Shown here: positions 1-47,164 of the stretch, piece after piece
Layout of the letters: each line of letters begins with the position of its first letter
Numbering within the stretch: position 1 is the stretch's first letter
DNA from: Staphylococcus sp.
GTDB taxonomy: Bacteria; Bacteroidota; Bacteroidia; Bacteroidales; Muribaculaceae
Length of the DNA stretch: 47,164 bases
Reading direction: 5' to 3'
Assembly (NCBI GenBank): GCA_023665865.1
Contig: JAMPDC010000001.1
Location: 1,294,294-1,341,457, forward strand
Made by a program: the position numbers and the translations under genes
Notes under the pieces: generated by a model
What the model was told of the DNA's origin: nothing
The model's input: the letters and a program-made list of their open reading frames with translations, nothing else
Databases searched by the model: none

Positions 1-856
1 GCTGGAGCTGCTTGAGACCGAGAGCGATGCGCTTCTTCTCGTCGTCGAAGTCGAGGATAACGACATTGAGCTTCTGGTCGAGCTGTACGACTTCCTCGGG
101 GTGGCTTACGCGGCCCCAAGAGAGGTCAGTGATGTGGATGAGGCCGTCTACGCCGCCGAGGTCGATGAACACACCGTAGCTGGTGATGTTCTTGACAGAA
201 CCTTCGAGCACCTGACCCTTCTCGAGCTTGGCGATGATTTCGCGCTTCTGCTGCTCGAGTTCGGCTTCGATGAGTGCTTTGTGGCTGACAACCACGTTCT
301 TGAATTCTTGGTTGATCTTCACGACCTTGAACTCCATTGTCTTGCCAACGAAGATGTCGTAGTCGCGGATGGGCTTAACGTCGATCTGTGAGCCGGGGAG
401 GAAGGCCTCGATGCCGAATACGTCGACGATCATGCCGCCTTTGGTACGGCATTTGATGTAGCCCTTGATGACTTCGTCTTTCTCGAGAGCCTCGTTGATG
501 CGGTCCCAAGAACGGGCTGCACGGGCTTTGCGGTGAGAAAGGATGAGCTGGCCTTTTTTGTCTTCCTGGTTTTCGATGAAGACTTCAACGGTGTCGCCCA
601 CCTTGATGTCGGGGTTGTAGCGGAATTCGCTCATGGGGATGATGCCGTCGCTCTTGTAGCCGATGTTAACCACTGCCTCACGCTTGTTGAGTGAGATGAT
701 GGTACCTTCGATTACGTCCTTGTCACGCACGGTGTTGAGCGATTCATCATAGGTTTTGGTGAGTTCCTCGCGGGTTTTTTCGCCCTTGGTCTCACCGTTT
801 GCATACGCTTCCCAATCGAAGTCAGCGATCGGGGAGTTTTTTACTTCTTCAGTCAT
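1..856 (-). CDS. rpsA: 30S ribosomal protein S1, 5' part only
   Basis: The gene runs off the left edge. It starts at 856 (protein MTEEVKNSPIADFDW) and about 285 residues are visible. S1 is the large RNA-binding protein of the small ribosomal subunit that helps load mRNA, and it is important in Bacteroidota, which rarely use Shine-Dalgarno pairing. Three S1/OB-type repeats can be read: around residues 50-115 (GTIISLNKREAVVNIGYKS), 135-200 (GYIKCRTKGGMIVDVFGIEA) and 220-285 (GSVKNITSYGVFIDLGGVDG, then LIHITDLSWGRVSHPEE). Family members in Bacteroidales are close to 600 residues, so about half is missing beyond the edge. A TAnnTTTG promoter box lies about 65 bp upstream. The identification is secure from the repeat pattern. 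Confidence 0.97.
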   Translation of the reverse strand, partial: MTEEVKNSPIADFDWEAYANGETKGEKTREELTKTYDESLNTVRDKDVIEGTIISLNKREAVVNIGYKSDGIIPMSEFRYNPDIKVGDTVEVFIENQEDKKGQLILSHRKARAARSWDRINEALEKDEVIKGYIKCRTKGGMIVDVFGIEAFLPGSQIDVKPIRDYDIFVGKTMEFKVVKINQEFKNVVVSHKALIEAELEQQKREIIAKLEKGQVLEGSVKNITSYGVFIDLGGVDGLIHITDLSWGRVSHPEEVVQLDQKLNVVILDFDDEKKRIALGLKQLQ

Positions 857-921
857 TAAAAAATGGGGTTAATAAATAAGGTTAATTACAAACTGCTCTG
901 GCTATTGGCCGAAAAGCGCTG

Positions 922-951
922 CAAAGTTAGTAATAAAATTCCAACCAGCAA
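922..951 (-). promoter_or_regulatory. Bacteroidota-type promoter of rpsA
   Basis: On the minus strand TAACTTTG (922-929) matches the -7 consensus TAnnTTTG, with TTG at 949-951 giving a 19 bp spacer. It lies upstream of the S1 start at 856 and leaves a leader of roughly 60 nt. The assignment is by consensus and position only. Confidence 0.6.
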
Positions 952-1108
952 GATGTTACGGGTGTTTTTCACTCTTTTTTTCAAAAACTTTTCCGGGGGC
1001 CTTTCAAAGTGCCTCATGCAGATGGGAACGATTGTGCGATATGACTCCAAATTAGGCATAATGGTCTTAATTTTGTTGCGGAAGGCTCTTAAAATAGTGG
1101 AATTTGCT

Positions 1109-1116
1109 TAATTTTG
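1109..1116 (+). promoter_or_regulatory. -7 promoter box before the DUF4421 gene
   Basis: TAATTTTG fits TAnnTTTG 23 bp before the ATG at 1139. No good -33 partner is seen. A second TAATTTTG at 1068-1075 is an alternative. Nothing else is recognised in the 282 bp between rpsA and this gene. Confidence 0.45.
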
Positions 1117-1138
1117 CAGTCAAGATTGATGGTCGATT

Positions 1139-2266
1139 ATGATAAGAAGGTTTCTCATCCACGTTTTCACTCTGTCATGTATGCTTGTTGCTGTCGGCGC
1201 GGCCGGCGGTTGTGTGACCGCTTCCGCTCAGTCGACTCTCTGTGATTCGCTTCCCAAAAGCTCTACCCGATGGATACATCAACTGATTGAAAACGGCTTT
1301 CTCATCCATGATACGACTGTCTGCTATCCGGCTTTTCCGCGGTTTGCGCTCAATGTCTACAACTGGGGGGACAAGACCTTCAATTCATACGACAAGGAAT
1401 ATGTGGTCGGCACCGGCAAGAACTGGAAGCTCCAGGGCAAGTCATACGGCTGGCTGGAGACCCAGACTATGCTTTTCCCGAAAAACTCACTCATCTCCAT
1501 GCATTCGAATCTCTTTTCGGATGCTGGAGGCTATATAAGTTTTATGGCTGTTAGCGTGGGCTATATGTGGAATATCGACAAGCTTTTTGACCGCGATACA
1601 AAGCGGCGTACTTTCAATTTTGATTTCACCTGCTCGCGCTTTTTCATTAACTACAGCAAGGTTTCATCGGAGGGAGGAATGATCCTCACGCGTTTCGGAG
1701 ACTACAACAATGGTAAAGATTTCCGCTATGATTTCGACGATGTCAGCATCACGACCGCAAGCCTCGATGCATATTATTTCTTCAACCACTACAAGTATTC
1801 ACATGCGGCTGCCTATACCTTTTCGAAATATCAGCTGCGGACAGCAGGAACTGCGATCGCAGGCATAAACTACGGTGAGCAGAACACAAATATGGATTTC
1901 AGCAATCTTCCCAAAGAGATGCTCGAATATCTCCCTTTGCAGATACCCTCATACCGTTTCCACTATTGGGATGTCACTGCTCTCGGAGGCTATGCCCGCA
2001 ACTGGGTTCTGAAACCGCGCCGATGGCTGCTGAACATGACGGTCATGGGGCTGCTCGGATATAAACGCACCTATGAAGATGCTACCGATGGAGCCAGAAA
2101 TATGCTGGCCAACGGTTATCGTGCGTCGTTCAGCTGCGTGTATAACCACGGGGCGTTTTTCGCCTCCGGACAGCTGCGGTCAAACGGGTCGCTCTACTAT
2201 AATTCAAATTTCACTCACTTCAGCTCCTTCAATTCCCTGACTCTTCTGGTGGGTATGAGGTTCTGA
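1139..2266 (+). CDS. DUF4421 family exported protein, probable outer-membrane barrel
   Basis: This 375-residue protein has an N-terminal signal sequence: a basic start (MIRR), a hydrophobic stretch to about residue 24, and a plausible cut near ASA-QS at about residue 31. The mature part has many aromatic, alternating segments (for example YISFMAVSVGYMWNIDKLF and LRSNGSLYYNSNFTHFSSFN) and ends in LVGMRF. A terminal Phe after alternating hydrophobic residues is typical of outer-membrane beta-barrels. The layout matches the DUF4421 family common in Bacteroidales, whose function is unknown. The last 63 bp overlap the 3' end of the convergent permease gene. The family call is from memory of the motif pattern; the barrel is inference. 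Confidence 0.75.
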   Translation: MIRRFLIHVFTLSCMLVAVGAAGGCVTASAQSTLCDSLPKSSTRWIHQLIENGFLIHDTTVCYPAFPRFALNVYNWGDKTFNSYDKEYVVGTGKNWKLQGKSYGWLETQTMLFPKNSLISMHSNLFSDAGGYISFMAVSVGYMWNIDKLFDRDTKRRTFNFDFTCSRFFINYSKVSSEGGMILTRFGDYNNGKDFRYDFDDVSITTASLDAYYFFNHYKYSHAAAYTFSKYQLRTAGTAIAGINYGEQNTNMDFSNLPKEMLEYLPLQIPSYRFHYWDVTALGGYARNWVLKPRRWLLNMTVMGLLGYKRTYEDATDGARNMLANGYRASFSCVYNHGAFFASGQLRSNGSLYYNSNFTHFSSFNSLTLLVGMRF

Positions 2267-3448
2267 CGCCTTGGCGGGAAGAGCTCCCGCTTTGCCCTTG
2301 TCCGCGAGATAGCGCAATAGAAGAGCGGTGACGAAATATAGTCCGGCAAGTAACCATAGTCCGGTGTAATATTGTCCGATATCGGCGACGGTCGCGCCGT
2401 TGCTGTTGATGCGTATGAGAGCTTCGATTCCAAGCGTGGAGGGGATGAGGTCGGAGATCATCAGCCAGAATTTATTGAACGCATAACGCGGCCATGTCAG
2501 ACCGGAGAGGAAGAGGAACACGACTGAGGTGAACACTACGACGAGGAGACTCGACTCGCGTTCGCGCACGAAGATCTGGATGGTCTGGCCGAGGAAGGTA
2601 GTGGCGAGGAGCACTACGAAGACTACCGGCATGAAGTCGAGGAAATGGCCCACATGAGGCAGGGCGAACATGTAGGGGATGATTTCAAGGATGTAGTAGC
2701 TCAGGGGGATGTAGACCATCAGATAGCACAGTGATTTCCCGAGCACCGTGGCAAGAGGTCCGGCATTATATGCGAGCGGGTCGATGCCATTGTTACGGCG
2801 TCGGCGGTCGCGGGCCGTGCCTGCAAGCATGGTGATGCCGAGGAGCATACTCTGCTGGAGGATGAGCACCACGATACCGGGCATGACAAAGGATGCGAAG
2901 CCCTGGGTGACGTCGCCAAGGAAGTTGGCCTGTGAGTTGACCGGGAGGCCGTCGATGGTACTTGTGAGGAGTCCGCCGGAGGCGATGCGTTCGGATGTGA
3001 TGCGCAGAGCTTCGTTCATCTGGACGTCGGTCAGCGAGAGAAGATACTGACGGAAGCGGATGAGCAGCGACATGTCGGCATAGAATGAGGCGACGGCCTG
3101 TTCGCCGCGTCCGATGCGTGTGCCATAGTCAGCGGGAATCTCCACGATGCCGTAGCATTTCTTTTCGTGCCATGCCTGCTTTGCCTCGCCGAGGTCGGCG
3201 GCATAGCCGATGATGTTGATGGTCTGTGTGGCACCGAGCTCTCTGACAAGTTCGCGGCTCTCCACGCTGCGCGAGTGGTCGACGACGACGGTGTCGATCT
3301 TTTTGACCACCTCGGGGTTGTAGATGAGGGTGTAGACCACGGGGTAGGCGATCGGCAGGGCGAAGAAGAAGAGGAGGACGCCGATGTCGGTGAACACAAG
3401 CCGTGTCTCCCGGCGCCACACTCTAAATAAGCTTTTTATCCAGTTCAT
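2204..3448 (-). CDS. ABC-2 type efflux permease (second of pair)
   Basis: This is a 414-residue inner-membrane protein of the ABC-2/YhhJ type. One N-terminal membrane segment (about 20-42, LLFFFALPIAYPVVYTLIY) is followed by a long periplasmic domain to about residue 190. A cluster of five further helices follows, including VMPGIVVLILQQSMLLGITM and VVFTSVVFLFLSGLTWP. The GLTWP motif in the penultimate region is common in this family. It is the last gene of the tolC-hlyD-permease-permease operon, 49 bp after the preceding permease. Drug or lipid export with the TolC and HlyD partners is inference from context. No ATPase is encoded here. The hydrophilic C-terminal tail overlaps the end of the DUF4421 gene on the other strand. 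Confidence 0.88.
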   Translation of the reverse strand: MNWIKSLFRVWRRETRLVFTDIGVLLFFFALPIAYPVVYTLIYNPEVVKKIDTVVVDHSRSVESRELVRELGATQTINIIGYAADLGEAKQAWHEKKCYGIVEIPADYGTRIGRGEQAVASFYADMSLLIRFRQYLLSLTDVQMNEALRITSERIASGGLLTSTIDGLPVNSQANFLGDVTQGFASFVMPGIVVLILQQSMLLGITMLAGTARDRRRRNNGIDPLAYNAGPLATVLGKSLCYLMVYIPLSYYILEIIPYMFALPHVGHFLDFMPVVFVVLLATTFLGQTIQIFVRERESSLLVVVFTSVVFLFLSGLTWPRYAFNKFWLMISDLIPSTLGIEALIRINSNGATVADIGQYYTGLWLLAGLYFVTALLLRYLADKGKAGALPAKASEPHTHQKSQGIEGAEVSEI

Positions 3449-3497
3449 AGTCGGTAATATCTGTTCGGTTGGCGGAGCATTGCATCCCGGATGCGGG

Positions 3498-4652
3498 TCA
3501 GTCTACATAGATGGGGTTGGCCATGTGTCTGGCCAGACGGCGGAGTCCGATGACGGGGAGCAGGAGGAAGCCCAGCAGTGCGATGTAGTAAAATCTTGAG
3601 TAATATAGCGCGATGCCGTTGAGAGCCTGGTCGATGTAGATCAGGAAGTAGTATCTTATCGGCACGAGGTAGGAGAAGATGGCGACTCCGCCATACATTT
3701 TCTCTACCGGGAAGGAGAAGCCTGCGATCGAGAAGCAGAGGATGCCTGTCAGCGAGAGGATACTCATGGCCATACGCAGGTTGGGGAGCATCTCGGTGAT
3801 GAATACTGCGAAGGCTTGAGAGGCCATCACGAGGAGTATCATGGCGAGAATCATGTTGAGCGGATTGCCGTTGAGGGGGAAGTGGAGGAAGCCGAACATG
3901 ATCCCTTGCATGGCGAGCCCGACAGCGGTGAAGATGACTGTCTGAGGGATGAGTTTGCCGAAGAGTGCGACAGCCATGTTGCCACGGGCCATCCTTAGCC
4001 ATTCGACCGAGCTGCCTGTCTTTTGCTCCTGACAGATGCTGAAGGCTGTCATGAGGAAGACGAGGAGTGCCAGCAGGCAGGGAATGAACGATTGGGAGAG
4101 GTAGATGGAATAGTTCATCCACGGGTTGTTTAATCCATGGGAGCGGATGACGACAGGCTGGAGGAGTGAGCCGGCAAGTGATTCATTGACACCCATCCCG
4201 ACAAGGGTGGTCTTGACTATGCCTCCGCTGGTGGTGACGGCAATGGTCTTGAATCCCTTGAAGGAGAGAGAACCGGGGACGAAAACGGTCATGTTGGAGT
4301 AGAACGACAGTGTCGGGGTGTTTCCGTTGATGGCTTTTTTCTGGAAATCGGCCGGGATATAGAAAAATCCGAATATCTCACCGCCTCTCACCTTGTCCAT
4401 GGCATCGTGGAAGTTTTCGGCGTCGGCCGTGATGTCGATCAGTTCGCTTGCGTTGAGCGCACGCCCCACTTTGCGCGACAGTGAGCTGTGGTCGAGATCC
4501 ACCATGCCTACGGGGATCTTGAGCGGCAGTCCTTCGCTCATGAGGTTGAGGAAGAAGAAGGTGCAGCCGAGTGGCACAATCAGCATCATGAAGATGTAGA
4601 TTTTGCGTGATGTGAGGCGGCGTAGTTCGCGTTTGATTATCTGTAGAAGCAT
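3498..4652 (-). CDS. ABC-2 type efflux permease (first of pair)
   Basis: This 384-residue paralogue of the next gene has the same topology: an N-terminal helix (about 18-37), a large extracytoplasmic domain with the VDLDHSSLSRK motif, and five C-terminal helices. It ends in a basic tail. The first periplasmic block (VGMVDLDHSS then DFQKKAINGNTP) is characteristic of YhbR/YhhJ-like ABC-2 permeases. It lies 59 bp after hlyD. The pair probably forms a heterodimeric membrane unit. The substrate cannot be told from sequence. Confidence 0.88.
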   Translation of the reverse strand: MLLQIIKRELRRLTSRKIYIFMMLIVPLGCTFFFLNLMSEGLPLKIPVGMVDLDHSSLSRKVGRALNASELIDITADAENFHDAMDKVRGGEIFGFFYIPADFQKKAINGNTPTLSFYSNMTVFVPGSLSFKGFKTIAVTTSGGIVKTTLVGMGVNESLAGSLLQPVVIRSHGLNNPWMNYSIYLSQSFIPCLLALLVFLMTAFSICQEQKTGSSVEWLRMARGNMAVALFGKLIPQTVIFTAVGLAMQGIMFGFLHFPLNGNPLNMILAMILLVMASQAFAVFITEMLPNLRMAMSILSLTGILCFSIAGFSFPVEKMYGGVAIFSYLVPIRYYFLIYIDQALNGIALYYSRFYYIALLGFLLLPVIGLRRLARHMANPIYVD

Positions 4653-4711
4653 GGCTACTCTTGGTTGTGGGGATGTTTGTCTTTATGAGGAAGCGGAGCG
4701 TGGGGAGAGTG

Positions 4712-5731
4712 TCACTTGAAGTAGACGACACTCATGCCGGGGCGTAGTTCGGGGATAGCTTCTGTGGTGTGGGCTTTGACCTCAAATGTCTTGCTGTCCC
4801 ATTGGCCTGTGGCTTTGGTGGCTTGCCATGTGGCATAGCTGCCGAGGTCACGGATGTAGAATATCTTGGCCTTTACTTTCTTCTGGTCGAGTGCCGGAAT
4901 CATTATCTCGATCTCGCCACCCATAGGCATGTCGTTGAGGAGTTCCTCACGGACGTTGAAGGTGACCCACTTGTCGCTGAGTTTGAGGAGGCTCATGATG
5001 GGGGCTCCGAGCGATACGAGCTCGCTCTCTTCGGGATAGACGGCGTCGATCTGACCGTCGCATGGTGCGATGAGATATTGGTCCTCAAGGAGGCTCTGGA
5101 CTTCGGCCACACCACCTTTGGCTACGTTGACCATGGCAGCTGCGCTCTCTTTGTCCTCTTTCTGGGCGCCTGCTATGGCGAGATCGAGCTGGCTCTGTGC
5201 GGCTTTGTGGGCTGCGACAGCTGCATCGTAGGCAGCCTTGGCCTCATCGCGTTTCTGTTCCGACATGACTCCCTCGGAGTAGAGATTCTGCATGCGGGTG
5301 TAGGTCTTCTGGGTGATCTCTACTGCGGCTGCTGCCTGGCTGACGAGGTCGCGTGCTGCCTGGACGATCTGTTTGCGGGTGCCTGCGTCGACCTTTTGGT
5401 TCTGAGTGCGGGCTACAGTCTCCATTCCTTCAGCCTGCATGAGTTTGGCATCGGCGAGCGAGGAGTGGATATGTACGAGTGTGTCACCGGCCTTTACCTG
5501 ATCGCCTTCGTGGACATAGATCTTCATCACTCGGCCGGGGAGCTTGCCGGAGATGCGGATGGAGGTGGCGTCGGCCTGACCTTCGACGATGTCCTGCGGT
5601 TTGTTGAGGAAGCAGAAGCCGAGGATGGCGAGGATGATACAGATTATCATCATGATGCCCATGGCAGCCATGAGTATTTTGTTTTCGCGCTGTTCGGGAG
5701 TAGCGGCGGGATTGTTTTTTGTATCTGACAT
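4712..5731 (-). CDS. HlyD/EmrA-family membrane fusion protein
   Basis: This 339-residue periplasmic adaptor links inner-membrane permeases to a TolC-type channel. A single membrane anchor is at about 22-44 (LMAAMGIMMIICIILAILGF). A biotinyl-lipoyl half follows (about 60-90, RVMKIYVHEGDQVKAGDTL), then an Ala/Gln-rich coiled-coil hairpin (about 90-210), the second lipoyl half (YLIAPCDGQIDAVYPEESEL) and a beta-barrel ending RPGMSVVYFK. It sits between tolC and the permeases in one operon. The family is clear; the exported substrate is unknown. Confidence 0.92.
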   Translation of the reverse strand: MSDTKNNPAATPEQRENKILMAAMGIMMIICIILAILGFCFLNKPQDIVEGQADATSIRISGKLPGRVMKIYVHEGDQVKAGDTLVHIHSSLADAKLMQAEGMETVARTQNQKVDAGTRKQIVQAARDLVSQAAAAVEITQKTYTRMQNLYSEGVMSEQKRDEAKAAYDAAVAAHKAAQSQLDLAIAGAQKEDKESAAAMVNVAKGGVAEVQSLLEDQYLIAPCDGQIDAVYPEESELVSLGAPIMSLLKLSDKWVTFNVREELLNDMPMGGEIEIMIPALDQKKVKAKIFYIRDLGSYATWQATKATGQWDSKTFEVKAHTTEAIPELRPGMSVVYFK

Positions 5732-5800
5732 GATCCGAAAGATATTATAAGGTTGATTTTTCTATTTCTTTTGATTCGGTGTGTGGAGTTTGGGGAAGTC

Positions 5801-7279
5801 TTATTTGGCTACCGGGGCGCTGACGTCGAGGCGGCCGAGCACTTTGTTGAGATAGACGTCGCAGAGGTAGACGTCGATGCGGGCGTCGACATTCTCGGAG
5901 TGGGCTTTGAGCCATGCGGTCTGTGCTTCCATGACGTTGTCGACTGTCATGACGCCGTCGCGGAATCCGAGGTTGGCACAGCGGAGATTCTCATCAGCCT
6001 TAGCGAGGTTGGTCTCAGTCATGTTGAAGGTCTTGATGGCTTCCTGAGCTTTGAATGAGGCTTGGTTGACCTGGAGGTCGATCATCTCTTTCGCGTTGTC
6101 GAGTTCGAGACGTGCGGCTACGGTCTGAGCTTTGGCTGCCCGGAGTTTGTTGTAGTTGCCACCCCAGTGCCAGATGGGTACGGTGAGCATGGCGCCGACT
6201 GAGAACATGCCGTTGAACTTCTTCTGGAATCCGTTGAACATGTTGGGGTTTGAGAAGGAGTATGAGCCGACAAGGGCGAGGTTGGGCATCATCGAGGCCC
6301 GGGCTACGTTTTCTTTCTCCTTATAGATCTTCACTCCGAGTTCGAGAGCACGCAGGTCATCGCGCGAGGAGTAGACATCCTGCATGTTGTAGCTGTTGGC
6401 GATTGGGGCGGAGGCGGTGACAATCTCGGCATCCTCGTCGGCGAGGGTGAAGGTGGTGTGGACCGGGAGTCCGCATACCTGTGCGAGCGCCATGCGTGAG
6501 AGCACGAGGCCGTTTTCAACTTTGGTGAGGTCGACCTGGGCTGAATTGAGCTTGACATCGACTGTTAGCTGGTCGCGCTGTGTGGCCACACCCTCTTTGA
6601 CCATCAGGGATACGTTGTGGCTTAGGGTGTCAAGAAGATTGACATAGCTGACGGCGAGTTTTTCCTTTGCTTTGAGAGATACGACCTGCCAGTAGGCTGC
6701 GTCGACGGCATAGACGACGTCCTGCGCGGCATTGTCGTGCATGGCACGGGCGAGATTCTCGGCATAGCCGGTGATCTTGTTCATCGCCACGATCTTTCCG
6801 CCCATGAAGATGGGTTGTGTGAGTGTCACGGCTCCGAAAAATACGTTGTGGAGGTCATAGCTCAGAGCGTCCTTCGGCAGATAGGCCATCTGTTCGGGTA
6901 TAGGCTGACCGTTGACGGTGATGGGCTCGCCGGTGATGGGATTCTTGACGAGGTTGAATTCGTAGGATTTCGTCTCAAGATTGAATGTCTTGACCGGCAG
7001 CAGCTGGTCGGAGCCGAAGACCGACACACCCTTCTGGTTATACATATATCCGCCTGCGAAGTCGATGGCCGGGAGGTAGGCGGCAAAGGCCTGGTCTTTC
7101 TCATAGCCTGCGACCTTGATCTGCTGTGCGGATTTGCGAAGGGTCTTGTTGTTGGCCAGCGCCATGTCGCGGCACTGTTCAAGAGTGACCACACTCCCCT
7201 CGGGCACTGTGACGGTCTGTGCTGTCACGCCAAGGGCACACAATGCCATGAAAGCGAGGAATAATCTTCGTGTTGCCAT
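5801..7279 (-). CDS. TolC-family outer-membrane efflux channel
   Basis: This 492-residue protein has a signal peptide (MATRRLFLAFMALCALGVTA, cut near residue 20). Two long helical repeats typical of TolC follow, with the LEQCRDMALANNKTLRKS start motif and the second-half equivalents around residues 280-300. The outer-membrane strand signature TLTQPIFMGGKIVA and its counterpart LTVPIWHWGGNYNKLRAA are visible. It is the first gene of the exporter operon, with a -7 box about 80 bp upstream. It provides the outer-membrane exit duct for the HlyD/permease complex. Confidence 0.93.
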   Translation of the reverse strand: MATRRLFLAFMALCALGVTAQTVTVPEGSVVTLEQCRDMALANNKTLRKSAQQIKVAGYEKDQAFAAYLPAIDFAGGYMYNQKGVSVFGSDQLLPVKTFNLETKSYEFNLVKNPITGEPITVNGQPIPEQMAYLPKDALSYDLHNVFFGAVTLTQPIFMGGKIVAMNKITGYAENLARAMHDNAAQDVVYAVDAAYWQVVSLKAKEKLAVSYVNLLDTLSHNVSLMVKEGVATQRDQLTVDVKLNSAQVDLTKVENGLVLSRMALAQVCGLPVHTTFTLADEDAEIVTASAPIANSYNMQDVYSSRDDLRALELGVKIYKEKENVARASMMPNLALVGSYSFSNPNMFNGFQKKFNGMFSVGAMLTVPIWHWGGNYNKLRAAKAQTVAARLELDNAKEMIDLQVNQASFKAQEAIKTFNMTETNLAKADENLRCANLGFRDGVMTVDNVMEAQTAWLKAHSENVDARIDVYLCDVYLNKVLGRLDVSAPVAK

Positions 7280-7356
7280 GTTCTGTTATTTAGGAATCTT
7301 AGTTGAAACGTGTTAATTAGTGATGACCGCGTGTATTTTTGATATAATAGGGTCTG

Positions 7357-7364
7357 CAAATATA
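7357..7364 (-). promoter_or_regulatory. -7 promoter box of the efflux operon
   Basis: TATATTTG on the minus strand fits TAnnTTTG and is followed by GCAG. It lies about 78 bp before the tolC-family start. The -33 element is not clear. Confidence 0.5.
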
Positions 7365-7477
7365 ACTTCTTTACAACATTAAAAGTTTAAATTAACATAA
7401 CGATAATTCAACTGTGATGGCGAAAAAGTGGTCTGTTTGGCGGATGTCAGTACAGGCATGCATATAAACATATATAT

Positions 7478-7520
7478 AAAGAAGATTCCGCCGGCCGGGA
7501 TGTGGGTGGCTGACGGAATC
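7478..7520 (-). terminator. Probable terminator after the RNase H gene
   Basis: On the minus strand GATTCCG (7514-7520) pairs with CGGAATC (7484-7490). Inner GC-rich pairing extends the stem, and a TTCTTTATAT run follows. It lies 30 bp beyond the stop of the RNase H gene at the end of its operon. Confidence 0.55.
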
Positions 7521-7549
7521 AATAGTGCGGGAGTTGTTATTACGCCGGA

Positions 7550-8194
7550 TTATTTGCGTCCGAAATCGGCCGGGATCTCTCCCCACACGGGGGTGTCCCA
7601 GGTGAGGATAGGGTTGGTGATCTCGTGGGTCTGCAACCATTTGGTGGCGCGGTCTATGAGCTCAAACAGCTTGGCGTTGCGGGCGCTTGGAGTGAGTGTG
7701 GTCTTAGGGTGACGGTTTCTGACCCATGAACGGGCTGTCTTTGAGTCGGTGTAGATCGGAGTCGAGGTCTTGCCCTGGCTGTGGAGCAAGGCGAGTCCGT
7801 GGACGAGAGCGAGATATTCACCTATATTATTTGTGCCCCCTTCAAACGGGCCGGCATGGAAGATGCGTTCTCCCGTCCGGACCCATACGCCCTGATACTC
7901 TACCGGGCCGGGATTTTTGGAGCAGGCGGCGTCGACGGCGAGGGCATCGAGCTGGATTTCGGGGAAGGCTTCGTAGTTGATCTTGACTTTGGGCGCTGAG
8001 GAGATGGCTTTGAGGAGGTCGAGCTGCTCGGCAGGGTCTCCGCGATAGGCTGCGACGGCGGCCTCCTGCGAGTCGAAGCTTTTGAATTTTGCGTCGGGGT
8101 AGCCTTTGATCTGAAGCTGACATTCCTCCCAGGAGTCAAAGACGCCGGTCGCGTAGCCGTTCCAGACGACGTAGAATTTTTTTCTCGGTGCCAT
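7550..8194 (-). CDS. rnhA: Ribonuclease H with N-terminal viroplasmin (RNA/DNA hybrid-binding) domain
   Basis: This 214-residue enzyme cleaves RNA in RNA-DNA hybrids. Residues 6-48 form the viroplasmin-like binding domain (FYVVWNGYATGVFDSWEECQ and FKSFDSQEAAVAAY). The RNase H fold follows, with the acidic residues Asp88 (VDAACSKNPG), Glu126 (NNIGEYLALVHG), Asp150 (YTDSKTA) and Asp210 (EIPADFGRK) all in place, so it should be active. It is the last gene of a minus-strand run after the AlaDH/PNT-like gene (33 bp gap), and a hairpin terminator follows. Confidence 0.95.
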   Translation of the reverse strand: MAPRKKFYVVWNGYATGVFDSWEECQLQIKGYPDAKFKSFDSQEAAVAAYRGDPAEQLDLLKAISSAPKVKINYEAFPEIQLDALAVDAACSKNPGPVEYQGVWVRTGERIFHAGPFEGGTNNIGEYLALVHGLALLHSQGKTSTPIYTDSKTARSWVRNRHPKTTLTPSARNAKLFELIDRATKWLQTHEITNPILTWDTPVWGEIPADFGRK

Positions 8195-8227
8195 ATCTGT
8201 GATTGCTGTAGGGTGGTGTTGTGTGTA

Positions 8228-9412
8228 TTATGAAAGCGAGAGATAGATGCTGATGTCTACGCTGCGCATACCGACGGTGCGTGCGATGACCGGGTTGACC
8301 ACGCGTCCGAGGAAGGTGACGGTGGCTTTCTGGATGCCGGGACGGAGTTTGAGGGCATTGCTGACCCCCTCACAGTCGACTATCGAGTCCATCAGTGTCA
8401 GGAAGGTGTTGCTCAGAGCCATTGCGGCGGTGCGGGCGACGGCACAGCCGGCATGGGTGTAGCAGATGCGTGTGCCCTCTGAGGCTCCACGTTCTTTTGA
8501 TGCGAATGCTGCCGCGAGATCGGCGGCCGGCATTGCCGGGAACGCTTTTCCGGTTTCCGATACGAGGTCAAAGCAGAGGACTCCGCGTTTCATCACTCCG
8601 GTCAGAGTGCCGTCGATTGCAAAAGGCTCGTGAGTGGGTGTGACGATGACCACGTCGGCACTGCGGAGTGCGTTTTCGAGCGTGTGGGGATGGAGTGTGG
8701 AGCTGATGACCCACGGCCCGAGCTCCTGTGAGGCCCGGCGGAGGGAGTAGACATCGTTGTCATACATGCGGACGGTTGCCCCCAGGCCCATCGCTGAGCG
8801 TGCGGCAGCCGAGGCTGCGATTCCGGAGCCGATGATGAGGACTTCGCAGGGGATGATTCCGGCCACGCCGCCAAGGAGTATCCCTTTCCCGCGCGAGGAG
8901 TCGGCAAGGAGTGAAGAGGCCATGGCCACGGAGGCCCGGCCGTCGATTTCGGCAAGGATGTCGGCAAAGGGGGTGCAGCCGTGGGAATCTTCGATGAGGT
9001 CAAGGGCTATTGTGATGACGTGGCGACGCAGCAGCTCGCTGAATGTCGATGAGTCCTGGGATTCGGGTTTGAGAAGGGTGAGCAACATGGCTCCCCGGCG
9101 GAGCTTGTGGGCGTCGCGGGCTGTCAGCGGGGCGAGATGGACCACGATGTCGCAGCGCAGGGCTTCCTCGCGGGTGGTGATCTCCACTCCTGCCCGGGCA
9201 TAGCTGTTGTCTCCATAGTTGATGCAGGCTGCGGCGTTGGCTTGCATCTTCACCTTGAATCCGCGCTCGATAAGCTGTGCAGCGGTCTCGGGAGTGAGGG
9301 GGAAGCGGCGTTCCGATGGATAGTCGCAGGTCGGCAGGCCGATTGAGAAGCCGCGGTGGGCTGTGCAGGTCTCCTGTGGTTGCTCCTGAGGTGTGGGTAT
9401 CTCCTGTCTCAT
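8228..9412 (-). CDS. Alanine dehydrogenase / NAD(P) transhydrogenase alpha-like protein
   Basis: This 394-residue protein of the AlaDH/PNT family has an N-terminal domain with the family start (IGLPTCDYPSERRFPLTPET, about 24-43). A Rossmann core carries GSGIAASAAARSAMGLGATV (about 195-214) followed by the acidic MYDND end of strand 2. Family members oxidise alanine or bind NAD in transhydrogenase; some are saccharopine or lysine-type enzymes. The start is less canonical than AlaDH (RRFPLTP instead of the usual RVALTP), so the substrate is open. It lies between shikimate kinase (28 bp) and RNase H genes. Residues 1-20 (rich in Pro, Gln and Glu) look like a non-conserved extension. Confidence 0.75.
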   Translation of the reverse strand: MRQEIPTPQEQPQETCTAHRGFSIGLPTCDYPSERRFPLTPETAAQLIERGFKVKMQANAAACINYGDNSYARAGVEITTREEALRCDIVVHLAPLTARDAHKLRRGAMLLTLLKPESQDSSTFSELLRRHVITIALDLIEDSHGCTPFADILAEIDGRASVAMASSLLADSSRGKGILLGGVAGIIPCEVLIIGSGIAASAAARSAMGLGATVRMYDNDVYSLRRASQELGPWVISSTLHPHTLENALRSADVVIVTPTHEPFAIDGTLTGVMKRGVLCFDLVSETGKAFPAMPAADLAAAFASKERGASEGTRICYTHAGCAVARTAAMALSNTFLTLMDSIVDCEGVSNALKLRPGIQKATVTFLGRVVNPVIARTVGMRSVDISIYLSLS

Positions 9413-9440
9413 GGCTGTAGGTTGCTGGTTGTACTATTTT

Positions 9441-9986
9441 TTATATGTTTGACTTCGCCGGGAGGCCGAAGCGCTCGATGAAAGCGGCGCATTTCTCCTC
9501 TATCTCGTCTTCATTCTCAAGGGTGGTGCTGTCGAAGGTGACGGCAGCCTTGCTGTAGTGGGGCATACGGATGGCAAGTTGCTCGCCGATGAAGCGGTCG
9601 AGTTCCTCGTCGGAGAGCGAGGCGATGAGGGGACGCTTTGCGCGTCCGCGTTTGAGGCGTTCGAGCAGGCGTTGGTGGGAGGTCTGGAGCAGGACGGTCA
9701 GTCCGCGCTTGTTCATGAGCTCCATGTTGTCGCCGAAGCAGGGAGTACCCCCGCCGCAGGCCACGAGTGTGTTGTCCATCTCGCTGACCTCGATCAGGGT
9801 CCGGCGTTCGAGTTCCCGGAAAGCAGCCTCGCCTTCGTCGGCGAAGATCTCGCGGATTTTCTTGCCTGCCTTGGCCTCGATATAGTCGTCGAGATCGATG
9901 AAGCTGATGTCGCAGCGCCGGGCGAGATTGCGGCCGAGGGTCGACTTGCCGCAGCCCATATAGCCTATGAGGAAGATTGTTTTCAT
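9441..9986 (-). CDS. aroK: Shikimate kinase
   Basis: This 181-residue enzyme phosphorylates shikimate with ATP in the chorismate pathway. The P-loop GYMGCGKSTLGR is at 8-19, the shikimate-binding DLDDYIEAKAG at 31-41, and GGGTP near 78-82. The lid Arg region is RAKRPLIASLSDEEL. Length and motif order are normal for the family. It starts 12 bp after the flippase stop, so the two are probably cotranscribed. Confidence 0.96.
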   Translation of the reverse strand: MKTIFLIGYMGCGKSTLGRNLARRCDISFIDLDDYIEAKAGKKIREIFADEGEAAFRELERRTLIEVSEMDNTLVACGGGTPCFGDNMELMNKRGLTVLLQTSHQRLLERLKRGRAKRPLIASLSDEELDRFIGEQLAIRMPHYSKAAVTFDSTTLENEDEIEEKCAAFIERFGLPAKSNI

Positions 9987-9998
9987 TGGTGCTTGCTG

Positions 9999-11489
9999 TT
10001 ATTTACGTGAGGGGATGAGGTCGCGCAGGGTGATGCGTTCGATCTTCATTGCCATGATTATATAGCCGATGAGGAGAGGAGTGCGGACTATCATGTTGAG
10101 CCAGGGCTTTGCTTCTATGGCGATGACCTCTGCGAAGATCCACAGAGCCATTGCGGAGACGAAGTAGAAGACGAGGCGGGAGACCTGGTAGCCGATGGGA
10201 TATTTGACGAGGCCGACGGCATAGCTGACAGCCATCATGCTCGCGTAGCAGCCAAACGATGCCCAGGCACATCCCATGTAGCCGATGCGCGGCACGAGGA
10301 GGATGTTGAGCGCCACGGTGATGACAAGGCCGAAGAGCGAGAACCACATCCCCCAGATGGTCTTGTCGGTGAGTTTATACCACAGCGAGAGGTTGAAGAA
10401 GATGCCGAAGAAGAATTCGGCCACCATCACCAGCGGTACCACTTTGAGTCCGCTGAAGTAGCTCTCGGCTATGAAGTGGCGCAGGATGTCGAGATAGAAC
10501 ATGACGGCCAGGAAGATGACCATGGCGAAGATGACAAAATATTTCATCGCGTCGCGGTAGCTTTGCAGCTTGTCCTCTCCGCGGTCTTTGGACTTGGCGA
10601 AGATGAAGGGCTCGTAGGCGAAGCGGAAGGCTTGGATAAACATCACCATGACGATGGCTATCTTCAGGTTGGCGCCATAGATGCCGAGCTGCGACATGGC
10701 TTCGGCTTTGTCGGGGTAGAGTTCGGGGAAGAGGATGGAGTAGAGGGTCTGGTTCATCACTCCGGCTATGCCGAGCACGAGGAGGGGGGCTGAGTAGGCT
10801 ATCATCTCGCGCCACAGTGCGGGGTTGAAGCGGTAGGGGAAGCCGCGGAGTTCGGGGATGAGCAGCAGGAGGCTGACGGTCGAGCTGATGAGGTTGGCGA
10901 GGAAGATGTAGCCGATGCCGAAGTCAGGATCGTAGAACCAGGAGATCCATCCGGGAGCCTGGCGCCAGAGCCAGGGGCAGATGAGGATGAAGAAGAGGTT
11001 GAAGCCGATGTTGAGCCCTATGTTGACGAGGCGGAGCGAGGCGAAGCGCATCGGGCGTTTGCGGAAGCGCAGGTAGGAGAAGGGGAGGGCACAGAAGGCG
11101 TCGATGGCTACCGTGACGGCCATCATGACGACGTAGCTCTCGTGGTGGGCACAGTGCATGGCCTCGGAGATGGGGCCTATGAGTGAGAGCACTATGGCGA
11201 GAAAGGCCGTCGAGCTGACGCCGAGCGAGATGAGCGAGGTGGAGTAGACCTCCATCGGGTCTTTGTAGCGCTCGTGGTTGGCGAAGCGGAAGAAGCCCGT
11301 CTCCATTCCGTAGGTGAGGATGATGAGCGCGAGGGCGACGATTGAGTAGACGTAGTTGACGACACCGTAGGCCGATGAGGGGAACATTTGGGTGTAGAGC
11401 GGCACCAGACACCAGTTGAGGAAGCGTCCGACGATGCTGCTGAGGCCATAGATGGCCGTGTCTTTGGCGAGAGACTTTATTCCTGCCAT
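9999..11489 (-). CDS. Polysaccharide flippase (MATE/Wzx-like, PST family)
   Basis: I place the start at 11489 (MAGIKSLAKDTAIYGLSSIV), giving 496 residues. An in-frame ATG at 11618 exists, but the extra 43 residues are encoded by the AGTC repeat array and its core and look spurious. The protein has about 12-14 membrane helices. The N-terminal pattern DTAIYGLSSIVGRFLNWCLVPLYT is typical of lipid-linked oligosaccharide flippases and murein-precursor-like MviN/Wzx proteins. No glycosyltransferases are nearby, so the cargo is unknown. aroK follows 12 bp downstream. Confidence 0.88.
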   Translation of the reverse strand: MAGIKSLAKDTAIYGLSSIVGRFLNWCLVPLYTQMFPSSAYGVVNYVYSIVALALIILTYGMETGFFRFANHERYKDPMEVYSTSLISLGVSSTAFLAIVLSLIGPISEAMHCAHHESYVVMMAVTVAIDAFCALPFSYLRFRKRPMRFASLRLVNIGLNIGFNLFFILICPWLWRQAPGWISWFYDPDFGIGYIFLANLISSTVSLLLLIPELRGFPYRFNPALWREMIAYSAPLLVLGIAGVMNQTLYSILFPELYPDKAEAMSQLGIYGANLKIAIVMVMFIQAFRFAYEPFIFAKSKDRGEDKLQSYRDAMKYFVIFAMVIFLAVMFYLDILRHFIAESYFSGLKVVPLVMVAEFFFGIFFNLSLWYKLTDKTIWGMWFSLFGLVITVALNILLVPRIGYMGCAWASFGCYASMMAVSYAVGLVKYPIGYQVSRLVFYFVSAMALWIFAEVIAIEAKPWLNMIVRTPLLIGYIIMAMKIERITLRDLIPSRK

Positions 11490-11507
11490 GAAGTTAAGGG
11501 GTTTTAA

Positions 11508-11686
11508 GTCGAGAATCGTGAGTCGTGAGTTTAGTCGTGAGTTTAGTCGAGAGTTTAGTCGGGAGTCATTAGTCGTAAGTCGGGAGTTCAGGGCTGGGAA
11601 TACGGAGCGCGTAGCCAACTTTTAACTTTTGACTTACGACTAATGACTCTCGACTCTCAACTCTCGACTTTCGACTCAAAACAGTG
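11508..11686. repeat. AGTCNNN heptad array, core, and reversed array (unit 1)
   Basis: The left arm (about 11510-11590) is a run of AGTCGTG, AGTCGAG, AGTCGGG, AGTCATT, AGTCGTA and shortened AGTTT units. The core at about 11591-11616 begins GGGCTGGGAATACGG and ends GCGTAGCC. The right arm (about 11617-11686) carries the same words on the opposite strand (GACTTACGACT, GACTCTCGACT). It lies between ruvB and the flippase gene. It encodes an artefactual frame MATRSVFPAL that recurs at other copies. Confidence 0.85.
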
Positions 11687-12692
11687 TCCCCATCCGGGTC
11701 GGGGGATTGAGTTTGAGATGGGTGTAGGCGAGGGAGGTGACTTCGCGGCCGCGGGGTGTGCGGCGCAGGAAGCCTTCCATGATGAGGAAAGGTTCATAGA
11801 CCTCCTCGATAGTGTCCTGTTCCTCACCGATAGCTGTAGCTATGGTGGAGAGACCCACCGGGCCACCCTCAAACTTGTTGATCATCGTCAGCAGCAGCTT
11901 GTGGTCCATCTCGTCGAGCCCGTAGCGGTCGATGTTGAGGGCTTCGAGGGCAAAGCGTGCGATCTCCGGAGTGATGTCACCGTTGCCTTTGACCTGGGCG
12001 AAGTCTCTGACGCGCCTGAGCAGGGAGTTGGCTATACGGGGAGTCCCGCGGCTGCGCATGGCTATCTCGTGGGCTGCCTCTGCCGTGCATTTCACTCCCA
12101 GGAGGGCCGATGAGCGGAGGATGATGCGCTCCAACACCTCGTGGCTGTAATATTCCAGATGGCAGTTGATGCCGAAGCGTGCGCGCATCGGGGCTGTCAG
12201 CATGCCCGAGCGGGTCGTCGCGCCGACGAGGGTGAACGGCGAGAGAGAGAGCTGCACCGACCGGGCTCCGGGGCCCTTGTCGATCATGATGTCGATGCGG
12301 TAGTCCTCCATTGCCGAGTAGAGATACTCCTCCACCACGCGGCTGAGGCGGTGGATCTCGTCGATGAAGAGCACATCGTTCTCCTCAAGCGAGGTCAGTA
12401 TGCCCGCGAGGTCGCCGGGCTTGTCGAGCACAGGGCCCGATGTCACCTTGAAGTTCACCCCGAGCTCATTGGCTATGATGCCTGCCAGGGTGGTCTTGCC
12501 GAGTCCGGGAGGGCCGAAGAGCAGCAGATGGTCAAGAGCCTCCCCGCGCATCCGCGCAGCCTGCACGAACACCTTGAGGTTTTCAACCACCTTCTCCTGA
12601 CCGTTGAAGGAGTCGAAATATGAAGGGCGCAGTGCTTTCTCGAAGTCCTTGTCGGCACTGACGCGGTCATGTATGTCGAAGTCTGTATCCAT
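11676..12692 (-). CDS. ruvB: Holliday junction branch migration ATPase RuvB
   Basis: This 338-residue AAA+ motor drives branch migration with RuvA. Walker [10 protein letters not shown] is at 60-68, Walker [11 protein letters not shown] near 108, sensor 1 GATTRSGML near 160, and the arginine-finger region PMRARFGI follows. The C-terminal winged helix ends [11 protein letters not shown]. Length is normal. The 3' end abuts a reversed AGTC array. ruvA and ruvC are not in the window. Confidence 0.98.
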
Positions 12693-12709
12693 GTTTTGTC
12701 GTTAAGCTA

Positions 12710-12717
12710 CAAAATTA
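12710..12717 (-). promoter_or_regulatory. -7 promoter box of ruvB
   Basis: TAATTTTG on the minus strand, 17 bp before the ruvB start, fits TAnnTTTG. It is divergent from the U32 gene promoter about 40 bp away. Confidence 0.5.
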
Positions 12718-12755
12718 GCAAAATCTTGCCGATAATCGCACCCCGCCGGACCATT

Positions 12756-12787
12756 TTTGGAGATATTTTCAAATTTGCCTACCTTTG
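12756..12787 (+). promoter_or_regulatory. Consensus Bacteroidota promoter of the U32 gene
   Basis: TTTG at 12756-12759, a 20 bp spacer, and TACCTTTG at 12780-12787 match the full consensus. This promoter overlaps an upstream in-frame ATG at 12757, so translation must begin later, at 12805. Confidence 0.75.
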
Positions 12788-12804
12788 CACGACAACACGA
12801 AACC

Positions 12805-14043
12805 ATGGACAGAAGAGATTTTGAAATAATGGCTCCCGTCGGGAGCTATGAGTCGCTCCACGCGGCCATCGAAGCCGGAGCAGACGCCATATACTTTGGA
12901 GTAGAGGGCCTTAACATGCGCTCACGCTCGTCGGTCAACTTCACGCTCGACGACCTCCGCAACATAGCCTCGATCTGCGGCGAGGCAGGGGTCAAGACCT
13001 ATCTGACCGTCAACACAATCATCTATGACAACGAGCTCGACAAGATGCGCTCCGTCATCGACGCCGTCCGCGACAGCGGCATCTCGGCCATAATCGCCAG
13101 TGACATCGCCGCAATCTCCTATGCCCGCAGCATCGGGGTGGAAGTTCACATATCCACGCAGCTCAACGTCACCAACATCGAGGCCGTGAGGTTTTTCTCT
13201 CAGTTTGCCGACGTCGTCGTCCTCGCCCGCGAGCTCAATCTCGACCAGGTCAAGGCCATAGCCGACGCCATCGACCGCGAGGACATCCGCGGCCCGCGGG
13301 GAGAGAGGATACGCATCGAGATGTTCTGCCACGGAGCCCTCTGCATGGCTGTCTCCGGCAAGTGTTACCTCAGCCTCCACGAGATGAACTCAAGCGCAAA
13401 CCGCGGAGCCTGTACTCAGATCTGCCGCAGGGGCTACACGGTCACCGACCGCGAGACGGGCGATGAGCTGGCGGTGGAAAACAAGTATATCATGTCGCCC
13501 AAAGACCTCAAGACCATCCATTTCCTCAACAAGATGATCGACGCAGGCGTGAGGGTATTCAAGATCGAGGGGCGTGCCCGCGGACCGGAATATGTCAAGA
13601 TCGCAGTCCGGGCCTATTCGGAGGCCATCGACGCCATCTGTGCAGGAGAGTTTACCGACGACAAGATAGCCCGCTGGGACGAGGAACTCTCGAAGATTTT
13701 CAACCGTGGCTTCTGGGACGGCTACTATCTCGGGCAGCGCCTGGGCGAATGGTCGGCAAAATATGGCTCATCGGCCACACGCGTGAAGCGCTACGTGGCC
13801 AAGGGAGTCCGCTATTTCCCAAAGCTCGGCGTAGGGGAGTTTGTCATGGAAGCCGGAGAGCTTCACGTCGGCGACGAGGTGGTCATTACCGGAACCGACA
13901 CAGGAGCCATCATCATGACTGTCGAAGAACTGCGTCTGGAATACGACCCCGTACCCTCAGTGAAGAAAGGCGACAACTTCTCCATCAAAGTCCCCCGCAA
14001 AATCCGCCCCTCAGACCGGTTATATATCTGGGAGAAAGTATAG
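12805..14043 (+). CDS. U32 peptidase family protein, TrhP-like (tRNA hydroxylation)
   Basis: Start chosen at 12805 (MDRRDFEIMAPVGSYESLHA) because the earlier ATG at 12757 lies inside the promoter; length is 412 residues. The U32 signature EMFCHGALCMAVSGKCYLS and the four-cysteine region (CTQICRRGYTV) are present, then VFKIEGRARGPEYV. Known family members (TrhP/YegQ, RlhA) act with iron-sulfur or prephenate to hydroxylate tRNA or rRNA; few are proven peptidases. The N-terminal APVGSYESLHAAIEAGADAIYFG is the TIM-barrel start. The C-terminal domain (about 330-412) is the small beta-barrel of the longer members. It is closest in layout to TrhP; substrate assignment is inference. Confidence 0.85.
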   Translation: MDRRDFEIMAPVGSYESLHAAIEAGADAIYFGVEGLNMRSRSSVNFTLDDLRNIASICGEAGVKTYLTVNTIIYDNELDKMRSVIDAVRDSGISAIIASDIAAISYARSIGVEVHISTQLNVTNIEAVRFFSQFADVVVLARELNLDQVKAIADAIDREDIRGPRGERIRIEMFCHGALCMAVSGKCYLSLHEMNSSANRGACTQICRRGYTVTDRETGDELAVENKYIMSPKDLKTIHFLNKMIDAGVRVFKIEGRARGPEYVKIAVRAYSEAIDAICAGEFTDDKIARWDEELSKIFNRGFWDGYYLGQRLGEWSAKYGSSATRVKRYVAKGVRYFPKLGVGEFVMEAGELHVGDEVVITGTDTGAIIMTVEELRLEYDPVPSVKKGDNFSIKVPRKIRPSDRLYIWEKV

Positions 14044-14073
14044 AGAGTCGAGAGTCGTAAGTCGAGAGTCTTT
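14041..14073. repeat. Short AGTC heptad array at the U32 gene stop
   Basis: AGTCGAG, AGTCGTA, AGTCGAG, AGTCTTT begin in the stop codon region of the U32 gene. They lead into TTTCTCGGCAAGCT, a motif repeated inverted near 38020-38035. Confidence 0.7.
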
Positions 14074-14093
14074 CTCGGCAAGCTGATGACGTG

Positions 14094-14319
14094 AGTTGGC
14101 TCCTGCCGGAGGCAGGGTGGTTATGATGAAACCCCAGGCAGCGCCTGGGGGTGGACAAGGCATATAGAATAACAGCCTCGGAGAGGCGCTATATACGCGT
14201 GGTATATGTCTCTCTGCCACAACTCGCCTCTCCGAGGCTCTGGGATATGCGTGCCGGATGGCCCCCAGGCCTTGCCTGGGGCTTCCGCATGATCTATCTG
14301 CCTCCGGCAGATATGAGTT
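14094..14319. repeat. ~225 bp hairpin mosaic element, copy 1
   Basis: Six short hairpins with 3-nt loops lie in mirror order. CCTGCC-GGA-GGCAGG pairs in style with ATCTGCC-TCC-GGCAGAT at the far end. CCCCAGGC-AGC-GCCTGGGG matches CCCCAGGC-CTT-GCCTGGGG. GCCTC-GGA-GAGGC matches GCCTC-TCC-GAGGC. The whole forms an imperfect palindrome centred near 14200. A full inverted copy lies at 22105-22326 and a partial one at 14947-15050. It resembles REP/BIME mosaics. I see no coding potential. Confidence 0.85.
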
Positions 14320-14447
14320 CTCAGTCGAGAGTCATGAGTCATGAGTCGAGAGTCATGACTCATTAGTCGAGGGGTCAGGGCTGGAAATACGGATCGCGTA
14401 GCCAACTTTCGATTCTCAACTCTCGACTCATGACTAATGACTCATGA
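14320..14447. repeat. AGTCNNN array, core, reversed array (unit 2)
   Basis: The left arm has AGTCGAG, AGTCATG, AGTCATG, AGTCGAG units to about 14377. The core at 14378-14403 begins GGCTGGAAATACGG and ends GCGTAGCC. The right arm has TCTCGACTCATGACTAATGA-type words. It is directly followed by the 83 bp inverted repeat. Confidence 0.85.
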
Positions 14448-14530
14448 CTCTCATGTCTCAAGTCTCAGAAGAGACGCTGAGCTGAGACAAATTCTCACAG
14501 TCCCGTCATCCGTGAGACTTGAGACTGAGA
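14448..14530. repeat. 83 bp inverted repeat, left arm (GTCTC/GAGAC type)
   Basis: This segment recurs in inverted orientation at 15052-15134 with one mismatch seen by eye. It is built from GTCTC and GAGAC words (for example GTCTCAAGTCTCAG and TGAGACTTGAGACTGAGA). The pair encloses 521 bp with small-RNA candidate copy A. Confidence 0.85.
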
Positions 14531-14617
14531 CACTCCATGCGCACCGGACTCTTTTTTTCATCGCCGTTTGCATTATCGCACCTTTTCACCCTCTGTCGTG
14601 CATTAACTTTGCATTAC

Positions 14618-14696
14618 AGATACGATACAGTCTCTCTTGACCCTGTGCTCCATTATATAAAGAGTAAAGGGAGGGGGATTGTATTTATATTTTTCC
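14618..14696 (+). ncRNA. Candidate small RNA, copy A
   Basis: A -7 box TAACTTTG is at 14604-14611. Downstream a 14 bp stem forms between 14625-14638 (ATACAGTCTCTCTT) and 14671-14684 (GAGGGGGATTGTAT), with G-U pairs. It is followed by a T-rich tail (TTATATTTTT), like an intrinsic terminator. The block from about 14565 to 14712 is repeated with high similarity on the minus strand at about 38325-38475. Several stem positions change there in ways that keep pairing. There is no convincing frame. Function unknown; it could also be a structured mobile repeat rather than an expressed RNA. Confidence 0.5.
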
Positions 14697-14712
14697 GTCT
14701 ATCGACTTCAAA

Positions 14713-14946
14713 ATAATAGCATAGCTATATATATATACTCCGCGATGGCGGCGTAGCGGGCAGCGAAGATAGCAGCGCGGGCAGCGGAGCGAGTAGTGGA
14801 GGCAGCGGAGCGTAAGCCGTAGCGGTCAGCGCAGGTGTAATCCCCAAAGGTCGAAGGTCCGACCACCGGAGCGATAGCAACCCGACCGGGTATAGAGTGG
14901 GTATATAGTACAGGTTACGCCACTGTCACAATTCGCCTTGCCCTCC
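14713..14946. other. Non-coding stretch with AT tract and AGCGGAGCG-like words
   Basis: An alternating TATATATATATA tract (about 14725-14738) is followed by GC-rich words of the type GCAGCGGAGCG and GCAGCGCGGGCAGCGG (about 14755-14850). Then comes sequence with no recognisable gene. I see no frame with coding character. Confidence 0.5.
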
Positions 14947-15050
14947 GCCACAACTCGCCTCTCTGAGGCTCTGGGATATGCGTGCCGGATGGTTCCCCCA
15001 GGCAAGGCCTGGGGCTTCTGCATGATCTATCTGCCTCCGGCAGATATGAG
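14947..15050. repeat. Hairpin mosaic element, partial copy 3
   Basis: This corresponds to the right half of the element at 14094-14319. It shares GCCTC...GAGGC, TGGGATATGCGTGCCGGATGG, a CCCCAGGC...GCCTGGGG hairpin and ATCTGCCTCCGGCAGAT. It is in direct orientation relative to copy 1. Confidence 0.8.
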
Positions 15051-15051
15051 T

Positions 15052-15134
15052 TCTCAGTCTCAAGTCTCACGGATGACGGGACAGTGAGAATTTGTCTCAG
15101 CTCAGCGTCTCTTCTGAGACTTGAGACATGAGAG
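15052..15134. repeat. 83 bp inverted repeat, right arm (GTCTC/GAGAC type)
   Basis: Reverse complement of 14448-14530, with one mismatch (GGGACAGTGAG here against GGGACTGTGAG). It closes the segment holding small-RNA candidate A. Confidence 0.85.
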
Positions 15135-15225
15135 GCGTTAGTCTGGAGTCATTAGTCATTAGTCGGGAGACGCTCGACTTACGACTCTCGACTTACGACT
15201 TACGATTCTCGATTCTCGACTTTCA
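15135..15225. repeat. AGTC array and reversed array without the standard core
   Basis: AGTCTGG, AGTCATT, AGTCATT and AGTCGGG units change at a short GAGACGC hinge into reversed words (CTCGACTTACGACT, GATTCTCGATTCTCGACT). The array runs into the 3' end of the next gene and supplies its stop codon. Confidence 0.8.
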
Positions 15226-15958
15226 GCTCTCCCTTCCGGTTTACGGTCACGGTGATTTGTTGGGTGGAGTCGGCGGGGTTGAGGTTGACGGTGCCGATAT
15301 GTGCCTCCGAGAGATTGACTGAAGGATTAGAGTCTTTAGCGCCGGTGACAGTGAGGCGGTCGACGCGGTCCGTTGCAGTTTCGCAGGTCAGACGCAGCTT
15401 GGAGCAATCGCTGATGGTGAGCTCAGTGATGTTTGTCGAGCCGGAGAGCTTCATCTTCGGGCTGTTGCCTACGGAGAGGACCGATAGCTCGCAGCCTTTG
15501 AGAGTCAGTCGGTTTGTTTTTCCGACGGTCATTTCATGAGCTGTGAAATCCTGCAAGGTCAGCGAACCGTAGGGGTTGTCGGCATAGCTGAGACAGCCCG
15601 CAGGGACGGTGATGGTGAGGCGGAAAGTGTTGTCGTAGGAATCGGTGTCGGCATAGGACAGGCAGAGCGTGTCGCCCTTCATCTTGTGGATTAAAGCGTC
15701 CTTGGCTGTCTCCGAGCAGGTCATGACGGGTGTGGTGACGCTGTCGGTGGCACGGATGGTGATTTTATATGGGTCGTCGACCTTCAGGGCTGAGAAAGAG
15801 GGGAGTGTGGTCTCCACCATATTGCTTGTATCGGCCGTTGTGAAGTCGCGTCTGTCGGGTTCGTCGCTCATGTTGAGGAGGAAGAAGAGGCTCACGGCAC
15901 AGACGGCTGCCATGCCGGTGAGGAAGGCTCCGATGAGGATATATGTTGTTTTTTTCAT
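15200..15958 (-). CDS. Exported DUF2807-like (head-GIN type) protein
   Basis: This 252-residue protein has an N-terminal signal or anchor (about 5-27, YILIGAFLTGMAAVCAVSLFFLL). It is followed by a repetitive beta-rich region with short strands (LTISDCSKLRL, LTVTGAKDSNPSVNLS, VLSVGNSPKMKLSGS), as in DUF2807/GIN beta-solenoid proteins. The start overlaps the GntR gene by 4 bp (ATGA), so it belongs to the same operon. The last residues (VENRES) and the stop are encoded by the neighbouring AGTC array, so the original C-terminus may have been replaced. The function of the family is unknown; DUF2807 membership is a judgement from pattern. Confidence 0.65.
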   Translation of the reverse strand: MKKTTYILIGAFLTGMAAVCAVSLFFLLNMSDEPDRRDFTTADTSNMVETTLPSFSALKVDDPYKITIRATDSVTTPVMTCSETAKDALIHKMKGDTLCLSYADTDSYDNTFRLTITVPAGCLSYADNPYGSLTLQDFTAHEMTVGKTNRLTLKGCELSVLSVGNSPKMKLSGSTNITELTISDCSKLRLTCETATDRVDRLTVTGAKDSNPSVNLSEAHIGTVNLNPADSTQQITVTVNRKGELKVENRES

Positions 15959-16341
15959 TGCTTGTTGTTGGTTAGGAAGGTTTCATACATTGCTTTGACC
16001 TCTTCGGGTGTAATCGAAAGGAGCATCAGCTGGCGGAAGAAGTAGGCTGCCTCTCCACCTTCGAGCAGGGTCTTGCGTCGTTGGGCGATGACGGTCTGAG
16101 CAGCGCTGTCGGCGATGAAAAAGCCGATGCCACGGCGGTTGAAGATGACCCCGAGACGTTCGAGATGCTCATAGCTGCGCATGACGGTGTTGGCATTGAC
16201 CTCGAGAGTGGCGGCATATTCCCTGACCGAAGGGATGCGTCCGCCCGGGAGGAGGGTGCCCGCGATGATGTCGTCGCAGATCTTGTCGGCGATCTGTAGG
16301 TAGATGGCCTTGTTGCTTTCCTGGAAATTCATAGGCTGCAA
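15955..16341 (-). CDS. GntR-family regulator, YtrA subfamily
   Basis: This 128-residue protein has a winged helix-turn-helix at about 10-78 (YLQIADKICDDIIAG, SVREYAATLEVNANTVMRSY, LERLGVIFNRRGIGFFI) and only a short helical tail, as in YtrA-type GntR proteins that control nearby ABC transporters. It overlaps the downstream gene by 4 bp and follows the permease by 9 bp. It probably represses its own operon through the palindrome at 18036-18059; the inducer is unknown. Confidence 0.92.
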   Translation of the reverse strand: MQPMNFQESNKAIYLQIADKICDDIIAGTLLPGGRIPSVREYAATLEVNANTVMRSYEHLERLGVIFNRRGIGFFIADSAAQTVIAQRRKTLLEGGEAAYFFRQLMLLSITPEEVKAMYETFLTNNKQ

Positions 16342-16350
16342 GGTGGGGGA

Positions 16351-17169
16351 TTACCAACGGTTGATGATCTCGGCTTCGCGGTAGCGGCGGTAGCTGAGCC
16401 AGTAGTTGAAGAGGGTGAGGAGGCCGAAGAGCAGGCAGCCGACGATGAAGGCGTGGGAGCCGTCGTTGTCCGTCAGCCATTCGAAGCGTGGGCCAGTGTA
16501 GTGCTTGTTTTCAAGGTCAAAGGCGTGCACTATGCCTATGGCCACCCAGGAGTAGACGGTCTGTATGGCAAACAGTGCCAGGAATGTCTTGAGGAAGACC
16601 CATCTGGTCCAGAGCAGTGAGCCAAGCAGGTAGAAGGACTGGAGGAAGAGGTAGCCGAGGATCATCAGGGAGAATCCGCGCCAGCTCAGGTCGTTGCCGA
16701 TATAGTCCCAGAAGAGGAAGGGGTCGATGCGGATGCCATAGATGATATAGGTGTAGAGCGCGCGCAGGAGTTCGGTTATCCCGAAGAAGATGAAGAAGGC
16801 TGCGAGGCAGACGGGGACGGCGATGATCCAACGGTAGAGAAACTTCTCGAGCTGCGAGGCGGGTGTGGTCAGCATGCCCAAGGCTCCGGCCGGGGTTGAG
16901 AGCTGCTTGAAGGAGGTCGAGGCCATCAGGAGGCCGGCGATGGCGAAGAGCGGTGTGTACCAGCCGATTTCAATCATCAGCACTGTCCTCTCGAAGTCCT
17001 CCGGAAGCTCGGTGCTCAGCGTTAAGGATATGGTGGTTAGGAAGCCGATGAGAAAGAGTATGCCTAAGAGCGAGCATGACATCAGGGTGAGTGAGCGCCA
17101 CTCTTCACGCAGGTTTTTTGCCGTCAGACGCATCATGCGGTCGAGGCTGAATGTCTGGTTTTCGGTCAT
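16351..17169 (-). CDS. ABC transporter membrane subunit
   Basis: This 272-residue integral membrane protein has about six helices, for example MSCSLLGILFLIGFLTTISL, TPLFAIAGLLMAS, WIIAVPVCLAAFFIFFGI and AFIVGCLLFGLLTLFNYWLS. The middle motif (FKQLSTPAGALGMLTTPASQ then LEKFLYRW) is common in ABC-2-like permeases of Bacteroidales. Its start overlaps the ATPase gene by 4 bp, which strongly supports a shared complex. Substrate unknown; YtrA-linked transporters often answer cell-envelope stress. Confidence 0.8.
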   Translation of the reverse strand: MTENQTFSLDRMMRLTAKNLREEWRSLTLMSCSLLGILFLIGFLTTISLTLSTELPEDFERTVLMIEIGWYTPLFAIAGLLMASTSFKQLSTPAGALGMLTTPASQLEKFLYRWIIAVPVCLAAFFIFFGITELLRALYTYIIYGIRIDPFLFWDYIGNDLSWRGFSLMILGYLFLQSFYLLGSLLWTRWVFLKTFLALFAIQTVYSWVAIGIVHAFDLENKHYTGPRFEWLTDNDGSHAFIVGCLLFGLLTLFNYWLSYRRYREAEIINRW

Positions 17170-18032
17170 TGCTTGTCGGATTTAGGGTTAGGGATGGGTG
17201 TGAACATTTTGGCGAGCGTGTCGGGCTGTTGGAGCGACAGTTCGAAGAGTGTCTCGAGGTTGAGGTCGGTGTCGGTCCCGTCGGTGTTGGGGAGGATGAC
17301 GGCTGTGCCTTCGAGCGAGGGCTGCGCGTAGAGGGCCGATGAGATGAGCTCGGGCGAGGTGGTGGTGAGAAACTGTAGTTTGGACGTGATTTGGTCGATC
17401 GGACGGTTGAAGAGCACCCGGGAGTTGTCCATGATGATCACATGGTCGAGCAGGCGATCTATGTCGCGCACCTGGTGGGTCGAGATGATGATGGTGCGCT
17501 CGTCGGTCATGTTCTGGGCTATGAAGCGGCGGAAGGCGCTCTTGCCGGGGATGTCGAGGCCGTTGGTAGGCTCGTCCATCAGCAGCAGGGAGGTGTTGCA
17601 GGCGAGTGCGAAGCTCATGAAGGCCTTCTTCTTCTGTCCCATCGAGAGGGCCCCGAGGTTGAGGTTGGGATCCATGTCGAAGATGGCGAGGTGGCGGTGG
17701 AGATCCTCCATCGAGAAGCGCGGATAGAGGGGTGCGGCAGCCTTGACGTAGTCGTGGAGAGGGATGCGGGGGAGGGTGAACTCTTCGGGGACAATGAAGA
17801 TGTCGGAGAGGACTGCGGGAAGGCGCAGACGGGTGTCGGTGTCCTTGAAAAGCACCTTGCCGGAGTTGGGGGTGAGTGCCCCGGCGATCAGATAGAGCAG
17901 CGTCGACTTGCCGGCGCCGTTGCGCCCGAGCAGACCGTAGACTCCTCCGGCTTCCACTCTCAGATTGAAGTGGTCGAGCACCGGACGGGCCTTGCGCTGA
18001 TAGGAGAATGTGAGGTTATCGATTTTTAGCAT
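17166..18032 (-). CDS. ABC transporter ATP-binding protein
   Basis: This 288-residue ATPase is the first gene of the operon. Walker A GRNGAGKS is at 36-43. The signature is read as LSMGQKKKAFMSFAL, with Walker B LLLMDEPTNGLD next and the H-loop in IIISTHQVRDIDRL. The second residue group of the signature (SMGQ instead of SGGQ) is usual in this subfamily. About 80 C-terminal residues form a separate regulatory tail. It pairs with the overlapping permease gene. Confidence 0.95.
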   Translation of the reverse strand: MLKIDNLTFSYQRKARPVLDHFNLRVEAGGVYGLLGRNGAGKSTLLYLIAGALTPNSGKVLFKDTDTRLRLPAVLSDIFIVPEEFTLPRIPLHDYVKAAAPLYPRFSMEDLHRHLAIFDMDPNLNLGALSMGQKKKAFMSFALACNTSLLLMDEPTNGLDIPGKSAFRRFIAQNMTDERTIIISTHQVRDIDRLLDHVIIMDNSRVLFNRPIDQITSKLQFLTTTSPELISSALYAQPSLEGTAVILPNTDGTDTDLNLETLFELSLQQPDTLAKMFTPIPNPKSDKQ

Positions 18033-18035
18033 AAT

Positions 18036-18059
18036 GGTGTATTAGTATAATAGTACACC
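18036..18059. promoter_or_regulatory. Palindromic candidate operator for the GntR/YtrA regulator
   Basis: GGTGTA and TACACC half-sites flank a 12 bp near-symmetric centre (18 of the inner 22 positions match their reverse complement). The site lies between the -7 box and the start codon of the ATPase gene. Known YtrA-type sites have TGTA/TACA half-sites with similar spacing, so this is a strong position for autoregulation. Binding is inferred. Confidence 0.65.
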
Positions 18060-18060
18060 G

Positions 18061-18092
18061 CAAAGGTATGTCGCTTTTTTGAACTGTGCAAA
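18061..18092 (-). promoter_or_regulatory. Consensus promoter of the ABC/GntR operon
   Basis: On the minus strand TTTG (18089-18092), 20 bp spacer, TACCTTTG (18061-18068). Transcription would start within or next to the palindromic operator. Confidence 0.75.
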
Positions 18093-18151
18093 TATTTACG
18101 CAGGAAATTTACGAGAAAAATCCCACACGGCTGACAAGCAGGCTCTTAAAC

Positions 18152-18200
18152 GCAGCGACTCCGCAACGTCATGGGGCTGTCCATAGCGCTGCGGAGCTGC
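18152..18200. repeat. GC-rich inverted repeat after the DXS-like gene
   Basis: CTCCGCA (18159-18165) pairs with TGCGGAG (18190-18196), and flanking GCAG/CTGC can extend it. It lies about 65 bp beyond the stop of the DXS-like gene. A T-run is lacking, so a terminator role is only possible. Confidence 0.35.
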
Positions 18201-18262
18201 AGGGGGGAGTGTGTGGTAGTGTTGAAGTGTGTGGAGGAGGTGTATGAGACCCCCGTGTGGTG

Positions 18263-19999
18263 TCACTCAACCATAGCCGCGATCTGTGTGGGGGTGAGGG
18301 AATTGTCGCGGATGACGGTCTCAGCATCGTAGCGGTCGAGGAACTCTTTCTTCAGGCCGAGGGTGATGACCTTGACGGGTGACTCACCGAGGTAAGCTGC
18401 CACCTTCTGGCCGAAACCGCCGTCGGTGATGCCATCTTCGAGCGTGACGACAGTCTTGTAGCCACGGAGCGAGTCGAGACAGCCGCAGTCGAGCTGCGAA
18501 AGGTTGCGGGGATTGATGAGGGTAGGGTTCTTCCCCCGGGTGCGGAGCAGCTTGGCAGCCTCGGAGGCTATGCCGAAGAAGTCGCCGGCACCAATGAGGG
18601 CTATCTCCTCGCCTTGCTCCACGATGTCGTAGCTGAAGAAGTCGACGTCGACAGGACGGTCGGAGTGGACCACGGGGCCGCCGGGAGTGCGGATGACCAC
18701 GGGATGATCTGTCTGGTCAATGGCCCAGTCGAGCATGGAGATATATTCCTCGGCAGTGGCAGGGGCGAGGAAGACGAAGCCGGGGATATTGGAGATGAGC
18801 GGGATGTCGAAAAATCCCAGGTGGGTCATGTCGGGGATGCCCCACACTCCTCCGGCGAAGTCTACGATGACAGCCGGGAGACCGTTGATGGCTATATCCT
18901 GCGAGAGCTGGTCGTAGGAGCGCTGGATGAAGGTGGCCATGACGCCAAACACCGGGCGGCAGCCACCCTTGGCAAGACCTGCGGCAAGGGCGGTGGCGGC
19001 TTGTTCGCAGATGCCGACGTCGACAAACTGGTTTCCTGCCGTGGCTCTGCGTTCGGGAGTGAAAGCGAGGGCACCCGGCGTGCCTGCGGTGATCGTGACC
19101 GTCTTCGGGTCGGAAGCCATGCGGATGAGCATGTGGCGGGCAAACATCTCGGTGTAGTCCTCGGCATCGTCGGGCGTCAGCGGCGCTCCGGTCTTGAGGT
19201 TGAAGGGAGCAGTGTAGTGAAACTCCTCCTTGTTTGCTTCGGCTACGGGGAGCCCCGCACCCTTCATGGTGTTGATGTGGATGAGAACAGCGTGGTCAGT
19301 GTCGCGCACCGATCTGAACGCCTGGATGAGAGCCTGGAGGTCGTTGCCCTCCTCGACGTAGATATACTGGTAGCCCAGGGCGCGGAAGATATTGTTGGCG
19401 GCAGTCCCGTTGGTCTTGCGCAGCTGTGAGAGGTGGTCGTAGAGCGCTCCGTGGTTCTCCGCGATCGACATCTGGTTGTCGTTGAGTATGACAATGAAGT
19501 TGGAGCCGAGCGTAGGGGCGAAGTCGAGGGCCTCGAGAGCCTCGCCGCCTCCGAGCGAAGCGTCGCCGATGAAGGCGATGACGTTTTCCTTGCCATGCTC
19601 CAGGTCGCGGGCCTTGGCGAGACCGGCAGCGAGGGCTATGGAGGTCGAGGTGTGGCCTATCTCGAAGAGGTCATAGTCACTTTCGCGCGGGCAGGTGTAG
19701 CCGGTGACGTCGTCATAGTGTTGCGGGTCGATGAAAGCCTCGATGCGGCCCGTGAGCATCTTGTGGACGTAGCTCTGGTGGCTGACGTCGAAGACAATCC
19801 TGTCGGCAGGGGCGTTGAATACATAGTGGAGCGCTACGGTAGCCTCCACCACTCCGAGGTTGGGCCCGACGTGGCCTCCGTGGGCTGCGAGCTTCTTGAG
19901 GAGGTTGGCACGGAGCTCCTCGCTGAGCAGACGGAGATCATCGATGGCCATATCCTTGATATCGGCGGGAGAGTGGAGCGAATTGAGATTGATTTCCAT
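18263..19999 (-). CDS. 1-deoxy-D-xylulose-5-phosphate synthase-like, divergent
   Basis: This 578-residue thiamine-diphosphate enzyme has the transketolase/DXS layout. The N-terminal GGHVGPNLGVVEATVALHYVF matches the DXS start. GHTSTSIALAAGLA is the DXS GHSSTSI region. GDASLGGGEALEALD with Asn173 forms the cofactor motif. The second half has DVGICEQAATALAAGLAKG, where the Glu that activates the cofactor is retained, and MTHLGFFDIP with the conserved His. It differs from housekeeping DXS (about 620-640 residues) in length and in HQSYVHKMLTGR and GDASLGGG. It may be a paralogue with another substrate. Confidence 0.75.
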   Translation of the reverse strand: MEINLNSLHSPADIKDMAIDDLRLLSEELRANLLKKLAAHGGHVGPNLGVVEATVALHYVFNAPADRIVFDVSHQSYVHKMLTGRIEAFIDPQHYDDVTGYTCPRESDYDLFEIGHTSTSIALAAGLAKARDLEHGKENVIAFIGDASLGGGEALEALDFAPTLGSNFIVILNDNQMSIAENHGALYDHLSQLRKTNGTAANNIFRALGYQYIYVEEGNDLQALIQAFRSVRDTDHAVLIHINTMKGAGLPVAEANKEEFHYTAPFNLKTGAPLTPDDAEDYTEMFARHMLIRMASDPKTVTITAGTPGALAFTPERRATAGNQFVDVGICEQAATALAAGLAKGGCRPVFGVMATFIQRSYDQLSQDIAINGLPAVIVDFAGGVWGIPDMTHLGFFDIPLISNIPGFVFLAPATAEEYISMLDWAIDQTDHPVVIRTPGGPVVHSDRPVDVDFFSYDIVEQGEEIALIGAGDFFGIASEAAKLLRTRGKNPTLINPRNLSQLDCGCLDSLRGYKTVVTLEDGITDGGFGQKVAAYLGESPVKVITLGLKKEFLDRYDAETVIRDNSLTPTQIAAMVE

Positions 20000-20042
20000 A
20001 TATTAATGTGTAGATATAATTGTCGGTTGGGGATTAACGCTA

Positions 20043-20050
20043 CAAAATTA
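20043..20050 (-). promoter_or_regulatory. -7 promoter box of the DXS-like gene
   Basis: TAATTTTG on the minus strand, 43 bp before the start at 19999. It is divergent from the xseA box. Confidence 0.5.
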
Positions 20051-20108
20051 ACATATTCAGCTGTGAAATGTTTTACCCCTATTGATGGCATAGCTACCGG
20101 AATTGCCT

Positions 20109-20116
20109 TACCTTTG
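20109..20116 (+). promoter_or_regulatory. -7 promoter box of xseA
   Basis: TACCTTTG is 27 bp before the ATG at 20144. The best upstream TTG (20082-20084) leaves a long spacer, so only the -7 element is claimed. Confidence 0.6.
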
Positions 20117-20143
20117 CATAGCAATACGAAAACCCGCCTCACG

Positions 20144-21442
20144 ATGACAGCCGAAACCATCACCCTTGAAGAATTCACCTCCCGCATCTCAGCGGCCATC
20201 TCGTCGGCCCCCGGTCTGCATGCCGTCTGGGTCACGGCCGAGACCTCCGACGTCCGCAGGGCCATGCACTGCTATCTCGAACTGATACAGAAAAATCCCG
20301 TCAGCGGCGAGCCTGTGGCCCGTGCGCGCGCCACCATCTGGCGCTCTGCCTTCGCGCGTATCGACGCCGACTTCGCGGCTGCCACCGGAAGCCGTCTGGC
20401 AAGCGGGATGAAGGTCCGTGTGCTCGTCACTGCAAACTACCATCCTGCCTACGGCCTTTCGCTCAACATCACCGACATCGACCCCGCCTATACCATGGGC
20501 GATCTCATGAGACTGAGACTGGAGATACTGTCACGCTTGCAGAAAGAGGGAGTGCTTGAGCTCAACCGCGCCCTCGAATGGCCCGAGGTGCCCCTGCGCA
20601 TAGCCGTCATCTCGGCTCCCGGAGCGGCAGGCTATGGCGATTTCATCCACCAGCTCTACACCAACCCCCGCCGGCTGCGCTTCTCGACCCGCCTGTTTCC
20701 CGCCCTCATGCAGGGCCAGCAAGCACCCGCGGCCATCATCTCGGCCCTCGAGGAGATAGCGGCCGAGGAGGAGGATTGGGATGGCGTCGTCATCATCCGC
20801 GGTGGAGGTGCCACGAGCGACCTCGCAGCCTTTGAAAACTATGACCTCGCAGCCAACATAGCCCAGTTTCCACTCCCGGTCATCATCGGCATAGGCCATG
20901 AGAGAGACGTCACGGTGCTCGACTACGTGGCCAACATGCGTGTCAAGACCCCCACGGCAGCCGCTGAATGGCTGATAGGGCGTGGAGAGACCGCGCTTGA
21001 GCTCCTCGACTCCCTCGCCACGGAGATCCACCATACGGCATCGTCCCTCATCGCAGCCTCCCGCGAGCAGCTCGCCTACATCTCAGCCCGCCTCCCCTAT
21101 CTGCCCCAGGGAGCGGTCGACAATTCCCGCCGGCGCCTTGACCGCGCGCTCGTAGGGCTGTCGGAAGCCGTCCGTCAGCGCCTGCACCCCGAGTTCACCC
21201 GTCTCGAAGCCGCCGGAGTGAGGCTGGGAGCCGCCTGCGCCACCATCATAGAGCGTCGCCGCCACCGTCTCGACTCCTTTTCCGAACTCATAGCCGTGCT
21301 CTCGCCCGAGGCCACCCTGCGCCGGGGCTATTCCATCACCCGTGTCGACGGCCATGCCATAAGCTCCGTGTCTCAAGTCTCACCCGGGACGGAGATTGAG
21401 ACAACTCTCGCCGACGGAACAATCCGCTCTAACATTCTTTAA
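20144..21442 (+). CDS. xseA: Exodeoxyribonuclease VII large subunit
   Basis: Start at 20144 (MTAETITLEEF), 432 residues. The open frame continues back to 19433, but that part is antisense to the DXS-like gene and precedes the promoter. The OB-fold (about 5-110, with AVWVTAETSDVRRAMHCYLE) and the catalytic domain are clear: ALEWPEVPLRIAVISAPGAAG, GVVIIRGGGATSDLAAFEN and IIGIGHERDVTVLDYVA. A helical tail and C-terminal domain (PEATLRRGYSITRVDG) follow. The enzyme degrades single-stranded DNA with the small subunit XseB; no xseB is seen next to it. Near the C-terminus the gene contains GTCTCAAGTCTCAC, identical to a word of the intergenic 83 bp repeat. Confidence 0.95.
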   Translation: MTAETITLEEFTSRISAAISSAPGLHAVWVTAETSDVRRAMHCYLELIQKNPVSGEPVARARATIWRSAFARIDADFAAATGSRLASGMKVRVLVTANYHPAYGLSLNITDIDPAYTMGDLMRLRLEILSRLQKEGVLELNRALEWPEVPLRIAVISAPGAAGYGDFIHQLYTNPRRLRFSTRLFPALMQGQQAPAAIISALEEIAAEEEDWDGVVIIRGGGATSDLAAFENYDLAANIAQFPLPVIIGIGHERDVTVLDYVANMRVKTPTAAAEWLIGRGETALELLDSLATEIHHTASSLIAASREQLAYISARLPYLPQGAVDNSRRRLDRALVGLSEAVRQRLHPEFTRLEAAGVRLGAACATIIERRRHRLDSFSELIAVLSPEATLRRGYSITRVDGHAISSVSQVSPGTEIETTLADGTIRSNIL

Positions 21443-21528
21443 ATTCCTTTAATACCTCACTCAGCAACCCCTGCGGCGGTTGAGGCGTTATAATGCTGTA
21501 CTAACGATTAACTAAACACTCAAACAAT

Positions 21529-21879
21529 ATGGATTCAATACAGCAAAACATCGCCAACCAAGCCGGCGATTTGTCCGCCCAGGCTGCAAAGGTTAGTGCT
21601 GAAGCCGCAGAAGTGGCTGCAAAAGCACAGTTAAAGGCCGACAAAGAAGAGATAGCACAAAACGCTGCCGAGGCCCAGGCCACTGCAAGCCAGAAGTTTG
21701 CCGAAGCCAAGGAGGCAATCAGCGACAAGCTCTCGGATGCAGGCGACAATATCTCTGACAAGGTCAATGAACTCAAAGAGAAAGCCTCACCTCTGATCGA
21801 CAAGTTGAAATCAGGCGCAGCAAGCGCCCTCAACTCAATCGCAGATACGGCGTCGAATCTTGCTGACAAACTCGATTGA
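21529..21879 (+). CDS. Small Ala/Lys-rich helical protein, unknown function
   Basis: This 116-residue protein is rich in Ala, Glu, Lys, Asp and Ser. Regular heptad-like segments (AQAAKVSAEAAEVAAKAQLK, EAISDKLSDAGDNISDKVNE, ELKEKASPLIDKLKSGAASA) suggest long amphipathic helices, as in apolipoprotein-like or stress-type proteins. There is no signal peptide or membrane segment. It stands alone 86 bp after xseA, and codon usage resembles its neighbours. I do not recognise a named family. It is not XseB. Confidence 0.65.
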   Translation: MDSIQQNIANQAGDLSAQAAKVSAEAAEVAAKAQLKADKEEIAQNAAEAQATASQKFAEAKEAISDKLSDAGDNISDKVNELKEKASPLIDKLKSGAASALNSIADTASNLADKLD

Positions 21880-21974
21880 TTTCTCTAATATCATAAGTTT
21901 TAGAAACACACTTCCCCCGGGTCCCCGTGCCGCTCACTCACCACCACCATGGCACGCCGAGACCGCGGGGGATT

Positions 21975-22104
21975 TTCTTTTTGTCGAAAGTCGAGAATCG
22001 AGAGTCGAGAGTCGAGAATGGAGAATCGAGAATGGAAAGATGGCTACGCGCTCCGCATTTCCAGCCCTGAACTCTCGACTCCCGACTTACGACTCCCGAC
22101 TGAC
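21975..22104. repeat. AGTC/GAATC array, core, reversed array (unit 3, core inverted)
   Basis: AGTCGAG, AATCGAG, AGTCGAG, AGTCGAG words lead to the core at about 22042-22067 in opposite orientation (begins GGCTACGCG, ends TTTCCAGCCC). Reversed words follow (CTCTCGACTCCCGACTTACG). It is directly joined to hairpin mosaic copy 2. Confidence 0.85.
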
Positions 22105-22326
22105 AACTCATATCTGCCGGAGGCAGATAGATCATGCGGAAGCCCCAGGCAAGGCCTGGGGGACCATCCGGCACGCATATCCCGGAGCCTCGGAGAGGCG
22201 AGTTGTGGCAGAGACATACACCGCGCATATAGCGCCTCTCCGAGGCTATTATTACATACGGCTGTCCACCCCCAGGCCTTGCCTGGGGTTTCATCACAAC
22301 CACCCTGCCTCCGGCAGGAGCCAACT
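22105..22326. repeat. ~225 bp hairpin mosaic element, copy 2 (inverted)
   Basis: Near-complete reverse complement of 14094-14319, with the same six mirror-arranged hairpins. The edges are AACTCATATCTGCCGGAGG at the left and GGCAGGAGCCAACT at the right. Differences from copy 1 are scattered, and stems such as CCCCAGGC/GCCTGGGG are kept. Confidence 0.85.
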
Positions 22327-22442
22327 TTTAGAGTCGTAAGTCGTAAGTCATAAGTCGAGAGTTGGCTACGCGATCCGACGCCATTCAGCCCTGAACTCCC
22401 ATCTCATGACTCGTGACTAATGACTCCCGACTCTCGACCCTC
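22327..22442. repeat. AGTC array, core, reversed array (unit 4)
   Basis: AGTCGTA, AGTCGTA, AGTCATA, AGTCGAG lead to an inverted core at about 22364-22391 (GGCTACGCGATCCG...CAGCCC, slightly longer than the others). Reversed words (CTCATGACTCGTGACTAATG) follow. It ends immediately before the tRNA-Leu promoter. Confidence 0.8.
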
Positions 22443-22458
22443 AATTCACAAAAAACTC

Positions 22459-22489
22459 TTGCATTTGACGAAAAAAACTCTTACCTTTG
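22459..22489 (+). promoter_or_regulatory. Promoter of tRNA-Leu(TAG)
   Basis: TTG at 22459-22461, 20 bp spacer, TACCTTTG at 22482-22489. The upstream block CTCTTGCATTTGACGAAAAA is shared with the other tRNA-Leu promoter at 37936-37966. Confidence 0.75.
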
Positions 22490-22521
22490 CAGCCGGATAG
22501 ACACACACTGTCTCCCCCGAG

Positions 22522-22603
22522 GCGCATGTGGCGTAATTGGTAGCCGCGTTAGACTTAGGATCTAATGTCTCCGGACGTGGGGGTTCGAGTCCCTTCATGC
22601 GCA
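22522..22603 (+). tRNA. tRNA-Leu (anticodon TAG)
   Basis: Acceptor arms GCGCATG (22522-22528) and CATGCGC (22596-22602) pair fully, with discriminator A. The anticodon stem TTAGA/TCTAA holds the loop CTTAGGA with anticodon TAG. A long variable arm, as expected for a class II leucine tRNA, and the T-loop GTTCGAGTC are present. CCA is not encoded. Confidence 0.97.
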
Positions 22604-22610
22604 CGAAAAG

Positions 22611-22650
22611 AAACCGCTTATAACCCATCACAGGTCGTAAGCGGTTTTTT
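22611..22650 (+). terminator. Intrinsic terminator after tRNA-Leu
   Basis: AAACCGCTTA (22611-22620) pairs with TAAGCGGTTT (22638-22647), followed by a T-run. The AT-richer flanks also let it act for the convergent gene on the minus strand. Confidence 0.85.
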
Positions 22651-22676
22651 CTGTTCAGTTCCGGTTGTGTCGGGGG

Positions 22677-23999
22677 TCAGATGTCCTGGCTCTCGATGTC
22701 GTTGAGGAGTTTGATGGCGTCGATATATTGCATGATGCCTTCCGAGACTTTCTGAGCGTCGTGCATGGCGTGGACTACGGTTGCGGGACGGTTGGTGACG
22801 TCGCCTCCGGCAAATACACCCTTGCGTGAGGTCATGCCATAGGGGGTCTCGCGCACGAGCACGTAGCCCTTCTCATCGACCTTGATTCCCTCGGTCGAGG
22901 AAACGATGCGGCTTGCAGGCTGGCTGCCGACGGCGAGGATGACCTTGTCGGCGGGCATGGTGACGGTCTGTCCGTCGCACTCCACGATGGCCTCCCTGAT
23001 GGCTCCGTTTTCGCCACGGAGCTCCCGGATGGAGGATTTCCATGAGAATTTCACGCCTTCGTCGACGGCCTCGTCATATTCGGCGCGGAGAGCGCTCATG
23101 TTTTCGATCGAGCGGTGGTAGAGCACGGTGACCGAGGCTGCATCCATGCGCAGGGCTGTGCGGGCGGCGTCCATGGCTGTGTTGCCGCAACCGACGACGA
23201 GGACATTGTCGCCCGGCTTGACGGGGATTTCATCGCGGCTGATGAGGCCGGAGTTGTAGAGGCTCACGCGGCGGAGGAAGTAGATGGCCTGGCGGACACC
23301 CTCGAAGTCGTTGCCGGGGAAGTTGAGTTTCTTGGGCTTGCCGGCTCCTGTGCCCATGAAGATGGCGTCGAATCCTTGGTCGAAGAGGTCGTCGACGGTG
23401 AGGTCGCGGCCGATGGTGACGTTGCAGTGGATGTGGACTCCGAGCTCGCAGATTTTCTTGATTTCGTGGCGTACTACCTCTTTCGGCAGACGGTATTCAG
23501 GGATGCCGAGCATCAGGACGCCTCCGGCCTCGGGCTCCATCTCGAAGATCTCTACGTCGAAGCCCTTGCGCGAGAGCTCGCCGGCGACGGTGAGTCCGGC
23601 AGGGCCTGTGCCGATGACGGCCACACGTCCGCGTGTCTTGGGGACGAGTTTCTCGCGGGTAAGGTTCATGGAGCTGTCGAAGTCGGCCACGAAGCGCTCG
23701 AGCTTGCCGATGTTGATGTGGGCGTCCTTCTTGTTGAGGATGCAGTGGCCCTCACACTGGCGCTCGTGGGCGCAGACGCGTCCGCAGACGGCGGGCAGGT
23801 TGCTCTTGGCGTTGATGATGGCCATGGCGTTGCCGAGGTTGCCCATAGAGAGCTCGTGGATCCATTCGGGTATGTCCTGGCTGATGGGGCATCCCTTCTT
23901 GCATTGGGGCACTTTGCAGTTGAGACAGCGTTTGGCTTCCTCGATGGCCTGGAGCATCGAGTAGCCTTCGTTGGAGGAATCGTGAAGATTGGAATTCAT
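22677..23999 (-). CDS. GltD/NfnL-like NAD(P)H-dependent flavin oxidoreductase
   Basis: This 440-residue protein resembles the glutamate synthase small subunit. The N-terminal cysteine clusters CLNCKVPQCKKGCPISQDIP and CGRVCAHERQCEGHC bind [4Fe-4S]. FAD binding is shown by VIGTGPAGLTVAGELSRKG and NAD(P) binding by VLVVGCGNTAMDAARTALRM. The C-terminal GVFAGGDVTNRPATVVHAMH contacts FAD. No large glutamate synthase subunit is adjacent, so it may be a stand-alone oxidoreductase of the GltA/SudA/NfnL type. The reading frame is intact and of normal length. It follows the GH43 gene by 46 bp on the same strand, but a functional link is not evident. Confidence 0.85.
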   Translation of the reverse strand: MNSNLHDSSNEGYSMLQAIEEAKRCLNCKVPQCKKGCPISQDIPEWIHELSMGNLGNAMAIINAKSNLPAVCGRVCAHERQCEGHCILNKKDAHINIGKLERFVADFDSSMNLTREKLVPKTRGRVAVIGTGPAGLTVAGELSRKGFDVEIFEMEPEAGGVLMLGIPEYRLPKEVVRHEIKKICELGVHIHCNVTIGRDLTVDDLFDQGFDAIFMGTGAGKPKKLNFPGNDFEGVRQAIYFLRRVSLYNSGLISRDEIPVKPGDNVLVVGCGNTAMDAARTALRMDAASVTVLYHRSIENMSALRAEYDEAVDEGVKFSWKSSIRELRGENGAIREAIVECDGQTVTMPADKVILAVGSQPASRIVSSTEGIKVDEKGYVLVRETPYGMTSRKGVFAGGDVTNRPATVVHAMHDAQKVSEGIMQYIDAIKLLNDIESQDI

Positions 24000-24045
24000 A
24001 TTGTTTGTGGTTCAGACAAGATTTTTACAGATAGCGTGGTTTTGC

Positions 24046-25647
24046 TCACTCATGAGCCTGCCGGGGGCCGTCGTGGGTGTAGTGGAAGTAGTCGAAAGCC
24101 GTCTGTCCGGCTGCGGAATCATCGGGCGAGGTAGTGTAGGCGTAGATGCCTGTGCGCACCCCTTTCCAGAAACCCTCCTTCATCTCAAATGGCTCGCCGA
24201 GGGGACGGAAATCTTTCCCGTCAAGGCTGTAGCTGTAGGCAAACGAGTTGGCCGGGGCGTCGATCGAGAGGCGCAGGGTGACTTCTGCCGGCTCTATCTT
24301 CCCGGTGAGTGGGACCGAGACTTCAATGAGGCTGTCGCGCTCAACATACAGGCAGGGCTTTCCATCCGTCGGGTCGACCATGACACCGGCACCGTTGAAG
24401 CTCTTGCCGAGGCAGGCGAGTCCGCTTCTGTCGCCGGGCTTCATGGCGGAGAAGTCGAGCTTTATCTCGGCCTCAGAGCGGTAGCCCATGATCTTCTGTG
24501 TGAGCTGATTCCTGGCGAGGCGCAGCCATGAGGCATGGATCGGTTTTATGGTCAGCCAGCCTTCGCGCTCAGTCGTGGAGACCATCCCCGGCACGGGATT
24601 ATGGTTGGTCTGCCATTGCAGTCCGGGTTGAGGGGCCGAGAAATCGTCGGAAGCCTGCGGGGTGTGGGCTTGGGTCTGAGAGGCGAATGGCTTCTTGCAG
24701 ATCTTCATCGGTTCACCGACGCCGTTGCCGTCATAGTCTGTCCCGATGACGGGGTAGCCATCCTCGGCCCAGCTGACAGGCTGGAGGTGGAGCACACGTC
24801 CGCGCACTCCGGCCGATTGGAAGTGGTAGAACCACCAGTCTCCGTCGGGAGTGTCGACGAGCGAGCCCTGGTGAGGACCGTTGGTGTCGGTCGATCCCTT
24901 TTCGAGCACGCGCTTCGCCTCGTAGGGGCCATAGACATCCTTGGAGCGCAATATGGTCTGCCAGCCTTTGCTGACACCCCCTTCGGGTATGGAGATGTAG
25001 TAGTAGCCATCCTTGCGGAACATCTTCGGGCCCTCGGCCACCGGGCCGTGGTAGACTTTCGTACCCTCGTCGAGCAGAGTGCGTCCGTCGGGGCTCATGC
25101 GGTGGATGATGATAGGACCGGCACGGTGACGGCTACGCACGAGATAGGCGCTTCCGTCCTCGTCCCAGAAGGGGCAGGGGTCCTCCCATTTGGCCACGGC
25201 CTTGACGACGTGGAATGGCGTCCAGGGGCCGGCAGGATTCTCGGCGGTGGTCATCAGCAGCCCCTCCTCGGGTGTGCAGACGAAGATCCAGAACTTACCG
25301 TCGTGGTAGCGCAGGGCGGGAGCCCATGTCCCCTCGGCATATTTCGTCATCGCGTCATAGCCGGGGAAGTCCATGCTGTCATAGACGTTGCCGATGATGT
25401 GCCAGTTGACCATATCGTCCGACTCCAGTATGGGCATGCCCATGAAATGAAACTCCGAGCAGGTCATGTAGAACTTGTCGCCGACACGGATGATATCGGG
25501 GTCGGAATAGTCGGCGTTGAGGACCGGATTGGCAAATGTCCCGTCGCCCAAATCCCCCCATTGCGGATTGTCGGCCCGTGCGATAGAAGTCGCAGACAGT
25601 GACACCGCTATGGCTATCATGGCCGGGATGAAGCTTTTTATTCTCAT
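24046..25647 (-). CDS. Glycoside hydrolase family 43, exported (beta-xylosidase/arabinosidase type)
   Basis: Start placed at 25647 (MRIKSFIPAMIAIAVSLSAT), which gives a clear signal peptide cut near ARA-DN (residue 26). An in-frame ATG at 25800 would precede the promoter. Length is 533 residues. The five-bladed propeller domain carries the expected residues: Asp49 (NADYSDPDIIRVGD) as base, Asp156 (WEDPCPFWDEDG), and Glu205 (GPVAEGPKMF) as acid. The C-terminal half (from about 340) is a beta-sandwich, as in GH43 subfamily 12-like xylosidases (DRSGLACLGKSFNGAGVMVD). It acts in the periplasm or outside on arabinoxylan-like glycans. No SusC/D pair is nearby. Confidence 0.9.
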   Translation of the reverse strand: MRIKSFIPAMIAIAVSLSATSIARADNPQWGDLGDGTFANPVLNADYSDPDIIRVGDKFYMTCSEFHFMGMPILESDDMVNWHIIGNVYDSMDFPGYDAMTKYAEGTWAPALRYHDGKFWIFVCTPEEGLLMTTAENPAGPWTPFHVVKAVAKWEDPCPFWDEDGSAYLVRSRHRAGPIIIHRMSPDGRTLLDEGTKVYHGPVAEGPKMFRKDGYYYISIPEGGVSKGWQTILRSKDVYGPYEAKRVLEKGSTDTNGPHQGSLVDTPDGDWWFYHFQSAGVRGRVLHLQPVSWAEDGYPVIGTDYDGNGVGEPMKICKKPFASQTQAHTPQASDDFSAPQPGLQWQTNHNPVPGMVSTTEREGWLTIKPIHASWLRLARNQLTQKIMGYRSEAEIKLDFSAMKPGDRSGLACLGKSFNGAGVMVDPTDGKPCLYVERDSLIEVSVPLTGKIEPAEVTLRLSIDAPANSFAYSYSLDGKDFRPLGEPFEMKEGFWKGVRTGIYAYTTSPDDSAAGQTAFDYFHYTHDGPRQAHE

Positions 25648-25677
25648 TACAATAAGGACGTGGTTGGTTTTACGGTG

Positions 25678-25685
25678 CAAATTTA
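25678..25685 (-). promoter_or_regulatory. -7 promoter box of the GH43 gene
   Basis: TAAATTTG on the minus strand, 30 bp before the start at 25647. No good -33 partner. It is divergent from the box at 25761. Confidence 0.5.
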
Positions 25686-25760
25686 CGTAGTTTTTTTGTG
25701 CCCATGTTGAAATTTGTTTACAAATGTGGGCAGAGTATGTATGTTTTGGGATTTTTTCGT

Positions 25761-25768
25761 TAACTTTG
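25761..25768 (+). promoter_or_regulatory. -7 promoter box of the coiled-coil gene
   Basis: TAACTTTG lies about 93 bp before the chosen ATG at 25862, leaving a leader of about 85 nt. No clear -33 partner. Confidence 0.5.
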
Positions 25769-25861
25769 CGAGGTGTAGGTGCCGCAAAAAGGCCCCGCAC
25801 GCTCTTCTATACCCTGAAACCTAAGCAGGAGCCTAACCTGTTAATAAACACTGTGCACATT

Positions 25862-27286
25862 ATGTCGATGATGTCAATACTACGTCGAGCTTTCGGATTC
25901 TCACCTGACACTGAAGAGGAAGAGGGTGACTATGATCCCACTGTCCCAACCTATGCCGTCAGCACCCGCCCTGCTGAACCGGTGCAGACCACTGTCGCAG
26001 ATAGTGAAGAGAAGCCGGCTCCGGCCGAAGAGACAGCCCGTGACAGCTCCGGAGCGCTCTCCGACGATAAGTTGCCGGCCGACATCTTCGATGCCGTGAT
26101 CGAGATTTTCAACCAGGCGCAGCCCGACTTTGTCAGGGAGTGTCTCAATGTGGAGGCCCAGCGGCAATATATACTCAATTCTCTCTCAGAAAGTCTGCGT
26201 GGACGGGTCTCGACAGCTATCTCGACAGGCAACCGCGGATGGCAGAAAGAGAAGGAGGGGCTTGAGAAACGCATTGCGGAGCTTGAGGGCGACGACAATG
26301 AGCTCACACGTCTGCGCAAGGACAACCGTCGCCTGCAGCTGAGTGTCGACCGTCAGAAACGCGCCCTGCTCGACCGCATCAACGATCTGGAGTCACAGGT
26401 GGCACGTCAGACTGAAGAGAAAGAGCGCTACTACACCCGCAAGCGGCTTCCGGAGAGCGAGGAGCTCACCAAGGCCAATGCCCGTGTCAAAGATCTTGAG
26501 AGCGAGCAAGCCGCACTGAAGGCCGAGATAAGCACCCTGAAAGCAAGCGCCGACCATGAGCAACCGGTGGAAGCAGAGCCGGTGGTAGATGTCGAGGCTC
26601 TCAAAGCGGGTTTTGAGCAGGAGAAGGCTCAGCTCGAACATGAGAAGGCCGAGCTTGCGAGCGAGTGCGAGCATCTCAGGGAGGAAGTGGCACGCCAGAC
26701 CACACTCAAGGAGCAGCTCGAGATGAAAACCTCCATGAGCGATGTCATGATCAACGATCTCCGCAATCAGGCCGCGGCTGCACGTGGCGAACTGGAGAAA
26801 TTCCAGCATGAACAGGAGGCCGTCATGGAGCAGATCAAGACCCAGCTTGACGGATTTGAGGATCTCAAGGCCCGGAAAGACGCCAAGATCAATGAGCTCC
26901 AGGAGGCTAACACATCCCTGCGACAGACCATCGAGACAAACCTCTATAATCAAGCCAACAGTGAGATGAAGCTGCGCCGCGAGATCAAGGATCTGAAAGC
27001 CGAGCTTGACAGACTCGCCGGCTCCAAGTCAGAACCGGTGGCTCCGCAGCCCGTCGAACCATCCTCGGCCGCCGCTACCCCGCGCGATATCTCCGAACCG
27101 TCGGCTCCGGCAGTCCCCGAAAAGCCTCAGCGCCGCCGCGGACGCCCCAAAAAGGTGAAAACCGAGCCTGAACTCGACAGCACCGACTGGTTTGCCGGAG
27201 CCAAGCATGACGACCCCGATTTCGGTTACCATGAGCCGCCCCGCCGTCCTGTCAACGACAACGAAGCGCAACTCACGCTGTTTTGA
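25862..27286 (+). CDS. Coiled-coil protein with C-terminal AT-hook, unknown function
   Basis: Start at 25862 (MSMMSILRRAFGFSPDTEEE), 474 residues; the ATG at 25724 lies before the -7 box. An acidic N-terminus and a conserved block (about 65-120, PADIFDAVIEIFNQAQPDFV, LNSLSESLRGRV) are followed by a long coiled coil (about 125-395, rich in Glu, Lys, Leu and Gln). A Pro/Ala/Ser linker then leads to an AT-hook-like motif QRRRGRPKKVKTEPE and the short end STDWFAGAKHDDPDFGYHEP. AT-hooks bind the DNA minor groove. A cytosolic DNA-associated scaffold is suggested. I do not know a named family. Confidence 0.75.
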   Translation: MSMMSILRRAFGFSPDTEEEEGDYDPTVPTYAVSTRPAEPVQTTVADSEEKPAPAEETARDSSGALSDDKLPADIFDAVIEIFNQAQPDFVRECLNVEAQRQYILNSLSESLRGRVSTAISTGNRGWQKEKEGLEKRIAELEGDDNELTRLRKDNRRLQLSVDRQKRALLDRINDLESQVARQTEEKERYYTRKRLPESEELTKANARVKDLESEQAALKAEISTLKASADHEQPVEAEPVVDVEALKAGFEQEKAQLEHEKAELASECEHLREEVARQTTLKEQLEMKTSMSDVMINDLRNQAAAARGELEKFQHEQEAVMEQIKTQLDGFEDLKARKDAKINELQEANTSLRQTIETNLYNQANSEMKLRREIKDLKAELDRLAGSKSEPVAPQPVEPSSAAATPRDISEPSAPAVPEKPQRRRGRPKKVKTEPELDSTDWFAGAKHDDPDFGYHEPPRRPVNDNEAQLTLF

Positions 27287-27318
27287 AACGTATCTGAACC
27301 TATCCGATTGTACGAAAC

Positions 27319-29502
27319 ATGAAAAAGTTAATCACATATCTTGTCCTGGCCTCAGCCATGATCCCGGCCTCCTCGGCCTCTATCTCAAACAATCCTCAGC
27401 TGGCGCCCTACGTCTCGCCTCAGAATGGTGTGGCAAGGGTCGTCAAGCCTGCATACCTTCCCGACGGTCTCAGCTATCTCGCACTGTCGGACGACGCCAA
27501 GAGAGTAGTCAAATACGACACCCGGACCGGTAAGGAAATCGAAACCGTCATGGATGTCACCCACACCCGCGACGTGACAATTCCGTCGATGGAATCATTC
27601 ACTCTCAGCCCTGACGGGACAAAGATCCTCGTGCGACGTGAGACGAAGGCAATCTACCGCCGCTCGTCAATGTCGAAATTCTACATCTACGAGATCCGCA
27701 CGCGCCAGATGCGTCCTCTGTCCGAGAAGTTTGAATATCAGCGGGAACCGCTCTTCTCACCCGACGGACGTATGGTGGCCTTCGTAGGTAATGACAACAA
27801 CATCCACCTCCACAAATATGACTATGGGACAGAAGTCGACGTGACCACCGACGGCCAGACTGACCATATCATCAACGGAGTCCCCGACTGGGTCTATGAG
27901 GAAGAGTTCACCACCTCCTCGTCGATGGCATGGGCTCCTGACAACATGACGCTCTGCTATCTGAAATATAATGAGACCGATGTCCCCGCATTCAGCTTCC
28001 CGCTCTACGAAGGCACATGCGAGCCGATGAAGCAGTATGCGCTCTATCCCGGATCGTTTACCTACAAGTATCCCGTGGCCGGCGAACCAAACTCGAAAGT
28101 GACAGTCCATAGCTACGATATCGACAACCGCAAGACCAAGAATCTCGATATACCCGCGAGATACGAATATATCCCCCGCATCGCTTTCGGCGGAGATCCC
28201 GACCGTCTGATCATCGAGACTCTCAACCGCGAGCAGACCCGCCTGGAGCTCTTCAGCATGAATCCGCGTTCCAATGTGGCCAAGTCGATCCTTGTCGAGG
28301 AAGAGTCGGCATGGCTCGAGCCTGTCACCTATGAGGATATCACCTTCAATGCCGACAACTTCGTCATCCTCTCGGCACGCACCGGCTATACCCATGCCTA
28401 TCAGTATAACTATTCGGGCACGATGACCCGTGCGATCACCAAGGGTGACTTCGATGTGCTCGCCTACTACGGCAAGGATGCGCGTGGCAATCACTATGTG
28501 CAGTCGACGGCCAGCGGTGCTGTCAACAGAGTCGTCTCACGCATCGATCCCAAAGGCGTGATGACCAATATCACCCCCGACAAGGGTTGTGCATCCGTGT
28601 GGTTCACTCCCGCGATGAATTTCTATGTGAGCAACTACAGCAATGCCCAGACGCCGCCGGTCTACACCCTCCGCACCATCGCCGACAAGGATGTGCGTGT
28701 GCTTGAGGACAACGCTGACGTGGCCCGGAAATATGCCTCGGCTCCGAAGCGCGAGTTCCTCACCGTCACTACCAATGAGGGTAACACCATCAACGCCTAT
28801 ATGCTGAAACCGGCCGATTTCAACTCATCGAAGCGCTATCCGGTCATCATGACGCAGTATAGTGGCCCAGGGTCACAGCAGGTGCTTGACACATGGGCCA
28901 TTGACTGGCCTCAGTATGCAGCCATGGACGGCTATATCGTCATCTGTGCCGACGGACGTGGCACGGGTGGACGCGGGCGTGCCTGGGAGACCGTGGTCTA
29001 TAAGAACCTCGGCTACTATGAGACCATCGACCAGCAGGCCGTGGCACGCTGGGCTGCCTCACAACCCTATGTCAATGGTGACAAGATCGGTATCTGCGGT
29101 TGGAGCTATGGCGGTTACGAGTCCCTGATGTGTGTCTCGACACCCTCGACACCCTTTGCGGCAGCCGTGGCTATCGCCCCCGTGACCGACTGGCGCTACT
29201 ACGACACGATCTATGCCGAGCGCTACATGCTCACCCCGCAGGCCAATGAGGACGGCTATCAGACGTCGGCTCCTCTCTCGGCAGTCGGCAATCTGTCGGT
29301 GCCCCTGCTCATCATGCATGGCACGGCTGACGATAATGTCCATTTCATGAACACCGTGCAGTACACTTCGGCCCTTCAGGGCGCAGGCAAGTGGTGCGAC
29401 ATGTTTATCTACCCCAACAAGAATCATTCAATCTACGGTTGCGACGCACGCCTTTCGGTCTATTCCCGCATGCTCGCCTATTTCAACACCTATCTGCGCT
29501 AA
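27319..29502 (+). CDS. Dipeptidyl peptidase IV (S9B prolyl peptidase), exported
   Basis: This 727-residue protein has a signal peptide (MKKLITYLVLASAMIPASSA). The beta-propeller (about 30-480) carries the substrate N-terminus binder DWVYEEEF. The alpha/beta-hydrolase domain has catalytic Ser596 in GWSYGGYES, Asp671 in GTADDNVHF and His703 in NHSIYG, so all three are present. It removes X-Pro dipeptides in the periplasm. Closely related Bacteroides DPP4 enzymes are known and can act on host peptides. The gene follows the coiled-coil gene by 32 bp and precedes a membrane protein gene by 37 bp. Confidence 0.95.
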   Translation: MKKLITYLVLASAMIPASSASISNNPQLAPYVSPQNGVARVVKPAYLPDGLSYLALSDDAKRVVKYDTRTGKEIETVMDVTHTRDVTIPSMESFTLSPDGTKILVRRETKAIYRRSSMSKFYIYEIRTRQMRPLSEKFEYQREPLFSPDGRMVAFVGNDNNIHLHKYDYGTEVDVTTDGQTDHIINGVPDWVYEEEFTTSSSMAWAPDNMTLCYLKYNETDVPAFSFPLYEGTCEPMKQYALYPGSFTYKYPVAGEPNSKVTVHSYDIDNRKTKNLDIPARYEYIPRIAFGGDPDRLIIETLNREQTRLELFSMNPRSNVAKSILVEEESAWLEPVTYEDITFNADNFVILSARTGYTHAYQYNYSGTMTRAITKGDFDVLAYYGKDARGNHYVQSTASGAVNRVVSRIDPKGVMTNITPDKGCASVWFTPAMNFYVSNYSNAQTPPVYTLRTIADKDVRVLEDNADVARKYASAPKREFLTVTTNEGNTINAYMLKPADFNSSKRYPVIMTQYSGPGSQQVLDTWAIDWPQYAAMDGYIVICADGRGTGGRGRAWETVVYKNLGYYETIDQQAVARWAASQPYVNGDKIGICGWSYGGYESLMCVSTPSTPFAAAVAIAPVTDWRYYDTIYAERYMLTPQANEDGYQTSAPLSAVGNLSVPLLIMHGTADDNVHFMNTVQYTSALQGAGKWCDMFIYPNKNHSIYGCDARLSVYSRMLAYFNTYLR

Positions 29503-29539
29503 AGGCCGGATACTCTCTATATATTTATTACTTGACCTA

Positions 29540-30862
29540 ATGTCACAACAACACATTACGAACGAAAGAGCGATTTTCACACTCTGGCTCAACTGGACTA
29601 TCGGTGTGGGAGCGCTCGCCGTGCCTGAGTTTGTCGGACTTTTCGTCCCGAAGCTCTGGCTCCCTGTCATAATCCTTGCCTTGATATTGCTGCTGTATCT
29701 ATATCGCAACACGGGCCGTAAATTCCAGGCCTCGTCGTGCGATCTCATCCAGACACTTTGTTTCCGCACATTGTGGATCAGCGCCTTCATCATGCTCCTC
29801 ATCGGAGTCATCTACACCCGCGGTTTCATCTTCCTTATCTATCCGGAAGAGATGTTGAATCCGAGTATTCCCTATCTTGGAGTCCTGATTGTCGCACCGG
29901 TATCGACGCTGGTCTGTGTGGTGGCTATGCTCCAGGGACATGAATCGAAGGTATGCCATGACTGTATCATCAACTACGGCACTGCCTCGGAGCGTGGTTT
30001 TCTCGGCAAGATTTTCTTTCAGGAAAGCAGCTATCAGTTGCGCACACTCCTCCTCCTGTCGGCCGGAGTTTCGGTTTTCACCTGGATTTACTATGCTATT
30101 TTCTATGTCAATGTGAATCTCAACAGTTATGACCGTTTCTTCTACAACTGGGTGCCGACACTGGTGTTTATCTTCTCGTCGATCTTCTTCGGCATGCGCT
30201 ATTTCTCGCTCTGGGGATACTATTACAACCATATCGAGCTGAACCCCCACGTGAGAATGAACGGATCTGCTGTCCGCTTCATCCTCCTCTGTGACGACAA
30301 TATCTTCCTCGGCCGTGGCGAGGATTTCCACGACACTCCCGACGGTAACAAGTATGACACTCCTGTGGCATTGACATTGGCTCACAAAAACTCTGTCTCT
30401 ATCGAAGAGGCCCAGGATCATTTCCACAACATGTGCGGTCTGGAGCCGGATGAATATTCAATCCGTTTCATGTATAAGAGCACTGACCTTTCAGGGCTTA
30501 GCAATGTGTTCCACTTCATCTGCTCGCTGCCGTCGAAGGATGTGCTTGAGAGCACCTCTCTCCATGGCCGCTGGTTCAATCTGTCGCAGCTTCAGCGTCT
30601 GCTCTACAACCGCGATCTCTCCCATGTCATGGCTGCTGAGATCCATCGGCTCTACACGGTGACGATGGCGTGGAAGACATATAATATCGAAGGCCGCCGT
30701 CTGTATAAGATGAAAAACTACCGCCCGGCCTTCCGCCTGAAAGGTATCTCTGACTGGGAGGTGGATTTCAACAATCCGCAGTGGCTCGATGTGGCCCGTT
30801 TCAACGAGGACAAACCCTTCTTCCGTCTGCGCAAGCTCTTCAGGCGTTCGCGGAGGGATTAA
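29540..30862 (+). CDS. Polytopic membrane protein with soluble C-terminal domain, unknown function
   Basis: This 440-residue protein has about six helices in its first half (about 13-58, two segments; 75-96; 113-135; 168-190; 202-220), including VISLILA-like stretches such as LPVIILALILLLYLY. Between them is the short cysteine motif CHDCIINYG. The C-terminal half (about 240-440) is soluble, with RFILLCDDNIFLGRGEDF and many aromatic and charged residues, and ends with a basic tail (RLRKLFRRSRRD). It lies 24 bp before miaA and is probably cotranscribed. I do not recognise a characterised family. Confidence 0.7.
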   Translation: MSQQHITNERAIFTLWLNWTIGVGALAVPEFVGLFVPKLWLPVIILALILLLYLYRNTGRKFQASSCDLIQTLCFRTLWISAFIMLLIGVIYTRGFIFLIYPEEMLNPSIPYLGVLIVAPVSTLVCVVAMLQGHESKVCHDCIINYGTASERGFLGKIFFQESSYQLRTLLLLSAGVSVFTWIYYAIFYVNVNLNSYDRFFYNWVPTLVFIFSSIFFGMRYFSLWGYYYNHIELNPHVRMNGSAVRFILLCDDNIFLGRGEDFHDTPDGNKYDTPVALTLAHKNSVSIEEAQDHFHNMCGLEPDEYSIRFMYKSTDLSGLSNVFHFICSLPSKDVLESTSLHGRWFNLSQLQRLLYNRDLSHVMAAEIHRLYTVTMAWKTYNIEGRRLYKMKNYRPAFRLKGISDWEVDFNNPQWLDVARFNEDKPFFRLRKLFRRSRRD

Positions 30863-30886
30863 GCCGTAAAAGAGAGAGAGCGATAA

Positions 30887-31795
30887 ATGAAAACTCCATT
30901 GATTGTGATAACCGGCCCTACAGCCTCGGGCAAGACCCGCAGGGCTGTGGAACTCGCCCGTGAGATCGGGGGGGAGATAGTCAGTGCGGACTCGCGTCAG
31001 ATCTATCGCGGGATGGACTTGGGTACGGGTAAAGATATGGAGGAATATGGCGAGGTGCCCGTCCACCTGGTAGATATCTGCCCTGCGGGCTACAAATATA
31101 ACCTCTATGAGTTTCTGCGCGATTTCGACAGTGTTGCCGACGGGATCGAGAGCCGGGGCCATAGGGTGATTCTCTGCGGTGGCACAGGGCTCTATGTCGA
31201 GAGCGTACTGAAAGGGCTTAGACTGCCCGAGGTGCCCGAGAATCCCGCGTTGAGGCAATCGCTCGAGGGAAAGACCCTCGGGGAACTTACGGAGATTCTG
31301 TCGTCGATGAAGGCGCTCCACAATGTCACGGATGTCGACACGGCCAAGCGTGCCATACGTGCGATAGAGATACAGACCTACTATGCCGAGCATCCCGACG
31401 CTGCCCGTCAGGCCGAGCCGCATCCGCTCACTGATGCCGTGGTCATCGGGGTTGAGATTGACCGTGAGGCCCGCCGCCGTCGCATCACCGAGCGGCTCCA
31501 TGCCCGTCTTGATGCAGGTATGGTTGATGAGGTCAGGGGCTTGCTTGACTCGGGAATCCCCGCCGCCGATCTGATCTACTACGGTCTGGAGTATAAATTC
31601 CTGACGCTCTACATCACCGGGGCCATGAGCTATGACGAGATGGTCAGTGGCCTGGAGATAGCCATCCATCAGTTTGCCAAGAGGCAGATGACGTGGTTCA
31701 GAGGCATGGAGAACCGTGGTTTCCCGATCAACTGGATCCCCTACGATCTGCCGACCCGGGAGTTCAATGCCCGTGCGCTTGAGCTGATAGGATGA
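30887..31795 (+). CDS. miaA: tRNA dimethylallyltransferase
   Basis: This 302-residue enzyme adds dimethylallyl to A37 of tRNAs reading UNN codons. The P-loop GPTASGKT is at 10-17. DSRQIYRGMDLGTGKD is the DSxQxYr motif near 35-50, and CGGTGLYVESVLKGL follows. The end (QFAKRQMTWFRG) is the family KRQxTWfR motif. It is slightly shorter than the typical 310-320 residues; Bacteroidetes often carry two miaA paralogues, and this may be either. It is followed by a hairpin terminator. Confidence 0.95.
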   Translation: MKTPLIVITGPTASGKTRRAVELAREIGGEIVSADSRQIYRGMDLGTGKDMEEYGEVPVHLVDICPAGYKYNLYEFLRDFDSVADGIESRGHRVILCGGTGLYVESVLKGLRLPEVPENPALRQSLEGKTLGELTEILSSMKALHNVTDVDTAKRAIRAIEIQTYYAEHPDAARQAEPHPLTDAVVIGVEIDREARRRRITERLHARLDAGMVDEVRGLLDSGIPAADLIYYGLEYKFLTLYITGAMSYDEMVSGLEIAIHQFAKRQMTWFRGMENRGFPINWIPYDLPTREFNARALELIG

Positions 31796-31826
31796 ACTTC
31801 ACGGTAAGATATATAAGGATATGACG

Positions 31827-31859
31827 AAAGGCGCTGCCGATGACCGGGCAACGCCTTTT
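31827..31859 (+). terminator. Terminator after miaA
   Basis: AAAGGCG (31827-31833) pairs with CGCCTTT (31852-31858), with inner GC pairing and a terminal T. It lies between the convergent miaA and fmt genes and may serve both. Confidence 0.75.
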
Positions 31860-31889
31860 CTATGTCGTGGACGGGTGGAGTTGTATCAT

Positions 31890-31932
31890 ATCTCAGGGGA
31901 GACGCTATGGTGAGACGGTGTCTCACGTGAGT
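31890..31932. repeat. GAGAC/GTCTC word cluster
   Basis: GGGGAGACGC, GTGAGAC-GGT-GTCTCAC and GAGTCTCAG follow each other. The central part is a small palindrome. These are the same words as in the 83 bp inverted repeat at 14448 and 15052. Confidence 0.55.
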
Positions 31933-31933
31933 C

Positions 31934-32893
31934 TCAGACGAAACGCGGGGTGGCGAGATGGGAGCCGCGGAGGAAGTCGGCGGTGGGCATGCGGCGTTTG
32001 CCGGGAGCCTGGAGGCTTATGATCTCGATGCTTCGGCTGTCACCTGTCCCTACCCACATCCGGTTGCCGTCGACGACGATCTGTCCGGGGGCTGCCTGAC
32101 GGCTGTCGACCCTGGTCTCGAATATCTTCACTGCTCCGACAGCGTTGTCACCGTCATGGAGCTCAGACCATGCGGCGGGATAGGGCGAGAGACCGCGCAC
32201 GAGGTTGTGGATCCTCTCTGCGGGAAGATTCCAGTCGATGCGGCAGGTCTCCTTGAAGATCTTGGGTGCCGGCGTAGGCTCCGTGTCGCCGATCAGCCTC
32301 TCCTGCGGTATGGGAGCGAGAGTGCCGGCTATGATATCGTCGATAGTCTTGATGGTGAGGTCGGCTCCGAGCATCATGAGGCGGTCGTGGACGTCGCCCA
32401 CGTTGTCGGTCGGGAGGATGTCGATGCGCTCCTGGGCTATGATGTCGCCGGTGTCTATCTCGTGTTTGAGGAAGAAGGTTGTGACGCCGGTCTGAGTGTC
32501 GCCGTTGATGACGGCCCAGTTGATGGGAGCGGCTCCGCGGTAGCGCGGGAGGAGTGAGGCATGGAGATTGAAGGTGCCGAGGCGGGGCATGGTCCAGACG
32601 ACTTCGGGGAGCATCCTGAAGGCGATGACGATGAAGAGGTCGGCGTTGAGCGAGCGCAGTTCGTCGACAAATTCAGGGTCTTTGAGCTTGACGGGCTGCA
32701 TGAGGTGGAGTCCACGGGCGATGGCAAACTCCTTGACCGGCGATTGGTAGAGCTTGTGGCCGCGGCCTGCGGGCTTGTCGGGCATTGTGACGACGCCTAC
32801 GACGTTATATCCGCCGTCGACGATGCGACGGAGGCTTTCGACGGCAAAGTCGGGGGTGCCGAGAAATACGATTCTGAGATTGTCCTTTGTCAT
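31934..32893 (-). CDS. fmt: Methionyl-tRNA formyltransferase
   Basis: This 319-residue enzyme formylates initiator Met-tRNA. The N-terminal Rossmann part begins RIVFLGTPDFAVESLRRIVD. The catalytic/folate block FNLHASLLPRYRGAAPINWA and IDTGDIIAQ carry the essential Asn, His and Asp. The C-terminal OB-like tRNA-binding domain starts near 210. It is 14 bp after the trpB2 stop, so transcription with that gene is likely. Confidence 0.96.
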   Translation of the reverse strand: MTKDNLRIVFLGTPDFAVESLRRIVDGGYNVVGVVTMPDKPAGRGHKLYQSPVKEFAIARGLHLMQPVKLKDPEFVDELRSLNADLFIVIAFRMLPEVVWTMPRLGTFNLHASLLPRYRGAAPINWAVINGDTQTGVTTFFLKHEIDTGDIIAQERIDILPTDNVGDVHDRLMMLGADLTIKTIDDIIAGTLAPIPQERLIGDTEPTPAPKIFKETCRIDWNLPAERIHNLVRGLSPYPAAWSELHDGDNAVGAVKIFETRVDSRQAAPGQIVVDGNRMWVGTGDSRSIEIISLQAPGKRRMPTADFLRGSHLATPRFV

Positions 32894-32907
32894 TATACTC
32901 TGATTGT

Positions 32908-34290
32908 TCAGTCCTTGATGTCGAGGGTGCCTGATTGGGCGAAATTCTTGTCGATATCCTGTTCGGTGACGGTGTAGTTGACGAGGTCGCCGGAGAGAAA
33001 CTTGTCATACGACGCCATGTCGACCAGTCCGTGGCCCGAGAGGTTGAAGAGTATGACTTTTTCCTCGCCCGGTTTGAGCTTCCTGACCTCGCGGATGGTT
33101 GCGGCTATGGCGTGGCATGATTCGGGGGCGGGGATGATGCCCTCCGCACGGGCGAAGAGGCAGCCTGCCTCAAACGATTCGAGCTGCTCGATGTCGACGG
33201 CTTCCATGAGACCGTCCTTCAGCAACTGGCTGACTATGGTGCCTGCACCGTGGTAGCGGAGACCTCCAGCGTGGATGTTGGCGGGTGAGAATTTGTGGCC
33301 AAGGGAGTACATGGGCAGCAGAGGGGTGTAGCCCGCCTCGTCGCCGAAGTCATAGCAGAACTTGCCTTTGGTCAGCTTGGGACATGAGGCCGGCTCGGCT
33401 GCGATGAAGCGCGTGTGGGTCTTGCCCTGCTCGGCTGCAATCTTGTGGCGCATGAAGGGGAAGGAGATGCCTCCGAAGTTTGAGCCTCCTCCGAAACATG
33501 CGATGACCATGTCGGGATATTCGCCTGCCATCTCCATCTGTTTCTCTGCCTCGAGGCCGATGACGGTCTGGTGGAGGGCCACATGGTTGAGGACTGAGCC
33601 GAGGGTATATTTGCAGTCGGGGGTGGTGCGGGCAAGCTCGACGGCTTCCGAGATGGCGGTGCCGAGCGAGCCCTGGCAGTTGGGGTTGACGGTGAGGATG
33701 TCTTTGCCTGCGCGGGTCGACATGGAGGGTGAGGGGGTCACCTGTGCGCCGTAGGTCTGCATGATGCTGCGGCGGTAGGGCTTCTGCTCGTAGGAGATCT
33801 TGACCTGATAGACGGCTGCCTCAAGGCCGAAGAGCGAGGCGGCATAGGAGAGCGAGGCACCCCACTGGCCGGCTCCGGTCTCGGTGGTGACGTTTTTGAC
33901 GCCCTCTTTCTTGCAGTAGTAGGCCTGGGGGATGGCTGAGTTAAGCTTGTGGGAGCCCATCGGGGAGACACTCTCGTTTTTGAAATAGATGTGGGCGGAG
34001 GTGCCGAGGGCTTTTTCGAGGCCGTAGGCTCTGACGAGAGGGGTCGAGCGGTAATACTTATACATCTCGCGCACCTCTTCGGGGATGTCGATCCAGCGGT
34101 CGGTGACGTTGAGCTCCTGGTCGCAACATTCGCGGGCGAAGATCGGGTAGAGGTCCTCGGCTTTCATCGGCTCGCGGGTCTGAGGATTGAGCGGAGGGAG
34201 GGGCTTGACGGGCATGTCGGCCATGATGTTATACCATTTGCGGGGGATCTCTTCTTCGTCGAGGAAATATCTTTTTTTCTTTCCGTTCAT
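32908..34290 (-). CDS. Tryptophan synthase beta-like protein, type 2 (TrpB2)
   Basis: This 460-residue PLP enzyme is much longer than TrpB1. The PLP lysine is Lys115 in MGSHKLNSAIPQAYY. The phosphate-binding loop is FGGGSNFGG (about 266-274), and ETGAGQWGASLSYA contains the catalytic-region residues. The N-terminal extension (1-75, DEEEIPRKWYNIMAD) and NESVSPMGSHKLN are marks of TrpB2, which condenses indole with serine without TrpA. Bacteroidales commonly carry it apart from the trp operon, perhaps to salvage indole. Here it heads a two-gene unit with fmt. Confidence 0.92.
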   Translation of the reverse strand: MNGKKKRYFLDEEEIPRKWYNIMADMPVKPLPPLNPQTREPMKAEDLYPIFARECCDQELNVTDRWIDIPEEVREMYKYYRSTPLVRAYGLEKALGTSAHIYFKNESVSPMGSHKLNSAIPQAYYCKKEGVKNVTTETGAGQWGASLSYAASLFGLEAAVYQVKISYEQKPYRRSIMQTYGAQVTPSPSMSTRAGKDILTVNPNCQGSLGTAISEAVELARTTPDCKYTLGSVLNHVALHQTVIGLEAEKQMEMAGEYPDMVIACFGGGSNFGGISFPFMRHKIAAEQGKTHTRFIAAEPASCPKLTKGKFCYDFGDEAGYTPLLPMYSLGHKFSPANIHAGGLRYHGAGTIVSQLLKDGLMEAVDIEQLESFEAGCLFARAEGIIPAPESCHAIAATIREVRKLKPGEEKVILFNLSGHGLVDMASYDKFLSGDLVNYTVTEQDIDKNFAQSGTLDIKD

Positions 34291-34358
34291 AGTCGTGGAG
34301 TGGGTTAGTGGAGTTGTGACGTGAAACTGTTTTCTATGTGTTTGAGGAATGGAGTGTG

Positions 34359-34366
34359 CAAATATA
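34359..34366 (-). promoter_or_regulatory. -7 promoter box of trpB2-fmt
   Basis: TATATTTG on the minus strand, followed by GCACAC, about 68 bp before the trpB2 start. The -33 partner is unclear. Confidence 0.5.
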
Positions 34367-34391
34367 CGGCTTTATGCTCAAAAAACGCCCA

Positions 34392-35792
34392 TCAGAGGAT
34401 AGCTATTTTCGCCCGCCGTCCGTCGGAATAGCTGACGATGTAGACTCCGGCAGTGAGACTGGAGGTCTGCGTGCCTGCGTAGGCTCCGGTGAGGGTGTGG
34501 ATGGCGGTGACGGTCGTCGGTGAGGTTGCCGTGGGGGTGGAGACCGAGGTGGTGGCCCTGTCGCGGACGGGGCGGATGTTCATGCCCAGATGGGCCGAGC
34601 CGGTGAGGAGCATGGCAGACTCGGGGAGGAGTGCGGCGTAGGTGGGAGAGATGAGGTTGCACACGGGGATGCCTATCGATGAGAGGTCTTCGGTCTCAAA
34701 GGCGAAATCGGCAACGTAGAGGGTGCTGTAGAAGCCTTCATAGACGATATTGCCCTCCGACATGTAGCCAGCCAGGGGAAAGGTCAGTGCGGTACCATTG
34801 TCAGAGGCGAGTACCACGCAATTCATGGTACCGATTGTCTCCACCCGGAGCTCTGTAGAGTCGAGGAGCTCGGAAAATTCGGCTGAGGTCGGCATCCTCC
34901 ATCCGTCGCCGAGGATCCGGGCGGCTGCGTCGTAGGGTGTCCCGATGAGGTTTTCCGTGCCGAGGTCATGACAGAGAAACATGTCGCCGTCGCAGTGGAC
35001 ATAGGTCTCCCAGTTGTAGACCTCCTTTGCCGTTGTCTCGCCGAAGGCATAGAAGTCGCCTGCCTCCCCGGGTGTTGAGGCCATGAGGTTGCGGTCGGCC
35101 CAGATGACGCTGAGCCCCATGTCGACCGGTTGTGGTTCGGAGGCGAGGGCCTGCGGGATGGAGACGAGGAGCGCGAGGGTATAGATGATACCGAGGGCTA
35201 TGGCACGCCTGGTGGCTTCGAGCATGGTCTTGGTGCTGAGTTTGCGCAGGATGTTGGAACGGTGATACTCGATCGATTTCTCCGTGATGCCGAGTGCGGT
35301 TGCTATCTCGCGGTTGCTTTCGCCCGAGGAGAGGCGACGGAGCACCTCGATGTCCTTGGCCGAGAGGATGCCGCTGGCTTTCAGCACTTCCTGGCGTCGC
35401 TCGTTGAAGGTGTTGCTTCTGTAGGTCCCGCCTGCTGCCACGGTCTGGATGGCCAGGAGGAGTTCGGCGGTGTTGTCGCCTTTGAGCACTATGCCCTCCA
35501 CGTTGGCCTTTATGATGGCGGAGATGTTCCAGAGTTCCTCGTGCATGGTGTAGATGACGGTCGGTTTGCCGAGGCCGCGGGAGCGCAGCTGCTCGATGAG
35601 ATTGAGGCCGTCCATGCCGTCGTTGAGCGAGAGATCGATGACGTAGAGGTCTATGGTCCCGATGTGTTCCGCACACATGAGCGCTTCCTCGGGCGAGGAG
35701 GCCTTGAGCACTTTGAAGCCCTTGCGCGCCAGGACGCTTTTGATGCCTTCGAGCACTATGGGATGATCGTCGACGATTAAGAGAGTTGTCAT
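34392..35792 (-). CDS. NarL/LuxR response regulator fused to a secreted-type domain
   Basis: Start at 35792 (MTTLLIVDDHPIVLEG), overlapping the kinase stop by 4 bp; 466 residues. REC domain 1-120 has Asp8/Asp9, phospho-acceptor Asp53 (YVIDLSLNDG) and Lys104. LuxR-type HTH 140-203 has LSAKDIEVLRRLSSGESNRE and ALGITEKSIEYHRSNILRKL. A hydrophobic stretch ending QALA-SEP (about 197-217) looks like a signal peptide. Residues 222-410 match the domain of exported Bacteroides proteins (VDMGLSVIWADRNLMAS, GDFYAFGETT, GTPYDAAARILGDGWRMPT). The end (LTAGVYIVSYSDGRRAKIAI) resembles a type IX-like tail. No frameshift is needed. An internal ATG at 35225 (Met190) would start the exported part alone. Confidence 0.88.
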   Translation of the reverse strand: MTTLLIVDDHPIVLEGIKSVLARKGFKVLKASSPEEALMCAEHIGTIDLYVIDLSLNDGMDGLNLIEQLRSRGLGKPTVIYTMHEELWNISAIIKANVEGIVLKGDNTAELLLAIQTVAAGGTYRSNTFNERRQEVLKASGILSAKDIEVLRRLSSGESNREIATALGITEKSIEYHRSNILRKLSTKTMLEATRRAIALGIIYTLALLVSIPQALASEPQPVDMGLSVIWADRNLMASTPGEAGDFYAFGETTAKEVYNWETYVHCDGDMFLCHDLGTENLIGTPYDAAARILGDGWRMPTSAEFSELLDSTELRVETIGTMNCVVLASDNGTALTFPLAGYMSEGNIVYEGFYSTLYVADFAFETEDLSSIGIPVCNLISPTYAALLPESAMLLTGSAHLGMNIRPVRDRATTSVSTPTATSPTTVTAIHTLTGAYAGTQTSSLTAGVYIVSYSDGRRAKIAIL

Positions 35793-37645
35793 AGTTGATT
35801 GATGTAGAGAGTGTATGTTTCGTCCGTCCTGCAAGTCTCCACCGTGGCTCCGATGATTGCCGCGCGGGCCTTGATCGTCTGGTTGCCTATGCCTGCGGGC
35901 GAGGTGGCCGAGGCGTTGCCGGGGACGATGCCGTTGTTTTCGATCGTGAGTCTGAACTTGTCGGTGCCGTCGAGGGTGATCCGGATCTCGTTGCAGTCGG
36001 AATGGCGGATAGCGTTGCTGACAGCCTCCTGCACTATGCGGTAGAGCTCATGGTTCTGCTGGGCGGTCAGTGAAAACCAGTCGAAGGTCCCCTCGTCGGT
36101 CAGATGGATGTATCGGCCGGGGAAGGTCTCGTTCTGTTTCCTCACGAAGTCAAGCAGCAGATTGGGCAGCATGGTGTCGAAGAATTCCGGGGGCATCATC
36201 TCGCGTGAGATCATACGGACTTTCCGGGCAATGTCGGTCAGAGTTTCGGCTATACGCTTATGGTCGTTGTCGGCGAGGCGATATTGCAGCGCGAGGAGCC
36301 TCCCGCCGATATTGTCGTGGAGCTCGCGGGCCATCCGTGTGCGCTCCTGCTCTATGCCGCGCAGATATTCCTCCTTCTTCTCGATGGCGTTGAGGCGCTC
36401 CTGGAGTCGGTGGCGACGGCGATACCACACGGCTGCCGCCGTGCTGCCGCAGAGGGCGAAGAGGCAGATGAGCACTATGCTCACCATCAGCCAGCGCTGA
36501 CGGCTCAGACTGGCAATCTCCATCTCCTTGCTGAGAGTGTCGTAGCGCACGGAGAGGTCGGCCAGCTCATGGTCGATGCTTGTCCGGCGCAGCGAATCGA
36601 GGGCTGCGTAGGCACGGCTCATGCGGGTGTAGGCGCCGCGGTAGTCACCCATATTGGCCAGACAGTCGGCGCGTTCTGACTCGATGACATCCGGCGCTTT
36701 CCCGTGTGACCCGAGCGAATCCAGCTCACACATCACTTCCCATGCCTCCCCGTAGCGGTGCTCGGCTTGCAGAAGGAGCGCTTCGGCCGTCAGATAGTTG
36801 CTGTAGGCCTGATGGCTGCGGGGATAGCCCTCCACACAGCGGCCCATCTCGCCGATAGCCTCGCGGGCCTGCGGGAGGGAGTCGAGAGCGATATATGACC
36901 TCACGAGAGGCGTGAGAAACTTGATGCGGTAGAGCGGAGCTGTCAGCCGCGAGAGTCCGGCGTAGGGCCTCAGTTCGCCGACGGCTTCCCGGTAGTTCCC
37001 CTCCTTCATCAGTATGGCGCCCACGGTGCCGATGGCCGAAACCATAGCCGTAGTGTCGGCAAGCTCCCCGGCCAGTCCCAGCGATCTCCGGGCGAAGTCG
37101 AGAGCCTCCGGCAGATGATTGTTCTCGGCATAGACCACGGCGAGCATATCTGCAAACGTCTGCTGCATCTCGACATTGTCCTCCCCGATGGCTATCGCAA
37201 GCCCACGGTTGTAGCAGGCGAGGGCTGAGTCGTAGAGCTCCACGCGGCGATAGACGATGCCTTTGTTCTGTTCCCCCTGCATGACGGCCTCACCCATCCC
37301 AAGAGCACGCCCCTCGGCTATCAGAGTGTCGGCAAACGCGCCTGCCCCCTCGAGATCGCCCCTGTTGAGCAGGGCCACGTCGCGCTCGATCATCACATAG
37401 AGCCTCAGCGAGTCGCTCATCGTGCAGTTGGCAAGCAGCGAGTCGGCAGTGGAGATAGCCTTGGCATAGTCACCCTCGGCACCCGGACCGGCGACAAGCA
37501 TGAAGGCTTCTTCTTCCTCATCGGGGGCGATACAGGCTTTGGAATGGCTGAAATGATTGCAGCTGCCCAGAAGCGGCAGCATCATGAGCGGGAGCAGGAC
37601 TGAGAGCCACACATTGCGTGCAGCAGAGAGAATGAGTCGGAGCAT
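35789..37645 (-). CDS. TPR-sensor histidine kinase (HisKA_3 type), lipobox-bearing
   Basis: Start at 37645 (MLRLILSAARNVWLSVLLPL); the earlier ATG at 37864 lies in the tRNA. Length is 618 residues. The signal sequence ends in LLGSC (Cys29), a lipobox. TPR-like helices fill about 55-375 (for example ALACYNRGLAIAIGEDNVEM, NMGDYRGAYTRMSRAYAALD). One membrane helix is at about 385-407. The kinase core has His443 (RMARELHDNIGGRLLALQYR) and ATP motifs VQEAVSNAIRHSD, IENNGIVPG and AGIGNQTIKARA. It should phosphorylate Asp53 of the overlapping regulator. The periplasmic TPR part is the likely sensor; the stimulus is unknown. Both a lipid anchor and a transmembrane helix would be unusual. Confidence 0.9.
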   Translation of the reverse strand: MLRLILSAARNVWLSVLLPLMMLPLLGSCNHFSHSKACIAPDEEEEAFMLVAGPGAEGDYAKAISTADSLLANCTMSDSLRLYVMIERDVALLNRGDLEGAGAFADTLIAEGRALGMGEAVMQGEQNKGIVYRRVELYDSALACYNRGLAIAIGEDNVEMQQTFADMLAVVYAENNHLPEALDFARRSLGLAGELADTTAMVSAIGTVGAILMKEGNYREAVGELRPYAGLSRLTAPLYRIKFLTPLVRSYIALDSLPQAREAIGEMGRCVEGYPRSHQAYSNYLTAEALLLQAEHRYGEAWEVMCELDSLGSHGKAPDVIESERADCLANMGDYRGAYTRMSRAYAALDSLRRTSIDHELADLSVRYDTLSKEMEIASLSRQRWLMVSIVLICLFALCGSTAAAVWYRRRHRLQERLNAIEKKEEYLRGIEQERTRMARELHDNIGGRLLALQYRLADNDHKRIAETLTDIARKVRMISREMMPPEFFDTMLPNLLLDFVRKQNETFPGRYIHLTDEGTFDWFSLTAQQNHELYRIVQEAVSNAIRHSDCNEIRITLDGTDKFRLTIENNGIVPGNASATSPAGIGNQTIKARAAIIGATVETCRTDETYTLYINQL

Positions 37646-37744
37646 TGTGTGAAGAGATGTGGTCTTGAAGAGATGTGGCTGGACTAAGAGACGGGCAATC
37701 GGCTTATGTGTAAAATACAGTGGTGGTGAGGGGGTGATGCGATG

Positions 37745-37753
37745 CAAAAGGTA
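37745..37753 (-). promoter_or_regulatory. Possible promoter box of the kinase gene
   Basis: TACCTTTTG on the minus strand is one T longer than the TAnnTTTG consensus and lies about 100 bp before the start. Weak. Confidence 0.3.
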
Positions 37754-37822
37754 AGTGCGGCGGCGATAAATACAAATATCCGCAAGCGGTGCTGACGGGC
37801 AATCACTTGCGGATATCATCGG

Positions 37823-37906
37823 TGCTCGAAGCGGGACTTGAACCCGCACGGTCGCAATGACCAAAGGATTTTAAGTCCTTCGTGTCTACCATTCCACCAT
37901 TCGAGC
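37823..37906 (-). tRNA. tRNA-Leu (anticodon TAA)
   Basis: Acceptor GCTCGAA (complement of 37900-37906) pairs with TTCGAGC at the 3' end, with discriminator A at 37823. The anticodon stem AAGGA/TCCTT holds the loop CTTAAAA, anticodon TAA. A long variable arm (class II) and T-loop GTTCAAGTC are present. CCA is not encoded; ACC follows the stem. Confidence 0.97.
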
Positions 37907-37935
37907 GAACCTCGGTGCAAAATGACTTTGCGCTG

Positions 37936-37966
37936 CAAAGGTAAATCTTTTTTTCGTCAAATGCAA
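37936..37966 (-). promoter_or_regulatory. Promoter of tRNA-Leu(TAA)
   Basis: On the minus strand TTG (37964-37966), 20 bp spacer, TACCTTTG (37936-37943). It shares the block CTCTTGCATTTGACGAAAAA with the promoter of tRNA-Leu(TAG). Confidence 0.75.
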
Positions 37967-37975
37967 GAGTTTTTG

Positions 37976-38052
37976 TGACTCTCGACTCTCGACTTACGTC
38001 AACGGCTTGCCGCTTTCGAGCTTGCCGAGAAAGACTCTCAACTCCCGACCCC
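37976..38052. repeat. AGTC words with inverted TTTCTCGGCAAGCT motif
   Basis: GACTCTCGACTCTCGACTTACG begins 13 bp upstream of the tRNA-Leu(TAA) -33 element. It is followed by AGCTTGCCGAGAAAGACTCT, the reverse complement of the motif near 14065-14080, and by CAACTCCCGACC. Confidence 0.7.
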
Positions 38053-38136
38053 GGTACCGGTACCACGGTTTTGGCCCCTACGGGATGGTACCGGGTACCA
38101 CTGGGTTCCGCCCCGTGCGATGGTACCGGGGAACCC
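38053..38136. repeat. 84 bp inverted repeat, left arm (GGTACC type)
   Basis: Five GGTACC sites at 38053, 38059, 38087, 38094 and 38122. The segment recurs inverted at 38493-38576 with three mismatches seen by eye. The pair encloses 356 bp with small-RNA candidate copy B. Confidence 0.88.
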
Positions 38137-38337
38137 ATTGCGGTTTCGCGTCCAGGAATCATCTTGCAATGTCGGGTGTCTCTGAGTGTGTCAGCCTTGT
38201 TGCAACAGCCTTGCCCTCCGCCACTTTTTCTTCCCATCGCTATCCCCTCTGCGATGGTCATCCCGAAGCGTCGCCGGTCTCCACGGCCACCGCTGATTCC
38301 CCCGGTCAGCAATGATTTTCTTTTGAAGTCGATAGAC

Positions 38338-38419
38338 GGAAAAATAAAATACAGTCTCCCTCCCTTTACTCTTTACTATTACTTAGAGCACAGGGTCACG
38401 AGAGACTGCATAGGATATG
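38338..38419 (-). ncRNA. Candidate small RNA, copy B
   Basis: Minus-strand -7 box TAACTTTG at 38426-38433. The stem pairs ATGCAGTCTCTC (complement of 38400-38411) with GGGAGACTGTAT (complement of 38349-38360), then a T-rich tail (TTTATTTTT). Compared with copy A, G-U became G-C, U-G became U-A and A-U became G-U, so pairing is retained while sequence changes. The sequence between 38137 and 38325 holds nothing I recognise. Expression is not shown; a structured repeat is the alternative. Confidence 0.5.
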
Positions 38420-38492
38420 ATGATGCAAAGTTAATGCACGGCAGAGGCGAAAAGGTGCGATGATGCAAAACACCGACACATTTTCTTCACAC

Positions 38493-38576
38493 GGGTTCCC
38501 CGGTACCATTGCACGGGGCGGAACTCAGTGGTACCCGGTACCATCCCGTAGGAGCCAAAACCGTGGTACCGGTACC
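38493..38576. repeat. 84 bp inverted repeat, right arm (GGTACC type)
   Basis: Reverse complement of 38053-38136, with GGTACC at 38502, 38530, 38537, 38565 and 38571. The arms could form a long cruciform or RNA stem around candidate RNA B. Confidence 0.88.
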
Positions 38577-38582
38577 GCACAG

Positions 38583-38766
38583 GGAGTCGTGAGTCGTGAG
38601 TCGAGAGTCGAGAGTCATTAGTCGGGAGATGGGAGTTCGGGGCTGGAAATACGGATCGCGTAGCCAACTCTCCATTCTCGATTCTCGATTCTCGACTTAC
38701 GATTCTCGATTCTCGACTTACGACTCTCGACTCTCGATTCTCGACTTACGACTCTCGATTCTCAAA
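38583..38766. repeat. AGTCNNN array, core, reversed array (unit 5)
   Basis: AGTCGTG, AGTCGTG, AGTCGAG, AGTCGAG, AGTCATT, AGTCGGG lead to the core at 38641-38665 (GGCTGGAAATACGG...GCGTAGCC). About 100 bp of reversed words follow (TCTCGATTCTCGACTTACGA). It ends at the 3' end of the nucleoside phosphorylase gene. Confidence 0.85.
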
Positions 38767-39637
38767 TCCTTTCCAGTACGGTTGCGACGAGGTCGTGGAC
38801 GGCGGTTTTGTAGTTGGGGTTGGCGTCGTTGTTCATGCGGTTGGCTATGATGGAGCAGACGGTCATGGCGCGGTGGCCCATCAGTCGTCCGAGGCCCTGG
38901 AGGGGAGCCGATTCCATCTCATAGTTGGTCACCTTGCGGCCTTTGTGGCGGAACTCTTCGATGCGGCGGTTGAGGTCGGGGTTGGCCAGTGGCAGACGCA
39001 GCTCTCGTCCCTGCGGTCCGTAGAAACCTACGGCGGAGATAGTGTTGCCGCGCACCATGTCGTCGCGCCCTATCTGATTGACGAGCTCCTCGTCGGCGTT
39101 GACCACGTAGGGCTTGGCCCAGAGGGGATTCCAGCCTACTGACTCGCAGAAATCATGCTCGAAGTCGAGGTCGGCCACCTCATTGCGTCCCGCATAGTAG
39201 TTGAGCACACCGTCAAAGCCGATGGCTTTCTCGGCTATCACGGGGGTACCGAGTTTCAGCTCGGGCTGGAGGGCACCGGAGGTACCGATGCGCACGAGGG
39301 TGAGGCGCCGCTTGGTGTCGCGGACCTCGCGGGTCTTGAAGTCGACGTTGGCCAGGGCGTCGAGCTCGTTGATGACGATGTCGATGTTGTCGGGGCCGAT
39401 GCCGTGGGAGAGACACATGATGGGTTTGCCTTTATATGTTCCCCCGATGGTGTGGAATTCGCGTGAGGCTACGTCAAAGTCTACGGTGTCGAAGAAGGAT
39501 GCCACCATGTTGACGCGTGCGGGGTCGCCGACGAGGATCACGCGGTCGGTCAGCTGCTCGGGGCGGAGGTGGAGGTGGAAGACTGAGCCGTCACTGTTGA
39601 TGATGAGCTCTGATGGGGCTATGATTTTCTTTTCCAT
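38762..39637 (-). CDS. udp: Nucleoside phosphorylase, uridine phosphorylase-like
   Basis: This 291-residue PNP/UDP family enzyme splits nucleosides with phosphate. Motifs are RVILVGDPARVNMVASFFD, MCLSHGIGPDNIDIVINELD, VRIGTSGALQPELKLGTPV and KVTNYEMESAPLQGL (the EMES nucleoside-binding motif). It is longer than E. coli Udp (about 253). Uridine specificity is the usual annotation in Bacteroidales but is inferred. The 3' end touches AGTC unit 5. It lies 43 bp after dprA. Confidence 0.85.
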   Translation of the reverse strand: MEKKIIAPSELIINSDGSVFHLHLRPEQLTDRVILVGDPARVNMVASFFDTVDFDVASREFHTIGGTYKGKPIMCLSHGIGPDNIDIVINELDALANVDFKTREVRDTKRRLTLVRIGTSGALQPELKLGTPVIAEKAIGFDGVLNYYAGRNEVADLDFEHDFCESVGWNPLWAKPYVVNADEELVNQIGRDDMVRGNTISAVGFYGPQGRELRLPLANPDLNRRIEEFRHKGRKVTNYEMESAPLQGLGRLMGHRAMTVCSIIANRMNNDANPNYKTAVHDLVATVLERI

Positions 39638-39680
39638 GTCTGGTGAGGGTGTTTTTGATGATTATAGAGGATTGTTTCGG

Positions 39681-40790
39681 TCATTTGGGGCGGTAGCGTC
39701 CGCCGGGTATTGCGAGGATGAGCGAGCGGAATTCCATGTCGATGAGCATGGCCATGAGCCGTGGGGTGGGGATGTCGATGCGGGCGCCGAGTTCCTGGAG
39801 GGTGACCTCTCCGCGCTCTGTCATGATGTCGACTATGGTCTGCTCCTCGCCGGTGAGTGTATCGAAGAGGCTGGGGGTGGTGGTTGCGGTGTCGGTAGCG
39901 GTCTGCCATCCCATCTGGCGGCAGAGGTCGGAGGCCGAGGTGATGACTCCTGCGATGTGGGAGGCGATGAGGGCGTTGCATCCGGAGGAATACTTGTCGG
40001 TGATGCGTCCGGGGAGGGCGAAGACGTCGCGGTTGTAGCCCGCGGCGAGGCGTGCGGTGACGAGAGCTCCCCCTTTGGATGCCGATTCGACTACTATGAG
40101 GGTGTCGGCGAGACCGGCCACGATGCGGTTGCGGGCGAGGAAGTTGCCCTTGTGGATTGCGGTGCCTGAGCGGTAGTCGGTGAGGAGTGTCCCGCCGTTG
40201 TGGAGCATTTCGATTGCTGTCTGGCGGTGTTGGGCGGGGTAGATTGTGTTGAGTCCGTGGGCAAGCACGGCGGCTGTCGGGAGTCCGGCTCTGAGGGCAG
40301 CGCGGTGGGCGGCGATGTCGATGCCGTAGGCGAGTCCGCTGACTATGAGGGGCTTCTCGGGCAGGAGAGCGGCGAGGTCGCTGATGAGGCGCTCGACGAA
40401 GTCGTTGCCGTAGGCAGTGGCGTGGCGTGTCCCGACGATGGAGATGACGTGGCGGTAGTCAAGCCTGCTGTTTCCGAGCGCGTAGAGCATCAGTGGAGCG
40501 TCGTCGCACTGGAGCAGACGGGCGGGATAGTCACGGTCGGGGAAGTAGAGAGGGGTGATGGAGGCCGACTCGATAAACTCAGCCTCCCTGCGGGCTTCGG
40601 CAATGGCGGCGTCGCGGGTGGCCCGTGAGAAGAGCTTGTTGTTGAATCCCATCATGGCCGACAGTTGTGTCTCCGGGAGCGCGAAGAATTGCTGCTCCGA
40701 CCCTACACGCTCAAGGATCGGGCCTGCGAGGGCGGGGGTGAGGGAGCGCAGCGAGGAGAAGGCGATGCGATATGTCAGGAGGTCGGACAT
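39681..40790 (-). CDS. dprA: DNA processing protein DprA
   Basis: This 369-residue protein loads RecA on incoming single-stranded DNA. The Rossmann core has ISIVGTRHATAYGNDFVERL, IVSGLAYGIDIAAHRAAL and the family signature NRIVAGLADTLIVVESASKG, then GGALVTARLAAGYNRDVFAL. An N-terminal helix-hairpin-helix region (about 1-65) and a C-terminal winged helix (about 300-369) are present. It lies 75 bp after the thioesterase gene, with an AGTC array in the gap. Confidence 0.95.
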   Translation of the reverse strand: MSDLLTYRIAFSSLRSLTPALAGPILERVGSEQQFFALPETQLSAMMGFNNKLFSRATRDAAIAEARREAEFIESASITPLYFPDRDYPARLLQCDDAPLMLYALGNSRLDYRHVISIVGTRHATAYGNDFVERLISDLAALLPEKPLIVSGLAYGIDIAAHRAALRAGLPTAAVLAHGLNTIYPAQHRQTAIEMLHNGGTLLTDYRSGTAIHKGNFLARNRIVAGLADTLIVVESASKGGALVTARLAAGYNRDVFALPGRITDKYSSGCNALIASHIAGVITSASDLCRQMGWQTATDTATTTPSLFDTLTGEEQTIVDIMTERGEVTLQELGARIDIPTPRLMAMLIDMEFRSLILAIPGGRYRPK

Positions 40791-40799
40791 GTTTTTTTT

Positions 40800-40868
40800 A
40801 GTCGGGAGTTGAGAGTCGAGAGTCGAGAGTTTAGAGTCGGGAGTCGAGAGTTGAGAGTCGGGAGTTCA
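40800..40868. repeat. AGTC heptad array within a gene cluster
   Basis: One-directional array of AGTCGGG, AGTTGAG, AGTCGAG, AGTCGAG, AGTTTAG, AGTCGGG and similar words between the thioesterase stop and the dprA start. The last word overlaps the thioesterase stop. No core. Confidence 0.8.
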
Positions 40869-41270
40869 GAGGTAGTCGCGGAAGGCTTCGGCGAGGATGT
40901 CGCCGCGGGAGAGGCGTCCGCTTTCGAGGCAGACCACTGTGACGAGCGCGTGGACCACGTGGGCGCCGGTGGCGGCGTTGTAGATGTCCTGCACGAAGAT
41001 GAACCGCGGGCCTTTGCGCTGCATGCTCAGGCGTGACACCATCGTCTCGCCCAAGGTCAGGGAGGTGAGATATTCTATTTCAATCTTGCGCACGACGGGG
41101 TCGAGTCCCTGCTCCTGCATGGCGCGGAAGGAGGTGCCGGCATGCTCGCAGAAGTCATGGCGGGTGATCTCGAGGTAGTGGAGGTAGTTGGCGTTGTTGA
41201 CGATCCCTTGGGAGTCAACTTCATAGTCGCGGACTTTGATGGTCGTTTCGTAGGTGGTGGTAGTGGTCAT
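40866..41270 (-). CDS. Acyl-CoA thioesterase, 4-hydroxybenzoyl-CoA type hotdog fold
   Basis: This 134-residue single hotdog domain has the motif VRDYEVDSQGIVNNANYLHY, where the Asp of DSQGIVNNANY is the active residue. Central helix residues EITRHDFCEHAG and strands RLSMQRKGPRFIFVQDIY follow. It probably hydrolyses acyl-CoA or acyl-ACP. It starts 12 bp after the acyl-CoA ligase stop, which supports a lipid-related role. Confidence 0.88.
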   Translation of the reverse strand: MTTTTTYETTIKVRDYEVDSQGIVNNANYLHYLEITRHDFCEHAGTSFRAMQEQGLDPVVRKIEIEYLTSLTLGETMVSRLSMQRKGPRFIFVQDIYNAATGAHVVHALVTVVCLESGRLSRGDILAEAFRDYL

Positions 41271-41282
41271 TGTGCTGCTGTC

Positions 41283-42998
41283 TCAGGCATTATACAGATA
41301 GCGCTTGATGGAGCGCTTGGGGGTCTTTTCAAATTCGTTGGCGATGAGCTGGATGCGGTCGATACGCTCGTAGGGGGCCACGAGGCGGTTGAGGTCGGTG
41401 CGCACCTGCTCCATCAGTTCCGGGAGGTTCTCGTTGGTGATCTTGTCGCGGTCCATGGCCTCATAGTCGGGATAGACGAGGGCGATGAGGTGTTTGCCGC
41501 GTTCGACGACGAGGCTCTCCGAGACGTATGGCATATTGTTGAGCTTTGCTTCGATCTCTTCGGGGTAGATGTTCTGGCCGCTTGCTCCGAGGATCATGGT
41601 CTTGTAGCGTCCGCGGATGAAGATGGTACCACCACCGCCCGAGAGGAAACCGCCGTTTGCAATGGTACCGGTACCATCACCGCCGGCAATGGTACCCATG
41701 TCGCCCGTGTGGAGCCAGCCTTCGGCGTCGATGACAGCTTCGGTGGCCTCGGGGTTCTTGAAATAGCCCTGCATGACGTTTTCGCCGCGCACACAGATCT
41801 CACCGGGGATGCGCTCGGGGTCGCTGCTGTCGGCAATCTTGCTCTCCATCGACGGGAGAGTGCGGCCGGAGGAGCCGACGATGAACTGGCGCCAGGGTGT
41901 GTAGCTGATGAGGGGGCCACACTCGGTCATGCCGTAGCCGACGGTGAAGGGAAACTTGATGCGGTGGAGAAATTCCTCGACCTCATGGTTGAGCGGAGCG
42001 CCGCCGACGATCACTTCCTCAAACTCGCCTCCGAAGGCCTCGACGAGCTGATTGCGTATCTTGCGGAAGATTACGGTCTTCAGCCCTGGGATCTTCAGGG
42101 CGCGTCTGATGGCCGGCTTCTCGATGATGGGGCGGAGCTTGTTGCGGTAGATCTTCTCAAGGATCAGCGGGACGCAGATGATGAGGTTGGGGCGGACTTC
42201 GCTGAAGGCCTTGAGCAGCAGCTTGGGGGTCGGGAGCTTGCCGAGAATGGTGACGTGGGTCCCGACGGCGAGGGGGACGAGCATGTCGAAGGCACATCCG
42301 TAGGCGTGGGCCAGCGGGAGGAAGGAGAGGGCGCGTGAGCCCCGGAAGTGGAGGCGGGAGCGGGCACCGAACCTGACGTTGCCACCGAGGTTGCGGAGGG
42401 TCAGCATGACACCCTTCGAGAAGCCCGTGGTGCCCGAGGTGTAGTTGATCTCGGCGAGAGTCTCCTCGGGGATGTCGGGATAGTCGACGTCGGCAGTGGT
42501 GAAGCCGTGAGGGTAGCGGCGGCGCATCTTGTCGGGGAGGCGCTGGAGAAACTTCTCGGCAGTGCGGTTGGTCTCCGGATGCTCTGCAAGGACTGCGCGG
42601 CGGTCGAGCGACATGACGGCTCTGACCTTGGGGATCTTCTCAAACTCCATGTTGTCAAAGATGCTCTCGTTGATGAAGAGCATGACGCTGTCGGAGTGGT
42701 TGATGATATGCTGGGCGTCCTGGACGTTGAAATCGTGGAGGACAGGGACGACGACCGCACCGTAGGTCAGCGTGGCCATGTAGATGACCACCCATGAGAG
42801 TGAATTCTTACCCATCACTGCGATCTTGTCGCCGCGCTTGACCCCACACTCCCTGAAGAGCAGATGGGTCGTGGCTATGCGTCGCGCCAGGTCCGCGTAG
42901 GTCATGGTGTGGCCTGTCCCAAACTCGCTCAGGGCCGGAAGTTCCCAGTTCTTGCGGAAACTGGATGCGTATATCTGCAAAAGATTCTCGTTGCTCAT
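41283..42998 (-). CDS. Long-chain acyl-CoA synthetase (AMP-forming)
   Basis: This 571-residue ligase activates fatty acids to acyl-CoA. The P-loop INYTSGTTGFSKGVMLT, the A5 motif GYGMTECGPLIS and the A7/A8 motifs WLHTGDMGT and FIRGRYKTMILGASGQNIYP are intact, and the A10 end (KTPKRSIKRYL) has the catalytic Lys. Between A7 and A8 is a Gly-rich insert at about residues 438-459 (AGGDGTGTIANGG..SGGGGTI). It is encoded by DNA with four GGTACC sites like the intergenic 84 bp repeat. It is the first gene of a cluster with thioesterase, dprA and udp. Confidence 0.92.
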   Translation of the reverse strand: MSNENLLQIYASSFRKNWELPALSEFGTGHTMTYADLARRIATTHLLFRECGVKRGDKIAVMGKNSLSWVVIYMATLTYGAVVVPVLHDFNVQDAQHIINHSDSVMLFINESIFDNMEFEKIPKVRAVMSLDRRAVLAEHPETNRTAEKFLQRLPDKMRRRYPHGFTTADVDYPDIPEETLAEINYTSGTTGFSKGVMLTLRNLGGNVRFGARSRLHFRGSRALSFLPLAHAYGCAFDMLVPLAVGTHVTILGKLPTPKLLLKAFSEVRPNLIICVPLILEKIYRNKLRPIIEKPAIRRALKIPGLKTVIFRKIRNQLVEAFGGEFEEVIVGGAPLNHEVEEFLHRIKFPFTVGYGMTECGPLISYTPWRQFIVGSSGRTLPSMESKIADSSDPERIPGEICVRGENVMQGYFKNPEATEAVIDAEGWLHTGDMGTIAGGDGTGTIANGGFLSGGGGTIFIRGRYKTMILGASGQNIYPEEIEAKLNNMPYVSESLVVERGKHLIALVYPDYEAMDRDKITNENLPELMEQVRTDLNRLVAPYERIDRIQLIANEFEKTPKRSIKRYLYNA

Positions 42999-43115
42999 AA
43001 ATGAATAGGCTTGTTAATGGTTTGATAATCATATAACACTGATTACCAGCCTATTGTTTTGGCGCAGGCGGTCATTGATGATTATTCTCCCCGTAGGTTC
43101 AGACCTTAAACTACA

Positions 43116-43147
43116 CAAAATAACTAAAAATCACCCGAATATCCAAA
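43116..43147 (-). promoter_or_regulatory. Candidate promoter of the acyl-CoA ligase cluster
   Basis: On the minus strand TTTG (43144-43147), 20 bp spacer, TTATTTTG (43116-43123), which has one mismatch to TAnnTTTG. It is about 118 bp before the start at 42998. The rest of 42999-43190 shows nothing recognised. Confidence 0.45.
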
Positions 43148-43190
43148 TTTTTTCCCGCTCCGCAAGCCGTCAGCCGTGCGGGGATTTCCA

Positions 43191-43228
43191 TCGTCTCACC
43201 ACCCCGTCTCCCGTGAGACTTGAGACAG
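43191..43228. repeat. GTCTC/GAGAC word cluster
   Basis: GTCTCACCACCCCGTCTC is followed by GTGAGACTTGAGACAGAC. The second half shares TGAGACTTGAGAC with the 83 bp repeat at 14448-14530. Confidence 0.55.
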
Positions 43229-43251
43229 ACACCTCCCTCCGTCACCGGCCT

Positions 43252-43288
43252 GAGCAAAAACAGCAAGGCCACGCCCGGAGGCATGGCC
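43252..43288 (-). terminator. Terminator after the TPR protein gene
   Basis: On the minus strand GGCCATGCC and GGCGTGGCC form a 9 bp stem with one G-U pair and a TCCG loop. TTGCTGTTTTTG follows. It lies about 40 bp after the TPR gene stop. Confidence 0.7.
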
Positions 43289-43328
43289 CTGTATGAGAGT
43301 GACGGGAAGGGAATGGTCAGCCGTCCGA

Positions 43329-44957
43329 TTAGAAATTCTTCTTGATGTATTCGCGGAGAGCTTCGTTTTCGGGATCGACTTCGAGGAACTTCTCGTAGTA
43401 TGCACGGGCCTGCTCCTTGTCGCCGGCCTTGTTGTAGTAGCTTGCGATGTTGTTGTAGGCGCTCTTGTAAGCGTCGGCATACTTGGTCTTGTTTGCGGGA
43501 TCCTCATCGTAGGCAGCGAGCATCTGCTTGTAGGTCTCGACGAGATCGGGAGTGATCTCAGCACCGTCGCGGATCATCATGAGGGTAGCTCTGTTGCGGT
43601 AGAGCGGGCCCTTGTTGGCAGCCGACTCGATGGCGAGGTCAACGTATTTGATACCGTTGTTAGCAGCCTCAGCGCGCTCTGCAGAGCCTTCTGGGAGCGA
43701 GATGCCGAGGTTCTTGTAGCGGTTGGAGAGGGTGAAGTAGTCGTTGAGCGAAGCGTCGCCTGCGTCAACAAACTTCTGCATGTATTCGGCAGCCTTCTGA
43801 TAGTCCTCGAGGTCGGTGTACATCGACGAGATGTTGGCCAGAATCTGCTTGTTTTTCTCAGGATTGAGCTCATAGGCCTTGGTGTAGGCTTCGATAGCTT
43901 CCTGCGGACGGCCAAGAGCACCGAGGACGTCGCCATAGGTGGTGTAGTCAGTAGCGGTGAATGTAGCGTCGCCGTGGGCGAAGAGCTTCTTGGCAGCCTC
44001 TTCAGCACCTGCAAAGTCCTCGAGGGCAGCCTTGTTGAGCATCACCATGCGCTGCATGTAGGCATTGTTGGGGTCCTTTGAGAGCACCTGGTTGGCCACG
44101 TCGAGCGACTCCTGATATTTCTTGCCGAAGTAGAGGAGGCCTGAGTAGCGCTGCTCGTCACCCTGGAAGTGGTTGGGGTTCTTGATGTATTTGCCATACT
44201 GCTCGGCAGCTTTGGTGAACTGGTTGCCGTCATAGTATTTCTCAGCGAGCTCGCTCTGCGCAAGGGCTGAGTTGGGGAGCTTCTCGTTGAGCTCGACGAG
44301 CTTGCCGATGGCGAAGTCGGGGTTGACCTTGTTGTAGAGGTTTGAATACTTCACGTAGGCCTCGGGATTCACGTCGCCGGCTTCCTCATCATAGATGATA
44401 GCCTGCTCGTAGTATCCTGCAGCCTGACCGATGTCGTTTGACTTGGCCATATCGCCCTGGAGGACGTAGATCTGAGCCTCTTTATTCTTCGACACCTTGA
44501 GGGCGTTAGCGATATTCTTGTCGATTTCCTTGGCATAGGCGGTGGGGTCGACGTTGAAATATGCACGTGCGATGGCAGTCATCAGCGAAGCGTCTTTCTT
44601 GTTGTTTTCAAGAGCTTGCTTGAAGAAGCGCTCAGCTTCTGACTTGTTGCCGTTCTTCAGAGCGATCTCTCCAAGGCCCACATAGTTGTAGCCGTAGGTG
44701 GGGTTGGCCTGCACGCCTTTGTTGAAGTTGTCGGCAGCACCGGTAAGATTATTCTCACGCATGTCGAGCGATCCCAGATAGAAATAGGAGATAGCCTTGT
44801 CGGTCGAAGGATCGTTGATGGTCTTTTGGAGGATGGTCTTAGCTTTGTCGAAACGATCAGCGTTGTAGTAGTCAACACCGTCCTGGTAGCCACCCTGGGC
44901 GAATCCGGTGAGGGCGAAGCCTCCGAGGATCAGGGAGAAGATGGTACGAATTTTCAT
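43329..44957 (-). CDS. Exported tetratricopeptide repeat protein
   Basis: This 542-residue protein has a signal peptide (MKIRTIFSLILGGFALTGFA). At least ten TPR-like helical pairs cover the mature part, for example AISYFYLGSLDMRENNLTGA, GEIALKNGNKSEAERFFKQA and GDVLGALGRPQEAIEAYTKA, ending with DKEQARAYYEKFLEVDPENE. The protein is likely periplasmic or outer-membrane-facing and acts as a scaffold. In Bacteroidales such a TPR gene is often found next to a PstS-like lipoprotein and ExbB/ExbD/TonB genes; here only the PstS-like gene lies upstream (222 bp away). Function not established. Confidence 0.85.
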   Translation of the reverse strand: MKIRTIFSLILGGFALTGFAQGGYQDGVDYYNADRFDKAKTILQKTINDPSTDKAISYFYLGSLDMRENNLTGAADNFNKGVQANPTYGYNYVGLGEIALKNGNKSEAERFFKQALENNKKDASLMTAIARAYFNVDPTAYAKEIDKNIANALKVSKNKEAQIYVLQGDMAKSNDIGQAAGYYEQAIIYDEEAGDVNPEAYVKYSNLYNKVNPDFAIGKLVELNEKLPNSALAQSELAEKYYDGNQFTKAAEQYGKYIKNPNHFQGDEQRYSGLLYFGKKYQESLDVANQVLSKDPNNAYMQRMVMLNKAALEDFAGAEEAAKKLFAHGDATFTATDYTTYGDVLGALGRPQEAIEAYTKAYELNPEKNKQILANISSMYTDLEDYQKAAEYMQKFVDAGDASLNDYFTLSNRYKNLGISLPEGSAERAEAANNGIKYVDLAIESAANKGPLYRNRATLMMIRDGAEITPDLVETYKQMLAAYDEDPANKTKYADAYKSAYNNIASYYNKAGDKEQARAYYEKFLEVDPENEALREYIKKNF

Positions 44958-45179
44958 GTCCGTTGGTTTACTATTTTTTTATTCTTTTTGATTTTGATAT
45001 TCCGTTGATTATCACTCTGCCGAAGCCGGCATCGGCTAAGATGTCGGCCATGTACGGCTCGGAGATGTCGCTCCCGGTAGGAAGGAGCCTATTTTATAGG
45101 CTAACGAAAAAAAAGTGTATTTATTTCCGATTGCAAAAAATTTTAAGTCTGCACACATATATAATTATGTACTCCGGGT

Positions 45180-46160
45180 TCACTCTACCATCACCATGCG
45201 CGGTCTCACGGTGGCGGGCAGTATTCCGGTCATCTGGATGAGTTTCTGTCCCTGGAATCCGGTCACAAAACTGAAGAAACGGTGAGAGATCGTCCCCCCG
45301 GGAGCAGTGGTCACCATATAGACGGAACGGTAGAGAGGATAGCTTCCGTCAAATATATATGCCTGATAGGGTTTATAGGCCGTCACGACATCGTTGCCGC
45401 GGACTTTCAGAACCTTGACATCCTGATTGAAGTCGAGCTGCGTGGTGTCGCTCTTCTCGACAGCCTGGGCAAGCTCCTCGACCGATTTCTCACGGCCTTG
45501 CATGTCGCTCGACACCCAGCTGACACCGATGACACCCATGGCGTTTTTGTTGGACGCAACCGCCTTGAATACATCAGGATTCGACTTGACCGCAGTGACG
45601 TTGGGCCCGAAATCTTTCCCGTTGAGAATCGAATCGCGCATATATTTCACAGTCGACGACCCCTGATGGTCAAAGATAACCGTGATATCCCCGAGCTTAC
45701 ACGGCTCGACCTGATCCCAGCGGGTCACGTCGCCCGATAGAATCTCGGCAATCTCCTTGCGCGAGAGAATCTCCACAGGATTCTCCGGATTCACGATGAT
45801 GGCAAGAGCATCGACAGCTATACGTTGCTGATGCACAAGCTTCTTATGGCTGCGCAGATAACTGACTTCCTTCTCGGTCAACGGACGTGTGATGACGGCC
45901 GACTTGACATCGCCCATCGCCATGATAGAGTCGATACACTCATTCTCAGGAAGATAATAGGCGAGCACATCCTCCTTCGGATAAATATACTCATAGACAT
46001 TGATCTCCTGCTCCAAAATATTCTCAAAAGATTCATCACAGGCAATCTTTGCAAGCGGCAATGGCTGCATAGAGGCCTTCTTCCCGCCACATCCGGTCGA
46101 CATGGCTGCGACAAGTATCAACGCCGCTGCTGCGGCAACGCTTCTTAATGTCTTTATCAT
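45180..46160 (-). CDS. PstS-like substrate-binding lipoprotein
   Basis: This 326-residue protein has a lipoprotein signal with lipobox STGC (Cys24). The mature part fits the periplasmic phosphate-binding (PstS/SBP type 2) fold: ACDESFENILEQEINVYEYI, RIAVDALAIIVNPENPVEIL, EIAEILSGDVTRWDQV, FDHQGSSTVKYMRDSIL and YPLYRSVYMVTTAPGG. The loop HQGSSTVKY corresponds to the phosphate-binding SGT region. No pstCAB genes are adjacent, so it may act in sensing or with a TonB system rather than as a classical transporter subunit. Confidence 0.85.
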   Translation of the reverse strand: MIKTLRSVAAAAALILVAAMSTGCGGKKASMQPLPLAKIACDESFENILEQEINVYEYIYPKEDVLAYYLPENECIDSIMAMGDVKSAVITRPLTEKEVSYLRSHKKLVHQQRIAVDALAIIVNPENPVEILSRKEIAEILSGDVTRWDQVEPCKLGDITVIFDHQGSSTVKYMRDSILNGKDFGPNVTAVKSNPDVFKAVASNKNAMGVIGVSWVSSDMQGREKSVEELAQAVEKSDTTQLDFNQDVKVLKVRGNDVVTAYKPYQAYIFDGSYPLYRSVYMVTTAPGGTISHRFFSFVTGFQGQKLIQMTGILPATVRPRMVMVE

Positions 46161-46238
46161 TGAGCAGAATGTATGATGTCAGAATATATGAATTGAAGGG
46201 AAAACTCATCGGAATGATGGGATGACCGGGACAAAGAC

Positions 46239-46484
46239 TCAATCTTCACGGTCATTGCCATAGCCGGGATCTATGCCCTTGAACTGTCGGTAGGCACGCC
46301 AGATACCATACGCGGTAAACATGCCGCCGCCGACCCAACGAATCCATTTCCACGACGGGAAAAGAATGTCAAAATAACCGCAGAAAAACAAGACACCTAC
46401 TCCGACGTAGATGACTATCATGATGATGCCGAAAATATTACGCATCGTAGCGGGAGTTCCGGTAGAATTTCGTTGAGCACTCAT
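46239..46484 (-). CDS. Small two-helix membrane protein, unknown
   Basis: This 81-residue protein has two hydrophobic segments (about 17-38, FGIIMIVIYVGVGVLFFCGY, and 46-62, WIRWVGGGMFTAYGIWRAYR) and a charged C-terminus (GYGNDRED). Similar small proteins occur between ExbD and PstS-like genes in other Bacteroidales, as I recall. It lies 78 bp upstream of the PstS-like gene on the same strand. Function unknown. Confidence 0.7.
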   Translation of the reverse strand: MSAQRNSTGTPATMRNIFGIIMIVIYVGVGVLFFCGYFDILFPSWKWIRWVGGGMFTAYGIWRAYRQFKGIDPGYGNDRED

Positions 46485-46911
46485 AGCTGTATAGTTTAAA
46501 CGTTAATTTTATTTATTCAACAAAGGCCATTGCGGACCTTAATATATAAAACTAACACTTCATCAAATCGAAAGTTCGCTGTAGCATCGCCTTTGTTACA
46601 CCACATCAGCAGCCACAATCCGTACTTAGGCTGTAAAATTAGTGAAAAATTATCAAATCCCTTAAAAAACCGGTGTAAATTTAAAACCTTTAACACAAAC
46701 AGCTAAAAAACACTATCAACATCCCTATCCCGGTCAGCATCCACGACATCCCCATGTCTCCACGCCACCTACGGCTTAATGAAAGAGACAGGAATTTGTG
46801 ACTCCCTCCTGAAATGATCGATATTACGCTTATAATTAAACCGATAAACGGCGTATGACTGCTCGCGGAAAACAAACCGCGAAAAAATATTGCAAAAAAG
46901 ATGGATAAAAA
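46485..46911. other. Intergenic region before tRNA-Phe
   Basis: AT-rich sequence without a convincing gene. No full-consensus promoter for the small membrane protein was found. A frame on the minus strand overlaps the tRNA and is spurious. Confidence 0.5.
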
Positions 46912-46943
46912 TTTGCACAAACCAAATAAAACCCCTACCTTTG
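46912..46943 (+). promoter_or_regulatory. Consensus promoter of tRNA-Phe
   Basis: TTTG (46912-46915), 20 bp spacer, TACCTTTG (46936-46943), about 50 bp before the tRNA. Confidence 0.8.
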
Positions 46944-46994
46944 CAACGCAAAAACGAAAACGACGCAAGTCATTCGCCAAGCAAACATAACAAT

Positions 46995-47067
46995 GGTGCC
47001 ATAGCTCAGTTGGTAGAGCAAAGGACTGAAAATCCTTGTGTCCCCGGTTCGATTCCTGGTGGCACCA
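46995..47067 (+). tRNA. tRNA-Phe (anticodon GAA)
   Basis: Acceptor GGTGCCA pairs with TGGCACC, discriminator A. D-arm GCTCAGTTGGTAGAGC. The anticodon stem AAGGA/TCCTT holds the loop CTGAAAA, anticodon GAA. T-loop GTTCGATTC. 73 nt, CCA not fully encoded (ACCT follows the stem). Confidence 0.98.
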
Positions 47068-47071
47068 CCTC

Positions 47072-47114
47072 AAAAATCGCTAATAATCTAACTCACAGAT
47101 TGTTAGCGATTTTT
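47072..47114 (+). terminator. Terminator after tRNA-Phe
   Basis: AAAAATCGCTAA (47072-47083) pairs with TTAGCGATTTTT (47103-47114), with inner AATCT/AGATT pairing. The structure ends in a T-run. Confidence 0.85.
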
Positions 47115-47164
47115 AGTTTAATAAGATTTGGGCGAGTTACCTATAAAGTTACCTATGACTATGC

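Follow-up and report, generated by a model that had tools for sequence, protein, structure and literature searches.

A phosphorylatable DNA-binding response regulator and an apparently exported lectin-like protein share one open reading frame in the 47,164-nucleotide stretch of DNA analysed here (the window), and they have stayed in one frame over long divergence. The fusion is a genuine, inherited architecture: full-length copies are present in 10 genomes from 4 genera of a single family, and the domain order and frame are the same in all of them. As a rule, response regulators are regarded as soluble proteins whose output domains lie in the cytoplasm. Judged from the sequence, the likeliest reading is that this frame gives rise to two products, a regulator and a lectin-like protein that is exported, whether cleavage or an internal start separates them; we hold this reading tentatively and place it somewhat short of an even chance. 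If it is true, processing of one bacterial gene would supply both a switch inside the cell and a protein at its surface. If the two halves instead remain tethered, a membrane-bound regulator would read a ligand outside the cell. Either reading would change the annotation of two-component output in gut Bacteroidales.

One frame from receiver to putative exported domain

The fusion ORF lies on the minus strand and runs without interruption from an ATG at 35792 to a stop that ends at 34392. Its parts, together with the gene of the partner histidine kinase, are listed below in window coordinates.

34392..35792, minus strand: whole fusion gene, REC-GerE-signal segment-FISUMP/lectin-like-tail, 466 aa
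35448..35780, minus strand: REC domain, residues 5-115 (Pfam PF00072, Response_reg, above the gathering score, E 1.4e-18)
35205..35369, minus strand: LuxR/GerE helix-turn-helix (HTH), residues 142-196 (Pfam PF00196, above the gathering score, E 5.5e-15)
35223..35225, minus strand: conserved internal Met190, a possible second start that would give a 28-residue signal peptide
35139..35201, minus strand: signal-peptide-like segment, residues 198-218, with putative cleavage ALA|SE after residue 217 (hydropathy and site scans)
34557..35129, minus strand: FISUMP-like domain, residues ~222-412, predicted C-type lectin-like fold
34395..34508, minus strand: C-terminal tail, residues ~429-466, apparently a distant relative of type IX sorting tails
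35789..37645, minus strand: partner histidine kinase, its start at 37645 inferred from reading

REC and GerE scored above their Pfam gathering scores in all nine fusions scanned (L079, the tenth, was outside the scan). Residues D8, D9, D53, T82 and K104, which we take to be the receiver's acidic pair, phospho-Asp, Thr and Lys, were invariant in the seven aligned fusions. In its REC and GerE domains the window protein is like a NarL/FixJ-type response regulator. However, a regulator of that type ends after the HTH, at ~205–215 aa, and the window protein continues to 466. An earlier note, made from the letters of this DNA, had described one uninterrupted frame with REC followed by a LuxR HTH, and then a hydrophobic, signal-peptide-like stretch ending in ALA-SEP. 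The frame and both domains were borne out, on the minus strand (the note named no strand), and the stretch is present: the protein's top 19- and 15-residue hydrophobic windows both start at residue 198.

Recurrence across genomes

The ten genomes with a full-length fusion, the window's own included, are G000, G005, G085, G289, G237, G304, G349, G803, G804 and G810. Identity to the window protein ranged from 41 to 52% in six aligned fusions. Within the window's genus, 2/27 genomes gave a match at E<=1e-40, both of them full-length. Among 397 genomes of the family, seven full-length fusions came up in a profile search, and three further genera had a full-length fusion in 6/111, 1/49 and 1/14 genomes. 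A pattern scan of genome contigs found nine loci, four of them full-length. At the level of the order, the only match at E<=1e-45 in a sample of 393 genomes was the window's own. A search of 296 genomes of the phylum with the regulator alone as query established no further full-length fusion; outside the window, no match lay in an open frame longer than 328 aa apart from those in G841 (1154) and G819 (363). These two long frames were rejected as fusions because they are open upstream of a normally ending regulator, and a 518-aa frame in G261 was rejected on the same ground. The order of REC, HTH, hydrophobic segment and exported domain, which the earlier note had proposed to look for in relatives, does recur in them, and this recurrence supports its claim of a new design. 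We found no description of the architecture in the literature searched for membrane-bound response regulators and FISUMP-type fusions.

It is scarcely credible that the frame is a product of sequencing or assembly. Three of the four named full-length records are labelled MAG, which invites the suspicion, yet the fourth, Barnesiella sp. WM24, is a RefSeq genome without that label. Moreover, the frame and boundary are identical in ten genomes, and third codon position changes dominate in both halves of both close pairs of fusions (L050/L079 and L080/L081).

Unfused relatives, selection and trees

Unfused or truncated relatives make up 5 of the 15 fused and unfused rows. Four of them (L040, L041, L042 and L084) stop at 201–204 residues, with LGII plus 0–1 residue, and this is the point at which fused proteins enter the hydrophobic segment. 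The fifth, L039, stops 11 residues into that segment, and its downstream sequence is without any exported domain. No exported domain was found within the fetched flanks of 46 regulator-only loci (tblastn, E<=1e-4), and the flanks fetched for later regulator-only loci, including the unfused L082, L083, L084 and L085, were likewise negative at that threshold. Two adjacent genes were rejected as the ancestral state, since the exported domain is absent from these flanks. The earlier note had seen a regulator part of normal length up to about residue 203, and had held that its proposal would fall if close relatives always had two separate genes. Some relatives do stop near that residue, but a separate second gene was not seen, and the unfused loci that were read are without a detectable exported gene in their fetched flanks.

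The fusion had also been suggested to be recent, by loss of a stop codon. This is refuted by the diverged homologues, at 41–52% identity, that carry it and by purifying selection on both halves. In the L050/L079 pair dN/dS was 0.03 for the regulator and 0.10 for the exported half; in the L080/L081 pair the values were 0.09 and 0.06, with a junction value of 1.25 on seven changes. These two close pairs show purifying selection across the regulator and the exported half alike. That the hydrophobic segment is unused, the whole protein cytoplasmic or the fusion decaying is very improbable. The five unfused or truncated relatives would fit such a state, as would the poor full-length AF2 model (pLDDT 56), which was set aside. 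Against it stand the dN/dS values of 0.03–0.10 in both halves, the exported domain modelled alone at pLDDT 93, and a junction that has kept its hydrophobic character and its sites despite sequence drift.

A tree of 32 regulators unites the 15 fused and unfused rows in a single clade (100/100), within which L039 pairs with the fused L038 (100/100) and L040 with the fused L037 (95/91). Because L039 and L040 are nested in supported fused clades, their lack of the module is most simply read as loss; the placement of L041, L042 and L084 is without resolution. In the exported-domain tree the window groups with L036, L037 and L038 (95/96, plus the relic L063), and this group recurs in the regulator tree (94/94, plus L039 and L040). 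A second exported-domain group, L043, L051, L050 and L079 (99/98), is found only partly in the regulator tree (L043 with L051), where the fused state requires six changes and is not a single clade. The two halves thus appear mostly to have travelled together, and independent gains may also have occurred; the case for a single origin of the fusion draws on two trees that agree only in part, and it falls short of proof. The relic, L063:1501-1902 (+), is what is left of an L037-type exported domain and comes from a genome of the same genus as the window. It is without a regulator and adjoins a transposase-like ORF (judged by eye).

The putative exported domain and its tail

Family models matched the exported domain below threshold only: Fib_succ_major (PF09603) at E 0.18 and 12.5 bits, against a gathering score of 33.9, and FISUMP (TIGR02145) at 13.6 bits, against a curated cut-off of 41.65. 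As modelled alone, with confidence, the domain appears to resemble C-type lectin-like folds; a Foldseek search gave no match at E<=0.001. Searching solved structures by sequence returned 14 rows, of which 11 were "Pizza" designed repeat proteins. The sole row in which a single stretch passed by itself was a proteasome subunit (E 0.17).

The domain is also found outside the fusion. L055 (1468-2310, minus strand) belongs to the same FISUMP-like subfamily, whose members bear the tail, but stands alone: its domain and tail, of the kind seen in the fusion, follow a start that looks like a signal peptide. The fusion is like such secreted proteins in domain and tail, but L055 is a separate gene; the regulator beside it is presumably PorX-like. 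L056 (1501-3432, minus strand) encodes a 643-aa Ser/Thr kinase (Pkinase) with a C-terminal FISUMP-like domain, 43% identical to the exported domain over 122 residues, and a TM-like stretch identified by eye. Because a related domain is C-terminal in this kinase, sensing by the exported-domain family is plausible by analogy.

The type IX-like tail of the earlier note stands in part. TIGR04183, the model for such sorting tails, gave no match at E<=10 in any of the seven fusion tails scanned, whereas local profiles relate the tail to TIGR04183-type tails of the window's own genome. That genome has eight TIGR04183-matching tails, five of them over the model cut-off. In a forward test, a profile of eight fusion tails found seven of the eight, each of which outscored the best of 800 shuffles as well as the 28 other C-termini encoded in the window. 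In the reverse test, seven of the ten fusion proteins beat 800 shuffles, the window protein barely so (9.4 vs 8.7 bits), and the tails of L036, L037 and L038 did not. By these profile comparisons, the fusion tail is a distant relative of the type IX tails that the genome itself encodes, one that curated models fail to recognise. SprA, the component searched for, was over its cut-off in 10/10 fusion genomes and 0/14 controls. Its presence is as expected for genomes with type IX cargo, but the fusion tails fall outside the TIGR04183 class.

The junction and an internal methionine

Mean pairwise identity across eight fusions was 0.51 for REC, 0.55 for GerE, 0.44 for the exported domain and 0.23 for the junction. 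The junction sequence drifts while its hydrophobic character stays. It is the top 15-residue hydrophobic window in 9/10 fusions (the exception is L080), is preceded by 2–4 K/R and has a moderate hydropathy (1.59–2.52 in nine fusions). The linker length is zero, as the hydrophobic run begins right after the last helix of the HTH. A strict signal-peptidase-type site (A at -1; A, G, S, T or V at -3) follows the junction in nine of the ten fusions, compared with 0.25–0.44 for same-length stretches elsewhere in the same proteins, although signal-like segments are Ala-rich in any case. Once the near-copies L079 and L081 are left out the count is 7/8; L043 has no acceptable site. Only the strict rule carries weight, because a looser rule is uninformative against a background of 0.73–0.96.

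Met190 (window numbering) is present in 10/10 fusions and also in 5/5 unfused or truncated relatives, and the segment counted from it has an ordinary signal-peptide length. Upstream of Met190 the mean AT content is 0.54 in fused and 0.57 in unfused genes. Predicted local folding near it is slightly weaker in fused genes (-8.0 vs -10.2 kcal/mol, a nominal difference on which the sequences split). Fused genes show signals for an internal start no more clearly than unfused genes do.

One gene and possibly two products

The arrangement that we propose is a FimS/FimR-like two-component operon in which the regulator gene would carry a complete exported protein in frame. The hydrophobic segment after the HTH would insert N-in/C-out via Sec, and signal peptidase I would cut after the A-X-A-type site. 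The products would be a NarL-type regulator that keeps a short hydrophobic tail and a lectin-like protein delivered to the periplasm, perhaps with its sorting-like tail taking it via the type IX system to the surface. Alternatively, an internal start at Met190 could yield the same exported protein, and by either route one gene would make two products. The likely use would be a surface or periplasmic ligand-binding partner made in step with the regulator, and this partner might feed the TPR sensor of the kinase, much in the way proposed for PorA and PorXY. Co-expression by itself is no sufficient reason for the fusion, because an operon would do.

Between two products and a permanent tether, we lean tentatively towards two products. 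On the main rival reading, possible if doubtful, the chain stays whole, with REC and HTH inside, one TM and an uncleaved, periplasmic lectin-like sensor, a ToxR/CadC topology with a receiver added. DNA binding would then answer both to phosphorylation from the kinase and to a ligand bound outside. The domain order fits this, the receiver and kinase are intact, the related domain of L056 sits at the C-terminus of a Ser/Thr kinase that has a TM-like stretch, and the evidence for cleavage is motif enrichment only. However, the segment is short and of only moderate hydropathy, and with no linker the HTH would lie against the membrane without reach to DNA. ToxR and CadC possess a linker. Strict sites in nine of ten fusions and a sorting-like tail would be superfluous to a tether; because neither is needed by one, they suggest that the C-terminal half is freed.

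The exported half might also act as an export-substrate tether that holds the regulator idle, or at the membrane, until it is released by Sec/type IX export and cleavage, so that the cell would sense its own capacity for export; we regard this as unlikely. In such a scheme the regulator would be the cytoplasmic head of a surface-lectin precursor, its HTH held at the bilayer until the export machinery cut the cargo away, and transcription would report both the kinase signal and surface-protein export, a proposal equally improbable to us. The zero-length linker would suit it, as would the sorting-like tail together with SprA in all ten fusion genomes. There is also the case of PorA, which has a type IX tail and a lectin-like domain and is described as feeding PorXY (PMC7712824). 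On the other side, some lineages lack the module yet keep the regulator, and the SprA count covers the ten fusion genomes and 14 controls.

Comparison with known systems

The nearest functional parallel is the proposed relay from PorA to PorXY. PorA of Porphyromonas gingivalis is type IX-tailed, has a domain like the mannose-binding domain of FimH, and is proposed to pass a surface signal on to the two-component system PorXY-SigP (PMC7712824). PorA has a gene of its own and a FimH-like fold, whereas the exported domain of the fusion appears C-type lectin-like and lies within the regulator gene.

ToxR, CadC and VtrA consist of an N-terminal DNA-binding domain, one TM and a C-terminal periplasmic domain (PMC9214523). 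The fusion has the same domain order, and its topology may match. These proteins have a CadC-type HTH without a receiver or kinase partner; the fusion, in contrast, has REC and GerE, a kinase upstream, no linker and a signal-peptidase-type site, and falls outside the winged-HTH one-component class. In Bacteroidales, the Bacteroides hybrid two-component systems also tie REC and a DNA-binding domain to an extracytoplasmic domain. They hold sensor, kinase, REC and AraC-type HTH in one chain, with the periplasmic part N-terminal. The order in the fusion is reversed, and its kinase is a separate, overlapping gene and not part of a single chain.

The partner kinase and its neighbourhood

The gene directly upstream of the fusion matched HisKA_3 over the gathering score in 10/10 cases and TPR models in 10/10. 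It overlaps the fusion gene by 4 nt in 8/10, including the window; gaps of 6 and 12 nt separate the two in L049 and L051. The window kinase has a signal/lipobox-like N-terminus, TPRs, a TM (by eye), HisKA_3 and HATPase_c. Lipobox-like starts ahead of the TPRs (LLGSC, FSAC, LCAC, VCC, GC) were seen by eye in partner kinases, namely those of the window (35789-37645, minus strand), L037:3199, L038:3193, L043:3177 and L042:3160. The partner kinases are possibly both lipid-anchored and membrane-spanning, to judge by these features.

FimS/FimR of P. gingivalis comprises a sensor kinase with periplasmic TPRs between two membrane regions and a transcriptional regulator (PMC11053733). The window kinase matches the FimS model NF053520 (E 4.3e-12), yet at 45.1 bits it is far below the cut-off of 600. 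We know of no exported domain carried by FimR. Tandem genes lie directly downstream of the fusion at L037:6606-11389 and L038:6562-11365. The three of these that were scanned are fimbrillin-like (PF13149), and two of the three also have BspA leucine-rich repeats, BACON and M64 peptidase domains. Such surface-protein neighbours would suit a FimSR-like system, by analogy. The next gene in the window, in contrast, is not fimbrial. The gene order downstream is common to the window (31934-34290) and to G005/L036:6689-9045, and consists of what we take to be a tryptophan-synthase-beta-like gene followed by a methionyl-tRNA formyltransferase-like one.
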